In this document: positions 1-64,000 of the stretch, piece by piece
Layout of the letters: each line of letters starts with the position of its first letter
How positions within the stretch are numbered: position 1 is the first letter of the stretch
Source: Sediminispirochaeta smaragdinae DSM 11293
GTDB lineage: Bacteria > Spirochaetota > Spirochaetia > DSM-16054 > Sediminispirochaetaceae
Direction: 5' to 3'
Assembly: GCF_000143985.1 (NCBI RefSeq)
Contig: NC_014364.1
Span: 1,054,001-1,118,000 of the forward strand
Length of the DNA stretch: 64,000 nt
The notes under the pieces: generated by a model
Seen by the model: only the letters and a program-made list of their open reading frames with translations
Database searches by the model: none
What the model was told of the DNA's origin: nothing
Translations under genes and position numbers: made by a program

Positions 1-159
1 ATCGATCCGGGTTCCTCGCTGGTCGTCCCACTGCTCATAGTGATGCGTGTCGGGAGCCTCGACAGGTGGATGTTCTTCTTCCTCTGGAGGAACTTCTTCC
101 ACCGGGCCGGGAACCGGGCTTGGGTATGTATTCGGGGCGATTGAATCTATATCGGACAT
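1..159 (-). CDS. small acidic proline/glutamate-rich protein (3' part outside window)
   Basis: An open frame runs leftward off the window from an ATG at 159, preceded by a strong AGGAGG about 7 bases upstream. The 53 visible residues begin MSDIDSIAP and are dominated by Pro, Glu and Val, with a P-E-E-V-P-P-E-E-E-E tract, then His- and Asp-rich sequence. There is no signal peptide or membrane segment in the visible part. I do not recognise the family. The gene is divergent from the aminopeptidase that starts at 211, and the 51-base gap must hold both promoters. The good ribosome binding site is the main reason to believe it. Confidence 0.5.
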   Translation of the reverse strand, partial: MSDIDSIAPNTYPSPVPGPVEEVPPEEEEHPPVEAPDTHHYEQWDDQRGTRID

Positions 160-210
160 AGAAACACCTCCTTGTATTAATATAAAAAATTCCGTAAGGA
201 GCGGCAAGAA

Positions 211-1329
211 ATGAAAGATCAACGACATGATGAGCTGGCGAAACTGCTGGTAGAATACTCTATCCGCCTGCAAGCGGGGGAGCGCTGTCTGATTCAGAGC
301 GTCGATGTTCCTGTTGAAATGGTGGAAGCACTGATACGTGCGGTATATGCAGTGGGCGGACATCCGATTGTCAATATGACCAGTGAACGGGTGCAGCGGG
401 CCCTTGCTGCCGAAGCGAGTGTTGAAAGCATTGCCTCGCTTGCTGAGACCGAATCGGATCGCATGAAAAAGATGGACGCCTATATTGGGATCAGGGCCTC
501 CTGGAACGAGCTGGAAATGGGGGATATCGGCGCCGATAAAAGCAGCCTGTATCGAACCAATTACGTGCAGCCCGTTCATTTCGGTATTCGGGTGCCTCAC
601 ACAAAGTGGGTTGTGCTCCGCTATCCTACACCAACCATGGCATATCAGGCTGCCATGTCCACCGAGGCCTTTGAGGATTTTTACTATCGAGTTTCCGTTG
701 GAGTGGATTATGCGGCAATGAGCCGGGCCATGGATCGAGCCGAGGAATTCCTTTCCCTGGCAAAATCGGTTCACATCACCGGGCCGGGGACCGATCTCCG
801 CTTTTCTATCGAGGGCCTTCCTGCCGTCAAGTGTGACGGGAGCGCCAACATTCCCGATGGGGAGGTGTATACCTGTCCTGTTCGTGAGAGCGTTGAGGGG
901 ATGATTTCGTATAACACCCCCTCGACGCTGGATGGATTTACCTACCGTGATATCTCTTTCCGATTTGAAAAGGGGCGGATCATCGAGGCAAAGGCAAACG
1001 ACAGTGAACGTATCAACCAGGTGCTTGATACGGATGATGGGGCACGCTATATCGGGGAATTCTCCTTTGGATGCAACCCCTGGATCGAAAGTCCCATGGA
1101 CAATACCCTTTTCGACGAAAAGATTGCGGGGTCGTTTCACTTTACACCGGGGAATGCCTATGACGACTGCGACAATGGAAACCGCAGTGCGGTTCACTGG
1201 GACCTCGTTTGCATTCAGCGACCGGAGTGGGGCGGTGGTGAGATCAGCATCGACGGCGAATTGATCCGGAAGGATGGCCGCTTCGTCCATGAAGCCTTCC
1301 AGGCCTTGAATCCCGACCGTCTGAAATAG
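211..1329 (+). CDS. M29-family aminopeptidase (AmpS/aminopeptidase T type)
   Basis: A 372-residue cytoplasmic metallo-aminopeptidase releasing N-terminal residues from peptides. Family metal ligands are visible: E218 (GEVYTCP), E283 (GEFSFG), H310 (SFHFTPG), Y317 and the H329-x-D331 pair near the C-terminus, followed by a WGGGEISIDG stretch shared with the family. Length is usual for M29 (about 370-415). The start has AAGGAG ten bases upstream. It stands alone, divergent from a small gene and convergent with the membrane gene at 1369. Family assignment is firm; substrate preference cannot be read from the sequence. Confidence 0.9.
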   Translation: MKDQRHDELAKLLVEYSIRLQAGERCLIQSVDVPVEMVEALIRAVYAVGGHPIVNMTSERVQRALAAEASVESIASLAETESDRMKKMDAYIGIRASWNELEMGDIGADKSSLYRTNYVQPVHFGIRVPHTKWVVLRYPTPTMAYQAAMSTEAFEDFYYRVSVGVDYAAMSRAMDRAEEFLSLAKSVHITGPGTDLRFSIEGLPAVKCDGSANIPDGEVYTCPVRESVEGMISYNTPSTLDGFTYRDISFRFEKGRIIEAKANDSERINQVLDTDDGARYIGEFSFGCNPWIESPMDNTLFDEKIAGSFHFTPGNAYDDCDNGNRSAVHWDLVCIQRPEWGGGEISIDGELIRKDGRFVHEAFQALNPDRLK

Positions 1330-1368
1330 TGTAAGAGAGGAATCGTTGTCCGTTGCGGCTTCTTTTCA

Positions 1369-2088
1369 CTAAAGGTCTGGATACACCCAGGGAAGCTCCG
1401 GCGTCGGTATAGGGCTACAGCGCTCTGTTTCGATTGCCGGAACCCTGTAGCTTTCTCCCGTTGAGGGGTTGTAATAGCTGGTTTCGGTAAGGCGACCGGT
1501 TATCCTGTACCACTGGCTTTCTCCTGTTACGGCAGGCAGTACTTCCGGGTTGTGTATCAGAAAACCGATGGTAAGGACGTCCGCCGCGCAGCACCACATC
1601 AGCATTCGTCCGAGTAATACCTGCCCCTCCTGAAGCCCTGCTCCGGTATGGATAAAGCCGTCGACCGTGATCTCTCTTCCCATATAGGCTTCATGATGAT
1701 CATAGAGCTCTTGGTACCACCAGTAGTAGTGTTCCTGGTCCAGCACGATAGGCCCCTCCGGAGGAATCTTCTCTTCCCCTTCTTCCTGCCTCTGAACCGT
1801 CGGCTTCTGTGTGTTCACGATGGATACGGCCTGGCTCCCTGAGGCTTCCGGAAACCGCGCAGTATAGATTCCCGGAAGAAAAAGCAAGGGGAGGAAGAAG
1901 GCCAACATGCCGTCCTTCGGCGCTGGGGCGCCTGTGATGGCAAAGAGAAGAAACAAGGCCGATGCGGCAAGCAGCACAGGGATGTAGCGGGGGACGAGAA
2001 GAAGTCTTACCCGGTCGGTGATCACAAGCGTGAGAAAAACTGCAGCATAGCAGAGTGAAGCAAGCCGCGTAATCCATGACCCCTTCAT
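1369..2088 (-). CDS. YcgQ-type membrane protein (TIGR03943 family)
   Basis: A 239-residue protein with hydrophobic segments near the N-terminus followed by an extracytoplasmic domain containing the W-C-C-A-A-D motif of the TIGR03943/YcgQ family. I place the start at the ATG at 2088, which overlaps the upstream permease stop in an ATGA arrangement; an open frame continues to 2244 but that extension only shadows the permease gene. This family is normally the partner of a YcgR/YraQ permease, exactly the neighbour here, so the two probably form one membrane complex. Substrate unknown. The conserved Cys pair could be metal or redox related (inference). Confidence 0.8.
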   Translation of the reverse strand: MKGSWITRLASLCYAAVFLTLVITDRVRLLLVPRYIPVLLAASALFLLFAITGAPAPKDGMLAFFLPLLFLPGIYTARFPEASGSQAVSIVNTQKPTVQRQEEGEEKIPPEGPIVLDQEHYYWWYQELYDHHEAYMGREITVDGFIHTGAGLQEGQVLLGRMLMWCCAADVLTIGFLIHNPEVLPAVTGESQWYRITGRLTETSYYNPSTGESYRVPAIETERCSPIPTPELPWVYPDL

Positions 2089-3011
2089 GCTATAGCCGCC
2101 GTTACAAAAACCGTTCCCACGATAATGATGATGAGAAGGATGACCTCCCGCCGAGGAAAAGAACGGAACAGGAGAAGGGTGTTTTTCAGGTCGAGCATGG
2201 GACCGAGAATGAGAAACGCCAGTATCGCTTTTTGTGAGAACCACGGCAGATAGCCTCTGGCGATGAAGGCGTCGGCTTCAGAACAGACCGAAAAGAGAAA
2301 AGCCAGCACCATCATGATAATTTCGGAAAGGATCGGAATCCTCCCAATCTTCATGAGTGATTCCATGGGGATGAAGCTTCGTGCCGCAGAGGTGATGACG
2401 GCCCCGAGGAGAAAATATCGTCCCATGAAAAAGAACTCTCCGGCGACCGACGATATGAAGCCCCTGATGCCCTGTTTTTCTTTTGCTGCTGTTTCGCAGC
2501 TACAGCTTGCACAACCGCAACTGGCACCATGATTATCCTCGGTGTGTTTATGGTGTATATGCTTTTTCTTTTCACCGCTGGGGGAGGGCAGAAGGAGCAA
2601 TAACAGCGCACCGATAATCAGAATGGCCACCCATCCGAGGATGAACCTACCGGCGATCACCTTAGCTTCGCCTCTGAAGGCGTAGGCGGTTGAAAAAATG
2701 ACTATGGGATTGATCAAGGGCACCGCTATCATGAAGGTATAGGCGGCAGCGGGAGAGAGCCCCTTTTCTCTCAGGCTACGTGCAACAGGAACAATGGCAC
2801 ATTCGCAGAGGGGAAATATCAGTCCTATAAGTGATGCAAGTAAAATCCCGAAGATCGGCACCGCAGTGATTCGCTCTATGACCTCGGGTTTCAGATAGTA
2901 GCGAACAATGGTCGCAATCAGCGACCCCAAAAGGAGAAAAGGCAAGGCTTCCGCTATCATTGCCCAGAGGATATAGGAAAAAAGCGCATAGGAGTTGGCC
3001 GCATCCATCAT
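2085..3011 (-). CDS. YcgR/YraQ-type permease (DUF318) with His/Cys-rich loop
   Basis: A 308-residue permease with about eight membrane segments. The family motif P-L-C-E-C-A-I-V-P lies near residue 68 and a second conserved block (AVPLINPIVIFST) near residue 100. A cytoplasmic or periplasmic loop around residues 150-185 is strikingly rich in His and Cys (HIHHKH, then CGCASCSC), suggesting metal binding. The gene sits 4 bases after the SixA-like phosphatase and overlaps its YcgQ-type partner by 4 bases, so it is co-transcribed. The family has members implicated in export of metal/metalloid or organoarsenic compounds; substrate here is not determined. Confidence 0.82.
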   Translation of the reverse strand: MMDAANSYALFSYILWAMIAEALPFLLLGSLIATIVRYYLKPEVIERITAVPIFGILLASLIGLIFPLCECAIVPVARSLREKGLSPAAAYTFMIAVPLINPIVIFSTAYAFRGEAKVIAGRFILGWVAILIIGALLLLLLPSPSGEKKKHIHHKHTEDNHGASCGCASCSCETAAKEKQGIRGFISSVAGEFFFMGRYFLLGAVITSAARSFIPMESLMKIGRIPILSEIIMMVLAFLFSVCSEADAFIARGYLPWFSQKAILAFLILGPMLDLKNTLLLFRSFPRREVILLIIIIVGTVFVTAAIA

Positions 3012-3015
3012 TGGC

Positions 3016-3510
3016 TCATTTCGCTTTACGCGCTGAATCCCGATGAAGTCGTCCCCCGGATAGCGGCCTTAATCCGGCGTTGAGTGATTCCCACTGGTCG
3101 ATGGGAAAATCAAACCAAACAATATCTCCCGCCGACATTCCCGTGTTGCTGTTCTCGAAAAAAGCAGCAAGTTGTTCCATCGCCGGATTATGCGCCACGA
3201 CAATGACGGCCGGGGCCGATGCCTTGCCCGCTATCAGGTTCAGATAATCGTCTGCTGTTCCCGTGTAGAGTCCCGCAAGCGGGACGGGCGTGGGGCACTT
3301 AGGAAGGGCTGCTGCCATGATGCGGGCGGTTTCAAGGGCTCTGGCAGCCTCGGAGCAGAAAATTTGACCTGGCAGAGGGCTAAGCTCTATGAGCCGGGCG
3401 GCCATCGCCTCGGCATCTATACGGCCCTGATGGGTCAGTTCTCTGTCGAAGTCCCGTTTACCGTCGCCATGTTCCGGCTTTGCATGGCGCATGAGATAGA
3501 GTCGTTTCAT
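3016..3510 (-). CDS. SixA-like phosphohistidine phosphatase
   Basis: A 164-residue histidine-phosphatase-superfamily protein. The N-terminal catalytic R-H motif (LYLMRHAKPE, H9) and the second His (VVAHNPAME) are present, with the short length typical of SixA, which dephosphorylates phosphohistidine on HPt domains. The start overlaps the stop of the cyclase-like gene by 4 bases, so translation is coupled. No HPt or phosphorelay partner lies next to it, so the target is unknown. The coupling with a nucleotidyl cyclase homologue is unusual. It could instead act on a small phosphorylated molecule. Confidence 0.82.
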   Translation of the reverse strand: MKRLYLMRHAKPEHGDGKRDFDRELTHQGRIDAEAMAARLIELSPLPGQIFCSEAARALETARIMAAALPKCPTPVPLAGLYTGTADDYLNLIAGKASAPAVIVVAHNPAMEQLAAFFENSNTGMSAGDIVWFDFPIDQWESLNAGLRPLSGGRLHRDSARKAK

Positions 3511-4427
3511 TGAAGCGCTCCTTTATATTTCCAAGTTTTTCGTTCTTCAAAGACCCCGTTTCCCTTAAAAAGCGCACGCAAAGACTTCGGAAGGGATCCG
3601 ATCAGCTCATCAGATACGGATATGCTGCCCGGATCGGTACCATTTTTCTCCAAGTGGGCAGCGTAGTTGATGGTTTCCGAAACAATCTGTCCGGTTTCAT
3701 CTGCGAATTTTATTTTCCCGGTATCCAGGCCGATCCTGAGACGAATGATCTCGTTGACCGGCTTGTCGGGAGAGGCATTGAAAACCCCGATGAGGCTTTG
3801 TACCTCCAGGGCGAACATCACGGCACGCTGCTGATGCCCTTTGAAGGTGAAAGCGAGAATACCGCCGTCTCCTGCCCAGTTCCAGATTCTGCCATCGTAA
3901 TCCTCCAAAACCTTTCGCAAAAAGGCCCAGAATCTGAAATAAAGCTTTTCCGCCTTCTTTATTCCGTGTTTTTTTACAATGGCAGAATTCCCGACAATAT
4001 CGACACTCGCAATGGTCATGTCGTAACGCTTTCCCTGCTTTAAGGCACCCCAATTCGAAAGCTCCGAAGGATCTTCCCTGAGCTTACGAATTTTACGTTT
4101 CTTTTCATCGTAGACAAGCCCCGAATAGAGCATCATATTTCTCATCTCTTCGATGCCTTCGAGATTCACGGTTTTTCCGAGAAGCTGATTTCCGTCGATT
4201 TCTATGAGGAGTTTCAAAAGTCGTTCTTCATATCCCTTTTGCTCACATTCCTGGATAAAGGCAGTTGCCGCTTTCCTGGTCGGAACGGTTATATGGGAAT
4301 CGAGGCCCAGGATGGTATGGGAGCAATAGTGGTTCATAAGAAGACATCCCAGCTCATCGATTTGGTCAGGTTTTAGTGATTTTGTCATCATTTCTGCTAT
4401 GTGATTGTGTAGTGACGGGTCGAGCAT
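3507..4427 (-). CDS. divergent class III nucleotidyl cyclase with helical N-terminal domain
   Basis: 306 residues from the ATG at 4427, which has AAAGGA about 6 bases upstream; an upstream extension to 4502 lacks such a site. Residues 1-125 form a helical domain of unknown type. Residues 133-290 are a class III cyclase domain with both metal Asp residues (D143 in SVDIVG, D187 in AGDGG) and N254. The purine-selecting Lys position is N183, the partner Asp position is Q247, and the transition-state Arg of the N-x-A-A-R motif is H258. It is therefore either catalytically altered, has another nucleotide specificity, or is a pseudoenzyme. No membrane segment. First gene of a four-gene leftward operon. 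Confidence 0.78.
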   Translation of the reverse strand: MLDPSLHNHIAEMMTKSLKPDQIDELGCLLMNHYCSHTILGLDSHITVPTRKAATAFIQECEQKGYEERLLKLLIEIDGNQLLGKTVNLEGIEEMRNMMLYSGLVYDEKKRKIRKLREDPSELSNWGALKQGKRYDMTIASVDIVGNSAIVKKHGIKKAEKLYFRFWAFLRKVLEDYDGRIWNWAGDGGILAFTFKGHQQRAVMFALEVQSLIGVFNASPDKPVNEIIRLRIGLDTGKIKFADETGQIVSETINYAAHLEKNGTDPGSISVSDELIGSLPKSLRALFKGNGVFEERKTWKYKGALQ

Positions 4428-4539
4428 GCTATATCCTTTCGAAAAGCTCATGTTGTTGCTATTGTACCAAAGCAGTATACTTCGAAGCCTTTTTTCAAAC
4501 AAGAGAAAAGGGATTCCTCCACTGGATTGCTTTACCGAA

Positions 4540-5325
4540 TTAGCTGTCGCTGAGGGTATACTCTACCTCAATTGAACATCGTATCTGTTCGCCGGGAGCG
4601 ATGTCGAAGGGGAAAAGCGATTTGAGAAGGGCAAGGGCCTCTTTATCCAGCAGCGAGCTTCCTGAAGAGCGTTGGAGTAGGCACTCTTCGAGGGTTCCGT
4701 TGGGCGCTATCGAAAGCCTTACCGCTACAAGGCCTTCTATTCCCCTGTTTCTGGCTATTGGAGGATAGGTGAAGTTTCGTGATATGCGGTTTTTGAGGAT
4801 CATGAGGAAAAGGTCGGCAACATCGGCTACATTATCGGCGCCTACTTTCTCCCCGGTTTCTGTTGAGCCTTCATTGACGTGATAGTATGCCTGTTCTCCC
4901 CCTTCTGCCGCTCCCTCACGAGAACGAGGTACCATTTCTTTCTCTTGCAAAGCGTGGGAGTGTGTAGATGTGTCGTCCGATTGTTGATGTTCTGTTGACT
5001 CTGAACCTACCTTTGCCGGTGCCTCGTTTTGCTTTTGAACGGCAGGCGATTCTACTTTCGGCGGGGAAGTTTCCCGATGTCCGGAATCGGGCATGGACTC
5101 TATCTTGTCCTGAGTGGCAACACGCTTTTGCTCGGGGGATCCGAGATCCAGATAGAGCTCGGAGATCTGCTCCTGCCTCTCCACTTGGGAGGGAGCTTGA
5201 AAGAGTGCACCATCCATCCATCTTCCGAAGCAAAGAAAAAAGAGAGCATGGAGCAAGGCAGCCGAGGCTATCGCCACCGCCTGCCTCCTGTGTTCTTCAA
5301 GCTGCTCGGACACCTTTGCCGACAT
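4540..5325 (-). CDS. tonB: TonB-family energy transducer
   Basis: A 261-residue inner-membrane protein with one membrane anchor at about residues 16-36. A polar Pro/Glu/Gln-rich periplasmic linker follows, then a C-terminal TonB domain (about 175-258) with the Y-P-P-I-A-R-N-R-G-I-E-G family core. It starts 6 bases after the BtuB-like receptor stop, so both are expressed from the cobalamin riboswitch leader. No ExbB/ExbD lie in the window; they must be supplied from elsewhere. The Shine-Dalgarno is poor (AAGG abutting the ATG), consistent with translational coupling. Confidence 0.9.
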   Translation of the reverse strand: MSAKVSEQLEEHRRQAVAIASAALLHALFFLCFGRWMDGALFQAPSQVERQEQISELYLDLGSPEQKRVATQDKIESMPDSGHRETSPPKVESPAVQKQNEAPAKVGSESTEHQQSDDTSTHSHALQEKEMVPRSREGAAEGGEQAYYHVNEGSTETGEKVGADNVADVADLFLMILKNRISRNFTYPPIARNRGIEGLVAVRLSIAPNGTLEECLLQRSSGSSLLDKEALALLKSLFPFDIAPGEQIRCSIEVEYTLSDS

Positions 5326-5331
5326 CCTTAT

Positions 5332-7314
5332 CTACAAGCTATAGCGTCCGCTCAGGGTACATGATCTTCCCTGACCTGGGTAATAGCTGCTGGTGTCCGA
5401 CCAACTATTGTAATAGACGTAGGATGCATAGTTTTCATCCAAAAGATTGTCGACGGAAAAGATGATGGTAAGGTTACCCATTCGTGTTGTGGGTTTCCAG
5501 CGTAAAGATGCATCGACTATAACATAGCCGTCGACCTTTTCCTGGGTATTGGCATTATCCCCCCCCTGGTAAGAGGAACCTCGGTAGCTTGTTCCCAGCT
5601 CCGTTTCTAACCGATGGGGGAGGGCAAAGAGCAGGGATGCTCCGGCTACATGTTTGGAAACAAGGGGAATTTCTTTGTCTTCGTTGTCCCCATGTATAAA
5701 GGTCGGCAACACATAGGCGTAAGAGCCGGACATGGTCAGCCATGGTTTCGGTTTCAACGTTAGCTCTGTCTCGCCGCCGATTCTCCGGGTCTCATCCAGG
5801 TTTTCATTTTGAGAGGTGGCCGTATTGTAGACAATTTCATGTTTCATGAGATTGAGATAGGCCCGGCCCTTTATTTCGAGCAGGGAAGAAATTTTTATCG
5901 AGCCCCCTGTTTCGAACAGGTAGCCCTTTTCCGCTTCCAGGTCGGGAAGGAATGTTCCGTAGGTTATCTGTTCATCAGTAAAGGGATAACGGAAGACTCG
6001 TTCGTGGCGCAGATAGAGTTTTGAGTTTTCGTCGGGGTTCCAGCGCAGGCCTATGGACCAGGCCGGACCGATGTGCCACGCATTATCATCGTCGGTAAAG
6101 ATATCGGCACCATCAAAGCGGAAACCTCCGGAAGCCCCTATGCTGTCGCCGATCTTAACCTCCAGATTCGTGTAGCCTCCAAGGGAAAGGAGAGAAACCT
6201 CTGTCTCGGCCGTGGCGTTATTTCGTTCGGCCGAATCGTATGTGCTAGAGTCGAGATAACTGTACCTCGTGTCGATTCCGGAAACCATGGTGATGGGGTA
6301 GTGTCCCTCGGCAGTGGTTTCGAAGCTTGCCTGGGGTTGAAAACTTAGCGAGTGATAGATGTTGTCGTAATAGTAGCTACCCCATGACGGCATATCCGGG
6401 GAGAAATTCTTATACTCGTAGCCCAAAAGAGTATCGAAAAGCAGCTTGTCCGTTGCCTGGTATTCACCGTGAAGATCTGCCGAGAGGATGTGTTCGGTAG
6501 ATTCGTCGGCATGATTGACGGCCTCGGTGGGGTCATCCTCCAACTGATCCTTGGTAAGACCGCCCGGCATCTGGTAATAGTTGTAGCTGTAGCCGAGGCC
6601 GAGATCAAGGACCAGCTTGCTCGTGGGGTAAAGATTTCCTGTTATTTTACCATGGGCCGCCTGTTGTTCGCTGCTATCCCGATAGCCGTCGCTCGAATAA
6701 TAATCTCCGCTGACACTGAGCGATCCATTTCCCCTCGCAATGCCGGCGGAGATGGCTTCCTTAAAACTCTGGTAACTTTCCAGGGTGCTCGAGATACTCA
6801 GAGACAGGGGATCGCTTTGCTTTTTTGTAATGATATTGATGACGCCACCTATTGCTCCACTTCCGTAGAGTACCGACCCCCCACCGTGGAGGACCTCGAT
6901 CCGCTCGATGGATTCCAGGGAGATAGACTGCCAGTTGATCGAGCTCATATCGGGATTGTTGAGCCGTTTTCCGTCCACCATTACCACAACCCTGCCGAAG
7001 GAACTTTCTCCGAATCCGCCCATGGAAATTTGGCTCTTTGCCGTTGTCGAATCGCTGCGGAACTGGATTCCGGGGACCCTTTCCAGCAGATCGACAATAG
7101 ATGTGACCCCGCTTTCTTGTACTTCTCCGGCAGTGATGACGGTCACCTCCGCGGTCGTTTCGCTCTCTTTCGTCGGAATCCTGTTTGCGGTTACGACAAC
7201 GCTGATTTTTGATGCTTCTCCGTTTTCTGTCTCTTCCTCGGCCCAGATGGGAACGAGCCATAAAGATATAAGGACGAAAACGAGAATGGCGATCGGAATG
7301 AATCTATGGTTCAT
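5332..7314 (-). CDS. btuB: BtuB-like TonB-dependent outer-membrane cobalamin receptor
   Basis: A 660-residue outer-membrane receptor. A signal peptide covers about residues 1-26 (cleavage after IWA). A BtuB-like TonB box I-S-V-V-V-T-A-N-R follows, then a plug domain (DLLERVPGI, GGSVLYGSGAIGGVINI) and a beta barrel ending in an aromatic/hydrophobic C-terminus. I use the ATG at 7314, with GGAGG 6 bases upstream, rather than the upstream start at 7377. The cobalamin riboswitch in its leader supports B12 or another corrinoid as ligand. It is directly followed by tonB, and a BtuFCD-like importer lies divergently 1.6 kb away. Confidence 0.9.
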   Translation of the reverse strand: MNHRFIPIAILVFVLISLWLVPIWAEEETENGEASKISVVVTANRIPTKESETTAEVTVITAGEVQESGVTSIVDLLERVPGIQFRSDSTTAKSQISMGGFGESSFGRVVVMVDGKRLNNPDMSSINWQSISLESIERIEVLHGGGSVLYGSGAIGGVINIITKKQSDPLSLSISSTLESYQSFKEAISAGIARGNGSLSVSGDYYSSDGYRDSSEQQAAHGKITGNLYPTSKLVLDLGLGYSYNYYQMPGGLTKDQLEDDPTEAVNHADESTEHILSADLHGEYQATDKLLFDTLLGYEYKNFSPDMPSWGSYYYDNIYHSLSFQPQASFETTAEGHYPITMVSGIDTRYSYLDSSTYDSAERNNATAETEVSLLSLGGYTNLEVKIGDSIGASGGFRFDGADIFTDDDNAWHIGPAWSIGLRWNPDENSKLYLRHERVFRYPFTDEQITYGTFLPDLEAEKGYLFETGGSIKISSLLEIKGRAYLNLMKHEIVYNTATSQNENLDETRRIGGETELTLKPKPWLTMSGSYAYVLPTFIHGDNEDKEIPLVSKHVAGASLLFALPHRLETELGTSYRGSSYQGGDNANTQEKVDGYVIVDASLRWKPTTRMGNLTIIFSVDNLLDENYASYVYYNSWSDTSSYYPGQGRSCTLSGRYSL

Positions 7315-7424
7315 GTAGCCTCCGGAAGGAGGTAAAGAGACGAAACCTGCTTTTGCGATTGGTTGCAAGCATGTCACTTTACCGGTCCCTGTACGTGAGA
7401 GATGCGGTAATGAAGGTCGAAGTG

Positions 7425-7550
7425 ACCCCTGACGGATAAAATCGTCTTCCGGCTTACGACCTTGTCATGGTCGCTTACGGCGGCACGCCCACATCTGATT
7501 TTCACAGATTTCCGTTATTTCATCCGTCATTATCAATGAAAGCGCCAGTA
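7425..7550 (-). ncRNA. cobalamin riboswitch
   Basis: Read on the minus strand, the leader holds the conserved cobalamin-riboswitch core: GGAA, then a short ATCTG/CAGAT hairpin enclosing GTGAAAAT, then GCCGCCGTAAGCGAC, a GCGACC/GGTCG arm, and the AAGCCGGAAGAC block. The segments GACGGAT (7528-7522) and ATCCGTC (7437-7431) are perfectly complementary and bracket the core. A GGCGC box resembling the family GGTGC lies upstream near 7545. It ends about 110 bases before the BtuB start, leaving room for an expression platform; I could not decide whether control is at translation or termination. Confidence 0.88.
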
Positions 7551-7569
7551 TAACGCGCCATCACTATTC

Positions 7570-7603
7570 GGTATTGCATTTTTTTTCAAAAAAATGCAAT
7601 ACC
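7570..7603 (-). terminator. hairpin after the PatB gene
   Basis: A perfect inverted repeat (GGTATTGCATTTTTTT, two-base loop, exact complement) begins one base beyond the stop of the leftward PatB-type gene and precedes the riboswitch. The long A/T stem without a following T-run is not a textbook terminator, but its position between a leftward stop and a new leader suggests termination. Confidence 0.6.
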
Positions 7604-8782
7604 TTATGCTTGCAGAACCGCCGCCACCTTTTCAAAAGCTTGTAGCAGAAGCGTCCTTGAGCAGGCAATATTGGCCCTGAGAAAACCCTCGCCCGAAGTG
7701 CCGAAGAGCGATCCCGATTCCAGCCAGACGCCTGCCTCGTCGATGAATAGGCGTTCCAGCTGCGAGCTTGTCAAGCTGCTCTTCGCCAGAATCGGCCGAA
7801 CATCGAGCCAAAGCAGGTATGTTGCCTCCAGGGGCATGACCGTGATATCCGGGATATTTTCTTTTAGGAAAAGGGTCAAGGCATCCCTGTTGCCCATAAT
7901 GTATTTCAACGTCTCTTCGAGCCATGCTTCGCCCTCTCGGTAGGCTGCTTCGCAGGCAACGGCGCCGAAGCAATTGGGCAGATCACCGCAACTTCGCTTG
8001 AGTTCCTCCCGAAAACGCCTTCTCAACCGACTATCGGTGATGACGATGTTGCTGGTTGCAAGACCCGGAATATTGAAGGTTTTACTCGGTGCCGTACAGA
8101 GAACTGTCTGTTCCGCGACTCCCTCATCCAGCAGGGGAAAGGGGGTGTGACGGCGGGGAGCGTCAGGCATGACTAAATCGCAGTGGATCTCGTCGGAAAC
8201 CACGATAAGCTTATGCTTTTCCGCAATGCGGGCAACATCTTCCAACTCTCCGGGATCCCACACCCTGCCGACAGGATTGTGCGGACTGCAAAGGATCATC
8301 AATTTTGCAGAGGCGGCCATCTCTTCAAGCTCTTGAAGATTCATGGTGTAGTATCCGTGCCTTTCGACAAGATTATTAACCATGAGATTTCGGCCGTTAT
8401 CAGTAACAGCCGAAGCAAAAGGGTAGTAGACCGGATTTTGGATGATGACATTGTCTCCCGGTTCGGTAAAGGCCCTTATCGCGGCATGTATTGCCGGAAC
8501 GATTCCCGGGGATATGGTAACGCTCTCTTTTTCTATCGAAAAATCAAACCTTCTTGAGAACCATCTGTCGAGTTCCCGGTAATAACCGTCGCCTGCCATG
8601 GTATATCCGAATATAGGGTGGCTGTTCCGTTCGGCAATGGCCTTTGTTACCGCTTCCGGCGTCGGAAAATCCATATCTGCAACCCATAGGGGAATTTGTT
8701 CGGGGGCGCTTTCATGGGGTTTTTGATCCCATTTGATCGACCCCGTTCCCCGTCTGTCTGGTGTTGTGTCGTAGTTGTTCAT
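7604..8782 (-). CDS. patB: PatB/MalY-family aminotransferase-like C-S lyase
   Basis: A 392-residue fold-type I PLP enzyme of the MalY/PatB family, which cleaves cystathionine or cysteine conjugates by beta-elimination. N-terminal family signature: RRGTGSIKWD and PLWVADMDFPTP. The PLP lysine lies in the A-P-S-K-T-F-N-I-P-G motif near residue 235, with a C-S-P-H-N-P-V-G-R block upstream. Length matches the family. It is a single gene between the leftward BtuB/TonB genes and the rightward BtuF gene, with its own terminator-like hairpin. A link to B12 uptake, perhaps through methionine/cysteine metabolism, is only contextual. Confidence 0.88.
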   Translation of the reverse strand: MNNYDTTPDRRGTGSIKWDQKPHESAPEQIPLWVADMDFPTPEAVTKAIAERNSHPIFGYTMAGDGYYRELDRWFSRRFDFSIEKESVTISPGIVPAIHAAIRAFTEPGDNVIIQNPVYYPFASAVTDNGRNLMVNNLVERHGYYTMNLQELEEMAASAKLMILCSPHNPVGRVWDPGELEDVARIAEKHKLIVVSDEIHCDLVMPDAPRRHTPFPLLDEGVAEQTVLCTAPSKTFNIPGLATSNIVITDSRLRRRFREELKRSCGDLPNCFGAVACEAAYREGEAWLEETLKYIMGNRDALTLFLKENIPDITVMPLEATYLLWLDVRPILAKSSLTSSQLERLFIDEAGVWLESGSLFGTSGEGFLRANIACSRTLLLQAFEKVAAVLQA

Positions 8783-8909
8783 GAAAAGATAGTACGGCGC
8801 TCAAGCAGAAGAATCAATACGTTTGTATTCTTCCTGCATCTGGTCAAGGAACAGCGGAGCGACTACAATAATCGGACAGTCGAAAGTAAGAGGAAAGGAG
8901 TATGGCTGC

Positions 8910-10160
8910 TTGAAACCATCTTTACGTACTGTTTTTATCCTTTGTCTGTTGAAAATCACCTTCCTTCCTCCATGTCTTTTTGCATCCGGTGTGCCGGAAC
9001 CTTCTTCGCCTGCCGTGGCGGTGGAGGTTCCCGTCGAGCGGAAGGGGGATGGGGCGTATTGGAAGGATCCTATTTTTCGGATTTCACCCCGCTATGCACA
9101 GGGTTTTTCCGTCCGTTATGGAACCTCTGGTTCCGGCGAATATGCCCTTCTCTCGGTAGCGCGTTCCTGGGCTGGTGCTGCGGCGGCCCCTGCCCTTTAT
9201 CTTTTACTTCCGCCGGATAGTGAGGTTAATGCAGATACACCGGAGTTTGCGGGAGCTCTTCCTGTCAGCGTTCCGGTGCACTCCATAGCAACCCTCTCCT
9301 CAACCTATCTTCACCCCCTGGTAATGTTGGGGCTTGCCGATGCCGTTGTCGCCCATGATGCAATGAGCTCTGTCGGGGATGAGGAGATTGTAGAACGTTT
9401 TGATGTTGGAAAGGTTGTCGAAGTCGGCAACGGTCCTGGCCTTGATATCGAACGGCTTCTCATGGCATCACCCGATATCGTTATGACTACCGGGGCCTCC
9501 GGGGAGTGGAATTTGGTACCGCTGCTTGCAAAGGGAGGTCTGACGGCCGTACTCAACGGCGATTATCTCGAGGCATCTCCCCTGGCGCGGGCAGAATGGA
9601 TCAAATTTATCGCACTCTTTTTTGGTAAGGAGCAGGAAGCAAAGGAAATCTTTTCCACGATCGAAAAACGCTATCGCGAAACGGCTGAGCTCACCTCGGA
9701 TCTTGTTCTTTCCGATAGGCCGACGGTCCTCCTCAACAATCCCTTCGGTGGCAGTTGGATCGTCCCTGGAGGGGAGAGTTATATGGCTCGCCTGATTAAA
9801 GATGCAGGGGGGCGCTATCTATGGGACGATATTCCGGGAACAGGTAGCGTTTCCCTTGACCTGGAAGCGGTCTTTCTCCGGGCGCATGATGCCGATATAT
9901 GGCTCCACCAATACGGTTGGAGTTCTCTTGATGATGTTCGTGCTGCCGACTCTCGATTCGCCGATTTTCGGGCGGTTCGAAACGGGGCGGTGATCAATAA
10001 CGATAAGGCGCGTACCCCGGGAGGTGGCAACGAGTTTTATGGGTCGGGAATCATTCGCCCCGATCTGATATTGTCCGATCTGGTTGCCCTCTTTCATCCC
10101 GACCTTCTGCCCGACCACCACTTTGTCTACTATCGTCCGCTTCCTAAGGAGGGGCGGTAA
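8910..10160 (+). CDS. btuF: BtuF-like periplasmic cobalamin (or iron chelate) binding protein
   Basis: 416 residues from a TTG at 8910 with AGGAAAGGAG nine bases upstream. This start gives a clean signal peptide (about 25 residues, ending near LFASG), whereas the longer open frame from 8823 begins with non-signal sequence. The central part is a class III (BtuF/FepB-type) solute-binding fold: HPLVMLGLADAVVAHD, then SPDIVMTTG, then VLLNNPFGGSWIVPGG, and a C-terminal DLIL-DLVALFHP. It overlaps the permease by one base (TAATG). Cobalamin is favoured because the riboswitch-controlled receptor is adjacent; a siderophore complex remains possible. Confidence 0.8.
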   Translation: MKPSLRTVFILCLLKITFLPPCLFASGVPEPSSPAVAVEVPVERKGDGAYWKDPIFRISPRYAQGFSVRYGTSGSGEYALLSVARSWAGAAAAPALYLLLPPDSEVNADTPEFAGALPVSVPVHSIATLSSTYLHPLVMLGLADAVVAHDAMSSVGDEEIVERFDVGKVVEVGNGPGLDIERLLMASPDIVMTTGASGEWNLVPLLAKGGLTAVLNGDYLEASPLARAEWIKFIALFFGKEQEAKEIFSTIEKRYRETAELTSDLVLSDRPTVLLNNPFGGSWIVPGGESYMARLIKDAGGRYLWDDIPGTGSVSLDLEAVFLRAHDADIWLHQYGWSSLDDVRAADSRFADFRAVRNGAVINNDKARTPGGGNEFYGSGIIRPDLILSDLVALFHPDLLPDHHFVYYRPLPKEGR

Positions 10161-11194
10161 TGAATAGAATCCTTCAATGGAGCGGGTTGCTGCTGCTTCT
10201 TTTGCTTCTTTTCCTGGCGGGAATCCTCTTCGGCTCGGTGAATCTTCCCCTATCTGAGGTGTGGAAGGCGCTATATACCTCCGGCGGAGTCCCCGAACAA
10301 TGGAGGACCATCATCGTCGAATTCAGGCTTCCCCGCTCTCTTACCGCCCTTTTAGCCGGAGCGGCACTCTCCGTAAGCGGTCTTTTCATGCAAACGTTAT
10401 TCCGAAACCCTCTTGCAGGACCTTCTGTTTTGGGTATCAATGCGGGTGCAAACCTTGGGGTCGCCCTGGTGGTTCTCAGCAGTGGTATCGGGGGTGGAGC
10501 CGGCCTGCTTACCGGGCTTAACGGTGCAGGGCGCTGGAGCCTCGCCATTGCCGCGATTTGCGGCTCCCTGCTTGTTCTTTTGATTATTCTTGCTGCCTCC
10601 AGAAGAGTGGCCTCCGTCACCGTGCTCCTGCTCTTTGGCATCCTTTTTGGCTATGCCGCAAACGCCCTCGTTACCCTGCTGATCCATTTTTCCGCTGCCG
10701 AACAGATCCACTCCTATATCACCTGGAGTTTCGGGAGCTTTGCCTCCACGAGTTGGGATCATCTGGCCGTTATGGCTCCTGTCCTTGGACTTGCCCTGCT
10801 TGTTTCGTTCATGATTGCCGGACCCTCCGATGTGATGATCCTTGGACAGGTCTATGCCGTGACCATGGGTGTTCCGATCATTGCGGTACGGGGTGCCATG
10901 ATTCTTTGCACCGCGCTTCTTGCCGGAACCGTCGGGGCCTTCTGCGGACCCGTTACCTTTCTCGGCGTTGCCGTTCCCCATCTTGCCAGGGGGATCTTTT
11001 CGGCTTCGGACCATCGGACCCTGATTCCCGCCTCCGCTCTTTCGGGGGCTTCGGTTGCGCTTGCTGCGGATCTGATAGCACGGCTGCCGGGCAGTAATCT
11101 TTCCCTGCCGTTGAACGCCGTCACCAGCCTCTTCGGGGCTCCCGTGGTAATGTATGTACTTCTGCGGGAGCGAAGCGGCTCGGGGGCACTGTAA
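10160..11194 (+). CDS. btuC: FecCD-family ABC permease (BtuC-like)
   Basis: A 344-residue inner-membrane permease with about nine to ten membrane segments. Family landmarks are R-L-P-R-S-L-T-A-L-L-A-G-A-A-L, then FRNPLAGPSVLGINAGA, and near the C-terminus P-V-T-F-L-G-V-A-V-P-H-L-A-R followed by PGSNLSLPLNAVTSLFGAPVV. The start overlaps the binding-protein stop and the stop overlaps the ATPase start, each by one base (TAATG), so the three are translated as a unit. Together they form a type II ABC importer, most likely for B12. Confidence 0.86.
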   Translation: MNRILQWSGLLLLLLLLFLAGILFGSVNLPLSEVWKALYTSGGVPEQWRTIIVEFRLPRSLTALLAGAALSVSGLFMQTLFRNPLAGPSVLGINAGANLGVALVVLSSGIGGGAGLLTGLNGAGRWSLAIAAICGSLLVLLIILAASRRVASVTVLLLFGILFGYAANALVTLLIHFSAAEQIHSYITWSFGSFASTSWDHLAVMAPVLGLALLVSFMIAGPSDVMILGQVYAVTMGVPIIAVRGAMILCTALLAGTVGAFCGPVTFLGVAVPHLARGIFSASDHRTLIPASALSGASVALAADLIARLPGSNLSLPLNAVTSLFGAPVVMYVLLRERSGSGAL

Positions 11195-12243
11195 TGCGGA
11201 AGCCGATTCTGTCCACGCATGCCCTTGTTACCGGATACCGCAGTCGGCGTCACGAGCGAATTCTCGGGCGACTGCCCGATCTTGAACTGTATCGCGGTGA
11301 GATGGTCTGCCTTATCGGACCCAATGGATCCGGAAAATCAACCTTGTTAAAGACCCTGACAGGGGTAATTCCCCCTCTGTCGGGGAGCATCTATCTCTCA
11401 GGGCTCCCGCTTCCTTCAATAAGCGCCGGGGATCGTGCCCGCTCTATTGCCGTTGTTCTTACCGGCCGTCCCGATTCCGGCTTTCTTACCGTGCGGCAAC
11501 TTGTTGTCATGGGACGCTATCCCCACAGGCGGTATGGTACGGGGTCGAAAAGAGAGGATGAGGCTATCGTTGACCGTTCTCTTGTTTTGGTCGGGGCAGA
11601 AGATCTTGCCTCCATGAGGGCCTCCAATCTTTCCGATGGCGAGTTCCAAAAGGTTATGATTGCACGCGCTCTGGCTCAGGAGCCGGAGCTCCTCATCCTT
11701 GACGAACCTGCTGCTTTTCTCGATCTTACCCGTCGGGTTGAGCTCATGCACCTCCTCCGCACCATCGCCAGGGAGGAAGGGACCTCTATCCTGCTCTCCA
11801 GTCATGATCTTGAACTCGTGCTCCGTTCAAGCGACAGGGTATGGCTTATGGAACAGAGAGGGGGAATGCGTTTCGGAGCTCCCGAGGATTTGGTGCTAAA
11901 CGGTGTGTTGGAAGAGGTTTTCCATGGCGAAGGGGTCAGCTTCAATCGGGAGCTTGGGGCCTTTGTTGCCGACCGTCCTGTTCTGGCTCGTGCCGTTGTT
12001 GATTTCTCGGACGAGGAGGAGGCACCGATTAAGATGTGGACAGGTCGCGCCCTTTCCCGCATCGGCGTGGCTTCCGTCGAGGATGATGATCGGGAGCATG
12101 CCGATTTCAGGATACGTATTCGTCGTGCGGAGACGCTTTGCACCTGGGAAGTGGAGGATGAGAACGGGGTTAGAAGCTTCACGAGCCTCTATGATCTCTC
12201 CCGGGCCTTGGATCAGGAGAAGGGGATAGCTCGACTGGACTGA
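11194..12243 (+). CDS. btuD: ABC importer ATPase (BtuD/FepC-like) with C-terminal extension
   Basis: A 349-residue ATPase. Walker A is GPNGSGKST (42-50), the signature is LSDGE followed by QKVMIARALA, Walker B is L-L-I-L-D-E-P, and the switch His is in SSHDLE. Residues from about 255 form an extra domain of some 95 residues beyond the usual 250-260 residue core, with an acidic start (DEEEA) and no motif I recognise. It completes the three-gene importer. The extension may be regulatory or may contact the permease (inference). Confidence 0.85.
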   Translation: MRKPILSTHALVTGYRSRRHERILGRLPDLELYRGEMVCLIGPNGSGKSTLLKTLTGVIPPLSGSIYLSGLPLPSISAGDRARSIAVVLTGRPDSGFLTVRQLVVMGRYPHRRYGTGSKREDEAIVDRSLVLVGAEDLASMRASNLSDGEFQKVMIARALAQEPELLILDEPAAFLDLTRRVELMHLLRTIAREEGTSILLSSHDLELVLRSSDRVWLMEQRGGMRFGAPEDLVLNGVLEEVFHGEGVSFNRELGAFVADRPVLARAVVDFSDEEEAPIKMWTGRALSRIGVASVEDDDREHADFRIRIRRAETLCTWEVEDENGVRSFTSLYDLSRALDQEKGIARLD

Positions 12244-12295
12244 CATTTTGATTCGGGCTATCATCGGTAAAAGCATATGTTTCGGGAGGTTTTTT

Positions 12296-12673
12296 ATGCA
12301 TAAAGCAATTAATGCTCCAGGCGCACCGGCCGCCGTCGGCCCTTACAGCCATGCAGTACGGACGGGAAACCTGGTGTTCACTTCGGGGCAGCTCGGATTC
12401 GACAAGGATCGTGGTGAGCTTGCAGAGGGGATTGAGGCGCAAACACGCCAATCCTTTGAAAATCTTATCTCAGTGCTTCAAGCTGCGGGGAGCGGACTTG
12501 ATCGAGTGGTGAAGGTGATGGTCTTTCTCAACAGCATGGACGATTTTGCCGCAATGAATGGGGTATATGCCTCCTATCTTTCCGAACCCTATCCTGCGAG
12601 AAGTTGCGTCGAGGTAGCCAAACTTCCTCTTGGGGGATTGGTTGAAATCGAGATGGTAGCACTTGTCGATTAA
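12296..12673 (+). CDS. ridA: RidA-family reactive enamine/imine deaminase
   Basis: A 125-residue YjgF/YER057c/UK114 protein. Family sequence is present throughout: NAPGAPAAVGPYSHAV, then FTSGQLGFD, and the active-site Arg in P-A-R-S-C-V-E-V. RidA hydrolyses 2-aminoacrylate-type enamines released by PLP enzymes. I start at the ATG at 12296, with GGGAGG seven bases upstream, because the sequence back to 12248 is not conserved in the family. It overlaps the dipeptidase by 11 bases. PLP enzymes on both sides (PatB, aminotransferase) fit a detoxifying role. Confidence 0.9.
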   Translation: MHKAINAPGAPAAVGPYSHAVRTGNLVFTSGQLGFDKDRGELAEGIEAQTRQSFENLISVLQAAGSGLDRVVKVMVFLNSMDDFAAMNGVYASYLSEPYPARSCVEVAKLPLGGLVEIEMVALVD

Positions 12674-14099
12674 GGGGTTCCTCGAAACATTCTGGAATCA
12701 ATTTCTTTCGGATCTTGACGAATTTATTTCAATAGAGAGCATCGAGGGGGAGCCTTTACCCGGGGCCCCCTTCGGACCTGGGCCCGCCGCTGCTCTTTCG
12801 TGGTATCTTTCCCGGGCCCGTACCTTCGGTTTTCATACCACCAATTTCGATGGATTTGCCGGAGAGGTCCTCTGGGATCCTTTTGAGACGGGAAACGCCG
12901 GAATCGGGGTGATAGTCCACGTAGATGTGGTCCCGGCCTACGGTACCTGGAGCGTCCCTCCGTTCCGCTTGAGCCGTAACGAGGGAAAATTGTTCGGACG
13001 AGGGGCCTTCGACGACAAAGGTCCGGCCCTGGGAATCTTGTATGCCCTTGCTGCTCTCCGTGAGGAGGGTTTTCTCCCTTTTCAACCGATCCGTATCATC
13101 CTCGGCACAAACGAGGAGAGCGGTATGCAGGGAATTGCCGAATACCGCCGCCGCCGTCCCGATCCTCATCTCTCCTTTACCCCCGATGCTCCCTTTCCCG
13201 TTGTCCGCGGCGAGAAAGGTATCCTTGATTGTGAATTTGTCTGGGAGCTTTCTTCCCCATATTCTGCGGAAGATGAAGACTCTATTGTGCTCCTGGAGCT
13301 TGAAAACGGTCCTGATGCTTCGGTAAGGTCGGTCCCTGCCTTCTGCCGCATGCTCCTTTCCGTCCCTTGCCGCCTGCTGGATGATTTTCGCGGTTTGGTG
13401 GCGCAGGAACCTATGGCCGATTTTACCGTTCCAAATGAGCTTGAACCCTGCAGGGTCGAGCTCCGTTTTTCGGGTGTCTCAGCCCCCTCTACCACGCCCT
13501 GGTTGGGGGTGAATGCGCTTGTTGCCGCTCTCTCGTTTCTTGATCGCTACGCTATGAGGATTCCTCTTGCTTCTCCCTTTGATCGCATTGCCGCCTTTGC
13601 CTCTGCTTCCCTCTTGGAGCAGTTTCACGGGGAGGGCCTCGGTCTTGGTGAGCTTTCCGATGAATCCGGTAAGGTTTCCTGTAACCCCGGGCTTGCCTGC
13701 TTGCAGCCCGGGCGCTTTTCTATTGTGACCCAGCTTCGTTATCCCATAAGTGCCTCTCCTGATTTCGTGACCGGGATGATCCGTCGCAGTCTTGAGAAAT
13801 GGTCTGGACGTTTTCTTCCGCTTCGGCATCTGCCTCCCATCTCCTTTTCCGAAAGCCTTCCTCTTGTCGGGAAGCTCCTTGCCTCCTATCGATCCATATC
13901 CGGAGACATTTCGGCCCGCCCCGTTATCATGTCCGGTGGGACATACGCACGTGCCATGAGTAACTGTGTCGGGTTCGGTCCCCTCTTTCCCGGCTCGGAA
14001 TTGACGGCTCATAAGGCTGATGAATATATCAGCGAGGCCGATTTACTAAGTGCAGTTGAGATCTGGTCCGATGCCATTATGGCTCTTTCCATGGGGTAA
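12663..14099 (+). CDS. M20-family dipeptidase (PepV-like)
   Basis: A 478-residue di-zinc peptidase. Metal/catalytic positions can be seen: H in V-H-V-D-V-V-P (near 86), the bridging Asp in G-A-F-D-D-K-G-P, the Glu pair in T-N-E-E-S-G-M, Asp in T-P-D-A-P-F-P, and the C-terminal His in T-A-H-K-A-D-E-Y. Insert pattern and length match PepV/Sapep rather than the shorter carboxypeptidase branch. It begins at a TTG inside the end of ridA (11-base overlap) with only a weak ribosome binding site, so translational coupling is likely. Probably degrades imported or turnover dipeptides in the cytoplasm. Confidence 0.85.
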   Translation: MSIKGFLETFWNQFLSDLDEFISIESIEGEPLPGAPFGPGPAAALSWYLSRARTFGFHTTNFDGFAGEVLWDPFETGNAGIGVIVHVDVVPAYGTWSVPPFRLSRNEGKLFGRGAFDDKGPALGILYALAALREEGFLPFQPIRIILGTNEESGMQGIAEYRRRRPDPHLSFTPDAPFPVVRGEKGILDCEFVWELSSPYSAEDEDSIVLLELENGPDASVRSVPAFCRMLLSVPCRLLDDFRGLVAQEPMADFTVPNELEPCRVELRFSGVSAPSTTPWLGVNALVAALSFLDRYAMRIPLASPFDRIAAFASASLLEQFHGEGLGLGELSDESGKVSCNPGLACLQPGRFSIVTQLRYPISASPDFVTGMIRRSLEKWSGRFLPLRHLPPISFSESLPLVGKLLASYRSISGDISARPVIMSGGTYARAMSNCVGFGPLFPGSELTAHKADEYISEADLLSAVEIWSDAIMALSMG

Positions 14100-14230
14100 A
14101 CGGCCCATCTTGTACGATTTTCGAAAAAAATTATGTTGCAAGCTGTTGCGGTACTTGACGTGGCCTTCTTTTTCTGCTTTGAATGGAGTCAAATTTCCCA
14201 TGCATTCTGCAGCGGATGAGGAGAGTTCCA

Positions 14231-15184
14231 ATGGCTGGTGAAGTAATTGTTATTGCTCTCGGCGGAAACGCCATCAAACAAGCCCATGAGACGGGCACGA
14301 CGGAAGAACAGTTTCACAATGTGGATAAGACTGCCGAACAGATAGCCAAAATTGTGGAGTCGGGATATAAACCGGTTATTACCCATGGAAACGGCCCCCA
14401 GGCAGGCGCACTTCTGATACAGCAGGAAGAGGCCAAGGCTAGTGTTCCTCCTCAGAGTCTTGCCGTTTGCGGTGCCATGACGCAGGGACAGATCGGATGG
14501 ATGATGCAGAACAGAATAGCCTTCCACCTGCAAAAAGCAGACCTTACGGCTTCCGTCTGTTCTTTAGTGACGCAGGTTGAAGTAAGCGCGGATGATCCCG
14601 ATTTTCAGAATCCTTCAAAGCCGGTAGGCCCTTTTTATAACGCAGATGAGGCGGTACGGCTGGAGCGCGAAAAAGGATACAGGATAAAAGAGGTTAAGCC
14701 CGGCGTTCACAAGGGATGGCGTAGGGTAGTGCCCTCTCCCGAGCCCATATCAATCCTTGAAAGGGGAATTATCCAGGATCTCGTACGAAATGGTGCACTT
14801 GTGATAGCTTCCGGCGGTGGTGGAATTCCCGTTAAAAAAGAGAATGATGGTAGCTATTCCGGGGTGGATGCTGTTATCGATAAAGATCGTGCCGGTTTTT
14901 GCCTCGCCCAGGTAGTATCCGCCGATATTCTCATGATTCTTACCGATGTGGAGAAGGTCTGCATCAATTTCAATAAACCGAACCAGCAGGAGCTTGGTAA
15001 AATTACGGTGACCGAGGCAAAGGCTTACATGGCAGAGGGACATTTCCTTGCGGGAAGTATGGGACCAAAGGTTGAGGCGGCGGTCCGGTTCGCCTCATGG
15101 AGTGGAAAGGAAGCGATTATTACCAGTTTGGATAAGGCATTGGATGCCATTGAAGGGAAAACGGGGACGCACATACGGGCCTGA
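14231..15184 (+). CDS. arcC: carbamate kinase
   Basis: A 317-residue amino-acid-kinase-fold enzyme that makes ATP from carbamoyl phosphate in fermentations (or the reverse). Signatures: IALGGNAIKQ at the N-terminus, THGNGPQ, then IASGGGGIPV and the C-terminal GSMGPKVEAAVRF block. The start at 14231 has GAGGAGAG 6 bases upstream; the 48 upstream bases in frame are not family sequence. No arginine deiminase, ornithine carbamoyltransferase or oxamate/allantoin gene is adjacent, so the carbamoyl phosphate source is not shown. It ends at a strong terminator. Confidence 0.92.
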   Translation: MAGEVIVIALGGNAIKQAHETGTTEEQFHNVDKTAEQIAKIVESGYKPVITHGNGPQAGALLIQQEEAKASVPPQSLAVCGAMTQGQIGWMMQNRIAFHLQKADLTASVCSLVTQVEVSADDPDFQNPSKPVGPFYNADEAVRLEREKGYRIKEVKPGVHKGWRRVVPSPEPISILERGIIQDLVRNGALVIASGGGGIPVKKENDGSYSGVDAVIDKDRAGFCLAQVVSADILMILTDVEKVCINFNKPNQQELGKITVTEAKAYMAEGHFLAGSMGPKVEAAVRFASWSGKEAIITSLDKALDAIEGKTGTHIRA

Positions 15185-15223
15185 GGTTCCGTATGTTTTC
15201 CTTTGAGTGACATGGTAGGGGTA

Positions 15224-15254
15224 GGGACGCCGGATGATCGGCGTCCCTTTTTTA
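15224..15254 (+). terminator. rho-independent terminator after carbamate kinase
   Basis: GGGACGCCG and CGGCGTCCC pair perfectly (9 bp) around a six-base loop and are followed by seven T. It lies 40 bases after the arcC stop. Confidence 0.92.
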
Positions 15255-15345
15255 TGGGAAGCTGAGGGGAAAGAAATTGCGCGGCCCACTGGAAAATGCT
15301 ACACTGGGGCCACCGAAAACTGGAAGTGAAAGAGGTATAGGTCCG

Positions 15346-16632
15346 ATGAATACAATTGCACATGAACTGAACGATCGTTTGGAAGGAAGTACTGCGTATC
15401 GGCTCTTGTCCGATTTTGGAAAACGGTTTTACTTTCCAAAGGGGATCGTTGCTCAATCCGCAGAGGCAAAGCAGAAAGCCCACCGCTTTAATGCAACGGT
15501 AGGAATGGCCACAAAAGGGCCCGTACCGATGTACCTGAAGGGAATCAAGGATCTTGTTCCGGGAATCGAGGAACAGGAGATATTTCCCTATGCTCCGACC
15601 CCCGGTGTCCCCGAGCTTCGTAAGCTGTGGAGAAGCGAAATGGACCGGAAGAATCCCTCTCTCAAGGGAAAGAACACGAGTCTTCCCCTTGTTACCAGCG
15701 GCCTAACCCACGGAATTTCCGTTGTTTCTGACCTTTTTCTCGACGAAGGGGACAGCATCGTTGTGCCCGATATGTTCTGGGGCAATTATCGTCTGATATT
15801 CGAGGGCAGAAACAAGGCAAAGATCCTCTCATTTCCCTTTTTCAATGATGAAGGCGGGCTCCATGTTTCCGCCCTTAAAGATACCCTCGAATCGGTCGAG
15901 GGGGATACGGTGGCCCTCATCCTCAATTTTCCGAACAACCCCACCGGTTACAGTCCCACCGAACGTGAGGCCGACCAGATCGTGGCCGTTCTCAAGAGCC
16001 TTGCCGATGAGGGAAAGAAGGTCCTGTGCATTACCGATGATGCCTATTTCGGTCTTTTCTATGAAAAGGGAACCTGCACCGAGTCGCTTTTCGCACGACT
16101 TGCCGATCTTCACGAGAATATTTTTGCCGTGAAGGTGGACGGAGCAACCAAGGAGGAGTTCGCCTGGGGCTTTCGGATCGGTTTTATTACCTATGCCGGT
16201 CATGGAATGAGTGGCGATCAGTATGAGGCTTTGGAAAAGAAAACCATGGGAGCCATTCGATCATCCATCAGTAATTCGAGTAAGATCGCTCAGAGCCTCT
16301 TGCTTCGGGGCATGAAAGAGCCGGGCTATCTCGATCAAAAGCAGGAGGCTTTTTCCATCCTTGAGGCCAGATACCGCAAGGTTCGTGAGCTTGTCGGCCG
16401 TTTTCCCTCGGATGCGCCGCTTCAGCCCCTTCCCTTTAACAGTGGTTATTTCATGACGTTTGTCTATAAAGGCAACAGTGAAAAACTCCGGCTTCACCTT
16501 TTGGACAAGTACGGAGTCGGGACCATATCGATTCAGGAGAAGTATCTCAGGATCGCCTATTCCAGTGTGGAGATCGAGAACCTTGAAGAACTCTACCAGA
16601 CGATACTGAAGGCGGCCGGTGAGGTGCTGTAG
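15346..16632 (+). CDS. class I/II aminotransferase, specificity unknown
   Basis: A 428-residue fold-type I PLP enzyme. Visible motifs are N-F-P-N-N-P-T-G-Y (substrate/PLP contact), the D-D-A-Y-F-G-L block, the Schiff-base Lys in the K-V-D-G-A-T-K-E-E-F region and the Arg in the W-G-F-R-I-G-F segment that follows. The N-terminus (about 1-60, with AEAKQKAHRFNATVGMA) is longer than in aspartate aminotransferase. I start at the ATG at 15346; the in-frame extension upstream overlaps the terminator/promoter region. It is followed after 6 bases by a ModE-like regulator that may control it. Substrate cannot be inferred. Confidence 0.82.
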   Translation: MNTIAHELNDRLEGSTAYRLLSDFGKRFYFPKGIVAQSAEAKQKAHRFNATVGMATKGPVPMYLKGIKDLVPGIEEQEIFPYAPTPGVPELRKLWRSEMDRKNPSLKGKNTSLPLVTSGLTHGISVVSDLFLDEGDSIVVPDMFWGNYRLIFEGRNKAKILSFPFFNDEGGLHVSALKDTLESVEGDTVALILNFPNNPTGYSPTEREADQIVAVLKSLADEGKKVLCITDDAYFGLFYEKGTCTESLFARLADLHENIFAVKVDGATKEEFAWGFRIGFITYAGHGMSGDQYEALEKKTMGAIRSSISNSSKIAQSLLLRGMKEPGYLDQKQEAFSILEARYRKVRELVGRFPSDAPLQPLPFNSGYFMTFVYKGNSEKLRLHLLDKYGVGTISIQEKYLRIAYSSVEIENLEELYQTILKAAGEVL

Positions 16633-16638
16633 TACGCC

Positions 16639-16995
16639 ATGGATTTGAAACTCAAGATCTACTTTGTGGATGAAGAGGGTGAAAAGTTTATGGGCGCCGG
16701 GGTCCTCTGGCTTTTAGAGGGGATCCGGCGCCACGGTTCCATCCGGAAAGCGGCTAAAGAGATGAACCTTTCCTACGCCAAGGCCCATATGATGATGCGC
16801 AGGTTGGAGGAGTCCCTGGGCAGACAGGTCTTAAGCCGACGCAAGGGGGGCGAGGCCCGGGAGGGGGCGGTTCTTACCGAGTACGGCGAAGGGTTCGTTG
16901 AAACCTATCTCACCTTTGAAAATGAAATAAAGCATTTCTCAAAGGGAAGTTTCGCTAAATTTGTCGCCAGGATGGACGAACGCTTTCCCGAATAA
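16639..16995 (+). CDS. short ModE-like winged-helix regulator lacking molybdate domains
   Basis: 118 residues corresponding only to the N-terminal LysR/ModE-type winged helix: L-L-E-G-I-R-R-H-G-S-I-R-K-A-A-K-E-M-N-L-S-Y and then M-M-R-R-L-E-E-S-L-G-R-Q-V-L. The C-terminal TOBE/molybdate-binding region of full-length ModE is absent, as in many stand-alone ModE_N proteins. It lies 6 bases after the aminotransferase, so it is co-transcribed. A direct molybdate response cannot be assumed, although two molybdenum hydroxylase genes do exist 35 kb away. Confidence 0.8.
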   Translation: MDLKLKIYFVDEEGEKFMGAGVLWLLEGIRRHGSIRKAAKEMNLSYAKAHMMMRRLEESLGRQVLSRRKGGEAREGAVLTEYGEGFVETYLTFENEIKHFSKGSFAKFVARMDERFPE

Positions 16996-17022
16996 TACTT
17001 TTATTCTACGATCCGCTCTTTT

Positions 17023-17787
17023 TCACTCGGCAATAATCACTTCAATACCCAGATCCTGAAATTGCTCGATGTCGGCTTTTGAGATTCCCTGGTCGGTAAT
17101 CAGATAGTCGATACAGTCCAGCCCTCCCAAAAGGGCAAAGGCGGTCTTTCCTATTTTTGTTGAATCGGCGAGGAGGTAGACGGTTTCTGCAGCGTCTATC
17201 ATGGCTCGTTTTACAGGGAGATCGCTGAATCCTGGATACATTAGACCTGCTTTCAAGGATATTCCCGCTGTTGCAAGAAACAGCTTGTCGACGAAGGTGT
17301 TTGCAATAAACTCCGCCGCCTTTTCTCCGGTGAGGGAAAGGGTCGGTGCCTTGAATTCTCCTCCTGTAAGATGCACTTCATGGCTCGGTTCGGCACCAAG
17401 CAGGAGGGTGATATTCAAGCTGTTGGTAATGACCTTCAGATTCTTCCTGGCCACGATATTTTTTGCCGCCTCGGTTACCGTGGAGCCCGAGTCAAGGATG
17501 ATGGCGTCTCCGTCGTGAATGAATTCGGCGGCCTTTTTCCCGATCGATATTTTCTTGTCGAGATTTTCCATATGGTGGAGTGATAGCTCTTTTACGCCCT
17601 TTGAAAAGTCCTTTAAAAAAGCACCACCATGATCCCTTATGATCTCTCCGTCGCTCTCCAGTTTCATAAGGTCCTGGCGAATAGTCGGTTCCGTGACCCC
17701 AAAGGTTTCGCTAAGGTAACTTACCCTTGCACTCCCGTTTTCTCGAATAAGCTCAATGATCTTCTGTCGGCGTTGTTCGGCGAGCAT
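17023..17787 (-). CDS. DeoR-family transcriptional regulator of the adjacent sugar locus
   Basis: 254 residues from the ATG at 17787 (an in-frame GTG at 17820 would add 11 residues overlapping the kinase). The N-terminal helix-turn-helix reads R-R-Q-K-I-I-E-L-I-R-E-N-G, then VSYLSETFGVTEPTIRQDL, with R-D-H-G-G-A closing the wing. The C-terminal DeoRC sensor domain (about 75-230) contains I-L-D-S-G-S-T-V-T-E and L-T-G-G-E-F. DeoRC domains bind phosphosugars. Its place downstream of kinase and transketolase genes argues that it represses this locus until a phosphorylated intermediate appears. Confidence 0.88.
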   Translation of the reverse strand: MLAEQRRQKIIELIRENGSARVSYLSETFGVTEPTIRQDLMKLESDGEIIRDHGGAFLKDFSKGVKELSLHHMENLDKKISIGKKAAEFIHDGDAIILDSGSTVTEAAKNIVARKNLKVITNSLNITLLLGAEPSHEVHLTGGEFKAPTLSLTGEKAAEFIANTFVDKLFLATAGISLKAGLMYPGFSDLPVKRAMIDAAETVYLLADSTKIGKTAFALLGGLDCIDYLITDQGISKADIEQFQDLGIEVIIAE

Positions 17788-17792
17788 CTCGG

Positions 17793-19274
17793 CTATAATG
17801 TCCTTATTGTCTGTTTCCACAAAGCATAGGCCTCAAGGGATGAAGGGTTGGCTTTCGGCTTGTGGTCGACAGAATTGTAGGGTATTGCCGCGATTTCATC
17901 AATACTCGAAAAAATTCCTGCACCGAGAGCTGCAAGCACGCCTGCTCCAAGGGCGGATGCCTCTTTTACGTCGATGACTGTTACCGGCACTTGCAATAGT
18001 GAAGCTATCAGCGAGAGGGTGAAGTTGCTGACTGTCAGTCCTCCGTCTGCCTTGAGACTTCGAAGCGTTATGCCGCTGTCGGCTTCCATTGCCGTTATCA
18101 CATCCTTAATCTGGAAGGCAATCGATTCGAGTCCCGCTCGAACCACATGGGCCTTGGTACTTGCGAAGGTAAGACCGGCAATCATCCCCTTCTGATCCAT
18201 CTTCCAATAGGGGGCTCCCAAGCCTGAGAAGGCCGGGATGAGGCATACGCCGTCGCTGCTTGTTACACTTTCGGCCAAGATATCGGAATCGCGGCTCTCG
18301 TCGAAAAGTCCGAGTTGATCGCGCATCCACGTTATGGTCGATCCGCAGGAGACAATAATACCTTCAAGGGCGTAGTCGACCCTGTCACCTGTACTCCAGC
18401 ATATGGTCGCAACCATGCCGTTTTTCGAAACCGGACGCTGTGAACCGGTATTCATGAGGATAGAGGATCCTGTCCCCAGGGTAACCTTGGCGTTGCCCGA
18501 AGAGAAACAGCGTTCACCGAAGGCTGCGGCGTGGGAATCGCCTATCATCGCGCTGATGGGAATGGGGGAGGAGAAAACCCCTTCGAAATCACTTGTACCG
18601 AATATCCGTGAAGAGGGGCCGAGTTCCGGAAGCCGTAAGCCCTCTGCGGAAAGAAGCGCAATCATCTCTTCGTCCCAGCTTAGAGCGTCGAGATTCATGA
18701 AGAGGGTTCTGGAGGCATTGGTAAAGTCGCTTGCATACACTCCTCCGGTAAGTCTGAAAAGTAACCAGCTATCCACCGTCCCGAAGAAGGCCTTGCCAGC
18801 GTGTACCTGTTCGGCAATATCTTTCTCCTGCTCCAGTATGGCCGTCAGTTTTGTTCCCGAAAAATAGGGATCGATGATAAGCCCTGTTCGCCGGGTAAGA
18901 ATGTCACCGTATCCTTCCTCCTCAAGCCTGGAGCAGACGGCAACCGACCTTTTACACTGCCAGACCACGGCAGGGCGAAGGGGCTTTCCCTTACGATCCC
19001 AGAGAAGGAAGGTTTCTCTCTGGTTTGAGATACCGCAGCAGCGAATGGCCCTTCTATCTCCACCTTCCTCTTCGTATTGCCTCACTGCAGCTTCCACCGC
19101 CTGTATAACCGATCGATAGAGCTCCTCGGGATCTTGCTCAACAAATCCCGCCTGTGGATAACTCTGCCTGGTGGCCACGGTCGCCTTGGCCATCAGCTTC
19201 CCGCTTAGGCTGAATAGAATAGCTTTGGAGCCGCTGGTTCCCTGGTCGATGGAGAGAAGTGCAGCTTCCTTCAT
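17793..19274 (-). CDS. FGGY-family carbohydrate kinase (glycerol-kinase-like)
   Basis: A 493-residue cytoplasmic sugar/polyol kinase. FGGY landmarks: SIDQGTSGSKA (phosphate loop), ISNQRETFLLWDRKG, VVWQCKRS, then G-T-G-S-S-I-L-M-N-T-G and LKADGGLTVSNFTLSLIASLLQVPV near the C-terminus. Sequence is closest to the glycerol kinase branch, but glp genes are absent and it overlaps the split transketolase by one base (TAATG). That context suggests it phosphorylates the ketose (or an equivalent) produced by the isomerase encoded across the divergent promoter. Substrate unproven. Confidence 0.85.
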   Translation of the reverse strand: MKEAALLSIDQGTSGSKAILFSLSGKLMAKATVATRQSYPQAGFVEQDPEELYRSVIQAVEAAVRQYEEEGGDRRAIRCCGISNQRETFLLWDRKGKPLRPAVVWQCKRSVAVCSRLEEEGYGDILTRRTGLIIDPYFSGTKLTAILEQEKDIAEQVHAGKAFFGTVDSWLLFRLTGGVYASDFTNASRTLFMNLDALSWDEEMIALLSAEGLRLPELGPSSRIFGTSDFEGVFSSPIPISAMIGDSHAAAFGERCFSSGNAKVTLGTGSSILMNTGSQRPVSKNGMVATICWSTGDRVDYALEGIIVSCGSTITWMRDQLGLFDESRDSDILAESVTSSDGVCLIPAFSGLGAPYWKMDQKGMIAGLTFASTKAHVVRAGLESIAFQIKDVITAMEADSGITLRSLKADGGLTVSNFTLSLIASLLQVPVTVIDVKEASALGAGVLAALGAGIFSSIDEIAAIPYNSVDHKPKANPSSLEAYALWKQTIRTL

Positions 19275-20236
19275 TAATCGTCCTTCCTTGTTTGCCGGAG
19301 AAATGTATGTGTTGCCGCCACTATTCCTTCGCTGTCGAGCTGATACGCTTTTTGAATAGCCGGAACGGGACTTGCGGGGGCAAACTGACCCTCGGGTATC
19401 GCAAGCCGCTTGAGTATGGCCGACAGCCCGTTTTCCGCAATCACTTCCGCCGCAAGGCTCCCTATTCCCCCATGGGCGGAGTGTTCTTCCACGGTAAGGA
19501 CCCTGCCGCAGCTTGCTATCACCGCTGAAAGAGCCCCCCGGTCTATGGGGCGAATGGAGGATATTCCGACGACTGCCGCATTAATGCCCTCGGATGCGAG
19601 GCGTTCGGCCGCGGCAAGGCCTGCATGAGAGGCGGTACCGAGACAGATGATTGCAAGATCACAATCGTCCCCGCTTCCGCCTCTATGGAAGGTCAGGGCC
19701 CCGGGTTTGAAGTTTTCCGATGTGCCCGGCAGGTTTTCGCAGCTGAAGGAATCGAGACGAATGTAGGCTGGTCCCTCATGGGAAAGGAGGTAGTGAAAGA
19801 GGGCACGGACCTCTCTCGGATCCTGGGGGGTAAAGATCGTAATATTTCCAAAACCTCTCATGACCGATATGTCATCGATACAGTGGTGGGTCGGACCGAG
19901 GGGACCATAGGCAAAGCCGGGATTGAGCCCGACAAGCTTCACGTTGGTATTTGAGTAGCAGATATCGTTCTTGACCTGCTCGTTTGATCGGCCGATTAGA
20001 AAAGGGGCTGCATTCGCTGTTATCGGAATCATTCCTCCCAGGGCCATCCCCGCCGCCGCACCAATCAGATTTTGTTCCGCAATACCGACATTCACCACCT
20101 TCTCCGGAAATTTTTCCTGAAAGGGTTGTATTTTTGATGTTGAAGTCGAGTCGCTCACCATGACCACAAGGTTTTTGCCCTTTTCGGCCTCTTCTGTCAT
20201 TACTTCGACCATTGTTTCTCGTAATCCCGCTTTCAT
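19274..20236 (-). CDS. transketolase, C-terminal (Pyr/C) subunit
   Basis: 320 residues from the ATG at 20236, one base after the stop of the N-terminal subunit, with AAGGAG upstream; the longer frame to 20668 shadows that gene. The pyrimidine-binding domain includes NVGIAEQNLIGAAAGMALGG (the catalytic Glu in G-I-A-E-Q), then TPQDPREVRALFHYLL, and the C-terminal domain V-L-T-V-E-E-H-S-A-H-G-G-I-G-S. Split transketolases of this size occur in many bacteria. It needs the adjacent N-terminal half. It transfers a two-carbon ketol unit between phosphosugars. Confidence 0.88.
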   Translation of the reverse strand: MKAGLRETMVEVMTEEAEKGKNLVVMVSDSTSTSKIQPFQEKFPEKVVNVGIAEQNLIGAAAGMALGGMIPITANAAPFLIGRSNEQVKNDICYSNTNVKLVGLNPGFAYGPLGPTHHCIDDISVMRGFGNITIFTPQDPREVRALFHYLLSHEGPAYIRLDSFSCENLPGTSENFKPGALTFHRGGSGDDCDLAIICLGTASHAGLAAAERLASEGINAAVVGISSIRPIDRGALSAVIASCGRVLTVEEHSAHGGIGSLAAEVIAENGLSAILKRLAIPEGQFAPASPVPAIQKAYQLDSEGIVAATHTFLRQTRKDD

Positions 20237-20237
20237 T

Positions 20238-21065
20238 TTATTCCAACTCCTTGATTGCGGCAAACACTTCGTTACCCACTGGAATTCTGTGGTGCCAGGA
20301 TGCCTTATCTTCAATAAACGATATCCCTTTGCCCTTTGTGGTTCGGGCGATAATGAGTTTCGGCCGATTATTTCCTGCCTCGAGGCTGGCAAAGCATTCC
20401 AGTAGTGACTGGGGATCATTTCCATCGGTCTGATGTACCTCGAAGCCGAAAGCCTTCCACTTATCGGCCAGGGGCTCAAGCCCCATGATTTTTTCGGTAC
20501 GATCGGCAAGCTGCAGGGTGTTTCGGTCGATGATTGCCGTGAGATTGTCCAGCTTGTAATGACTTGCCGCCATGGCAGCCTCCCAGTTCGAGCCTTCGCC
20601 CAGTTCCCCATCTCCGAGCAATACATAGCTTTTCCAACTCTTGTTTTGCTTTTTGGCTGCGAGAGCAAGCCCCACGCCTACCGGGAGACCGTGGCCGAGG
20701 GCTCCTGTATTCAACTCCACTCCGGTTGTTTTTTGCCTGACGGGATGTCCCGGTAATTTCGAATCCGCCTGCAAATAGGTTTGCAGCAGTTCTTCTTCGA
20801 TGAATCCGGCTTCGGCAAGGGTGCAATAATAGCCTCCGGCTCCATGTCCCTTACTGAGGATAAAACGATCCCTATCCGGGTCATCAGGCCTTTCGTTGTC
20901 GACATTCAGGATATGAAAGTAGAGGGTCGCCAGGATGTCGACCTCGGAAAGATCCGTACCTGTATGGCCTGCCCCCGCATGAGCATTCATTTCTATGATT
21001 TTTTTTCTGATACTACGTGCTTTTATGGCTATTTCGGAGTGAGACAGCCGGTATTTGTTTTTCAT
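20238..21065 (-). CDS. transketolase, N-terminal (thiamine diphosphate) subunit
   Basis: 275 residues from the ATG at 21065, with GGAGG seven bases upstream. Seen are A-G-A-G-H-T-G-T-D-L-S, LSKGHGAGGYYCTL, TGALGHGLPVGVGLALA and the ThDP/Mg motif L-G-D-G-E-L-G-E-G-S-N-W-E-A, ending with TTKGKGIS and the HHRIP block. It is the first gene of the leftward half of the sugar locus, starting beside the A-rich divergent promoter region. With the gene at 19274 it forms a heteromeric transketolase, here tied to one sugar pathway rather than to the general pentose phosphate cycle (inference from context). Confidence 0.88.
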   Translation of the reverse strand: MKNKYRLSHSEIAIKARSIRKKIIEMNAHAGAGHTGTDLSEVDILATLYFHILNVDNERPDDPDRDRFILSKGHGAGGYYCTLAEAGFIEEELLQTYLQADSKLPGHPVRQKTTGVELNTGALGHGLPVGVGLALAAKKQNKSWKSYVLLGDGELGEGSNWEAAMAASHYKLDNLTAIIDRNTLQLADRTEKIMGLEPLADKWKAFGFEVHQTDGNDPQSLLECFASLEAGNNRPKLIIARTTKGKGISFIEDKASWHHRIPVGNEVFAAIKELE

Positions 21066-21130
21066 ATAGCCTCCATATAGGTGAAAGATAGCATAGTATA
21101 CGAAAGTAGTCAAAGAAAAAAAATATATAA

Positions 21131-21160
21131 AACAAAGTAAAACAAAATAAAAACAAGTAA
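21131..21160. repeat. three tandem A-rich 10-mers in the divergent promoter
   Basis: Consecutive 10-base units aacaaagtaa, aacaaaataa and aaacaagtaa repeat with an exact 10-base period between the transketolase and binding-protein genes. Such phased repeats could be a DeoR-type operator or an intrinsically curved A-tract element. Confidence 0.6.
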
Positions 21161-21187
21161 TTAAAGAAAAAAACAGAAAATTAATGT

Positions 21188-22214
<1,027 letters not shown>

Positions 22215-22240
22215 CATAATCGAAAAGTTCTAACCATCTT

Positions 22241-22268
22241 CCGGGTCGGGGAGGTCCCGACCCGGTTT
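22241..22268 (+). terminator. attenuating hairpin after the sugar-binding protein
   Basis: CCGGGTCGGG and CCCGACCCGG pair over 10 bp around GAGGT, followed by only TTT. In binding-protein-first operons such a hairpin usually lowers downstream transcription or protects the upstream mRNA. Confidence 0.8.
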
Positions 22269-22291
22269 GACATCACCAAGAGGAGCGCATT

Positions 22292-22966
22292 GTGCACATG
22301 AAGATAAGAGATTCAGCCCCGCCGGTCTTCGGTCTTATGCTCGTCGTTTTTTTGACGTTCGGCAGCGGCTGTACCATCGTACGACACGATGATGATCAGA
22401 AGGAAGAGGATGGCGAGATTTCTATCTATTTCGACACCGGGGAATTCGATGCAACAGTCTATGTCGATTCGATTTGGAATGAGCGTGTTTTGCCCCGAAT
22501 CAGGGAGCAGGCCGTGGAAGCCGACACCCTCTTCGGCATGCTGAAGGAAGAACCTGATACGGCCATCGAGAAATACGGATATCGAATCGAGATTACCGCC
22601 CCCTTTAATTTTATGGTAAGCGGTACGGCAAAGGTTATATCGGTCAACACCGAGTCGGCTGCATCCACCATCTCTCTTGATCTCACCGGTCCCGATGGCA
22701 AGCCGGTCGAAATTCAGATAGGCCCTGTTATGAAGGGCACAGCCGTTCGGGACTCGATGGATTTTATTAATTTTGATGATTTTACCAATCAGCTGGAATT
22801 CGCCAATGTCTCCCGCGAGCTGAACAACAAGATAAAGGCCGTGGTGCTGAATGATCTTGATCGTGAAGCGCTTCAGGGAAAAATGGTCGATTTTCTCGGT
22901 GCCTTCCAGTGGGTGGAAGGCAAGAGCATCCTTATCACTCCCGTGGAACTAAAGCCGGAGGAATAG
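22292..22966 (+). CDS. DUF2291 periplasmic lipoprotein
   Basis: 224 residues, starting at a GTG with AGGAG six bases upstream (an ATG two codons later is the alternative). The signal sequence ends in a lipobox F-G-S-G-C, so the protein should be lipidated at about C28. The rest matches the DUF2291 family: an acidic linker, IYFDTGEFDATVYVDSIW, VSGTAKVISVN, and the C-terminal L-D-R-E-A-L-Q-G-K. Members are found between binding protein and ATPase genes of ribose-type importers, as here. Function unknown; an accessory role in capture or assembly is inferred from conserved position. Confidence 0.85.
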   Translation: MHMKIRDSAPPVFGLMLVVFLTFGSGCTIVRHDDDQKEEDGEISIYFDTGEFDATVYVDSIWNERVLPRIREQAVEADTLFGMLKEEPDTAIEKYGYRIEITAPFNFMVSGTAKVISVNTESAASTISLDLTGPDGKPVEIQIGPVMKGTAVRDSMDFINFDDFTNQLEFANVSRELNNKIKAVVLNDLDREALQGKMVDFLGAFQWVEGKSILITPVELKPEE

Positions 22967-22968
22967 GA

Positions 22969-24522
22969 ATGGCGAAACAGGAACGAGACGAGATTATCCT
23001 TCAGGCAAAGGGAATCTACAAGAAATACCCTGGAACGATTGCCCTGAGTAACGTTGATTTTAATGTATATCGGGGAAAGGTGAATGTCCTTGTGGGGGAA
23101 AACGGTGCGGGAAAATCAACCTTGATGAAGATTCTTGCGGGAGTTGAACAGCCAAGTTCCGGCGAGATTTTCCTAAAAAGTGAACAATGCCGTTTTTTCT
23201 CTCCGAACGATGCTGCGGACAGGGGAATTTCCATTATATATCAGGAGATGAATCTCTTTCCCAATCTCAATGTCAGCGACAATATTTTCATTGCAAGGGA
23301 AAAGATTAAAAAGGGCGGACGGGTGGATTACGACTCTCAGGAGGAGTTTACCGCTTCACTCATGAAAAAGCTGAAGCAGGATATCGGTCCCCGGGTCTTG
23401 GTGAGTTCTCTGAGGATCGGCCAGCAGCAGATTGTGGAGATTGCCAAGGCCCTTGCCCAGAATGCAGAGATTCTTATCATGGATGAGCCGACCTCGGCCC
23501 TTTCCACAAGTGAGGTCGATATACTGTTCGAGATGATCGATGAACTGAAGGCCCACGGGGTTACCATCGTCTATATATCGCATAGGTTGGAAGAGCTCTT
23601 GCAGATTGGCGATTATATTACCGTTCTGCGGGATGGGCGCCTTGTTACGGAAACCACGATGGCCTCCATCGATCTTCAGTGGATTGTTAAGCAGATGGTG
23701 GGCGGAGAGGCGGATGAGATTTTTACCGGAGAGGCCCATGCCCTTGGTGATACGATTCTTGAGTGTAAACACATCTATCTCCCCCGAGAGGGAGAGGGGT
23801 ACAGTGTCCGCGATGTTTCCTTTGAGCTCCATGCCGGTGAAATCCTCGGCATCTACGGCTTAGTGGGAGCGGGCCGGTCTGAACTGCTTGAGACGCTCAT
23901 TGGAGAGCATCCGGAGGCTGCCGGTGAGGTATATCTCAAGGGAGAAAAAATCGTAAGCAGCACCATCACCGGAAGAATTCGGGATGGGTTTGCGCTTATC
24001 CCCGAGGACCGGCAGCGAGAAGGTCTGGTCCCCACCATGTCAGTGGCGGATAATATGACCCTGGCAAGTCTGTTTCGCCTTGCAATAAGGGGAATCCACC
24101 TTCGAAAGAGGGATGAACAGGAAGAGGTCGACCACCTTATTCATGAGATGTCCCTGAAGACCGCCGGTTCCGCGGTTCTGGTGAGCAGCCTTTCCGGCGG
24201 TAATCAGCAAAAGGTCGTGATAGGAAAGAGCCTTCTGACCCAGCCCCAGATTCTTTTAATGGACGAGCCTACACGGGGAATCGATGTAGCAGCCAAGGGT
24301 GAAGTTTTTTCCATCATGAACAGACTTGCCAAGCAGGGACTCGGCATCATCTTTGTCACCAGCGAAATCAGGGAGCTGCGTGCGATTTCCGATCGCATTC
24401 TCGTTATGTCGAAGGGAGCGGTGACTGGTGTCTTCCCCCGGGAGGAGGCCAGTGAAGAGGCCCTTGTCGAGGCTTCGGCCGTGGGGCACATCACCACCGC
24501 TGTCCGGGAAGGCCGGAACTAA
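22969..24522 (+). CDS. sugar ABC ATPase with two nucleotide-binding domains (RbsA/MglA-like)
   Basis: 517 residues from the ATG at 22969, 2 bases after the DUF2291 stop, with GGAGG upstream. Domain 1: Walker A GENGAGKST, signature-like LRIGQQQIVEIAKAL, Walker B ILIMDEPTSAL. Domain 2 (from about 265): degenerate Walker A region GLVGAGRSEL, signature LSGGNQQKVVIGKSL, Walker B ILLMDEPTRGIDVAAKGE. This tandem layout, with an inactive-looking second Walker A, is standard for the CUT2 class. It energises the adjacent permease. Confidence 0.92.
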   Translation: MAKQERDEIILQAKGIYKKYPGTIALSNVDFNVYRGKVNVLVGENGAGKSTLMKILAGVEQPSSGEIFLKSEQCRFFSPNDAADRGISIIYQEMNLFPNLNVSDNIFIAREKIKKGGRVDYDSQEEFTASLMKKLKQDIGPRVLVSSLRIGQQQIVEIAKALAQNAEILIMDEPTSALSTSEVDILFEMIDELKAHGVTIVYISHRLEELLQIGDYITVLRDGRLVTETTMASIDLQWIVKQMVGGEADEIFTGEAHALGDTILECKHIYLPREGEGYSVRDVSFELHAGEILGIYGLVGAGRSELLETLIGEHPEAAGEVYLKGEKIVSSTITGRIRDGFALIPEDRQREGLVPTMSVADNMTLASLFRLAIRGIHLRKRDEQEEVDHLIHEMSLKTAGSAVLVSSLSGGNQQKVVIGKSLLTQPQILLMDEPTRGIDVAAKGEVFSIMNRLAKQGLGIIFVTSEIRELRAISDRILVMSKGAVTGVFPREEASEEALVEASAVGHITTAVREGRN

Positions 24523-24537
24523 ACGAAGAGGAGTACC

Positions 24538-25620
24538 ATGAAAAACAATAAACAGAATATCTCGATCGGTATGATTCTGATGCAGGCGCGCACCTTTATC
24601 GCTTTGTTCATTCTTACCGTTGCCTTTACGTTGCTGTTGTCGAATCGGGGGATTAATTTCCTTTCGCCGATAAACCTCCTTACCGTCACGAAGCATGTGG
24701 CGATTACGGCAATCCTTGCCATCGGCATGACTTTTGTCATCATCACCGGAGGGATCGACCTCTCCGTCGGTTCCATTGTCGGCCTTTGCGGCATGATTGC
24801 GGGAGGTTTGATCCATGAGGGCCTAAATCTTCCGATGTTTCACATGACGATCTACTATCATGTATGGGTTATTATCATTCTGACCCTGATCCTCGGTACC
24901 TTGATCGGACTTGTCAACGGTCTTGTAATAACCCGCTTCAATGTTGCCCCATTTATTGGAACCCTCGGTATGATGTACATTGCCAGGGGCTTTGCCAACA
25001 TCCGCTCCGGCGGCGCCACCTTTCCCAACCTTCAGGGCCAGGCGCGGCTTGGAAACACCGGATTTCCTTTCCTCGGTGCAGGAAAGATCATCGGCATTCC
25101 CGTTTCAATCTGGATTCTGATCATCGTCCTTGCCATTGGTATCTATGTGGCCAAAAAGACACCTCTGGGCAGACACATCTACGCCATCGGGGGCAACGCC
25201 AGGGCCGCAAGGTTGTCCGGGGTAAAGGTGAAGCGAATAACCACGATTGTCTACGCCTTTTCCGGCTTCTGTTCGGCCATCGTGGGACTTATCATCGCAT
25301 CGCAGCTTGTCGCCGCCCATCCTGCAACCGGTGAAACCTATGAGATGTCTGCAATCGCGGCGGCTGTTCTCGGCGGTACCAGCCTCTCGGGAGGTATCGG
25401 GACCATCGGTGGTACCATCATCGGTGCCTTTGTCATGGGGGTCCTGGGCGACGGTTTGGTGATGATGGGCGTCTCTGAGTTTTGGCAGAATGTTATCAAG
25501 GGAGTCGTTATTGTTGCAGCTGTTATCTTCGATCAGATGCAGCAGCAGATGAAGGCACGTTCGTCGGTTTCTCTGACCGGCGGCGAAACAAAGAAAGGTG
25601 AGGAGGCTGAGATCGCATGA
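24538..25620 (+). CDS. ribose-type ABC permease (RbsC-like)
   Basis: 360 residues, about ten membrane segments. Family sequence: I-T-G-G-I-D-L-S-V-G-S-I-V-G-L, then LVITRFNVAPFIGTLGM, YAIGGNARAARLSGV, and ILGGTSLSGG-like A-A-V-L-G-G-T-S-L-S-G-G-I-G-T-I-G-G. GAGGAG lies 6 bases upstream. Only one permease gene is present, so it should form a homodimer. It ends with an ATGA overlap into the isomerase gene, which ties transport to the first catabolic step. Confidence 0.92.
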   Translation: MKNNKQNISIGMILMQARTFIALFILTVAFTLLLSNRGINFLSPINLLTVTKHVAITAILAIGMTFVIITGGIDLSVGSIVGLCGMIAGGLIHEGLNLPMFHMTIYYHVWVIIILTLILGTLIGLVNGLVITRFNVAPFIGTLGMMYIARGFANIRSGGATFPNLQGQARLGNTGFPFLGAGKIIGIPVSIWILIIVLAIGIYVAKKTPLGRHIYAIGGNARAARLSGVKVKRITTIVYAFSGFCSAIVGLIIASQLVAAHPATGETYEMSAIAAAVLGGTSLSGGIGTIGGTIIGAFVMGVLGDGLVMMGVSEFWQNVIKGVVIVAAVIFDQMQQQMKARSSVSLTGGETKKGEEAEIA

Positions 25621-27041
25621 AAATAATGGAAAAGAAGCTTACATTCGGAATCATTCCCGCTACACGGAATATCTTCAATGCCGAGCTTGCCCTGGCCGAC
25701 CGCAGGGCGCTTCTAGAGATCCTTGATAGGACCGGCTACGGCTATGTGATTCCCGATGAGGGGCAGACCACCAGCGGCTGCATCGAGACTTACAGGGATG
25801 CAAAACTCTGCGCCGAACTCTTCGACGGACATCGGGGTGATATCGACGGAGTCATCGTCATACTACCCAATTTTGGTGATGAGTTAGGGGTTGTGAATAC
25901 CCTGACCATGGCAGATCTTAAGGTTCCTGTGCTGGTTCAGGCCGCAAATGATGAAAACGATAAAGTCGGTATCCTTCAGCGCAGAGATTCCTTTTGCGGG
26001 AAGATATCGGTATGCAATAATCTCTACCAGTACGGTATCGATTTTACCGACACGACCCACCATACCTGTGATCTCCGAAGCGATGAATTCCTTGCCGACC
26101 TTCACCGCTTTGCCGCCGTTTGTCGTACGGTTCGTGGCCTGCGAAAAGCCCGTATCGGGGCCATCGGAGCACGACCTGCCGGGTTCCAAACGGTCCGTTT
26201 TTCGGAGAAGCTGCTGCAGGCATCCGGTATAACGGTGGTGCCGATAGATCTCTCCGAGATCCTTGCTTCAGCCCGTTTCCTTAAAACTTCCGATCCTGCG
26301 GTGAAATCGATGCGGGAGGCCATAGGGGCCTATGGTAAGATTCCAAAGAGTATTTCCGAGGAGCATATCCTGCTTCAGACCCGTTTCTCTGTTGCCGTGA
26401 ATCGCTTCATGGAGGAAAACGAATTGGATGCCAGTGCCATACAGTGCTGGGACTCCCTGGAGTACAATTACGGCTGTGCCTCCTGCCTGACCATGAGTAT
26501 GATGGGAGAGAAGCAAAAGCCCTCTGCCTGTGAGATGGATGTTGCCGGTGCTGTCTCTATGTATACCCTTTTGCTTGCATCCGGGAATCCTCCGGGATTC
26601 CTCGACTGGAATAACAATTTCGATTACGACGCCGATACCTGTGTCTGTACCCACTGTTCAAACTATCCGAAGAGTTTCATGGGAAGCGAGCTGGAGATCT
26701 CCAACCTCGACATTCTCGGTAATACCATTGGACCCGACCGCTGTTTTGGTGCAATCAAGGGAAAGGTTGCCCCAGGAGATTTTACCTTCTTTCGAATTTC
26801 CACCGATGATCGCAGAGGTGTGATAAAATCCTATCTGGGTGAGGGAGCCTTTACCGACGATCCCTACGGCATGGACGGGGGCATTGCAGTCTGTAAGGTC
26901 AAAAATTTGAACAACCTGCTTCGCCACATCACACGGAATGGCTTTGAGCATCATATTGCCATGAGCCGGGGGCTTGTCGCCGATATCATTGAGGAAGCGA
27001 CGGGGCGTTATCTCGGCTGGGAGCTGTATCGTCACGAATAG
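25617..27041 (+). CDS. L-fucose/L-arabinose isomerase-fold enzyme (FucI-like), specificity unknown
   Basis: 474 residues, shorter than E. coli FucI (about 590). Candidate Mn ligands of the fold are visible: E306 in A-C-E-M-D, D330 in F-L-D-W-N-N, and H446 in E-H-H-I-A. A Cys-rich stretch (C-V-C-T-H-C, 342-347) sits after the second ligand. It is translated from an ATGA overlap with the permease. It should convert the imported aldose to a ketose for the FGGY kinase and split transketolase opposite. A true L-fucose route would need an aldolase, which is missing, so fucose is unlikely to be the substrate. Confidence 0.8.
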   Translation: MKIMEKKLTFGIIPATRNIFNAELALADRRALLEILDRTGYGYVIPDEGQTTSGCIETYRDAKLCAELFDGHRGDIDGVIVILPNFGDELGVVNTLTMADLKVPVLVQAANDENDKVGILQRRDSFCGKISVCNNLYQYGIDFTDTTHHTCDLRSDEFLADLHRFAAVCRTVRGLRKARIGAIGARPAGFQTVRFSEKLLQASGITVVPIDLSEILASARFLKTSDPAVKSMREAIGAYGKIPKSISEEHILLQTRFSVAVNRFMEENELDASAIQCWDSLEYNYGCASCLTMSMMGEKQKPSACEMDVAGAVSMYTLLLASGNPPGFLDWNNNFDYDADTCVCTHCSNYPKSFMGSELEISNLDILGNTIGPDRCFGAIKGKVAPGDFTFFRISTDDRRGVIKSYLGEGAFTDDPYGMDGGIAVCKVKNLNNLLRHITRNGFEHHIAMSRGLVADIIEEATGRYLGWELYRHE

Positions 27042-27065
27042 GGTAGGAAGCACGAGGAGGTTAGT

Positions 27066-27500
27066 ATGCTGAAGGGTATTCCCAAGATCATCCCCCCTGA
27101 TCTTTTGAAAATTTTGATGGAGATGGGACATGGGGATGATCTTGTCATCGGAGACGGGAACTTTCCCCATGCCTCATGCGCAAAGCGGCTTGTACGCTGC
27201 GACGGGCACAATGTGCCCGAGGTGCTTGATGCGATTCTCCGGCTTTTCCCTCTTGATACCTTTGTAGAAAAACCGGCGGGGCTCCTCGAGGTGGTTGCCG
27301 GCGATTCGACAAAGCCGAAACGGTGGGATGAGTTTCGGACTATCGTAAAACGCCACCATACAGACTTTACCGATTTTGAGTATATTGAGCGCTTTGCCTT
27401 CTACGAACGGGCCAAATCCGCATACGCAGTGGTTTCCACCGGTGATCAGGCGCTGTACGCATGCATCATACTCAAGAAAGGGGTCCTTCCCGGAGAATAA
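27066..27500 (+). CDS. RbsD/FucU-family sugar mutarotase
   Basis: 144 residues of the RbsD/FucU fold, a small decameric enzyme that interconverts anomers of free sugars. Conserved pieces are the M-G-H-G-D-D-L-V-I-G-D-G-N-F-P segment (His22, Asp25), then L-P-L-D-like FPLDTFVEKPAG, RFAFYERAKSAYAVVSTGD and YACIILKKG at the end. GAGGAGG lies 6-7 bases upstream. It is the last gene of the rightward sugar operon, supplying the isomerase with the correct anomer. Sequence favours FucU over RbsD. Confidence 0.9.
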   Translation: MLKGIPKIIPPDLLKILMEMGHGDDLVIGDGNFPHASCAKRLVRCDGHNVPEVLDAILRLFPLDTFVEKPAGLLEVVAGDSTKPKRWDEFRTIVKRHHTDFTDFEYIERFAFYERAKSAYAVVSTGDQALYACIILKKGVLPGE

Positions 27501-27505
27501 AAGGG

Positions 27506-27543
27506 CGGGGTCTTCTTTTTATAGAAAGGAGACCCCGATTTTT
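27506..27543. terminator. bidirectional terminator between the sugar operon and asnA
   Basis: CGGGGTC and GACCCCG pair, with additional T/A pairing inside, and ATTTTT follows on the plus strand while CCCTTTTATT follows on the minus strand. It overlaps the asnA stop codon and serves both converging units. Confidence 0.85.
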
Positions 27544-28538
27544 GCGTATTCTTCGATCATTGAATCCGGCCAGATACTTGCCTGAACCTCTCCGATGTGC
27601 ATCTTATGAAGCAGTAACATACAAAGCCTGCTCTGGCCTATTCCTCCCCCGATGGAGAGGGGCATGGAGCCGTCGATAACACCCCGGTGGAAGCTCCAGG
27701 AGAGCCGCTCTTCCTGGCCCATCTCCCTGAGCTGAGCCTTTAGCGATTCCGGGGAGACACGAATCCCCATGGATGAGAGTTCCATGGCCCGTCCCCTGGT
27801 GTGATCAAAGACAATGATGTCGCCGTTTAGCCCCTGATAGCCGTCGCTGTTTTCGGTGATCCAGTCGTCGTAGTCGGCGGCCCTCAGATCGTGGGGCTTA
27901 CCCGATGCAAGTTTTGCACCGATACCGATGAGAAAGAAAGCTCCATACTCCTTTGCAGCCAGCTCCTCACGTTCTTTTGGGGTATGTTCCGGCCATCGTT
28001 TTTCCAATTCGGCGGAGTGGATGAAGGTAATCTGGTGAGGCATTCGAGGTTCGATAATGGGAAATGCTTCGTGGACAATCTGCTCTGTCTTTTTCATTGC
28101 AAGATAGATCGAACGTACCGTTTCCTTGAGGTAGTCAAGATTTCGATATTCGGGGGTGATGCGTTTTTCCCAGTCCCACTGGTCGACGTAGATACTGTGG
28201 ATTTCGCTGACATCCTCATCCTTTCGTATCGCATCCATATCGGTGTACAGGCCCGTATCCGGAGCAAAGCCGTACCTGGAAAGGGCCATTCTTTTCCATT
28301 TTGCAAGGCTATGTACGATTTCGATGTTAGCCGGGCGGTGTTTGACGCGAAAACTGACCGGTTCCTGGGTTCCTGCAAGATCGTCTTGAAGACCGTCTCC
28401 CACCTCGAGGAATTTGGGGGCGCTGACCCTCTGCAGATCGAGTCCTCTGGACAGCTCCTGCTCAAAGGTATCCTTGATCAGCTTAATACCGCGTTCGGTG
28501 GCCATTAATCCCAACTGTTGTTTATATCCGTCGATCAT
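27519..28538 (-). CDS. asnA: ammonia-dependent asparagine synthetase (aspartate-ammonia ligase)
   Basis: 339 residues from the ATG at 28538; the frame continues to 28685 but E. coli AsnA is about 330 residues and the extension is not family sequence. AsnA blocks are clear: V-H-S-L-A-K-W-K-R, YVDQWDWEK, FLIGIGAKL, GLNGDIIVF, MELSSMGIRVS, GGGIGQSRLCMLLLHKMHIG and Q-A-S-I-W-P. It makes asparagine from aspartate, ammonia and ATP. No clear Shine-Dalgarno. Interesting beside the tRNA-dependent asparagine route encoded 2 kb away. Confidence 0.93.
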   Translation of the reverse strand: MIDGYKQQLGLMATERGIKLIKDTFEQELSRGLDLQRVSAPKFLEVGDGLQDDLAGTQEPVSFRVKHRPANIEIVHSLAKWKRMALSRYGFAPDTGLYTDMDAIRKDEDVSEIHSIYVDQWDWEKRITPEYRNLDYLKETVRSIYLAMKKTEQIVHEAFPIIEPRMPHQITFIHSAELEKRWPEHTPKEREELAAKEYGAFFLIGIGAKLASGKPHDLRAADYDDWITENSDGYQGLNGDIIVFDHTRGRAMELSSMGIRVSPESLKAQLREMGQEERLSWSFHRGVIDGSMPLSIGGGIGQSRLCMLLLHKMHIGEVQASIWPDSMIEEYAKIGVSFL

Positions 28539-28625
28539 AATAGGGATATTGTAGCGAAGCTCTCGCTTCTCGCCAACTACGACAGGCTTAAACAGCAAGT
28601 TCCTATGCGCTTTTTTTGAACTGGC

Positions 28626-28641
28626 CAAAGGGTACCCTTTG
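28626..28641. promoter_or_regulatory. 16-bp perfect palindrome upstream of bacteriohemerythrin
   Basis: CAAAGGGTACCCTTTG is a perfect 16-base palindrome in the divergent gap between asnA (start 28538) and the hemerythrin gene (start 28679). Its position 37 bases before the hemerythrin start fits an operator; the regulator is unknown. Confidence 0.55.
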
Positions 28642-28678
28642 TGGTATGTTGACTTAATTCCTAAGAAAAGGAGATGGC

Positions 28679-29095
28679 ATGGCACTGATAAGCTGGAATG
28701 AAAGTTTAAGTGTGGGAGTAGACACCTTCGATGATCAGCATAAAGTCTTGATTGGTCATTTGAATGCCCTTCATGACGCGATGCGTAACGGAAAGAGCAA
28801 TGAGATCATCACGAAGGTTCTTGATGGACTCGTAAAATATACTGTCTACCATTTTACCTCCGAAGAGAAGGCCTTTGAGCAATATGATTATCCTGACGCT
28901 GATAAGCATAAGGCCGAACATCAATTCTTCACACAAAAGGCAATCGATCTTCAAAAGCAATTTCAGGCAGGCAAGCTTTTTATTTCGGTGGATGTCCTGA
29001 ATTTCCTCATGGATTGGGTGCAAAACCACATTCTGGGCAGCGATGCCGCCTACCGTAGTTTTTTTGCCGGGAAAACGGTGAAAGCGGAAGAATAA
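28679..29095 (+). CDS. bacteriohemerythrin (O2-binding di-iron protein)
   Basis: 138 residues, cytoplasmic, four-helix hemerythrin fold. All seven diiron ligands are in place: H21 (DDQHK), H58 and E62 (YHFTSEE), H77 and H81 (HKAEH), H117 and D122. Spacing equals that of characterised bacterial hemerythrins. The start has AAAAGGAG upstream. In an anaerobe it likely buffers or scavenges oxygen, or nitric oxide. The preceding palindrome suggests regulated, probably redox-responsive, expression (inference). It is followed by a separate promoter-bearing gap. Confidence 0.95.
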   Translation: MALISWNESLSVGVDTFDDQHKVLIGHLNALHDAMRNGKSNEIITKVLDGLVKYTVYHFTSEEKAFEQYDYPDADKHKAEHQFFTQKAIDLQKQFQAGKLFISVDVLNFLMDWVQNHILGSDAAYRSFFAGKTVKAEE

Positions 29096-29183
29096 GGGGC
29101 TGCCCGTTTAAAAAAAGTTGCTTCCGTCAGGAAGTCATCATTATAATTGTAGTATTATTTGTTCTCTGATAAGGAGGCGTGCA

Positions 29184-29813
29184 ATGTCGCTTACACTTAC
29201 ATGGCTTGGGCATGCAAGTTTTCTGGTCTTTGGCTCGAAAACCGTTTATATCGATCCGTGGAAGATTGAAGGAGAACCCCACGACGCCGACGTAATCCTC
29301 ATAAGTCATTCCCATTACGATCATTTTTCAATCGACGACATCAAGGCCCTGCGAAGGGATAATACCGAGATCGTTGCGTCTGCCGATGTTGTCGAGGAAC
29401 TTGGGTATGGAATGGCCGTCAAGCCGGGAGATTCGGTCACGGTTTCCGGTTCCATAGCTATTACGGCCGTTCCTGCCTACAATCTCGAAAAAGAGTTTCA
29501 TCCGCGTGAGAAGCAGTGGCTTGGTTTTATTCTTTCCATGGAAGGCAAAAAGGTCTATTACGCGGGTGATACCGACCTCATAGAGGAGATGGGAGGACTC
29601 GACGGTATCGATTTGGCCCTTTTGCCGGTAGGTGGTACCTTTACCATGGATGCGGAGGAGGCCGCCAAGGCCGCGAAAGCGATAGCACCCTCCATGGTAG
29701 TCCCTTATCATTGGGGAGACATTGTCGGTACGCGAAAAGATGCCCAGCGTTTTCTTAAGTCGATTTCCTGTAAGGGTACACTGTTAAAAAACGAGGAGAG
29801 TATTACGCTTTAA
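29184..29813 (+). CDS. UlaG-like metallo-beta-lactamase-fold hydrolase (UPF0173/YtkL type)
   Basis: 209 residues from the ATG at 29184, with AAGGAGG 8 bases upstream. Metal-binding motifs: T-W-L-G-H-A-S-F at the N-terminus, I-S-H-S-H-Y-D-H-F (HxHxDH), Y-A-G-D-T-D and V-P-Y-H-W-G near the C-terminus. Members hydrolyse phosphoester or lactone bonds, but many are uncharacterised; no substrate can be given. It converges on the DUF1232 gene with an 11-base overlap of 3' ends. Confidence 0.87.
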   Translation: MSLTLTWLGHASFLVFGSKTVYIDPWKIEGEPHDADVILISHSHYDHFSIDDIKALRRDNTEIVASADVVEELGYGMAVKPGDSVTVSGSIAITAVPAYNLEKEFHPREKQWLGFILSMEGKKVYYAGDTDLIEEMGGLDGIDLALLPVGGTFTMDAEEAAKAAKAIAPSMVVPYHWGDIVGTRKDAQRFLKSISCKGTLLKNEESITL

Positions 29814-30183
29814 ATAGAAACCTGAATACCAGTCCGGCAAGAGAGAGCCATATCACGATAAAAAGGACGGCGAAAAACCATCTCTTTTTAAGCTGAGGCG
29901 GCTCTCTTTCCGCCCGTTCCCTTGCAGCTTTCATGACATCGTTTGGAATGGTTTTGATGGTAAGTGCTATGAGGGCCGGAAGGATGAAAAGATCATCCAC
30001 ATAACCAAGGACGGGGATGAAATCGGGAACCAAGTCAATGGGGCTAAGGGCGTAGGCAAGGGTAAGAAACATCAGCAGCTTCGGCAAAAGTGAGAGCCCC
30101 GGTTCTTGTACGAGATAGGCAATGGCGCCTATCTCTTTTTTTAGCCGAAGGGCTCGTTGTTTCAGCTTCGCCGAAGCTTTCAT
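29803..30183 (-). CDS. DUF1232 (YkvA-like) small membrane protein
   Basis: 126 residues from the ATG at 30183, with AGGAAG 5 bases upstream. The DUF1232 core is present: KLLMFLTLAYALSPIDLVPD, then FIPVLGYVDDLFILPALIAL, followed by a basic stretch and a C-terminal membrane segment (about 100-122). The start is 10 bases after the aspS stop, so it is the last gene of the gatCAB-aspS unit. The longer frame upstream merely shadows aspS. Function unknown. Confidence 0.85.
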   Translation of the reverse strand: MKASAKLKQRALRLKKEIGAIAYLVQEPGLSLLPKLLMFLTLAYALSPIDLVPDFIPVLGYVDDLFILPALIALTIKTIPNDVMKAARERAEREPPQLKKRWFFAVLFIVIWLSLAGLVFRFLFKA

Positions 30184-30193
30184 GTACTTCCTG

Positions 30194-31465
30194 TCAGGGG
30201 GCAACCCGTTTCCTGTCCCGGGGAAAGAGCGATGCCTCTTTGATGCTGGAGAGCCCAAGGACCTTCTGGGTGAAACGCTCAAGGCCGATGGCAAATCCTC
30301 CGTGGGGGGGCGCACCGTACTTGAACACCTCGAGGTAGCCTGCAAGACCTGCCGGATCAAGACCGAAACGTTTGATGTTTTCCACCAGCATATCGTATTC
30401 GTTGATCCTTCGGCTCCCCGACGTTATCTCGAGTCCCCGGAAAAGAAGGTCGAAGCTCATGGTTTTCATGCCGTCGGGGTAGGTGTAGAAGGGGCGTTTT
30501 TTTCTGGGAAAGGCGTTTACGAAAACCAGCTCGACGCCATGTTTTTCAAGGGCCCATTCGCACAATTCCCGTTCACCTTCGGGATTGAGTTCGAAAACCC
30601 GCTTGCCGAGTCGTTCGGAGAGGATTGCCTTTGCCTCGTCGTGGCTGATCCTGGGGATATGGTCCAGGGCCTCCTGACTTGGTACGCTGGCACCCCACTG
30701 TTCCAGAATCGATCCGTCGTATTCGGCAATACGGCCGAAGATATGCTTGAGGATCCCCGTTTCCAGATCCATAAGGTCCTGATCACTCTCGATGAATCCC
30801 ATTTCCACATCGAGGCTGACGTACTCGTTTAGGTGTCGCGGCGTGTCGTGTTTTTCGGCCCGGTAGGCTGCGCCGATTTCAAAGACCCGTTCCATACCGG
30901 AGGCGACCATGGTCTGCTTGTAGAGCTGTGGACTCTGGGCAAGATATACCTTGCGGTCGAAGTACTCAACCTCGAAAAGCCCTGTTCCTCCCTCTGAACC
31001 ACTGCCGATCAGCTTGGAACTTTTAATTTCGGTAAAATCCTGACTGCGAAGATATTCGGCGAAATAGGCGAGGATATTGGACTGAAGGTGAAAGATTGAG
31101 CGGATCTTGGGGTTCCGAAGGCTGATGACCCGGTTGTCGAGGATCGCCTCGATGCCCAGCTTGTCGGGGTCGCCGTTTACCTGGATCGGAAGATCGGCTG
31201 CCGCACGGGAGAGGACCTTCATGGTCGAGACCTGTATTTCATAGCCGTCGGGAGCTTTCTTGTTTTCCTGCACCGTTCCTTCGACGGACACTACAGATTC
31301 CAGGGTTACGTCGGGAGCTGATTCAAAAACCAATTGAACCATACCGCTTCGGTCCCTGAGCATGATGAAACAGACCCCGCCGAGGTCGCGAATACGGTGA
31401 ATCCAGCCCTTTACCTCAACTTCCTGTCCATTACTGCCCGCTATATCTTTGCATAAAACTCTCAT
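30194..31465 (-). CDS. aspS: archaeal-type aspartyl-tRNA synthetase, probably non-discriminating
   Basis: 423 residues, the compact archaeal/eukaryal-type AspRS (bacterial-type enzymes are about 590). N-terminal OB-fold anticodon domain 1-100; class II catalytic core with F-E-I-G-A-A-Y-R-A-E (motif 2) and G-F-A-I-G-L-E-R-F (motif 3), plus R-P-F-Y-T-Y-P-D. Residues H23 and P72 match those reported for non-discriminating AspRSs, which also charge tRNA-Asn with Asp. It overlaps gatB by 4 bases and so is translated with the amidotransferase that would convert Asp-tRNA-Asn to Asn-tRNA-Asn. Confidence 0.93.
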   Translation of the reverse strand: MRVLCKDIAGSNGQEVEVKGWIHRIRDLGGVCFIMLRDRSGMVQLVFESAPDVTLESVVSVEGTVQENKKAPDGYEIQVSTMKVLSRAAADLPIQVNGDPDKLGIEAILDNRVISLRNPKIRSIFHLQSNILAYFAEYLRSQDFTEIKSSKLIGSGSEGGTGLFEVEYFDRKVYLAQSPQLYKQTMVASGMERVFEIGAAYRAEKHDTPRHLNEYVSLDVEMGFIESDQDLMDLETGILKHIFGRIAEYDGSILEQWGASVPSQEALDHIPRISHDEAKAILSERLGKRVFELNPEGERELCEWALEKHGVELVFVNAFPRKKRPFYTYPDGMKTMSFDLLFRGLEITSGSRRINEYDMLVENIKRFGLDPAGLAGYLEVFKYGAPPHGGFAIGLERFTQKVLGLSSIKEASLFPRDRKRVAP

Positions 31466-32889
31466 ACTATTTCTCCCTTCACATATGAAGTAATTAAGGC
31501 CTTTGCGGTTTCAGGGTCCGCCCTTCCGCCGGTTTCTTTCATGACCTGGCCCATGAAAAAGCCGAGGACCTTTGTCTCTCCTTGTTTGAGCTGCTCCGCT
31601 GCCGAGGGATTCGCGTCCACGGCCCTCTTTACGACAGGAAGGATTTTCGATGTGTCGTCGAGGGCCTTCCATCCCCGTTCGGCGATCAGCCCTTCCGGAT
31701 CATGCTCTTCCTCGAAAAGCAGCGCAACCATCTTTTTGGCGATGGGACCGTGTATCTCTCCATTGTCAAGAAGCCTGAGCACGGTCGCCAGTTTTTCAGG
31801 TGAAAGCCTGCTTTCCTCAAGGGGGGTTCCGCTTTTGTTGACGAGGGCCGCAAGATCGCCGGACATCCAAAAGTAAAGATGCTGGGCCTCGGTCCCGGCC
31901 GCAACTGCCGTCTCAAAGTAGTCTGCTCTTGCCTTCTCTTCACAAAGGTAGGAGGCTTGCTCGTCTGTCAGGGAAAAAGCTGCCTCCATGCGCTTCTGAC
32001 GATCAAGGGGAAGTTCCGGCAGGCTTTCCACAACTCTGCGGAAAAAATCTTCGCCGGGACGATAGGGAGGCAGATCGGGCTCCGGGAAATAACGGTAGTC
32101 CTTGGACTCTTCCTTGCGCCGCATCACCACGGTAATGTCCTTGTTTTCGTTCCAGAGCCGTGTCTCCTGGTCTACGCTTCCTCCGGCTTCGACAATACCG
32201 ATTTGCCGTTCCTTCTCATATTCGAGGGCGAGGCGAACGAAGCGGCTGGAGTTGATGTTTTTGAGTTCCACCTTGGTTCCCAGGCCTGCTCCGTGGGTGT
32301 TTATCGATATATTTGCGTCGCATCTGAGGTTTCCCTCTTCCATGTTTCCGCGGGAAACCCCGATGGTCCGTACCAGTGTGCGAAAATAGCGGAGAAAGGC
32401 CTCGGTTTCCTCTCCGCTACGAAGATCGGGTTCGGTGACGATCTCAAGCAGCGGTGTTCCCGCCCTGTTGTAGTCCAAAAGGGACATATCACCGGCATGG
32501 ATCATCTTCCCCGCATCCTCCTCAAGGTGGACATCGTGGATGCGGACCCTGTGTTCTTCTCCCTGGAAGGGGAAGATTACCTCGCCGTTGATGCCGACCG
32601 GATCGGCAAACTGGCTGATCTGATAATTTTTCGGCATATCGGGATAGAAGTAGTTTTTCCGTTCAAAGATTGCTGCTTCCGCACGCTTGCATTTGAGGGC
32701 ACCGACCACCTGGTAGGCCATAAACAGTGCATCGGTATTAAGGATCGGCAGGGTTCCGGGATAACCAAGACAGACGGGACAGACGTTGGTGTTTGGTTCG
32801 TCCCCGTAGTTATTGGAGCAGCCGCAAAATACCTTTGTTTTCGTCAGCAACTGGATATGAATTTCAAGTCCGATAAAGGTGTCGTACAT
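31462..32889 (-). CDS. gatB: Asp/Glu-tRNA amidotransferase subunit B
   Basis: 475 residues, full length. Family sequence: G-L-E-I-H-I-Q-L-L-T-K-T-K-V-F-C-G-C at the N-terminus, V-C-P-V-C-L-G-Y-P-G-T-L-P (with the zinc-binding Cys residues), YFYPDMPKNYQISQ, then EEGNLRCDANISI and KVELKNINSSRFV, and a C-terminal YqeY-like tail. It binds the mischarged tRNA and activates the carboxylate with ATP. It overlaps aspS and lies 3 bases after gatA. Confidence 0.95.
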   Translation of the reverse strand: MYDTFIGLEIHIQLLTKTKVFCGCSNNYGDEPNTNVCPVCLGYPGTLPILNTDALFMAYQVVGALKCKRAEAAIFERKNYFYPDMPKNYQISQFADPVGINGEVIFPFQGEEHRVRIHDVHLEEDAGKMIHAGDMSLLDYNRAGTPLLEIVTEPDLRSGEETEAFLRYFRTLVRTIGVSRGNMEEGNLRCDANISINTHGAGLGTKVELKNINSSRFVRLALEYEKERQIGIVEAGGSVDQETRLWNENKDITVVMRRKEESKDYRYFPEPDLPPYRPGEDFFRRVVESLPELPLDRQKRMEAAFSLTDEQASYLCEEKARADYFETAVAAGTEAQHLYFWMSGDLAALVNKSGTPLEESRLSPEKLATVLRLLDNGEIHGPIAKKMVALLFEEEHDPEGLIAERGWKALDDTSKILPVVKRAVDANPSAAEQLKQGETKVLGFFMGQVMKETGGRADPETAKALITSYVKGEIV

Positions 32890-32892
32890 GGC

Positions 32893-34296
32893 TTACCTCC
32901 ACTCCCTGAAGCCGGGCGCCGTTTTCGGCTCCCACAGTTCGGTAAATGCTGATGCGGTATCGATAAGTTTGTGTTCGCTGAACTCCGGGCCAAGGAGCTG
33001 GAGTCCGAAGGGCAGGCCCTCGGACTGCCCGGCCGGAAAGGCGAGGGCGGGGATGGCTGCAAGGTTTGCCGTTGCGGTAAACTTGTCCGCCAATTTCTGT
33101 TGAAACTGATCCAAACCGGCATCGCCGTGCGGGAAGGCTGTTGTAGGAAATACCGGCGAGAGAATCTGGTCGACCTTTTGAAAGGCCGAAAGGATCTCGT
33201 TGCGAAGCAGGGTTCTGATCTTTTGGGCCCGGAGGTAGTATTGGTCCTTGAACCCCGAGCGCAGCACATAGGTGCCCAGGAGTATCCTCAGCTTTACCTC
33301 ATCGCCGAAACCCTCGTCACGACTCTTTTCCGTCAATTCGCCATGTTCGTCGGCCCAGTCCGTTCTGTGGCCGTAGCGGATTCCGGCATATCGTGCGAGG
33401 TTGGCACTTGCCTCCGCCGAGGCAATGGTGTAGTAGGCCGGTACCACATATTCGAGCATGGGGAGTTCGATTTCGACGATTTCATACCCCTTCTTGCGAA
33501 TCAAGTCCAGGCGTTCCCGATAGGCGCTCTCCATGGCAGGCGCAAGCCCCTCTATATCGGCAATGACACCAATTCGCGGCTTTTCACCCTGCCTCTTCTC
33601 CGAGGCCTTCGGGGAAAAGGGGCGGCTCGACTGGTCCTTCGGGTCCTGACCCCGCATGGTATCGAAAACAATACGCAGCAGCTGTGTATCCAGGGAGATG
33701 ATCCCAATGGTCTCGAGACTCGATGCGTAGGCAACAAGACCGAATCGGCTGACGACCCCGTAGGAGGGTTTGAGTCCATAGGTCCCGCAAAAAGCGGCAG
33801 GCTGCCTGATTGAGCCTCCGGTATCGCTGCCGAGGGCGAAGGGCACCATCCCTGCGGCTACGACCGCAGCCGACCCGCCGCTCGATCCGCCTGCAACCCT
33901 TGCGACATCCCAAGGGTTATTTGTCGTCCCCAGGGCCGAATTGTCACAGGAGGAACCCATACCGAATTCATCCAGGTTCGTTTTTCCCACAACCACGGCT
34001 CCCGCTTGTTGCAGCTTTTCTACGGCAGTGGCCGAATAGGGACTGCTTAGGGTGTCAAGCATCTTGGAGCCGCAACTGAGAGGGAGACCCTTAACGGCAA
34101 TATTGTCTTTCACCGCAAAGGGCATCCCCCTCAAGGGGTTTTGGCCACTCGCCTCTGAACGACTTCGCTCCAAAGCGGATTGAAATTCGGCGGCACCGGT
34201 TCTTGATAAAAAGGCACCTAGCTTTTTATCATTCTCATCTAGATAAGTACAATATTCGGCGGTGGAACTCCATCCGAATAGAGCAGCATCGCTCAT
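32893..34296 (-). CDS. gatA: Asp/Glu-tRNA amidotransferase subunit A (glutaminase)
   Basis: 467 residues, amidase-signature enzyme releasing ammonia from glutamine for GatB. The Ser-cis-Ser-Lys triad is complete: K63 (AVKDNIAVKG), S138 (GGSSGGSAA) and S162 (GSDTGGSIRQPA), with the same spacing as characterised GatA. The ATG at 34296 has AAGGAGG 6 bases upstream. A 108-base gap with a small hairpin separates it from gatC, unusual in an otherwise overlapping operon. Confidence 0.95.
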   Translation of the reverse strand: MSDAALFGWSSTAEYCTYLDENDKKLGAFLSRTGAAEFQSALERSRSEASGQNPLRGMPFAVKDNIAVKGLPLSCGSKMLDTLSSPYSATAVEKLQQAGAVVVGKTNLDEFGMGSSCDNSALGTTNNPWDVARVAGGSSGGSAAVVAAGMVPFALGSDTGGSIRQPAAFCGTYGLKPSYGVVSRFGLVAYASSLETIGIISLDTQLLRIVFDTMRGQDPKDQSSRPFSPKASEKRQGEKPRIGVIADIEGLAPAMESAYRERLDLIRKKGYEIVEIELPMLEYVVPAYYTIASAEASANLARYAGIRYGHRTDWADEHGELTEKSRDEGFGDEVKLRILLGTYVLRSGFKDQYYLRAQKIRTLLRNEILSAFQKVDQILSPVFPTTAFPHGDAGLDQFQQKLADKFTATANLAAIPALAFPAGQSEGLPFGLQLLGPEFSEHKLIDTASAFTELWEPKTAPGFREWR

Positions 34297-34311
34297 GATT
34301 CCTCCTTAACC

Positions 34312-34337
34312 AGCGGTTGGTTCATACCTGAACCGCT
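34312..34337 (-). other. hairpin in the gatC-gatA gap
   Basis: AGCGGTT and AACCGCT (7 bp) pair around a 12-base loop that can extend pairing through TTCA/TGAA. It lies just upstream of the gatA ribosome binding site and might modulate gatA translation or mRNA processing. Confidence 0.45.
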
Positions 34338-34404
34338 TTCCTGTTTCATAATTTTTGGGTATCGTCTTGTCTGTTGTCTTGACCGGGCGCGCTGTTCGCG
34401 ATGC

Positions 34405-34683
34405 TTACAGCACATTGGGGATGACGATGAACCGGTCTTCCAGTTCCGGGGCATTATCCAGGAGAGAATCTGACAGATTCTCCCCGTGCACCTCGTCATT
34501 GCGGAGAATTGGCTCTTCGGAAAGAGCATGAGTGGTGGGTTCCAGTCCCTCTATGTCGACTTCTTGCATACGGGAAACATATTCCAGAAGCCTTCCGACC
34601 TCTTCGGCCAGAACGGCGGCTTCTTCCTCCCCGAGGGAGAGCCGGGCAAGGGACGCTGTTTCGTAAAGTTCCCGTGTTTCCAT
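34405..34683 (-). CDS. gatC: Asp/Glu-tRNA amidotransferase subunit C
   Basis: 92 residues, the small subunit that wraps the GatA-GatB interface. Family pattern: L-A-R-L-S-L-G-E-E-E near the N-terminus, L-L-E-Y-V-S-R-M-Q-E-V-D-I-E-G-L-E-P-T-T-H in the middle, and L-R-N-D-E-V then D-R-F-I-V-I-P-N-V-L at the end. It is the first gene of the leftward gatC-gatA-gatB-aspS-DUF1232 unit, so its promoter should lie in the 34684-34776 gap. Confidence 0.93.
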   Translation of the reverse strand: METRELYETASLARLSLGEEEAAVLAEEVGRLLEYVSRMQEVDIEGLEPTTHALSEEPILRNDEVHGENLSDSLLDNAPELEDRFIVIPNVL

Positions 34684-34777
34684 GTATCATTGTATATACT
34701 TTGATCGATGTTTCTGTCAACAGGTGCTGCCAGTGGCTTTGTGAAATAATATGCGTTTAAAATCGATTTTTATGCAT

Positions 34778-34808
34778 AAAAAATCCCCACCCGCTTGGCG
34801 GATGGGGG
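34778..34808 (-). terminator. rho-independent terminator after the UshA-like gene
   Basis: On the minus strand CCCCCATCCGC pairs with GCGGGTGGGG around a three-base loop and is followed by ATTTTTT. It lies 26 bases beyond the stop of the leftward lipoprotein gene. Confidence 0.9.
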
Positions 34809-34834
34809 GCTATTACTAAGACGCAAAAGCAGCG

Positions 34835-36433
34835 CTACTTGATAATCTTCACGCGGCCGGCAATTTCCGGGACTATCGCTCCGTCGAGCTGCTGAATATA
34901 TTCGATGGTTGCGTCTCTCTGGAACATCGAGGTGTCGTAGCCTTGGGAGGCATTCTTGAAGACCACATAGCCGTCTCCTCCCGTTGCCATGTAACTGTTG
35001 GTCGCGATCTTGTAGGTGGCGTTCGGATCGAGGGGCTTTCCTCCTATCAGGAGATCTTTCACCTCACCTGCTGCAAGATCAATGGTATAGCTAATGCCGT
35101 CGGATACCTGGGGGTATGCTCCCGCTCCGACAACCGTGGGGATGTAATCGAAGAGGCCCTTGAGATCGCTACCCTTCATGGTGATCACATAAACCGAGTT
35201 GTCGAAGGGAAGAATCTGGTAGATGGTCTTTTTCGTTATGGTTCCTGTGGGAAGGGTTTCCCTGATGCCTCCACCGTTATTGATGGCAAAATCGACATCG
35301 AGGTTCATCTTTTCGGCGTACCATTTCATGGAATCGGCAACCAGGTCACCCAAGGCTGTTTCTTCCTGTCTTACCGTCTCGTTGGGGAAGACATCCGCCG
35401 CTGTTCCGATCTCTTCGGCAAGGGCGGCTTCAACCTTATCCGCATAGGGGGTAAGCATGGCCAGGAGCTGCGCATCCTCGGGGATCTCCTTGTCCACATA
35501 GTGGAATACCGAGCTGCCGTCCGCCTTTTTCTCCCGTGTCTTCAGATTGATGGGCACCGGTTTCCAGGAGAAGTCGACGATTTTCATGTTCTGGATCTTG
35601 ATGTCGGCTCTTCCGACGTAAAGCCCCCACTGCTTTGCCGAAACGATATAGGTTCCGTTCTCTACCATGGGCTTTTCAAGAAAGGTGTGGCTGTGACCGT
35701 CGATGATCATATCGATGCCATCCACATTCCTGGCAAGCCAGCGGCTACCCAGGCCTTCTCTGCCGTCATCATAGATCCCCATGTGGACCAGGGCGATGAC
35801 GATATCGGCCTTTTTCTTCAGCTCGGGAACCAGAGCCTTTGCCGTTTCAACCTCGTCTTCGAAGGTGAGATCGGCCACGATCTGCGGATTTCCAATGGTT
35901 GCGGTTTCCTTTGTGGTGAGACCGAAGATGGCAACCTTGAAGCCGTCGTATTCCTTGATGATGTAGGGAGTGGCGATAAGCTTACCATTGGCATCTCTTA
36001 TGTTTGCCGAAAGGAAGGGGAAGTTCGACTCTTCCATCTGGGCGGCAAGGACCTCTTTCGGATTGTCGAACTCATGGTTTCCGAGGGTCATTGCATCGTA
36101 GCCGATGTAACTGTAGCCGATAAAATCGGGTTCGGCGTTAAAAAAATTCGACTCGGGCATACCGGTGTTCACATCCCCGGCATCCAGTACCAGTAGATTC
36201 GGCACCTCCTGACGAACCTGCTTGACATAGGTCGCCCGTGCCGGAAGCCCTCCGTTATCCGGAGCAGGGTAGTCGTAGAATTTCAGGACGTGACCGTGGT
36301 GGTCGTTGGTGTGCAGCACCGTAAGGTCGTACACCGTCTCGGGTGACTTTTGGACGTAAGTCCCCCCGGCGCAGGATGAAAGCAGCACCGCAACAGACAC
36401 CAGAAGCAGGAGCAATGTCTTTCGTTTTCGCAT
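34835..36433 (-). CDS. UshA-like 5'-nucleotidase/metallophosphoesterase lipoprotein
   Basis: 532 residues from the ATG at 36433 with GGAGG about 8 bases upstream (an earlier ATG at 36448 overlaps that site). Signal peptide with lipobox L-L-S-S-C gives a lipid-anchored periplasmic protein. Metallophosphoesterase motifs: V-L-H-T-N-D-H-H-G-H, then D-A-G-D-V-N-T-G, L-G-N-H-E-F-D and D-G-H-S-H-T. The C-terminal 5'-nucleotidase domain has INNGGGIRETLP and ATNSYMATGGDGY. It probably dephosphorylates extracellular nucleotides or cyclic nucleotides. Monocistronic. Confidence 0.9.
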   Translation of the reverse strand: MRKRKTLLLLLVSVAVLLSSCAGGTYVQKSPETVYDLTVLHTNDHHGHVLKFYDYPAPDNGGLPARATYVKQVRQEVPNLLVLDAGDVNTGMPESNFFNAEPDFIGYSYIGYDAMTLGNHEFDNPKEVLAAQMEESNFPFLSANIRDANGKLIATPYIIKEYDGFKVAIFGLTTKETATIGNPQIVADLTFEDEVETAKALVPELKKKADIVIALVHMGIYDDGREGLGSRWLARNVDGIDMIIDGHSHTFLEKPMVENGTYIVSAKQWGLYVGRADIKIQNMKIVDFSWKPVPINLKTREKKADGSSVFHYVDKEIPEDAQLLAMLTPYADKVEAALAEEIGTAADVFPNETVRQEETALGDLVADSMKWYAEKMNLDVDFAINNGGGIRETLPTGTITKKTIYQILPFDNSVYVITMKGSDLKGLFDYIPTVVGAGAYPQVSDGISYTIDLAAGEVKDLLIGGKPLDPNATYKIATNSYMATGGDGYVVFKNASQGYDTSMFQRDATIEYIQQLDGAIVPEIAGRVKIIK

Positions 36434-36654
36434 CTTGATATCCTCCATAAAACTTGATTCTTTGATCCTTATGTTACTCTCGTAGAAGTAAAAATCAAGG
36501 CTTTTATGAAGACTTTGTTAGAAATGCATGAAATCTTCAACGCCGCAGAAAATATTCATACATGTTGCTGTTTTTTCGACGACGGGGTCGACAGCCTCCA
36601 CTTTCGGATGTGCAAAAGCATGATATATCGAATATGTACGCTTTTCTTTTGCGG

Positions 36655-36800
36655 CAGGGATTGGAGCGGAAACCCTGGAGCCCCGCGGGGACGAGGAGGG
36701 CGATCGGGAGTGAGCCCGTGCCCGAGTCCCGGAAACGCGGGGCGAAGCGTTGGAGCGCAAAGCCCGGTCCGAGCGATAGCGAGGAGCCGCCCCGAAAAAA
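36655..36800. repeat. GC-rich repeat-like intergenic stretch
   Basis: The 475-base gap between the UshA-like gene (36433) and hcp (36909) holds no convincing gene. Within it, 36655-36800 is abruptly GC- and purine-rich, contains the palindrome CCCCGCGGGG (36681-36690), and two near-identical 16-mers GGAGCGGAAACCCTGG (36663) and GGAGCGCAAAGCCCGG (36752), 89 bases apart. The composition differs sharply from flanking A/T-rich sequence. I read it as a copy or remnant of a dispersed intergenic repeat, or a structured RNA after hcp; neither is proven. Confidence 0.55.
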
Positions 36801-36908
36801 AAACGAAGCGGCTTATCTACTGTTCAGAATCCTGGTGGTCGAAGGACTGCAACTCCTTTTTCAGAAGTCAATTGAGAACACTATCATGGGAGAAAGCAGG
36901 CACCGACT

Positions 36909-38525
36909 TTAGGTTCCCGCCATAATGGCTGGAAGATCGGATTGGACATCTGCAATCGGTTTTATGTCGAAGTTTTTCACCAGTATGCTTGCGACATTCG
37001 GGCTCAGAAAGGCGGGAAGCGTCGGCCCCAGGCGTATGCCTTTGAAGCCGAGGTAAAGCAGTCCGAGCAAAACGGCTACGGCTTTCTGTTCATACCAGGC
37101 AAGATCAAAGCTGATGGGAAGCTGGTTGAGGTCCTCCAGTCCGAAGGCTTCTTTCAGCTTCAGTGCGATGATTGCAAGGCTGTAGGAGTCGTTGCACTGG
37201 CCTGCGTCCAGGACCCTGGGGATGCCATCGATATCTCCAAGATTCAGTTTCAGGTAGCGGTATTTTGCACAGCCGGCCGTGAGGATAACGGCGTTGTCGG
37301 GAAGGGCCTCGGCCAGTTCGGTAAAGTATGATCTGCCCTTTTGCCGTCCGTCGCAGCCTGCCATGACCACAAAGCGGCCTATGGCCCCCCTTTTGACCGC
37401 GTCGACGATCTTATCGGCCAGCGCAAGGGTCTGGGCATGGGCAAAGCCGCCGGTGATGCTTCCGGTTTCCAGCTCTGTCGGAGGAGGACAACTTTTGGCC
37501 TGTTCTATGATGGAGGAGAAGTCTTTCCGCCCGCCTTTTTCTCTGTCGGGGATGTGGCGCACGCCCGGGTAGCCTGCCATCCCTGTTGTGTAGATACGAT
37601 CTTTGTAGCTTTCTTTGACCGGGATGATGCAGTTTGTGGTCATCAGAATAGGGCCGTTGAAGGATTCGAATTCCTTATTTTGATGCCACCAGCTGCCGCC
37701 GTAGTTGCCTGCAAAGTGTGCGTATGCCCGAAAGGCCGGATAGTAGTGTGCGGGCAGCATTTCACTGTGGGTATAGATGTCGACGCCGCTGCCTTCGCTT
37801 TGCTGCAACAGCTCTTCCAGGTCTTTCAGGTCGTGGCCGGATATGAGGATACCGGGATTGTTCCGTACGCCGATATCGACCTGAGTGATCTCCGGGTTTC
37901 CATAGGTCGAAGTATTTGCTTTGTCCAGAAGTTCCATCGCCTTGACCGCTGCTTTACCGGTTGCCATGACAAGGTCGATAAGCTTTTCCTGGTCCCGTTC
38001 CACGGCGAGGTCTGCAAGCAGGGAGATGATCGTGTGGTAGTGTTCTGTATCTTCCACTCCGAGAACGGCCGCGTGGTCGGTATAGGCCGCGATTCCCTTG
38101 AGGCCGTAGATTGCCAGTTCCCGGAGGGACCGTACATCCTCATTCTCTTCTTCGAGGATACCGGAGCCGGGGTGGGGCATATCGGCGGCATAACGTGCGC
38201 AAGCCGGAGCCTTGGTAAAGGTGGCATCGTCAAGGCCTTTCTGTAATTTCTCCAGCCTTCCGCAGCTTTCTTCGAGCAGGACAGATATCCTGTTGTCGTC
38301 GAAATTGGCGTTGGTGATGGTGGCAAAAAGCGAGCGTACCGTAAAGAGGCCGAGATCAGGCTGAAGCTTTTCCCAGTGGCCGAGTTTTTTCGCACACCAT
38401 GCGCAGCCTTTTAGTGAATAGATGAGAAGGTCCTGAAGATCGGCCGTCGATCCCTGCTTTCCGCAAACACCGCGAACCGTACATCCCTTGTTCCCTGCGG
38501 TTTCCTGGCATTGAAAACAAAACAT
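36909..38525 (-). CDS. hcp: hybrid cluster protein (hydroxylamine reductase/NO-related)
   Basis: 538 residues. The N-terminal iron-sulfur ligands are C3-x2-C6-x8-C15-x5-C21 ([11 protein letters not shown], then GVCGK). Hybrid-cluster ligand regions include [19 protein letters not shown], then [23 protein letters not shown] and [10 protein letters not shown]. The protein reduces hydroxylamine in vitro and is linked to nitric oxide stress. It is divergent from a Crp/Fnr regulator, with a perfect palindrome between them. GGAGG lies 7 bases upstream of the start. Confidence 0.95.
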
Positions 38526-38587
38526 ACTACACCTCCGTTTGAGTTTTGGTATGGTACTAAGTCTTATGGATCAGAAAAAAAAGTGCA

Positions 38588-38601
38588 GTACCATATGGTA
38601 C
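38588..38601. promoter_or_regulatory. 14-bp palindrome, probable operator of the Crp/Fnr regulator
   Basis: GTACCATATGGTAC is a perfect palindrome in the gap between hcp and the divergent Crp/Fnr gene; a partial copy (TATGGTAC) lies at 38550-38556. Its GTA-n-C-4-G-n-TAC layout resembles published HcpR-type boxes (GTAAC-n4-GTTAC). Position suits control of both genes. Confidence 0.68.
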
Positions 38602-38630
38602 GGATCTCTATGGTCGGCTATAGTGTCGTA

Positions 38631-39329
38631 ATGGAAGCGTGGATGCGATCGACCCTTAAGCGGTGTCCGCTCTTTCGCGGACTTTCAAACGACCGCTTTG
38701 ATCAAATCTCCGGATTGCTCTCTGTCGGCGTGCACTCTTTTCATGCAGGTTCTCAGGTGGCCTTTCGAGGAGATGCCTATGAAGATCTATTAATTATTCT
38801 CTCAGGTTATCTCAACGGTGAGTTCCGTGACTATTCGGGAAAGGTCCTGAAGGTCGAAACGCTCCATGCGCCTGATACGGTAGCGTCGGCGGTGCTGTTT
38901 GCTCCCGAGAACGTCTTGCCGGTGGATCTTGTTGCGGTCAGCGATGTGGATCTTATATCGCTTTCCCGCAGAGTGGTCCTTACTTTGTTCCATAAGGAGG
39001 AACAGATCCTTCTGAACTATCTTTCCGACAACGGCCAGAAATTGACCCTTCTTGCCGAGAAGCTGCGATTCATTCAGTTTTCAACCATAAAGGAAAAGAT
39101 TGCAAACTATCTTCTCGATCTGTCGAAGAGTCAGGGTACGGAGACTCCCGAGCTTCGGATTACGAAAGAGAAACTTGCCGAGGTGTTCGGTGTAACCAGG
39201 CCCTCTCTTTCCCGGGGATTCCAGCAGCTTTGTGATGCCGGTGTTATCTGCCAGGAAGGAAGCCTTATCCGCCTTTTACAAAGGCGTGAGCTTGAATTTC
39301 TTGTACACAAAGAGGAAAAGCAACGATGA
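38631..39329 (+). CDS. Crp/Fnr-family regulator, HcpR-like by context
   Basis: About 232 residues from the ATG at 38631; 38643 (GGAAG upstream) is an equally plausible start, and the frame reaches back to 38511. N-terminal cyclic-nucleotide-binding-like beta roll begins L-K-R-C-P-L-F-R-G-L; a long dimer helix follows; C-terminal helix-turn-helix is LAEVFGVTRPSLSRGFQQLCDAGVI. There is no Fnr-type Cys cluster, so no direct 4Fe-4S sensing. Divergence from hcp is the classic arrangement for HcpR, a nitrosative stress regulator. It overlaps alr by 4 bases. Confidence 0.85.
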   Translation: MEAWMRSTLKRCPLFRGLSNDRFDQISGLLSVGVHSFHAGSQVAFRGDAYEDLLIILSGYLNGEFRDYSGKVLKVETLHAPDTVASAVLFAPENVLPVDLVAVSDVDLISLSRRVVLTLFHKEEQILLNYLSDNGQKLTLLAEKLRFIQFSTIKEKIANYLLDLSKSQGTETPELRITKEKLAEVFGVTRPSLSRGFQQLCDAGVICQEGSLIRLLQRRELEFLVHKEEKQR

Positions 39330-40534
39330 ACAACAGTGAAAACAACCATCCCCTACGAAGAACCCAGGCAGAAGTCGACCTCGATCTTCTTTCGAAAAAT
39401 ATTCGTACCCTCTGGAACCGTTCCGGTTGTGAGGGCTACCTTCTCCTTTTGAAGGCCAATGCCTATGGCCACGGCTCCATCGCCTGCGCAAAGATGGCGG
39501 AAGAGCTCGGTGTCACCTTTGGCGGTGTGGCCGCCTATCAGGAGGTGCGTTTCCTGAGAAGTGCAGGGGTCCGGCTTCCTCTTTTGTTACTTGAAGATCT
39601 TTTCGATGATGAAATTGCCCCGGCCTTTGACGCGGATGTAAGCTTTTCGGTCTCGTCACTTGCCTATGCCGAAAAGGTGGCAAGGGTTGCAGAAAAGGCG
39701 GGAAAGGTCGGAAAGGTCCACCTCAATGTGGATACGGGTATGGGACGGCTTGGCTGTTTTCCCGATGAGTTGATGAAGGTTGCCGGGTACGTACATCATA
39801 GCCGGTGGCTCGCTCTGGAGGGGCTCTTTTCCCACTTTCCTTCCTCGGATGAGGGAGACCTTTCCGTTCCGACGGCACAGATAGAGCTATTTTCGCGTCT
39901 CGACAGGGAGCTTGAGGCAGCAGGTATCAGGCCGAAATGGCGGCACTTTGCCAACAGCGGTGCTGTTATCGATTTCCCTGCGGCCTCCTCCTTTGATATG
40001 ATCCGGCCCGGTGTCTCTTCCTTCGGTATCTATCCCAGCAAAGAGGTTACCCATGACGTAGGGCTGTTTCGGGTCTTGTCGCTCAAAAGTGCGATCTTGT
40101 CCATACGGACCTTCCCGAAGGGTGCAAAGATCGGCTACGGTTCGACCTTTGTGACCGAACGGGAAAGCCGCATCGCCGTTGTTCCCATCGGTTATGGTGA
40201 CGGCTACGTCAGGGCTTTTTCGAACAATAGCGATGTTCTTGTTCATGGGCGTCGGGTTCCCGTGGTCGGTCGAATTTCTATGGATATGATTACCGTTGAT
40301 CTTACGGATCTTCCCGAGTCGGTCGCTACTGGGGATGAGGCTGTTTTGGTGGGAGAACAGGCCTGGGAGGATAGAAGCGGTGAGATCGATGCCGAAGACC
40401 TTGCTGCGCGGATCGGGACAATCAGCTATGAGGTGACCTGTCTCCTCACCGCCAGGGTACCCCGCGTCTTTTTCAGAGATGGCAAGGCCGTGGCGGTGCA
40501 GGAGATGTCGGAACACTTTTACCGGGAGTACTAA
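39326..40534 (+). CDS. alr: alanine racemase
   Basis: 402 residues, fold-type III PLP enzyme interconverting L- and D-alanine for peptidoglycan. PLP lysine K43 in L-L-K-A-N-A-Y-G-H-G; then NVDTGMGRLGC, the catalytic Tyr in K-I-G-Y-G-S-T-F, and the GYGDGYVRAF and RISMDMITVDL blocks. Length is slightly above the usual 360-390. The start overlaps the Crp/Fnr stop (ATGA), an odd translational coupling of a cell-wall enzyme to a stress regulator. Its 3' end overlaps the convergent dehydrogenase by 4 bases. Confidence 0.93.
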   Translation: MNNSENNHPLRRTQAEVDLDLLSKNIRTLWNRSGCEGYLLLLKANAYGHGSIACAKMAEELGVTFGGVAAYQEVRFLRSAGVRLPLLLLEDLFDDEIAPAFDADVSFSVSSLAYAEKVARVAEKAGKVGKVHLNVDTGMGRLGCFPDELMKVAGYVHHSRWLALEGLFSHFPSSDEGDLSVPTAQIELFSRLDRELEAAGIRPKWRHFANSGAVIDFPAASSFDMIRPGVSSFGIYPSKEVTHDVGLFRVLSLKSAILSIRTFPKGAKIGYGSTFVTERESRIAVVPIGYGDGYVRAFSNNSDVLVHGRRVPVVGRISMDMITVDLTDLPESVATGDEAVLVGEQAWEDRSGEIDAEDLAARIGTISYEVTCLLTARVPRVFFRDGKAVAVQEMSEHFYREY

Positions 40535-41412
40535 GCCTCTATCCCGTTCAGCCTCTCGAATACTTTATACAGCCCCTGGGTTCCCAGTTCATCGTAACCG
40601 CATGCCGAGGCCGCAATGTAGAATTGATGGGCGAGGCTCAGCCCCGGGAGGGATAGTTTCATCCTTTTCGCCTCTTGAAGGGCAATTCCCATATCCTTAA
40701 TGAAGTGCTTGATGAAAAAACCGGGATCGAAGTTACCCTTTGCGATGCGCCGCCCGAGGTTGTTGATCGACCATGATCCTGCGGCCCCCTTGCCGATAAC
40801 GTCGATGACCTCGTTCATATCCATGCCCGCACGCCAGGCGTAGAGCAGGGACTCGACGGTGCCGATCATCGTGGTGGCGATGAGGATCTGGTTGCTCATT
40901 TTGGTATGCTGCCCTTTCCCCGGACCGCCCATACGGGCGATATTTTCTCCCAGCACCTCAAAGTAGGGGAGAACCTTTTCAAAGGCTTCCTTTTCACCCC
41001 CGACCATGATGGCAAGCTTGCCGTCCCTGGCCCCGATATCGCCACCGGAAACGGGAGCATCCAGTACGGCTATACCGCGTTTCTTCCCTTCTTCGGCGAT
41101 TCTCTCGGCGAGAGACGGCTCCGAGGTGGTCATGTCCACTGCAATGCTGCCTTGCTTCGCGCCGGCAAAGATACCCTTTTCTCCAAGGTAGACATCCTCA
41201 ACATCGGCCGGATAACCGACGATGGAGAAGGTGATTTCCGATTCGGCGGCCGCGGCAGCAGGGGTTTCGGCCCAATGGGCGCCTGCTTCCAGGAGTTCCC
41301 TGGCTCGCTCTTTTGTACGGGTATAGACGGTGAGGCTGTGCCCTGCCTCTATCAGGTTGGCACACATATTCTTACCCATTACTCCGGTGCCGATCCATCC
41401 AAGTTTTGCCAT
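40531..41412 (-). CDS. 3-hydroxyisobutyrate dehydrogenase-family beta-hydroxyacid dehydrogenase
   Basis: 293 residues. N-terminal Rossmann motif G-W-I-G-T-G-V-M-G, the substrate-binding block D-A-P-V-S-G-G-D-I-G-A-R-D-G, and the catalytic Lys in G-K-G-Q-H-T-K-M-S-N-Q. The family includes 3-hydroxyisobutyrate, tartronate semialdehyde and gamma-hydroxybutyrate/glyoxylate reductases; sequence alone does not separate them for me. GAGGAGGAG precedes the ATG. It overlaps the creD 3' end by 34 bases, so the two are probably co-transcribed. Confidence 0.88.
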   Translation of the reverse strand: MAKLGWIGTGVMGKNMCANLIEAGHSLTVYTRTKERARELLEAGAHWAETPAAAAAESEITFSIVGYPADVEDVYLGEKGIFAGAKQGSIAVDMTTSEPSLAERIAEEGKKRGIAVLDAPVSGGDIGARDGKLAIMVGGEKEAFEKVLPYFEVLGENIARMGGPGKGQHTKMSNQILIATTMIGTVESLLYAWRAGMDMNEVIDVIGKGAAGSWSINNLGRRIAKGNFDPGFFIKHFIKDMGIALQEAKRMKLSLPGLSLAHQFYIAASACGYDELGTQGLYKVFERLNGIEA

Positions 41413-42779
41413 TTGCTCCTCCTCCTTTTTCCTCTATCTACCATACGCCCGGCGGCCTCTCTATTCAAGGGGGTGTCGTACCAGGAGACATTGCGGGTGA
41501 GGAACATGATGAGGGCAAGGGCGATGAAGAGGCCTATGGAACCGAGGAGGAGCGCGTAGTCCTCGGAGGTTAAGACCACCATGAGATATGCATAGGCGAT
41601 GATGATTATCCCTCCAAGGGTGATCCCTGATGTTTTGCTGCCGAGCACCGCCGATGCATAGGCTGCAATAAGAAGAGAGCCACCCAAAGCCGCAAGCATA
41701 TATGCCGTGAAAAAGGGGATATGTTCGGAGAGGCTCAAAAGGAGAAGATAAAAGACGATATCCGCACAACCGGTAAGAAGATACTGCACGGGATGAACGG
41801 CTTCTCCCTTTACGGCTTCAAACACGAAAAAGGCAGCGAAGGGCACAATGAGAAAGAGCCAGGCATATGTTACCGATCGTTCGTTCTTGGGATACGGATC
41901 ATCCGGGTTGAGAAATTTCACGCCGAAGCCCTCAATGTCTATCTCTTCCGAGCGCAGATCGGAGATGAAACCAAAGTGCGGCAGGTTTCTGCTCAGGTGG
42001 CTGATGCTCCACAAGGCGGAAAACCCCGGTTCAGCATCCCCTCCGTCGTGTCGGACCGGCAAGGCTGATCCGAAGAAGCTGGGATTCTCCCAGTCCGAAC
42101 GCATAGCAACCTCGGTTTGCCGGGCAACGGGGAGGATGCTGATGCTCTGGCCTCCTCCGATACGAAGCCTGAAACGGTAGGGCATGGAATCTTTCAGGGC
42201 CTTGACTGTGAGCCCTACCGGGGCCGTAATCCTGTTTCCCTGGAGAAGGATATCGGTACCCATCGGCTCCAATGTCAGTTTGGTATCCCCGAACATGGCT
42301 TCGTCGATTGCCCTGATACCGCTAAGCTCTCCCAGACTCAGACCTATGCGGATTCCTTCCTCGTCGATGGTGTAACCGGAAAGTCGTTCGTTCAGCTCCT
42401 CCAGCCGAAAGCTTCCCTCCAGCAGGATCGATGCATTGTATACCGGAACAGAGAAGATACCCCGGCTGCGTTTCTCTGTTTCCGCATGGATATCCACATT
42501 CAGGCTGTCCGGAAAAAAGAGGGCGGTGCGCTCGATCTTCTGCTGAACAGGCTTTCCTTCTACACTCCGTGTCTCTTCGAACCGGTAGACGGGGATTAGG
42601 AGATAGGGTCCGCTTATGGTGCTTCTTCCTCCCCAGGAATCGATCACGTCCTCCGCCGCTTCCCGACTGCGGGACTCACGTTCCTTGACGATTTGCCGGA
42701 CCATTCTCAAGGGAATGGCAAAAAGTATGAGGAGAATAAGAATGACAATCAACTTTACTCCATATCTTCCTGCTTTCAT
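41379..42779 (-). CDS. creD: CreD-family inner-membrane protein
   Basis: 466 residues from the ATG at 42779, with AAAGGAG nine bases upstream; the TTG-started extension to 42863 is not family sequence. One N-terminal membrane segment (about 7-26) is followed by a large periplasmic domain with S-G-P-Y-L-L-I-P-V-Y, then about five C-terminal membrane segments beginning near residue 300 (PFAAFFVFEAVKGEAVHPVQYLLTG is the family hallmark region). CreD is an envelope-stress protein of unclear biochemistry. It is divergent from a two-component system, mirroring CreBCD. Confidence 0.9.
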   Translation of the reverse strand: MKAGRYGVKLIVILILLILFAIPLRMVRQIVKERESRSREAAEDVIDSWGGRSTISGPYLLIPVYRFEETRSVEGKPVQQKIERTALFFPDSLNVDIHAETEKRSRGIFSVPVYNASILLEGSFRLEELNERLSGYTIDEEGIRIGLSLGELSGIRAIDEAMFGDTKLTLEPMGTDILLQGNRITAPVGLTVKALKDSMPYRFRLRIGGGQSISILPVARQTEVAMRSDWENPSFFGSALPVRHDGGDAEPGFSALWSISHLSRNLPHFGFISDLRSEEIDIEGFGVKFLNPDDPYPKNERSVTYAWLFLIVPFAAFFVFEAVKGEAVHPVQYLLTGCADIVFYLLLLSLSEHIPFFTAYMLAALGGSLLIAAYASAVLGSKTSGITLGGIIIIAYAYLMVVLTSEDYALLLGSIGLFIALALIMFLTRNVSWYDTPLNREAAGRMVDRGKRRRSKWQNLDGSAPE

Positions 42780-42935
42780 CTTTTCATACTCCTTTCGTAT
42801 GGTGTTGTACGTGGGAGGATTCTCGGGGATGAGCGTGGCAAAAATGGGGCGTACATGTGGCAATAGTGTGGCAAACTCCTTTTTCCTTGAGGGTTGAGTT
42901 GACCTTGAGGCGGCAATCTGCCTTAATAATCAACG

Positions 42936-43646
42936 ATGAACGAGGCAAAACGGATTGCCATTGTCGATGATGAAGAGGCCCTTACCGCAACGCTCGCCTT
43001 TGCTTTCCGCAGGGAAGGCTTTGAAATCGAGCTCTTTCATGATGGAGCGGCAGCCTGGCAACATTTTTCACAGAGGCTTCCCCATCTTATTGTCCTTGAT
43101 ATCATGATGCCGAAGATGGATGGTCTTACATTGTGTAAGCTGCTGCGAAGCGAGGGGATGCAAGTGCCCATCATTTTCCTTTCTTCACGGGATGATGAGA
43201 TCGACCGGCTTCTCGGTTTCGAGTCGGGGGGCGACGACTACCTTTCAAAGCCCTTTTCGGTCAGGGAATTACTGGCCAGGGTGCGAGCCGTGCTCCGCCG
43301 GAGTTCCACGGTGGCGGATGGGGAGCTTCCCTCCACAGTCGATGTCGGAGACCTGCAGATTGATGTATCATCCGCTCGCTGTTTTTTCGGCGATCATAGT
43401 GTCCCCCTCACCCTGACGGAGCTTCGAATACTGCTCTCGTTGCTGGAACTGCCGGGGGGGATCAAGAGTAGGGAACAGCTGATGGCTGCTGCCTTTCCCG
43501 AGGATCTCTATGCGAACGAGCGGGCCGTCGATAGCCATATCAAACGGATACGAAAAAAGATGACGGCCCTCGGCCTTCCCTACGATCCGCTGGAGACGGT
43601 CTACGGCATGGGCTACCGCTTTACCTCGACTGGGAGTCGCCGGTGA
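42936..43646 (+). CDS. OmpR-family response regulator (CreB-like by context)
   Basis: 236 residues. Receiver domain with the acidic pair D11-D12, phosphoacceptor D55 (IVLDIMMPKMDG) and K in Y-L-S-K-P-F-S; C-terminal winged helix with T-L-T-E-L-R-I-L-L-S-L-L-E, then NERAVDSHIKRIRKKM and V-Y-G-M-G-Y-R-F. Shine-Dalgarno is weak. It overlaps the kinase gene by 4 bases. The divergent creD, 157 bases away, is the obvious first target. Confidence 0.92.
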   Translation: MNEAKRIAIVDDEEALTATLAFAFRREGFEIELFHDGAAAWQHFSQRLPHLIVLDIMMPKMDGLTLCKLLRSEGMQVPIIFLSSRDDEIDRLLGFESGGDDYLSKPFSVRELLARVRAVLRRSSTVADGELPSTVDVGDLQIDVSSARCFFGDHSVPLTLTELRILLSLLELPGGIKSREQLMAAAFPEDLYANERAVDSHIKRIRKKMTALGLPYDPLETVYGMGYRFTSTGSRR

Positions 43647-45238
43647 GGCGAATTTCTTTCCGCCTGCTGATATTCAACCTCCTCCTTGTATTTCTTCCCC
43701 TCGGAAGCATGCTTTACCTGAAGACCTACGAGAGGCAACTTCTTGAAACCCAGGAACGGGCGATGGTGCAGGAGGGGCGGATGCTTGCATCGGCAGTGGC
43801 CGATAGAGCCATACAGGATGAGGGCCTGCGCATCCTTGCCAATCTCGCAGGGAGAATGGAATCGAGGATCAGAATTGTGGGCCAAGATGGCACACTGCTT
43901 GCCGACTCTGCTGTCGATTCCCCTGTTTCCCGGGATGAAACGATGCAAGCGGCCGGTCGCGATTACGAAAAACAGGAATCGGGGAGGCAGGCTTTTTTGT
44001 ATCGCCTTGTGGTGCCTCCCGTCAACAGACTCCGGGAACTGTGTGCGCGCCTTTTGTTTCCTCCGTCGCCTCGCTTCGAATCGGCAGAGTATTACAGCGG
44101 GAAAAGCGTGCTCGACGGGCCTGAGGTGCGTTTGGCCCTCTCCGGTAGGTACGGAGCAAGTACCCGAATTTCCTCGGGCGGGCAGCGTTCGGTTACCCTC
44201 TATTCCGCCATTCCCATCTATGCTTCCTCCGGTAACGTGAGGGGGGCGGTCGTTGTCAGCCGTTCTACCTATCGAATTCTCGAGAATCTTTACCGCATTC
44301 GCCTCGACATTATCGTCATATCACTCTATTCCTTTGCCGCTGCACTATCCATCAGCCTTATCCTCTCCTTTACCATTACCAGACCGCTCAGAAGGCTCAA
44401 GGATCGTGCCGAAGAGCTTCTTTCTGTGCGGAACGATCTTGCCTCTGCGTTTCGGGATGGATTTCCAGCCCTGAAGCGGCGTGATGAAATAGGCGATCTG
44501 GGGCGGGCCCTGGCCGAGCTGTGGGGACGTCTGGAAAAACGGATAGGGGACATCGACGACTTTACCTCCGACACCCTCCACGAATTGAAAAATCCTCTCT
44601 CCGCCATACGGAGTGCTGCGGAGGTGGCCTCCTCAGAGGCCGATCGGGAAGGAACGAGTGAGCTTTCTGTTTTTTTCCGGACCATCCTTAGATCCGTGGC
44701 CAGGATCGATCGGCTTTTGGGGGAACTCAGGGAGATCGGCAGGATCGATGCGGGTATAGACGACCCTTCTGCCGAGGCGCTGGATGTGGAATCCCTGGTT
44801 ACGCGCCTGGAAGAGATATATCGCTGTCATAAAAGAATTATTTCCAAAGAGGTCGAGTTGCATATCGACAATCGCCTTAGCGGTCGTTCCATCCTGATCA
44901 ATCCCGAGCGAATGCTTCAGCTGGTTGGGAATCTTCTTGACAACGCCCTTGACTTTGCCTCTTCCCGTGTCGATCTTTCGCTATTTCCCCTTGGTGAGAG
45001 GAATGTCGGCATCAGGGTTGAGGATGATGGTCCGGGGATCGATCCTGCCGATGCTCCCCATCTCTTTTCCCGCTTCTTTTCCGTTCGGGAACGTCGGGGC
45101 GAGCATTCCGGCCTCGGGCTCTCCATTTGCCGTGCCATTGCCGAAAGATGCGGAGGACGCGTTGTGCTGGAAGAAAATCCGGAAGAAAATAAGGAGGAAG
45201 GAGCCTCTTTCCTTGTTGTTCTTCCCGCTTCCTTCTGA
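43643..45238 (+). CDS. sensor histidine kinase (CreC/ChvG-like)
   Basis: 531 residues from a GTG that overlaps the regulator stop. Membrane segments at about 6-26 and 221-244 flank a 190-residue periplasmic sensor; a HAMP domain follows (ITRPLRRLKDRAEEL), then the H-box T-L-H-E-L-K-N-P-L-S with H313, the N-box L-V-G-N-L-L-D-N-A, and the G boxes DDGPGI and HSGLGLSI. The periplasmic domain resembles ChvG-type envelope sensors more than any ligand-binding fold I recognise. It should phosphorylate the regulator encoded just upstream. Confidence 0.9.
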   Translation: MRRISFRLLIFNLLLVFLPLGSMLYLKTYERQLLETQERAMVQEGRMLASAVADRAIQDEGLRILANLAGRMESRIRIVGQDGTLLADSAVDSPVSRDETMQAAGRDYEKQESGRQAFLYRLVVPPVNRLRELCARLLFPPSPRFESAEYYSGKSVLDGPEVRLALSGRYGASTRISSGGQRSVTLYSAIPIYASSGNVRGAVVVSRSTYRILENLYRIRLDIIVISLYSFAAALSISLILSFTITRPLRRLKDRAEELLSVRNDLASAFRDGFPALKRRDEIGDLGRALAELWGRLEKRIGDIDDFTSDTLHELKNPLSAIRSAAEVASSEADREGTSELSVFFRTILRSVARIDRLLGELREIGRIDAGIDDPSAEALDVESLVTRLEEIYRCHKRIISKEVELHIDNRLSGRSILINPERMLQLVGNLLDNALDFASSRVDLSLFPLGERNVGIRVEDDGPGIDPADAPHLFSRFFSVRERRGEHSGLGLSICRAIAERCGGRVVLEENPEENKEEGASFLVVLPASF

Positions 45239-45302
45239 AAAAGTGTCCCCTGAAGGCGCAATGATGGTATCGAGAGACTTGTCATCACCAGGATTCGGAA
45301 CA

Positions 45303-46505
45303 CTACCCCCTAATAACCACTCCTCCGTGAATCACCGTTCGTCCTTTTTTCCCGCCGATGAGAGCCTCAACCGGATTAGGAGCATCTACGATTACCATAT
45401 CGGCTCTGCACCCCTGCTTTAGCCCATAATCCCTTATACCCATCGCCCGAGCCGGGGTTTCGGTGATCATTGCCGACAGATCCTGGCTGCGGCTGTAGGG
45501 GTCCAGCTGGGCCACCTGAGCGGTGAGGAGCAACTCTTCAAGGGGATCTCCGTTGCCGAAGGGGCGGAAGGGGTCTCTGATGTTATCCGAGGCTACCGCC
45601 ACCGGCACCCCCGCTTCAATGAGTTCTGTGATTCGGGTCGTACCCCGACGACGATTCTTGGTATCGCTGCGTCCCATGAGAAAAAGATTACAGGAGGGCA
45701 GTGTTACCACATTGACGCCGGAGCTGGCAACCTTTTCGATTACCCGTGCCGCTGCATCCGCATCCATTGCCGAAAGAGAGGTACAGTGGCCCGCCGTCAC
45801 ACGGCCGGCCATCCCGTATGCCATGGTTTTCTCGGCAAGATAGTCGAGGGCATCGGCATTTGCTTTCTCGCTTTCGTCCACATGCAGGTCGATTGGAAGA
45901 CCACTTATCTTTGCAAGACGGAAGAGGGTGTCGGTAAGTTCCCGATGATTATTACTCAAGGTGGGACAGCCGCCTATTGCGTCCGCCCCTGTCGCTATGG
46001 CCCTTTCCAGCAGGTTATAGACGGCATCTCCGGGAACAATCCGTTCCACGGCCCCGGGAAAGGCGACCAATTGAATCGTCATTTGATCCTTATAGTGTTC
46101 TCGTACCTTGCAGGCGCTTTCCCAGAGCTTCATACCGGTGAAACGTTCAAGGGTAATATGGCTTCTCAGTATCGAGGTCCCGGCCTCGATGGCCATTTCA
46201 ACCATGTTACAGCCGTTTTCATATAACTCCTCTTCATCGACGTCCCTGAAGTAGGCGTTCATGCTTTTAATCGCTTCTAACAGGGTGCCTGAGTAATTAT
46301 GTATGCGACCGGCGGTCATTGCTTTATCAAGATGGGTGTGCATGTCGACAAAGCCGGGGAAAACGGTTTTTCCTGAAGCATCAATAATCTTTCGGCCGGC
46401 TTCTGTGATGCGGGAAGCCTTTTCCACAATGAACCCTTCCTTGATGCCAAGATCCATTGTTCCGCTTCCGTGAATATTCCCCCGTTTGATTACTAAATCA
46501 TACAT
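45303..46505 (-). CDS. cytosine deaminase-like amidohydrolase
   Basis: 400 residues of the metal-dependent amidohydrolase superfamily. Seen: G-F-V-D-M-H-T-H-L-D-K (HxH metal ligands), then LRSHITLERF, the I-D-L-H-V-D-E-S-E block, V-T-A-G-H-C-T-S-L, and the late metal Asp in V-A-S-D-N-I-R-D-P-F. These are CodA/N-isopropylammelide-type signatures. It is divergent from a nucleoside/purine importer and near two molybdenum hydroxylases, so a base-deaminating step is likely. Exact substrate (cytosine, isoguanine or other) is open. Confidence 0.87.
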   Translation of the reverse strand: MYDLVIKRGNIHGSGTMDLGIKEGFIVEKASRITEAGRKIIDASGKTVFPGFVDMHTHLDKAMTAGRIHNYSGTLLEAIKSMNAYFRDVDEEELYENGCNMVEMAIEAGTSILRSHITLERFTGMKLWESACKVREHYKDQMTIQLVAFPGAVERIVPGDAVYNLLERAIATGADAIGGCPTLSNNHRELTDTLFRLAKISGLPIDLHVDESEKANADALDYLAEKTMAYGMAGRVTAGHCTSLSAMDADAAARVIEKVASSGVNVVTLPSCNLFLMGRSDTKNRRRGTTRITELIEAGVPVAVASDNIRDPFRPFGNGDPLEELLLTAQVAQLDPYSRSQDLSAMITETPARAMGIRDYGLKQGCRADMVIVDAPNPVEALIGGKKGRTVIHGGVVIRG

Positions 46506-46522
46506 ATGAATCCTTTATCTTC

Positions 46523-46551
46523 TTGATGATTACAAAAACATATAGTAATAT
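46523..46551 (+). promoter_or_regulatory. sigma-70-type promoter of the purine/nucleoside importer operon
   Basis: TTGATG (46523-46528) and TAATAT (46546-46551) are separated by exactly 17 bases and lie 30 bases upstream of the binding-protein start, with AAGGAGG in between. Confidence 0.7.
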
Positions 46552-46580
46552 GCCTTTATACAATCTACAAGGAGGAAAAA

Positions 46581-47576
46581 ATGAAAAAAGGATTGTTGTT
46601 GCTACTGGCTGTTTTACTTTTTCCCATCGTATCTTTTGCGGAAGGGCAAAAGGAGGGAGAGTCCAGTGACCAGTTGAAGGTTGCGGCTCTTTTGCCCGGT
46701 CCCATCAACGACGGCGGATGGAACACCAATATGTATGATTCGCTTAAGTTTATGGAGAAGGAGCTTGGTGCAAAGATCGCCTATACCGAACGAACCCCGG
46801 CATCCGACTACGAGGAGATTTTCCGGGGCTATGCCGCCAGCGGATATAACATTGTATTCGGACATGGTTTTGAGTTCGGTGAACCAGCGGAAAAGGTGGC
46901 GAAGGAGTTCCCCGATGTTACCTTTATCATCACCAGCACCAGCATAAGTCAGCCCCCCAATTTAGGTTCCTTTCTTGTCGACGATTTCCAGTGCGGGTTT
47001 GTCCAGGGGGCTGTTGCGGCGATCCTCTCAAAGAGCGGAATCGTCGGTTATGTCGGCGGTATGGAGATTCCCCCCATCGTGAATCAGAGCAAGGGCTTTG
47101 TCGCCGGTGCGAAATATGTCGATAAGTCTATCGATGCCAAGGCGCTCTTGACCGGTAGTTTCGAAGACATCGCTAAGGCAAAAGAGATGTCAAAATCTCT
47201 TATTGCCGAAGGCGCCGATATCCTCGTGGCGGATGCCGACGAATCGAACCACGGCGTGATCGAGGCGGTTGAAGAGGCCGGAGCTCTCGTTATCGGAAGT
47301 TCAGGCGACATCTACGAAACGGTCCCCGATGCACGAGATGTTATCCTGACGAGCATGACCGAGAATATGCCGAAAGGGCTGACCGTACTTGCCAAGTCGG
47401 TCGCCGACGGTACCTTTGAGGCAAAGAACTATATTATCGGTTTGCATGATGGGGCTGTTGCCCTTGCTCCGTTTCGGGATAAAGCGAGCCTTGTTTCCGC
47501 CGATCAACAGGCACAGATCGATAAAATCATCCAGGATCTGAAAGACGGCACCATCGACCTGAATCAGTATAAGTAA
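46581..47576 (+). CDS. BMP-family (PnrA-like) nucleoside/purine-binding protein
   Basis: 331 residues. A signal peptide ends near VSFA-EGQ, with no lipobox Cys, unlike most BMP lipoproteins. Family sequence: L-L-P-G-P-I-N-D-G-G-W-N-T-N-M-Y-D, then YEEIFRGYAASGYNIVFGHG, F-L-V-D-D-F-Q-C-G-F-V-Q-G, and the G-Y-V-G-G-M-E-I-P-P block. PnrA-type proteins bind purine nucleosides. The next genes are the matching permeases and ATPase. A stable hairpin follows the stop. Confidence 0.9.
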   Translation: MKKGLLLLLAVLLFPIVSFAEGQKEGESSDQLKVAALLPGPINDGGWNTNMYDSLKFMEKELGAKIAYTERTPASDYEEIFRGYAASGYNIVFGHGFEFGEPAEKVAKEFPDVTFIITSTSISQPPNLGSFLVDDFQCGFVQGAVAAILSKSGIVGYVGGMEIPPIVNQSKGFVAGAKYVDKSIDAKALLTGSFEDIAKAKEMSKSLIAEGADILVADADESNHGVIEAVEEAGALVIGSSGDIYETVPDARDVILTSMTENMPKGLTVLAKSVADGTFEAKNYIIGLHDGAVALAPFRDKASLVSADQQAQIDKIIQDLKDGTIDLNQYK

Positions 47577-47591
47577 GCCGTTTATGCCTTT

Positions 47592-47620
47592 AGCCACGGA
47601 GGTGCGCAACCTCCGTGGCT
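47592..47620 (+). terminator. strong hairpin between binding protein and permease genes
   Basis: AGCCACGGAGGT and ACCTCCGTGGCT form a perfect 12-bp stem with a five-base loop, without a T-run. It probably stabilises the binding-protein mRNA or partly attenuates the permease genes. Confidence 0.8.
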
Positions 47621-47639
47621 CCCATTATCGGGGAACATT

Positions 47640-48716
47640 ATGAACAGACGATTGAACACTATTCTTGTGCAGTGTGTCTCTATCACTGTAGCCTTTGCCC
47701 TTGGTGCCGTCGTGATCAAAATGATCGGGATATCACCGCTTTTTGCCTATGGTGCGCTCCTTAACGGCTCTTTCGGAAGCATCAATGCAATCGGAGAAAC
47801 TCTCGTTAAGATGACGCCCCTTATCCTCACAGGCTTAAGTTACGCCTTTGCCGCCAGAGCCGGACTTATCAACATCGGAGCGGAGGGGCAACTCTATGTA
47901 GGGGGGATCTTAGCAACCCTTGTCGGCTCCAACTTTGCCGGACTGCCTATGATTATTCACGTGCCTTTTGCCGTTGCCGCCGCTTTTGCAGGCGGAGCAG
48001 TATGGGGCGGATTGGTAGGTCTTCTTAAAGTAAAGTTTGGCGCCAATGAAATCATCACAACGGTGATGCTCAACTATATTGCCATCTATCTGGTAAGCTT
48101 TCTCGTTACCGGTCCGATGAAGGCTCCGCCCGGAACAATGCCCGAAAGTCGACCGATTGTCGATTCTGCGCAACTGGTGCGGATATTGCCCGGAACAAGG
48201 CTTCATATCGGCATCTTCATTGCCCTTCTTGCTCTGCTTTTTTACTATTTTTTTATATTTAAAATGCGGCAGGGGTATGAAATGCGGGTTGTAGGGAACA
48301 ACATGGAGTCGGCCCGGGCCGCAGGGATGCGTCCTCAGCGTACAATGGTTCTCGCCATGCTTCTTGCCGGAGGAATGGGAGGGCTGGCAGGTGGCGTTGA
48401 GATCCTTGGAATCCAGGGACGCCTGCTGCAATCCTTTAGTCCCGGCTACGGATTCGACGGTATTGCCGTTGCTCTGGTTGGGGTGAACAACCCTGTCGGC
48501 ATCGTTCTTGGAGCCTTGCTTTTCGGCTTTCTTCGAGCCGGGGGCAACAGAATGCAGCTGATTGCCCAGGTACCGGTTTCGGTTATCTACGTCGTCCAGG
48601 GCTTGGTTATTACCTTTGTGATCATCGGTCAGAATCTGCATGTTTTTCAAAAGGTCGGGGTAAACCGCCCCTTCCGTCGGAAGACTGGGGACGGTCCTGC
48701 CCCGGAGGTGCTCTGA
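47640..48716 (+). CDS. nucleoside/purine ABC permease 1 (YufP/NupP-like)
   Basis: 358 residues with about eight to nine membrane segments. Family blocks are A-F-A-A-R-A-G-L-I-N-I-G-A-E-G-Q-L-Y-V-G-G, then FGANEIITTVMLNYIAIYL and, near 220, RVVGNNMESARAAGM with GGLAGGVEILG. It overlaps the second permease by one base (TGATG). Paired with it and the ATPase at 49655 it forms the membrane channel. Confidence 0.92.
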   Translation: MNRRLNTILVQCVSITVAFALGAVVIKMIGISPLFAYGALLNGSFGSINAIGETLVKMTPLILTGLSYAFAARAGLINIGAEGQLYVGGILATLVGSNFAGLPMIIHVPFAVAAAFAGGAVWGGLVGLLKVKFGANEIITTVMLNYIAIYLVSFLVTGPMKAPPGTMPESRPIVDSAQLVRILPGTRLHIGIFIALLALLFYYFFIFKMRQGYEMRVVGNNMESARAAGMRPQRTMVLAMLLAGGMGGLAGGVEILGIQGRLLQSFSPGYGFDGIAVALVGVNNPVGIVLGALLFGFLRAGGNRMQLIAQVPVSVIYVVQGLVITFVIIGQNLHVFQKVGVNRPFRRKTGDGPAPEVL

Positions 48717-49639
48717 TGGAACTTCTTAGTTATCTACTGGCGACCGATCTGCGAATGGCCGCTCCTATTCTCATTGCCGCTCTTGGGCTCCTTTTCATGG
48801 AAAAAAGCGGTGTAGTCAATATCGGTTGCGAAGGGATGATGCTCTTCGGGACCTTTTTCGGTGTTTTCTTTGCCCGGCTTTCAGGTTCACCCTGGATAGG
48901 CTTGCTTTTTGCCGGAATGACCGGGATGGTCATTGGGCTCTTTTTTGCATTCATTGTGGTTACCCTGCGGGCTAATCAGATTGTGACGGGGATAGCCCTA
49001 AACATTATTGCTCAGGGGGCCACCTCGACCCTGAACCGACTTATCTTCGGCGTGTCAAGCCAGGCGGCCAATGCGCCGGGCTTTGAGGTTGTTCCCATTC
49101 CCCTGCTTTCGAAGATTCCCGTTATCGGGGATTCCCTTTTTAATCAGATGGGGCCCATCTATCTCGCCCTGCTCCTTGTTCCTCTGATCCGCTGGTTTAT
49201 GATGAAGACAACCATGGGTCTGAAGATTCGTGCCGTGGGAGAACATCCCCATTCTGCCGATACTGCAGGAATAAATGTACGCTCTGTGCGCTATGGCAGC
49301 ATTCTGGCCGGATCCTTTCTCGTGGGGGCGGCCGGAGGATTCCTCTCTCTTGGTATTCTGAGCCTCTTTTCTGAAAATATGGTGAGCGGAAGAGGGTATA
49401 TCGCCCTGGCCGTCATCATTTTCGGGAAGTGGAACTCTTGGGGAGTTCTTGCCGCCGCCCTGGTTTTTGGCCTCGGGGATGCGGTACAGATCAAGATGCA
49501 AACGGCCGGGAGTTCGATTCCCTATCAGTTTCTCATGATGCTTCCTTATATCCTGACGATTCTGGCACTTTCCGGATTTGTCGGAAAAGCGGAATCTCCT
49601 GCGGCATCGGGGAAACCCTTTCGCAACGACGAGCTATAG
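48716..49639 (+). CDS. nucleoside/purine ABC permease 2 (YufQ/NupQ-like)
   Basis: 307 residues, about eight membrane segments. Landmarks: S-G-V-V-N-I-G-C-E-G-M-M-L-F-G, A-N-Q-I-V-T-G-I-A-L-N, then R-A-V-G-E-H-P-H-S-A-D-T-A-G-I-N-V and the late RGYIALAVIIFGKWNSWG stretch. The two permeases are homologous but distinct, the usual heterodimer of BMP-type importers. The ATPase gene follows after 15 bases with AAGGAG upstream. Confidence 0.92.
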   Translation: MELLSYLLATDLRMAAPILIAALGLLFMEKSGVVNIGCEGMMLFGTFFGVFFARLSGSPWIGLLFAGMTGMVIGLFFAFIVVTLRANQIVTGIALNIIAQGATSTLNRLIFGVSSQAANAPGFEVVPIPLLSKIPVIGDSLFNQMGPIYLALLLVPLIRWFMMKTTMGLKIRAVGEHPHSADTAGINVRSVRYGSILAGSFLVGAAGGFLSLGILSLFSENMVSGRGYIALAVIIFGKWNSWGVLAAALVFGLGDAVQIKMQTAGSSIPYQFLMMLPYILTILALSGFVGKAESPAASGKPFRNDEL

Positions 49640-49654
49640 GATTAAGGAGCGGCT

Positions 49655-51172
49655 ATGGATACATATGAAACAGTCCTGGAAATGAGAGGTATTACCAAGG
49701 TTTTTCCCGGTGTCGTTGCCAATGATGCTATTAATTTCGATCTACGAAAGGGTGAGGTCCATGCCCTTCTCGGAGAAAATGGGGCGGGGAAAAGTACCCT
49801 GATGGGCATTCTTTCCGGGGTTTACCAGCCGACGGAGGGATCAATCGTGTTGGAGGGGGCCCCTGTCCGTTTCGATTCCGCCAGGGATGCCATTCATAAC
49901 GGTATTGGGATGGTGTATCAGCATTTCATGCTGGTGCCGAAACTGACGGTTGCGGAGAATATCATGCTTGGGATCAAGCGGCCGAAGGAACCGCTTCTGC
50001 AGATCGACAAGGCATCGGAACAGATCGTCGCTTTTGCCCGTACATATGGCATGGATTTAGATCCGGAACAGAAGGTCGCTTCCCTCACCGTCGGCCAGCA
50101 GCAGCGGGTTGAGATTGTAAAAGCACTCTTTCGCGGGGCAAAGATCCTTGTTCTTGATGAGCCTACGGCGGTCCTTACCCCGAAAGAGATCCAAGAGCTT
50201 TTTAGTATGATCAAGATGCTTACCGATCAGAACTTTTCCGTTATCTTTATAAGCCATAAGATCGACGAGGTTATTGAGATCAGCAATCGTATTTCCGTGC
50301 TTCGGCGGGGTAAACTTGAAGCAACTATCAATAACGAGGGAGTTTCCAAGGAAGAATTGGCTGGTCTCATGGTCGGCCGCGATGTTTCCTTCTGTGTTGA
50401 GAAAACTCCCTGCTGCCCGGGGGATTCCGTCCTTGCTCTTGAAGGGGTGGGGCTAAAGGACCGCGAAGGTCGACCTCTCCTGAAGGATGTGAACTTTGAG
50501 GTACACGAAGGGGAAATTTTTGGGGTAGCCGGTGTCGATGGAAACGGGCAGGACGAATTACTCGAGGTGATAACGGGTCTTCGATCCGCCTCGGAAGGAT
50601 CGGTTTGCATCGTCGGTCAGGAGGTCCTGGGAAAAAGCCCCCGCCAGATCCTGGAAATGGGCTTGGCTCATATCCCTGCGGACCGACAAGCCCGCGGCCT
50701 TGTGTTGAGCATGGATATCAAAGAGAATTTTATTATCAATGATTATTATCGCTCTCCGCATAGCAAACGGGATATCATCTCCTGGCCCTTTGTCAGAAAG
50801 CATACAAAGGAAAACATCGAGCGCTTCGATGTTAGAACCTCTTCCATTGATACCCCGGTTTCGACCCTTTCAGGGGGAAACCAGCAAAAGCTGATTCTTG
50901 CCAGGGAGCTTCATGGCAAGCCGGTCCTTTTGGCTGCAATGCATGCCACCCGGGGGCTCGATGTGGGGGCCATTGAATATGTACATCAACGGATACTCGA
51001 ACAGCGTGCAGCGGGAACCGCGGTCCTGTATATTTCGACAGAGTTAGAAGAGCTTATGAGCTTTTCAGATAGGATTGCCGTGATGTTCAGGGGGGAAATT
51101 ATGGGGATTGTTCGGCCCGAAGAAGTGACAATTGATCAAATTGGGCTTATGATGGCAGGAAGTATAACGTAA
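49655..51172 (+). CDS. nucleoside/purine ABC ATPase, two nucleotide-binding domains (YufO/NupO-like)
   Basis: 505 residues. Domain 1: Walker A GENGAGKST, signature region LTVGQQQRVEIVKAL, Walker B ILVLDEPTAVL. Domain 2: GVDGNGQDEL replaces Walker A, signature LSGGNQQKLILAREL, and the Walker B position reads V-L-L-A-A-M-H-A-T-R-G-L-D-V-G-A, lacking the acidic pair, as is common in this family. Only domain 1 is expected to hydrolyse ATP fully. The GntR gene follows after one base. Confidence 0.92.
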   Translation: MDTYETVLEMRGITKVFPGVVANDAINFDLRKGEVHALLGENGAGKSTLMGILSGVYQPTEGSIVLEGAPVRFDSARDAIHNGIGMVYQHFMLVPKLTVAENIMLGIKRPKEPLLQIDKASEQIVAFARTYGMDLDPEQKVASLTVGQQQRVEIVKALFRGAKILVLDEPTAVLTPKEIQELFSMIKMLTDQNFSVIFISHKIDEVIEISNRISVLRRGKLEATINNEGVSKEELAGLMVGRDVSFCVEKTPCCPGDSVLALEGVGLKDREGRPLLKDVNFEVHEGEIFGVAGVDGNGQDELLEVITGLRSASEGSVCIVGQEVLGKSPRQILEMGLAHIPADRQARGLVLSMDIKENFIINDYYRSPHSKRDIISWPFVRKHTKENIERFDVRTSSIDTPVSTLSGGNQQKLILARELHGKPVLLAAMHATRGLDVGAIEYVHQRILEQRAAGTAVLYISTELEELMSFSDRIAVMFRGEIMGIVRPEEVTIDQIGLMMAGSIT

Positions 51173-51173
51173 T

Positions 51174-51920
51174 ATGAGGCCCGTAATGAAGGAGTATGGA
51201 CCACAAGGAAAGAAGTTCCCAAAATATAAAGTTATCAAGCACTATCTGTTGCAGCGGATTAAGGAAATGGTGCCGGGAGATAACCGTTTGGAAACGGAAG
51301 AGGTCCTATCGGAAAAGATGGGAGTGAGCAAGGCGACGGTCCGGCAGGCAATGGATGAGCTGATTAGCGAGGACCTAATAACACGGCAGCAGGGAAAAGG
51401 TGTATTCGGCCATCCCCGAGTCGGGGAATTGAAAATGCATCTTGGCCTCTGGGCCAATTTTCGGGATTATCTTTCCCGGGCGGGATATCGAGTGTCCGTA
51501 ACTCAATCTCCGTTTCGGGTAGATATCGCCTCGAAGCATATGGTCGCACGAGCTCCCTCTCTTGAGGGGGCACACGTGTATGCCTTCGATTGGATTTATT
51601 ATGCCAACGACAAACCTGTTATCGTCTGTAGGATCGAGGTTCCCATGGATCTCGTTATCAATCCTCTTCAGTCCGAGGTGCCTCCTCTTACCCTCAAAGA
51701 GAGCCTGAAGACGCTGAGCGGGAAAAATTTTTCCTATGCCATCAGCTGGATTCGCAGTTCTCTTGACAGGGAGGCTGCCAGGCTCTTCGCTCTTGATGAG
51801 ATGACCGCTTTCTTGGTATGGGATGAAAATTTTTTCGATTTATACGATAATCATCTTTGTTATAATGAGATTCTGTTTCATCCCGATTATCTCGATTTTT
51901 CGATCATCTGCCATTTTTAG
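51174..51920 (+). CDS. GntR-family regulator with UTRA-type sensor domain
   Basis: 248 residues. N-terminal winged helix: Y-K-V-I-K-H-Y-L-L-Q-R-I, then LSEKMGVSKATVRQAMDELISEDLI and R-Q-Q-G-K-G-V-F. C-terminal domain resembles UTRA/HutC effector domains, with V-Y-A-F-D-W-I-Y-Y-A-N-D-K-P-V and a trailing D-N-H-L-C-Y-N-E-I-L-F-H. It sits between the importer and the molybdenum hydroxylase genes, all close together, so it likely controls them in response to a purine or related base. A second ATG at 51186 could be the start. Confidence 0.85.
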   Translation: MRPVMKEYGPQGKKFPKYKVIKHYLLQRIKEMVPGDNRLETEEVLSEKMGVSKATVRQAMDELISEDLITRQQGKGVFGHPRVGELKMHLGLWANFRDYLSRAGYRVSVTQSPFRVDIASKHMVARAPSLEGAHVYAFDWIYYANDKPVIVCRIEVPMDLVINPLQSEVPPLTLKESLKTLSGKNFSYAISWIRSSLDREAARLFALDEMTAFLVWDENFFDLYDNHLCYNEILFHPDYLDFSIICHF

Positions 51921-51928
51921 GAGGTACC

Positions 51929-54181
51929 ATGAGAACCATCGGATCAAGCGTTCCTGTTCATGATGCGCAGGCAAAGGTAAAAGGTGCCTGCTTGTATACC
52001 GACGATTTGGAGCCCTCGGACCTCCTTTATGCCAAGCTGCTTTACTCAAAAGAGGCGCATGCAAGGATTGTCTCTGTCGACAGCACTGAGGCCGAGGCAA
52101 TGGAAGGAGTCATTGCCGTCCTCTCCTGTTTCAATACCACGCCGCGTTTCTACAACAGCGCCAAGCGCTTTGATGAGCAGGAGGTGCCCGAGGATGAGCA
52201 GATCTTTCCCCGAATCGTCCAGCATGTGGGCGACAGGGTTGCGGCGGTGGTTGCCGAACGTCCCGAGCAGGCTTTGCGAGCTCTAAGGGCAATCAAGGTA
52301 ACATACGAACCGCTTCCGGCTGTTTTTGATCCAGAAGAGTCCCTTGCCCTGCAGGATGGTTCCGGACTGTATGCGAAGATTTCGACCTCCGGGGGCGATC
52401 TCGAAGCCGGCTTCTCCCAGGCCGATGCTGTTTTCGAGGGGAGGAAAGAGACCGAGGCGATACACCATCTCGCCTTAGAGCCCCACTCGGTGATTGCCGA
52501 ATGCCGGAACGGAAAGAAAGCCACTGTCTGGACCAGTACCCAGACGACCTTTGCGGTGAGGATGCTCCTTTCCGAACTCTTCGGATTTCCCAGAAGTCGA
52601 ATCAGGGTTGTTAAACCGGTCATGGGCGGTGGATTCGGTGCAAAGATACCGATGATTCTTGAGCCCGTGGCCCTTGCCGCGGCGATCAAAACCGGCAGGC
52701 CGGTTAAGCTCACCCTTTCGCGAAAAGAGGCCTTCTTTGCCACACGAATGCGGCACGCGTCCAAAACCAGGATCAAAACCGGGGTAAAGAAGGACGGTAC
52801 CATTATCGCACAGGATATCACCATACTCTTCAATGGGGGAGCTTACTGCACCCAAAGCATCAACGTCGGTGCCGCAACGGTTCACGATATCGTAAATTGC
52901 TTCAGGACTCCCAATATTCGGGTAACGGCTCTTCCCGTACGGACAAACCTCCCGGTTGCCGGAGCCATGCGTGGTTATGGATCACCTCAGATGCACTTCG
53001 CCCTCCAGACCCACCTCGCCCAGGTTGCGCGGCAGTTGGGGATCGACTTTTATACCTTTCTTGAACGTAATCTTGTACACCCTGATGCGATCTCTCCCGT
53101 GGGAGGGAGAAGCCTTGGAAACCCCAGACCCCTTGATTGTCTGCGCAAAGGTGGGGAGCTATTCGGTTGGAAGGCAAAAAGCGCATTGCCCAGGATAGTC
53201 GGGAAGAATCGCTTCCACGGTGTGGGAATCGGTGTCGGAACCCATGGGAATGGCGTCTTCGGCGCTCATCTTGACTATACCGGTATCAGGGTCCGGATGA
53301 ACGAGGATGATACGGTGCTTCTCTTTACCGGCAGTCACGATATGGGCAACGGATCGGTGACGGTTCAGAAGATGATCGTTAGCCAGGAGCTCGACGTTCC
53401 TCTGGAGCGTATCGAGGCGGTGGAATCGGATACCGAAAACTGTCCCTACAACCTTGGCGATTATGCCAGCCGCGGCGTCTTTGTCTCTGCCGAGGCGGCA
53501 AGGAGAGCGGCAGTTGCTCTACGGGCTTTAATCCTCGAAAAGGGAGGAATTTTGACCGGTCGCCCCTCGGCAGAGCTCTCCTTGGGGGCAGAGGCCCTGT
53601 TGGGAAGCGACGGCACCTCTGTGATGAGCCGCAAAGAGCTGTTTCGGCGAGTCAATCAGGAGTTGCAGCAGGATCTGGAGGTAACCGAAAGCTGGGCGAA
53701 TGCGGCAGGGCGTACCTCATACGGCATCCATTTCGCTGAAGTAGAGGTCGACGGCAACAGCGGAGAGGTCGATATTCTCTCCTATGTGGCGGTCCACGAT
53801 GTGGGTAAGGTTTTGAACCGGCAGGGCATTGAGGGGCAGCTCGAGGGTGGGATTCATATGTCGACAGGCTACGCCCTGAGTGAGGAGCTTCGTTTCGATG
53901 AAAAGGGTGCCGTGATAAACGGTTCTCTCGGACGCTACAACATCATTCGTGCGAGTCGAATGCCGAAAAAGCTGATTGTCGATTTCATCGAAGAGGGGGA
54001 AGAACCTGGCCCCTACGGGGCAAAAAGCATCGGCGAATGTGCCACTGTTCCCGGGGCTGCTGCGATTGCAAATGGTGTTGCTGATGCCCTCGGGATCGAA
54101 GTTAACCACATTCCTCTTACACCTGAGCGGGTTCTTGCCCTCCTTTCCTCAAAGAACGGCGAGGATCTATGTCCGGCTTGA
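51929..54181 (+). CDS. molybdenum hydroxylase large subunit (xanthine dehydrogenase family)
   Basis: 750 residues: an aldehyde oxidase/xanthine dehydrogenase a/b hammerhead domain (about 10-115) and the molybdopterin-binding domains. Seen are V-M-G-G-G-F-G-A-K, then AMRGYGSPQMHFALQ, the G-S-H-D-M-G-N-G-S-V block, and the catalytic Glu in A-K-S-I-G-E-C-A-T-V-P. No iron-sulfur or FAD domain is present. GGAGG lies 6 bases upstream. It overlaps the next hydroxylase gene by 13 bases. Substrate is probably a purine or related heterocycle, by context. Confidence 0.88.
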   Translation: MRTIGSSVPVHDAQAKVKGACLYTDDLEPSDLLYAKLLYSKEAHARIVSVDSTEAEAMEGVIAVLSCFNTTPRFYNSAKRFDEQEVPEDEQIFPRIVQHVGDRVAAVVAERPEQALRALRAIKVTYEPLPAVFDPEESLALQDGSGLYAKISTSGGDLEAGFSQADAVFEGRKETEAIHHLALEPHSVIAECRNGKKATVWTSTQTTFAVRMLLSELFGFPRSRIRVVKPVMGGGFGAKIPMILEPVALAAAIKTGRPVKLTLSRKEAFFATRMRHASKTRIKTGVKKDGTIIAQDITILFNGGAYCTQSINVGAATVHDIVNCFRTPNIRVTALPVRTNLPVAGAMRGYGSPQMHFALQTHLAQVARQLGIDFYTFLERNLVHPDAISPVGGRSLGNPRPLDCLRKGGELFGWKAKSALPRIVGKNRFHGVGIGVGTHGNGVFGAHLDYTGIRVRMNEDDTVLLFTGSHDMGNGSVTVQKMIVSQELDVPLERIEAVESDTENCPYNLGDYASRGVFVSAEAARRAAVALRALILEKGGILTGRPSAELSLGAEALLGSDGTSVMSRKELFRRVNQELQQDLEVTESWANAAGRTSYGIHFAEVEVDGNSGEVDILSYVAVHDVGKVLNRQGIEGQLEGGIHMSTGYALSEELRFDEKGAVINGSLGRYNIIRASRMPKKLIVDFIEEGEEPGPYGAKSIGECATVPGAAAIANGVADALGIEVNHIPLTPERVLALLSSKNGEDLCPA

Positions 54182-56913
54182 TTGGTGAAACGATTCACTT
54201 CCGGGTCAACGGCATTGAGCGGGAAATTTGCCCGAAACAGGGAATGAGCCTGATGCGCTATCTTCGTGAAGAACTGGGGCTGACGGGGACAAAGTGCGGA
54301 TGTCAGAGTGGTGACTGCGGCACGTGCAAGGTGCTTGTGGACGGCCAGGCGGTCAATTCCTGCACCCTTGCGCTGAGGAAACTCGAAGGCTGGGAGGTCG
54401 TTACCATCGAGGGGCTTGCCCCCGATGCCACCCGTCCGGGAAGTACCCTTCATCCCGTCCAGCAGGCCTTTATCGATGCGGGGGCAATACAGTGTGGGTT
54501 CTGTACGCCGGGGATGATTATCACCACGGTGGCTCTTCTGTCTCGCAACCCCGACCCTTCTTCTGATGAAATACGCAAAGCCCTCGATGGAAACCTGTGT
54601 CGCTGCACCGGGTATCGAAAGATTGTCGATGCTGTTTTACTGGCCGTGCGGTATATGCGTGGCGGAGTACAAAACATTGAAGAAGGCGGAAGGCCGGCAG
54701 GTCCTAACACCATTGCCCTCGGAATCCCTTCACCGGTCAGGGACGCTCGGAAAAAGGTAACCGGACGTCTTTTGTATACCGGCGATCTCAATGTTCCCGG
54801 TATGCTTGTCGGCAAAATCCTCTATGCACCGGCGGCCCACGGCCTGATTACCTCTATTGATACCAGCCTGGCAGAGGCCCTTCCCGGCGTCAGGGCTGTG
54901 GCAAGTTTTGCGAACAGCCCCGATAAGCCCTATAACAGCCATACAACCCTCCCGTTTCAGAAAGTTCCCAAAAATGAGCGTATATTCAACCGTCACTTTC
55001 GTTTTCATGGCGATAGGATCGCGGCCGTTGCCGCCGAAGATGAGGCAACGGCTCGTAAGGCCCTCGGCCTTATCAAGATCGAATGGGAACCATATCCTGC
55101 AAGTCTCACGATAGAGGATGCGCTTGCTCCAGGTGCCAAATCCATCCATGAGGGCGGCAACCTCGCCGATACTATACGTGAGGAAGGGGGAACTCCATCC
55201 CCAAAGCGGGGAGAGCGGTACGAAGGTGTCTTTCGGCTGCCGAGGGTGACCCATGCCGCACTGGAACGGCACATCTCCATCTCCGATTTCGACGGCGAAC
55301 GGCTTACCGTCTATTCTTCCTGCCAGAACGTCTTTTGCTACAGGGCCATGCTCGGCGAACTCTTCGATCTGCCGCTTAACCGGGTTCGGGTTATCAAACC
55401 TGCGGTCGGCGGCGCCTTCGGGGGAAAATCCGAGATGGTGAGTGAGCCGGTCTCCTCCCTTCTTGCTCTCATGACCGGCCGGCCGGTAAAGGTGGAACTC
55501 TCACGGAAAGAGGTTATGTGTTCCACCAGAACCAGAACCTCCGGACGAATCGAGCTTTCCATGGAAGTTGACGAGGACGACCGTTTTATATCCCACGATT
55601 ATCACGCCTATCTGGATCGCGGTGCCTATTTCGGCAGTGCCTACGATCTCGGCTATGCCCTGATGGATAAGGCCTTTCGGCTCTATCGCGTACCCAGGAT
55701 CGATACCTCCGCCGCTCTCGTTTATACCAACAATCAGGCTGCAGGGGCCGTGAGAGGCTATGGTAATCCCCAGATAAGCTTTGCCCGGGAGGTGCTGATC
55801 GACCGCATCTGCCGACAAAGGGGGATCGATCCCCTCGAATTCCGGATAAAAAACCTGGTCCTTCCCTGGGACCGAAACCCGGCAAACGGATACTCTCTGG
55901 GCAACTGCCGGATCATCGAGTGCCTTGAACTGGGTGCCGGACTCTGCGGCTGGGAAGAAAAGCGAAAGAGATCGGATTCAGGAACCATTCGCCGGGGAAT
56001 CGGCCTGGCTTGCGGGGTCCATGGCTCGGGGATACACCCGGGATCGGTGGATTACTCGACGGCAGGGCTGAAGATGAACGGCGACGGAACAGCCCGCCTC
56101 TCCATCTCCGCCCATGAAAACGGTCAGGGCAGCAGCGTTGTCATGGCAAAGATCGCCGCCGAGGTCCTCGGCATCCCCGAAACCTCTATCAGTCTGGTAG
56201 AGACCGATACCGAGACCACCTGGTACGACAACGGAAGCTATGCAAGCAGGGAGACCTGGGCCTGCGGCGGTGCTGTCAAGCGGGCCGCGGAATCGGTGAA
56301 GCGGCAGCTGACCGAAGAGGCAGCTGTTATGTTCGGCTGCACGGTAGGCGCGGTCGTCGCGGGGGCGGGATACTGCAGAAAGCGGGCAGGGGAAGCTGAC
56401 GCCATCCTTAGTTATGGTGATGTCATTGCCTATGCCCGTTCTCATTACCCCTATCATGATATCAATGCGGTGGAGAGTTACGCCTCGCCCATGGACCCCG
56501 GCTCTTACTTTGTCAACTTCGCCGAGGTTGAGGTCGACATGGAAAAGCGGACGATCAAGGTCCTCAAGGTAACCGTTGTTCATGACTGCGGCACCATCAT
56601 CAACCCAATGCTTATCGAAGGACAGGTGGACGGCGGTATGCATATGGGACTCGGCTATGCCCTCTGCGAAGAGCTTCTGAGCGACCGACACACGGGAAAG
56701 CAGCTGACGACAAGTTTCAAGCAGTATAAGATGATTTCTCCGGAGGCAATGCCTGAAGTTGAACTTCGATTTCTCGGGGGCCAGGAACCCCTTGGACCTT
56801 TCGGCGCCAAGGGGATCGGAGAAGCCACCACTGTTGCTATTGCCCCCGCGGTGGCTAATGCTGTTACTTCCGCCACCGGGATTGAAATATCATCGCTTCC
56901 GATTAAAATATGA
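54169..56913 (+). CDS. [2Fe-2S]-molybdopterin fusion hydroxylase (Mop/xanthine dehydrogenase type)
   Basis: 914 residues. N-terminal plant-type [2Fe-2S] ligands C45, C50, C53, C65 (C43 adjacent); second [2Fe-2S] domain with C109-x2-C112 and C144-x-C146. From about 185 a complete second molybdopterin subunit follows: G-G-A-F-G-G-K, AVRGYGNPQISFA, S-A-H-E-N-G-Q-G-S-S, and catalytic Glu in A-K-G-I-G-E-A-T-T. This is the layout of Desulfovibrio aldehyde oxidoreductase (about 907 residues), with no FAD domain. With the preceding gene it implies either a heteromer sharing its iron-sulfur clusters or two enzymes. Confidence 0.88.
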   Translation: MSGLIGETIHFRVNGIEREICPKQGMSLMRYLREELGLTGTKCGCQSGDCGTCKVLVDGQAVNSCTLALRKLEGWEVVTIEGLAPDATRPGSTLHPVQQAFIDAGAIQCGFCTPGMIITTVALLSRNPDPSSDEIRKALDGNLCRCTGYRKIVDAVLLAVRYMRGGVQNIEEGGRPAGPNTIALGIPSPVRDARKKVTGRLLYTGDLNVPGMLVGKILYAPAAHGLITSIDTSLAEALPGVRAVASFANSPDKPYNSHTTLPFQKVPKNERIFNRHFRFHGDRIAAVAAEDEATARKALGLIKIEWEPYPASLTIEDALAPGAKSIHEGGNLADTIREEGGTPSPKRGERYEGVFRLPRVTHAALERHISISDFDGERLTVYSSCQNVFCYRAMLGELFDLPLNRVRVIKPAVGGAFGGKSEMVSEPVSSLLALMTGRPVKVELSRKEVMCSTRTRTSGRIELSMEVDEDDRFISHDYHAYLDRGAYFGSAYDLGYALMDKAFRLYRVPRIDTSAALVYTNNQAAGAVRGYGNPQISFAREVLIDRICRQRGIDPLEFRIKNLVLPWDRNPANGYSLGNCRIIECLELGAGLCGWEEKRKRSDSGTIRRGIGLACGVHGSGIHPGSVDYSTAGLKMNGDGTARLSISAHENGQGSSVVMAKIAAEVLGIPETSISLVETDTETTWYDNGSYASRETWACGGAVKRAAESVKRQLTEEAAVMFGCTVGAVVAGAGYCRKRAGEADAILSYGDVIAYARSHYPYHDINAVESYASPMDPGSYFVNFAEVEVDMEKRTIKVLKVTVVHDCGTIINPMLIEGQVDGGMHMGLGYALCEELLSDRHTGKQLTTSFKQYKMISPEAMPEVELRFLGGQEPLGPFGAKGIGEATTVAIAPAVANAVTSATGIEISSLPIKI

Positions 56914-56925
56914 TACACTCTAAAA

Positions 56926-58161
56926 GTGAAATCCCTCTCCGATCTCCAGACAACCCGTCGTCCCTTCTTTCGGGCGGCAGTGGCTATTTCAATGCTTCTC
57001 CTCTATCTCATTGCCTTTCTCTTATTTGTGTCCCGAAGGCCTCTTCCTGTGGAGTATCAGCTCATACGTCGATATGGATGGCATTTTCGTTTACTTTTAG
57101 TCGCGGCCGCCGCCAACTCGATGCTCCTTTTCTTTTCCACCAGCCGAGATCTCTTGACACTGTTCCGCATCGCTCTCTTTTTTCTCATCGCTTATCCCCT
57201 CGGCCTCGGCGACGAGATAAGCGTGCTCATGCTCTTTTCGCTTCTTACCGAGATAGCGCTGTATCACCCTTTTCGTAACGCGGTAATCTACATGCTGCTC
57301 TCTCTCCTTGTCGCCCTTGGCTTGGGACGTGCAGGTTCGGCCTTTTACCTTGCCCGGGCGGCCACTCCAATGCAGAGCCGCTTGTTTATCGCTATCATCG
57401 CCTTCCTCTATACCTCCTCCCTGCTTACTGCCCGCTGGGCAATAAGTACGGAAAGCTCCCTGGTCGGCAAGGTGCGGCACCTCAACAGCGTCATAGACCG
57501 GCTGTCGGAGGCAAACCTCGATTTCCAGCGCTATGTCCACAGCGTGGAATATTCGGCGGTTAATTCGGAACGGCGGCGGCTGAGTCGGGAGATCCATGAT
57601 AGCGTCGGTTACTCTCTTACCAATATCCTGATGACCCTGGAGGCGGCCAAGGACCTCATGGAGAGTAATGGCGTCAAGGCCCGAGATGCCCTGGACCGTT
57701 CCATCACCGAGGCCCGAAGCTGTCTCGAAGAGACCCGCCGGACCATGCGGCGCATACGCTCGGAGGAACTTCGGGAAACGGTAGGATTGCAGGCCATCGC
57801 TCATCTTACCCGTTCCTTCAGCGAAGGTACGGGTATGCACATTTCCGTGGAATACGGCAATGCTCCTGAAAGTTTGGGAGCGAAGCTGGACCTGGTGCTT
57901 TTTCGCATCGTGCAAGAGGGGCTTACCAATGCCTTTCGGCACGGCATGGCCTCACAGGTCCGTATCACCCTGTGGGTGGAGGAGGGGATGCTTCTTGTGA
58001 CGGTGAGTGATAATGGAAAGGGGTCGGAGGAGGTTGTCGACGGCCTGGGACTTAGCGGTATGCGGGAACGAGTCAAAGGGGTGGGGGGCAGCGTCGATTT
58101 TCACTCGGGACCGGACGGGTTTCGCGTTCGTTCGATACTTCCCCTGGAGCAGAAGGAGTAG
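56926..58161 (+). CDS. NarL-type sensor histidine kinase with multi-pass membrane sensor
   Basis: 411 residues from a GTG at 56926 (12 bases after the preceding stop; no clear ribosome binding site). About six membrane segments occupy residues 15-172; then a coiled linker, a HisKA_3 dimerisation domain with R-L-S-R-E-I-H-D-S-V-G-Y (H224), and an HATPase domain with N in G-L-T-N-A-F-R-H and the D-N-G-K-G-S, G-L-G-L-S-G-M-R-E-R motifs. Its partner regulator starts 3 bases after it. Signal unknown. Confidence 0.88.
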   Translation: MKSLSDLQTTRRPFFRAAVAISMLLLYLIAFLLFVSRRPLPVEYQLIRRYGWHFRLLLVAAAANSMLLFFSTSRDLLTLFRIALFFLIAYPLGLGDEISVLMLFSLLTEIALYHPFRNAVIYMLLSLLVALGLGRAGSAFYLARAATPMQSRLFIAIIAFLYTSSLLTARWAISTESSLVGKVRHLNSVIDRLSEANLDFQRYVHSVEYSAVNSERRRLSREIHDSVGYSLTNILMTLEAAKDLMESNGVKARDALDRSITEARSCLEETRRTMRRIRSEELRETVGLQAIAHLTRSFSEGTGMHISVEYGNAPESLGAKLDLVLFRIVQEGLTNAFRHGMASQVRITLWVEEGMLLVTVSDNGKGSEEVVDGLGLSGMRERVKGVGGSVDFHSGPDGFRVRSILPLEQKE

Positions 58162-58164
58162 GCT

Positions 58165-58842
58165 ATGGCGATGATACGGGTTGTACTGGTAGATGATCAA
58201 CTTCTTTTTGTGGAGAGCTTGAAAACGGTTCTCGATTTTCGTGCCGACGACATTGAGGTGGTGGGAACCGCTCACAACGGGGAGGAGGGCCTTCAGGTCG
58301 TCCGTGATACCCATCCCGATATCGTTCTTATGGATGTAAGGATGCCGGGGATGGACGGGGTGGAGGCCGCTCGCCGCCTTTCAGCGGAGTTTTCGGATAT
58401 CAAGGTTGTAATGCTCACCACCTTCGACGATGACACCTATGTCAGGGAGGCGATGAAGTACAATGCCGTGGGTTACCTGCTGAAAAATATCCCTCCTGAG
58501 GATTTGATCGGTTCCATCAGGGCCGTGGGCAGCGGAAATATCCTCCTTTCCCCCGATGTTGTGGGAAAAATTCTCGGCAGGGAGGAACATGCACCGGAGC
58601 CTTCCCCTGATGCGGGAGACTTCACCGTCGGGGACTTTAGCCGCAGAGAGCGTGAGGTCCTCTATTTTATTTCCCGGGGTATGGACAATACCGCCATTGC
58701 CGATAGACTCTTTATCGCGGAGCAGACAGTAAAAAATCATATATCAAAAATCTACGCAAAGCTGGAAACACGTGATCGTTTCAGGGTCGCCGAGATCGGT
58801 CGCGGCCTTCACCTTGAGCACTACTGTTCCTACCTCGACTGA
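58165..58842 (+). CDS. NarL/LuxR-type response regulator
   Basis: 225 residues. Receiver domain: D10-D11 acidic pair, phosphoacceptor D57 (IVLMDVRMPGMDG), T in M-L-T-T-F-D and K in Y-L-L-K-N-I-P. C-terminal LuxR helix-turn-helix: FSRREREVLYFISRGMDN then A-I-A-D-R-L-F-I-A-E-Q-T-V-K-N-H-I. It ends 169 bases before a sugar-binding protein gene whose upstream region has repeated GGTAC boxes, a plausible target. Confidence 0.92.
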   Translation: MAMIRVVLVDDQLLFVESLKTVLDFRADDIEVVGTAHNGEEGLQVVRDTHPDIVLMDVRMPGMDGVEAARRLSAEFSDIKVVMLTTFDDDTYVREAMKYNAVGYLLKNIPPEDLIGSIRAVGSGNILLSPDVVGKILGREEHAPEPSPDAGDFTVGDFSRREREVLYFISRGMDNTAIADRLFIAEQTVKNHISKIYAKLETRDRFRVAEIGRGLHLEHYCSYLD

Positions 58843-58913
58843 CCCTTTCCTCCTGTTCGGCTGCCGACCGCTTTCTCTTTGCTGGTGAATTCCCCTCTCC
58901 TCCTACCGGAGGA

Positions 58914-58939
58914 TGGTACCAAACCGGTACTTCGGTACT
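58914..58939. promoter_or_regulatory. repeated GGTAC boxes upstream of the sugar ABC operon
   Basis: ATGGTACC at 58913-58920 is followed by the direct repeats CGGTACT and CGGTACT (58926-58939) about 8 bases apart. They lie 75-100 bases upstream of the binding-protein start and directly after a response regulator gene, suggesting an operator. Confidence 0.45.
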
Positions 58940-59011
58940 ATTGCCTCCTGACCATACCGGCCCTACCATGGAAAACGGAAAAAAAGAATTGTTTAAGGAG
59001 GAAAGAACGTA

Positions 59012-60409
59012 ATGAAAAAGCTAGTCACACTTTTAGTCGTATCGCTTTTTGGCCTTACGGCACTGTGGGCCGGTGGACAAGGAGAATCCGCGGGAGCTTC
59101 TTCTGCCCAGTCCGCCCAAACGACAGCACCTGTCACCATCGATTTCTGGACCACTCAGACCCAATCCGACCGGATGGCTACCATCCAGGTGCTTATCGAC
59201 ACCTTCGAAGCCCTCAATCCCGAGGTGACCATAAAGCTGGTAGCCGTTGATGAAAACGACATGGCCACCCAGCTCAATACCGCTGCGGCATCAAATACCC
59301 TTCCCGGAATGATCGAGTGCGCCGCCGAGAATGCCGTTGCCTTCGGCAGCGAGGGGCTTCTCGACAGCGAATCGATTACGCATCTTATCAATTCCATTGG
59401 TAAGGATAAGTTCTACGCGGGACCCTTGGCCTTAAATGAAAGCAGCACAAAGGGCAGTTACTACGCTGTTCCCTACCATGGTTGGGTTCAGGGAATCTGG
59501 TACCGGGCCGACTGGTTCGAGGAAGCGGGTCTTAATGCTCCTTTCACCTGGGATGATATTCTTACTGCGGCAAGGTACTTCGACAAGCCGGACCAAAACC
59601 AATACGGCATCCTCGTCGGCACCAAGGCAGATGCCTATACCGAACAATGTTTCACCCAAATCGCTATGGCAAATGGTGCTCAGCTTTTCGACGGAAACGG
59701 TAATCTCATCTTCAATTCGCCGGAAATGAAAGAGGCTGTGGCGTACTATGCCGAACTTGCCAAGAATACCCCGCCGGGACCCCAGGGGTGGCGTGCCAGG
59801 GACTACTACCTTCAGGGGAAAATGGCGATGTTCTTCTATTCCAGCTATATCATGGATGATTTGGCCATCGAAGAGAACGCCAAGGATTCCCTGACCGGCG
59901 ACAACTTTGCCGATCTCGAAGGCAAGAATTTCGATCCCGAGCTGGTAACCAATACCCGTCTCGCTTCGACCATCACCAATACCCAGGGCGCAGGCTACGG
60001 AACCATCGTCAGTCTGGCCATTCCCAAACACGGTGATGCGGCAAAGGCAGCGGCAGCCGAAAAGTTCATCCGCTATCTTTTTACCCCCAACGCCTACATC
60101 ACCTGGCTTCACATGGCCCCCGGGGGTATGAATCCCGTCCTGAAATCGATCGCCGCGAACGAGCGCTTCCAGAACGATCCCAAGGGCATCTTCAAACACT
60201 ACGGCAAGGAGAAGATGGAAGAGATCATCAGCGGGCTGGATAAGATCGAAACCTTCAGCATCGTCGACGGCAAACGGATGGCTGCCGCAAGCTCCATCTA
60301 CTCCAAGCAGATCATCCCCCAAATGATCTACAAGATTACCCAGGAAGGAATGGCGGTGGATGCGGCCATGACCTGGGCCGAAGGCGAAATGAAGAAACTC
60401 ATGGAATAG
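59012..60409 (+). CDS. family-1 sugar ABC solute-binding protein
   Basis: 465 residues. Signal peptide with cleavage near LWAGG, followed by a G-Q-G-E linker rich in Ala/Ser/Gln. The mature part is a MalE/UgpB-like fold: V-T-I-D-F-W-T-T-Q-T, then VLIDTFEALNPEVTIKL, W-Y-R-A-D-W-F-E-E-A-G-L and G-K-M-A-M-F-F-Y-S-S-Y. TAAGGAGG lies 9 bases upstream. The two permease genes follow after a hairpin. Sugar unknown. Confidence 0.9.
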   Translation: MKKLVTLLVVSLFGLTALWAGGQGESAGASSAQSAQTTAPVTIDFWTTQTQSDRMATIQVLIDTFEALNPEVTIKLVAVDENDMATQLNTAAASNTLPGMIECAAENAVAFGSEGLLDSESITHLINSIGKDKFYAGPLALNESSTKGSYYAVPYHGWVQGIWYRADWFEEAGLNAPFTWDDILTAARYFDKPDQNQYGILVGTKADAYTEQCFTQIAMANGAQLFDGNGNLIFNSPEMKEAVAYYAELAKNTPPGPQGWRARDYYLQGKMAMFFYSSYIMDDLAIEENAKDSLTGDNFADLEGKNFDPELVTNTRLASTITNTQGAGYGTIVSLAIPKHGDAAKAAAAEKFIRYLFTPNAYITWLHMAPGGMNPVLKSIAANERFQNDPKGIFKHYGKEKMEEIISGLDKIETFSIVDGKRMAAASSIYSKQIIPQMIYKITQEGMAVDAAMTWAEGEMKKLME

Positions 60410-60460
60410 TCTTGATGGAGAGGGCTGCGCCTTAGCCTTCCACTGTTCAGACAGAAAAAA

Positions 60461-60510
60461 GGTACGACTTCGCCGAAGATGCGATATCGATTCGGCGGGG
60501 TCGTCTTTAC
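60461..60510 (+). terminator. hairpin between sugar-binding protein and permease genes
   Basis: ACGAC/GTCGT and CGCCGAA/TTCGGCG pair in register, extended by GGT/ACC, around a 13-base loop. It probably attenuates permease expression relative to the binding protein. Confidence 0.65.
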
Positions 60511-60532
60511 CCCGGAATACAGGATGCAAAGC

Positions 60533-61426
60533 ATGAACGGAGCAAATCTACTATCGTCCAGTGCCCTTGATCTCAAAAAGCGGGAGATATTGCTCGGATG
60601 GGCCCTTGTGCTGCCTGCGGTAGCCGTTATCCTCTCCCTCATTCTCTATCCGATCGTTTATAACATCTATCTCAGTTTTTTCGACGTACGGCCCATGGCC
60701 GCAAACACCTACGTCGGGCTGGAAAACCATCGGAACGTGGTCACCGATCCCACATTCTGGCATTCGGTGCTTACCACCCTGCTCTATGTATTTTTCACCA
60801 CCATAGGAACCACCCTCATGGGGCTTATCGTGGCCCTTGCCATGAACCGCCCATTTCCTCTCCGGGGACTTGTGCGGTCGCTTATCCTCTTTCCCTATGT
60901 GGCTCCGGTCATCTCGGTGGTCTTTGCCTGGCAGTTTATCTTCGACCCCGTCAACGGCATTTTCATGGATATCACCTACGAAAAGCTGGGCCTTTTTTCA
61001 TCAAGATTCAACCTGATCGGATCGCCGTCGACCGCAGTGTGGGTGGCCATCATCTTCAGCATCTGGAAGAACTTCCCTTTTTCCTACCTCATGATCCTCT
61101 CCCGGCTTCAGGCCGTCGACGCGAACCTCTACGAGGCCTCGGAGATCGACGGGGCCTCGGGCTGGCAGAAGTTCCGCTATATCACCTTTCCCGAGCTCTA
61201 CTTCGTCATGGGGGCCATCGTTCTTCTGCGTGTTATCTGGAATTTCAATAAATTCGAAGAGGTATTTTTGCTTACCGAAAACGTGAAGGTCCTATCGGTC
61301 TATACCTATTTCAAGGCCTTTGTCGGTACCATGGAGCTCGGACAGGGCGCCTCACTGGCGGTCATACAATTCCTGCTGCTTTTGGTCTTCATTCTCTTCT
61401 ACGTCAAGAGGGTACTCAAATGGTAA
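60533..61426 (+). CDS. sugar ABC permease 1 (MalF/UgpA-like)
   Basis: About 297 residues from the ATG at 60533 (AGGA 8 bases upstream; 60524 is the alternative, and the frame back to 60479 lies inside the hairpin). Six membrane segments, beginning GWALVLPAVAVILSLILYPIVYNIYLSF, with the cytoplasmic EAA loop Y-E-A-S-E-I-D-G-A-S-G-W-Q-K-F. It overlaps the second permease by 7 bases. Confidence 0.9.
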   Translation: MNGANLLSSSALDLKKREILLGWALVLPAVAVILSLILYPIVYNIYLSFFDVRPMAANTYVGLENHRNVVTDPTFWHSVLTTLLYVFFTTIGTTLMGLIVALAMNRPFPLRGLVRSLILFPYVAPVISVVFAWQFIFDPVNGIFMDITYEKLGLFSSRFNLIGSPSTAVWVAIIFSIWKNFPFSYLMILSRLQAVDANLYEASEIDGASGWQKFRYITFPELYFVMGAIVLLRVIWNFNKFEEVFLLTENVKVLSVYTYFKAFVGTMELGQGASLAVIQFLLLLVFILFYVKRVLKW

Positions 61427-62382
61427 AACGAACAAGTCCGATCAGAAAAATCCTCTTTTTCCTTTTGGTTCTGGGCATTGTGTTTTTTAGCCTTTTCCCT
61501 TTTTTTCAGATGCTTTCGACGTCTCTGAAGTACCCTGCCGAATGGGGGGATCCCTCGCTTATTCCCAAACATATTAATCTCGACGCATATAAGGAGCTCT
61601 TGAATATCGGCCAGGGAACCAAGAATGTCCCTGAATCGGTACGTACCCTTTTGGAAGAGACCCCAAATCTCACCGCGTCCCAACGCAAGGCAATTTTAGA
61701 CAAATACAAGAGTACCGGCGATGTTTTTCCTTTTATTACCTATTTTCTCAACTCGCTGATACTCTCCTTTTCCGCCGCCTTTGTGACCGTGCTGCTGGCC
61801 ATACTCGGGGCATACTCCTTTAGCCGGCTTCGCTATCCAGGACGGTCTCTTATTCAGCGAGGAGTGCTCTTCGTCTATATGTTCGGAGGCATCCTTTTGC
61901 TCATTCCTCTCTATCGTATGTTCGTAAACCTCGGGTGGGTCAGTATCCCATCGGGAGCTTTCCTGAGCTTGCTCATCATCTATATCGTCCAGACCCTTCC
62001 CGTTTCCCTTTACATGCTGGGAAACTACTTCAGGACCATCCCCTTTTCCATTGAAGAGGCGGCCATGATCGAAGGATCAACCCGTTTCGGTACCATCTGG
62101 CGTATCATCATTCCCCTCTCCATTTCCGCAATCGTGACGGTCTTTATTTACTGTTTCATGATAGCCTGGAATGAGTACCTCTTTGCCTCGGTCTTCCTGA
62201 AGAATTTTCGAGACCTCTACACCCTTCCCATGGGGCTTAAGGCCCTGATCCATAGCAAAAACGCCATCTGGGACAGGATCATGGCCGCATCGGTGCTCAC
62301 TGCCACGCCGGTCATCGTTCTCTTCATGACCGTTCAGAAAAACCTTGCCGGAGGCATGACCGAAGGAGGGGTCAAGGAATAG
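61420..62382 (+). CDS. sugar ABC permease 2 (MalG/UgpE-like)
   Basis: 320 residues, six membrane segments, EAA loop E-E-A-A-M-I-E-G-S-T-R-F-G-T-I-W-R-I-I-I-P-L. A periplasmic insert between the first two membrane segments (about 45-105) is larger than in MalG. It heterodimerises with permease 1. No ATPase gene follows; transcription ends at a terminator 24 bases on. The importer must borrow an ATPase encoded elsewhere. Confidence 0.9.
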   Translation: MVKRTSPIRKILFFLLVLGIVFFSLFPFFQMLSTSLKYPAEWGDPSLIPKHINLDAYKELLNIGQGTKNVPESVRTLLEETPNLTASQRKAILDKYKSTGDVFPFITYFLNSLILSFSAAFVTVLLAILGAYSFSRLRYPGRSLIQRGVLFVYMFGGILLLIPLYRMFVNLGWVSIPSGAFLSLLIIYIVQTLPVSLYMLGNYFRTIPFSIEEAAMIEGSTRFGTIWRIIIPLSISAIVTVFIYCFMIAWNEYLFASVFLKNFRDLYTLPMGLKALIHSKNAIWDRIMAASVLTATPVIVLFMTVQKNLAGGMTEGGVKE

Positions 62383-62405
62383 CTCTTTCCTTTGATGGCG
62401 AGTAT

Positions 62406-62440
62406 CCCCCGGCTTCGGTTTCGAAACCGGGGGCGCTTTT
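62406..62440. terminator. terminator shared by the sugar ABC operon and the aldo/keto reductase gene
   Basis: CCCCCGG and CCGGGGG pair, with inner TTCG/CGAA pairing, followed by CGCTTTTAG on the plus strand. It sits between convergent genes and its end touches the reductase stop codon. Confidence 0.8.
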
Positions 62441-63467
62441 AGTATTTGCTCGATTCCGCCCAGAGGTTGATGCCTCCCTCCTGGGCCCATCTGTCGATCT
62501 CGGCAAGCTCGTCGCTGGAAAAGGTAAGCTTACCCACAATTTCGGCATTTTCTTCGATCTGCTTCGGGCTGCTTGCCCCGATCAGAACCGAGGTCACCTG
62601 GCTATTTCGCAGGTTCCAGCTCAGCGCCATCTGGGCCAGGGACTGGCCGCGGGCGGCGGCAAGCTCGTTGAGTTTTGCGATGTGGCTAAGGTTTTCCTTG
62701 GTCAAAAGGGAGGCATCCAGGGCCGTATTGCTCTTTGCTGCCCGGGAGCCTGCCGGAATTACCTTGAGATATTTATCGGTAAGCATTCCCTGAGCCAGAG
62801 GACTAAACGTGATGCAGCCCACACCCTCTTCTTCCAGGGTGGCAAGCAGCTCTTTCTCAATCCAGCGATTGAGCATGGAGTAGCTGGGCTGATGGATCAA
62901 AAGGGGCACGCCCATGCCACGGAGAATCGATGCCGCCTCTTTCGTTTTTTCCGCACTGTAACTGGAAATTCCCGCATAAAGGGCCTTGCCCTGTTTCACT
63001 GCCGAAGCCAGGGCCCCCATGGTCTCTTCCAGCGGCGTCTCCGGATCGAAACGATGGCTGTAGAAGATGTCTACATAATCGAGACCCATCCGGGAAAGGC
63101 TCTGGTCCAAACTTGCAAGAAGATACTTTCTGCTACCCCAGTTTCCGTAGGGGCCCGGCCACATATCGTAGCCTGCCTTGGTGGAGATGACCAACTCGTC
63201 CCGATAGGGGAGGAAATCCTGCTTGAAGATTTTCCCGAAGTTTTCTTCTGCCGATCCGTAAGGTGGTCCATAGTTGTTGGCCAGATCAAAGTGGGTGATT
63301 CCGAGATCAAAGGCACGGTGCAGCATGGCTCGCCCATTCTCAAGGCTATCAACCCCTCCGAAGTTATGCCATAGGCCCAGACTTATGATCGGCAGCTTCA
63401 AACCGCTTCTACCGCAACGGCGGTACTCCATCCGTTCGTATCGTTTTTCGTCTGCTTGGTAATTCAT
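62439..63467 (-). CDS. aldo/keto reductase (YghZ-like)
   Basis: 342 residues, NADPH-dependent (beta/alpha)8 reductase. The N-terminus E-R-M-E-Y-R-R-C-G-R-S-G-L-K-L-P and the S-L-G-L-W-H-N-F-G-G block match YghZ (L-glyceraldehyde 3-phosphate reductase type), which supports the ATG at 63467. Catalytic residues: D in F-D-L-A-N-N-Y-G, the Tyr of that motif, K in I-S-T-K-A-G-Y and H in F-Y-S-H-R-F-D. It reduces aldehydes such as methylglyoxal or sugar aldehydes. Single gene. Confidence 0.9.
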   Translation of the reverse strand: MNYQADEKRYERMEYRRCGRSGLKLPIISLGLWHNFGGVDSLENGRAMLHRAFDLGITHFDLANNYGPPYGSAEENFGKIFKQDFLPYRDELVISTKAGYDMWPGPYGNWGSRKYLLASLDQSLSRMGLDYVDIFYSHRFDPETPLEETMGALASAVKQGKALYAGISSYSAEKTKEAASILRGMGVPLLIHQPSYSMLNRWIEKELLATLEEEGVGCITFSPLAQGMLTDKYLKVIPAGSRAAKSNTALDASLLTKENLSHIAKLNELAAARGQSLAQMALSWNLRNSQVTSVLIGASSPKQIEENAEIVGKLTFSSDELAEIDRWAQEGGINLWAESSKY

Positions 63468-63621
63468 CTTTTAAATATATACAAAAGCGGGAAGGCGGAC
63501 AAATTCGTATATAGTGTCCGGAATCCTGGTGGTGATATGTCCTTTTTATCGAGATTGCTCCAAATCGGTTGACGGATTGTCTTCAAACATTGGAAAATAG
63601 CTACCCGCAGGAGGATAGTAC

Positions 63622-64000
63622 ATGAAACGAGAAACGTGGGGCAGCAGAGCGGGATTTATCCTTGCTGCTGTCGGTTCCGCAATTGGTCTGGGAAATATTT
63701 GGCGATTTCCTTATATGGCCTTTGAAAATGGGGGAGGAGCCTTTCTTATCCCTTATTTCTTCGCCTTGGTTACAGCAGGGATCCCCATTTTGATACTGGA
63801 GTTTTCCCTCGGGCACAAAATGAAAGGGAGCGCTCCCTTTACCTTTGCAAAACTCAACAGAAAATGGGAATGGCTTGGTTGGTGGCAGGTGTTTATCAGT
63901 TTTGTCATTGCCGTCTATTATGTGGTTATTGTGGGCTGGGCCATCAGCTATGTGGGGTACTCCTTTACTCTGGCGTGGGGTGATAAGACGGTTGCCTTTT
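63622..64000 (+). CDS. sodium:neurotransmitter symporter (NSS) family transporter, N-terminal part
   Basis: The frame starts at an ATG at 63622 with GGAGG 8 bases upstream and is cut by the window end after 126 residues. It begins MKRETWGSRAGFILAAVGSA and continues I-G-L-G-N-I-W-R-F-P-Y, the unwound first-helix signature of LeuT-type transporters, then N-G-G-G-A-F-L-I-P-Y and a third helix W-W-Q-V-F-I-S-F-V-I. It should co-transport an amino acid (or similar) with sodium. Substrate unknown. Confidence 0.92.
   Translation, partial: MKRETWGSRAGFILAAVGSAIGLGNIWRFPYMAFENGGGAFLIPYFFALVTAGIPILILEFSLGHKMKGSAPFTFAKLNRKWEWLGWWQVFISFVIAVYYVVIVGWAISYVGYSFTLAWGDKTVAF

Follow-up and report, generated by a model that had tools for sequence, protein, structure and literature searches.

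The two overlapping genes described here (gene 1 and gene 2) are probably, judging from their sequences, the catalytic subunits of two distinct flavin-free molybdenum (Mo) enzymes of the xanthine dehydrogenase family, and the iron-sulfur (Fe-S) subunit serving gene 1 is most likely encoded in trans, rather than the clusters of gene 2 being borrowed. Both genes lie in a 64 kb stretch (the window, the whole of the DNA analysed, at positions 1054001-1118000) of the genome of Sediminispirochaeta smaragdinae DSM 11293, the host, which is a single contig of 4,653,970 bp. Spirochaeta smaragdinae SEBR 4228T is a strict anaerobe (PMC3035371). The model as a whole, comprising two FAD-free Mo enzymes, an orphan Fe-S subunit supplied to gene 1 in trans and a diffusible electron carrier, is one we hold with moderate confidence; it is built on gene content, domain make-up, subunit bookkeeping, conservation and phylogeny, all of which are observed in the sequences. 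The features concerned are listed in Table 1.

Table 1. Features of the gene 1/gene 2 neighbourhood (window positions) and the candidate electron carrier (host genome positions).
Feature	Coordinates	Strand	Remarks
Divergent amidohydrolase	45303..46505	-	Nearest solved structures: cytosine deaminases, AtzC
BMP/PnrA-like substrate-binding protein	46581..47576	+	Nearest solved structure: AtzT
ABC permease 1	47640..48716	+	61% identity to its counterpart at the G045 Fe-S/Mo pair
ABC permease 2	48716..49639	+	62% identity to its counterpart at the G045 Fe-S/Mo pair
ABC transporter ATPase, BMP-type uptake system	49655..51172	+	
GntR/UTRA-family regulator	51174..51920	+	8 bp upstream of gene 1
Gene 1, XdhA-like Mo subunit, no Fe-S domain	51929..54181	+	750 aa; Pfam, curated family profiles
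Gene 2, fused 2x[2Fe-2S] and Mo subunit	54169..56913	+	914 aa; Pfam, curated profiles, PDB match
Iron-sulfur-flavoprotein-like gene, last in the orphan Fe-S operon	1243451-1244113		FMN_red-type, CxxCxxCx5C

An earlier note on this DNA had described a pair of overlapping Mo hydroxylase genes, one fused to two [2Fe-2S] domains, and had placed Fe-S domains in the second protein only. Coordinates, Pfam domains and a 13 bp overlap between the open reading frames, which are in different frames and each have a Shine-Dalgarno-like sequence, agree with this description. Gene 1 is composed of Ald_Xan_dh_C, MoCoBD_1 and MoCoBD_2 only; gene 2 carries, from the N- to the C-terminus, Fer2, Fer2_2 and then the same Mo domains, with all eight cluster cysteines present by inspection. 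Every Mo domain of the xanthine oxidase family (hammerhead, MoCoBD_1, MoCoBD_2) scores far over the Pfam cut-offs in both proteins. Assignment to curated families is less direct. For both genes the best-scoring family is XdhA (NF043082), although at 566 bits for gene 1 and 605 bits for gene 2 both miss its cut-off of 780, and the profile for selenium-dependent xanthine dehydrogenase (TIGR03311) gives 280 and 482 bits, respectively, below its 830-bit cut-off. Gene 1 also falls far short of the NCBIfam model for 4-hydroxybenzoyl-CoA reductase alpha (419 bits against a cut-off of 995). The best PDB match of gene 2 is the aldehyde oxidoreductase of D. gigas, over 900 residues, and it scores 484 bits against the cut-off of 1100 for the FAD-free aldehyde oxidoreductases of the MOP type (NF045668); it thus shares their architecture, yet belongs to a separate family.

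The second species of the genus retains the pair in the same cluster, at 94% (gene 1) and 96% (gene 2) identity, and dN/dS between the two species is 0.093 for gene 1 and 0.096 for gene 2; the arrangement is therefore not a product of chance. Gene 2 has four distant relatives in the genome collection (33-36%), and the two-Mo arrangement is absent at all three of their annotated loci. A plasmid search with gene 1 returned matches all below 60%, mainly rhizobial. Two candidate origins for the pair were rejected. Tandem duplication fails since a tree that makes sisters of the two genes is rejected at AU p 0.0016, gene 1 pairing instead with a Mo subunit of a more distant spirochaete, G045; the two genes are best described as old paralogues that seem to share a transcription unit. 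A former Fe-S fusion, since lost from the region upstream of gene 1, was likewise discarded, as the GntR gene occupies that space and no Fer2_2 remnant is found there.

The immediate concern is how gene 1 obtains its electron wire, and here a count of subunits across the complete host genome is instructive. It contains ten Mo subunits, ten Fe-S units (Fer2_2) and six FAD genes. Nine Mo/Fe-S pairs are fused or adjacent, which leaves gene 1 as the only Mo subunit without an adjacent or fused Fe-S unit and a gene at 1239321-1239836, 131 kb from gene 1, as the only Fe-S unit without a Mo partner. The second species has eight Mo subunits and eight Fe-S units, two fewer of each than the host, and has kept both orphans, the same two being left over; the argument from this orphan pair rests on two closely related species. 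All eight cluster cysteines are present by inspection in the orphan Fe-S protein. Its gene comes second in what is apparently an operon, with the order BMP, Fe-S, permease, permease, ATPase and flavoprotein; the transporter encoded there and that of the window are paralogues (39-57% identity). Phylogeny of the Fe-S units places the orphan in a nine-member clade with support of 98/89, in which all the others are paired, by fusion or adjacency, with Mo subunits from the clade of gene 1 and gene 2. Among the nine, the orphan is sister to the Fe-S domain of gene 2 (100/86) and not to the Fe-S subunit of G045, although the alternative tree which unites it with the latter, while not the best, is not rejected (AU p 0.195). 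The earlier note had held that gene 1 alone would have no route for electrons. This is not supported: one Fe-S subunit lacking a Mo partner exists, sits in the matching clade and recurs in the second species.

G045, which belongs to the same class but to another family, provides a further line of evidence. There, the orthologous transporter, a GntR gene and an adjacent pair of Fe-S and gene-1-type Mo genes occur together, without FAD; the GntR/UTRA regulator of the window has a relative (34% identity) beside this related cluster. The Mo subunit of this pair is the nearest relative of gene 1 (grouped at 100/99 in the tree), the two have a GNG motif in common in the alignment, and the Fe-S member of the pair shares 63% identity with the orphan. 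We note that the Mo gene in question (L109:6352-8621) has a frameshift at about residue 519 of gene 1, which in so fragmented an assembly may be an error or mark a pseudogene. Most simply, gene 1 would have descended from an adjacent Fe-S and Mo pair like that of G045, its Fe-S partner now being encoded in trans. It is the orphan bookkeeping, the recurrence of the orphans in the second species and the adjacent pair of G045 that favour a trans-encoded subunit for gene 1.

Mechanistically, gene 2 would then be a self-contained Fe-S/Mo enzyme built like the aldehyde oxidoreductase of D. gigas, while gene 1 would take the orphan Fe-S subunit, from the paralogous BMP-type operon, as its wire. In each, electrons would pass from Mo through two [2Fe-2S] clusters to a diffusible carrier, which may be the flavoprotein encoded last in the orphan operon, or else a ferredoxin or flavodoxin. 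Both enzymes would be hydroxylases or dehydroxylases from a single clade of the xanthine dehydrogenase family, their genes probably sharing a transcript with those for a regulator and for N-heterocycle uptake. The complex between gene 1 and the orphan, the identity of the carrier, the substrate and the direction of the reaction are all parts of this scheme that we infer.

The flavoprotein is found, at E<=1e-50, in three of the 297 genomes of the class (the host, G000; G001; and G045), and the same three carry gene-1-type Mo. This co-occurrence is suggestive; as two of the three genomes share a genus, it amounts to two independent lineages only. In G045, the Mo gene close to the flavoprotein gene belongs to the clade but is not of the gene-1 type; the same region (L111:539-7133) also encodes an aldehyde ferredoxin oxidoreductase of the AFOR type and a hydrolase of the YgeY family. 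A more specific version of the scheme would make gene 1 part of a split, FAD-free Mo hydroxylase spread over two operons, with both the Fe-S subunit and a dedicated flavoprotein acceptor residing in the second purine-type ABC transporter operon. If so, assembly of the enzyme would need both uptake systems to be expressed. We regard this version as possible, though doubtful. Against a supply of the Fe-S subunit in trans stands that the orphan Fe-S gene is co-encoded with a different transporter from that of gene 1, and that no convincing operator common to the two operons was found, shared words extending up to 11 bp.

The earlier note had offered another wire, in the form of a heteromer in which the two [2Fe-2S] clusters of gene 2 would serve the Mo sites of both proteins. 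The Mo sites in dimers of the xanthine dehydrogenase family are generally far apart, which speaks against it. An association of this kind would agree with the overlap of the genes, which neither species of the genus has separated, and with the tendency of family dimers to form through their Mo subunits (PMC3958847), as is the case for GAOR2 of S. tokodaii (PMC4726530). Yet in the latter the cofactors within each protomer are arranged nearly in a line and make up a separate wire, with 13.4 A between Mo and the first cluster (PMC4726530), so that clusters of one protomer serving the Mo of the other are disfavoured. Moreover, the gene-1-type Mo of G045 comes with an Fe-S gene of its own, and the host genome offers an unpaired Fe-S subunit. 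The shared wire thus fares poorly, and we consider it unlikely.

As to FAD, the earlier note had found no FAD-binding partner among the neighbours, and this holds throughout the window: no FAD_binding_5 gene is present in its 64 kb, nor is there an FAD domain in gene 1 or gene 2, so that the unit lacks the FAD subunit or domain expected of a canonical NAD-linked xanthine dehydrogenase. The products of gene 1 and gene 2 might nevertheless recruit an FAD subunit encoded elsewhere and so form conventional NAD-linked enzymes. The genome does hold six FAD_binding_5 genes, the closest to gene 2 at 1163546, about 53 kb downstream, and loci are known to share subunits in S. tokodaii, where the Mo subunits of GAOR2 and GAOR3 assemble with distantly encoded Fe-S/FAD subunits (PMC4726530). 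Against this, all six lie in other clusters with Mo and Fe-S genes of their own. Furthermore, members of the same Mo clade in G045 (C191) and G011 (C18) form Mo and Fe-S units with no FAD gene in the stretch examined, and beside two others, in G045 (C170) and G073 (C188), the sole FAD gene belongs to a second Mo/Fe-S set further along. Recruitment of FAD in trans is accordingly judged quite improbable. The lack of FAD is, on this comparison of loci, a trait of the Mo clade and not peculiar to the pair; another two-subunit set without FAD occurs in the host genome at 3154731-3157486. The further expectation, taken from typical xanthine dehydrogenases, that such enzymes need FAD was too strong, given that the aldehyde oxidoreductase of D. 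gigas is FAD-free, with flavodoxin substituting for the flavin subunit (PMC10223205); XdhD of C. difficile is likewise without an FAD subunit (PMC12507026). An electron acceptor other than NAD, as the note had also proposed, is plausible for a unit free of FAD.

Both Mo subunits look functional at the level of sequence, in keeping with the suggestion in the note that both could be active. The catalytic Glu lies in SIGE in gene 1 (residue 703) and in GIGE in gene 2, in an alignment column that is Glu in all aligned rows, and the RGYG Arg, the GG-FG loop and the Gln of EGQ are kept in both. In the AlphaFold model, gene 1 adopts the complete fold of a Mo subunit (mean pLDDT 84), and its best structural matches are the Mo domains of bovine xanthine oxidase (Z 47.9, rmsd 2.5, 706 residues) and 4-hydroxybenzoyl-CoA reductase alpha. 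That gene 1 is idle or structural, persisting as a passenger after the loss of its true Fe-S partner, is hence very improbable: no Fe-S gene is adjacent to it and Asn replaces Gln at the position of xanthine oxidase Q1040, but non-Gln residues are frequent in that column across many family members, the cofactor-site residues checked are retained, a full-length fold is predicted, and a dN/dS of about 0.09, the same as that of gene 2, indicates that gene 1 is not decaying.

The neighbouring genes offer some insight into the substrate. The structure of AtzT, to which the substrate-binding protein is closest, was obtained with guanine bound (PMC6834077). Together, the AtzT-like and the cytosine deaminase- or AtzC-like neighbours suggest that the substrate is an aminated purine or pyrimidine, which may be taken up, deaminated and then hydroxylated or reductively dehydroxylated; the enzymes of gene 1 and gene 2 probably act on purine-like compounds.

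Other Mo loci of the host deserve mention. A second two-Mo cluster (2919363-2926960; Mo1, FAD, Fe-S1, then Fe-S2, Mo2) has a single FAD gene for two Mo/Fe-S pairs and no counterpart among the Mo genes of the second species. Mostly by eye, an E. coli-like region at 1475640-1489960 resembles the reductive urate cluster, with YgfK-, SsnA-, YgfM- and XdhD-like genes, and a further region (3138704-3143000) contains yqeC-, yqeB/XdhC- and selD-like genes, which suggests that selenium-dependent molybdenum hydroxylases are present in the host.

The puzzle of the missing wire thus likely has an ordinary answer, namely an Fe-S subunit supplied in trans, with a soluble acceptor standing in for FAD. The components are of known kinds and their combination is a modest novelty. 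Perhaps of wider use, counting orphan subunits across a genome can resolve a puzzling operon, the wire in this instance probably lying inside another transporter operon, and the analysis points to a small clade of FAD-free Mo hydroxylases among anaerobic spirochaetes, whose proposed carrier other than NAD can be tested and which bears on purine breakdown by anaerobes.

Among known systems, the aldehyde oxidoreductase of D. gigas (MOP; PDB 1sij/1vlb) resembles gene 2 in having two [2Fe-2S] domains followed by the Mo domains, without FAD, but is specific for aldehydes, whereas gene 2 scores higher against XdhA than against NF045668. GAOR2 and GAOR3 of S. tokodaii (PMC4726530) provide a precedent for Mo genes located far from the Fe-S gene that they use, shown there biochemically and proposed here for gene 1; in contrast to the apparently FAD-free gene 1 and gene 2, they share one Fe-S/FAD scaffold and retain FAD. 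In the reductive urate pathway of E. coli and C. difficile (PMC12507026), XdhD resembles gene 2 in joining Fe-S and Mo domains in one protein and in being encoded in a cluster for N-heterocycles, and the C. difficile enzyme shares with gene 2 the lack of an FAD subunit, ferredoxin having been proposed as its partner (PMC12507026). XdhD nonetheless belongs to a different clade from gene 1 and gene 2, and the host has an XdhD-like gene of its own (1487089) with a YgfM-like FAD gene. Finally, 4-hydroxybenzoyl-CoA reductase alpha (PDB 1rm6), the best PDB sequence match of gene 1, is likewise a separate Mo subunit, from a dehydroxylase of the same family which, unlike gene 1, is accompanied by an FAD/[4Fe-4S] subunit.
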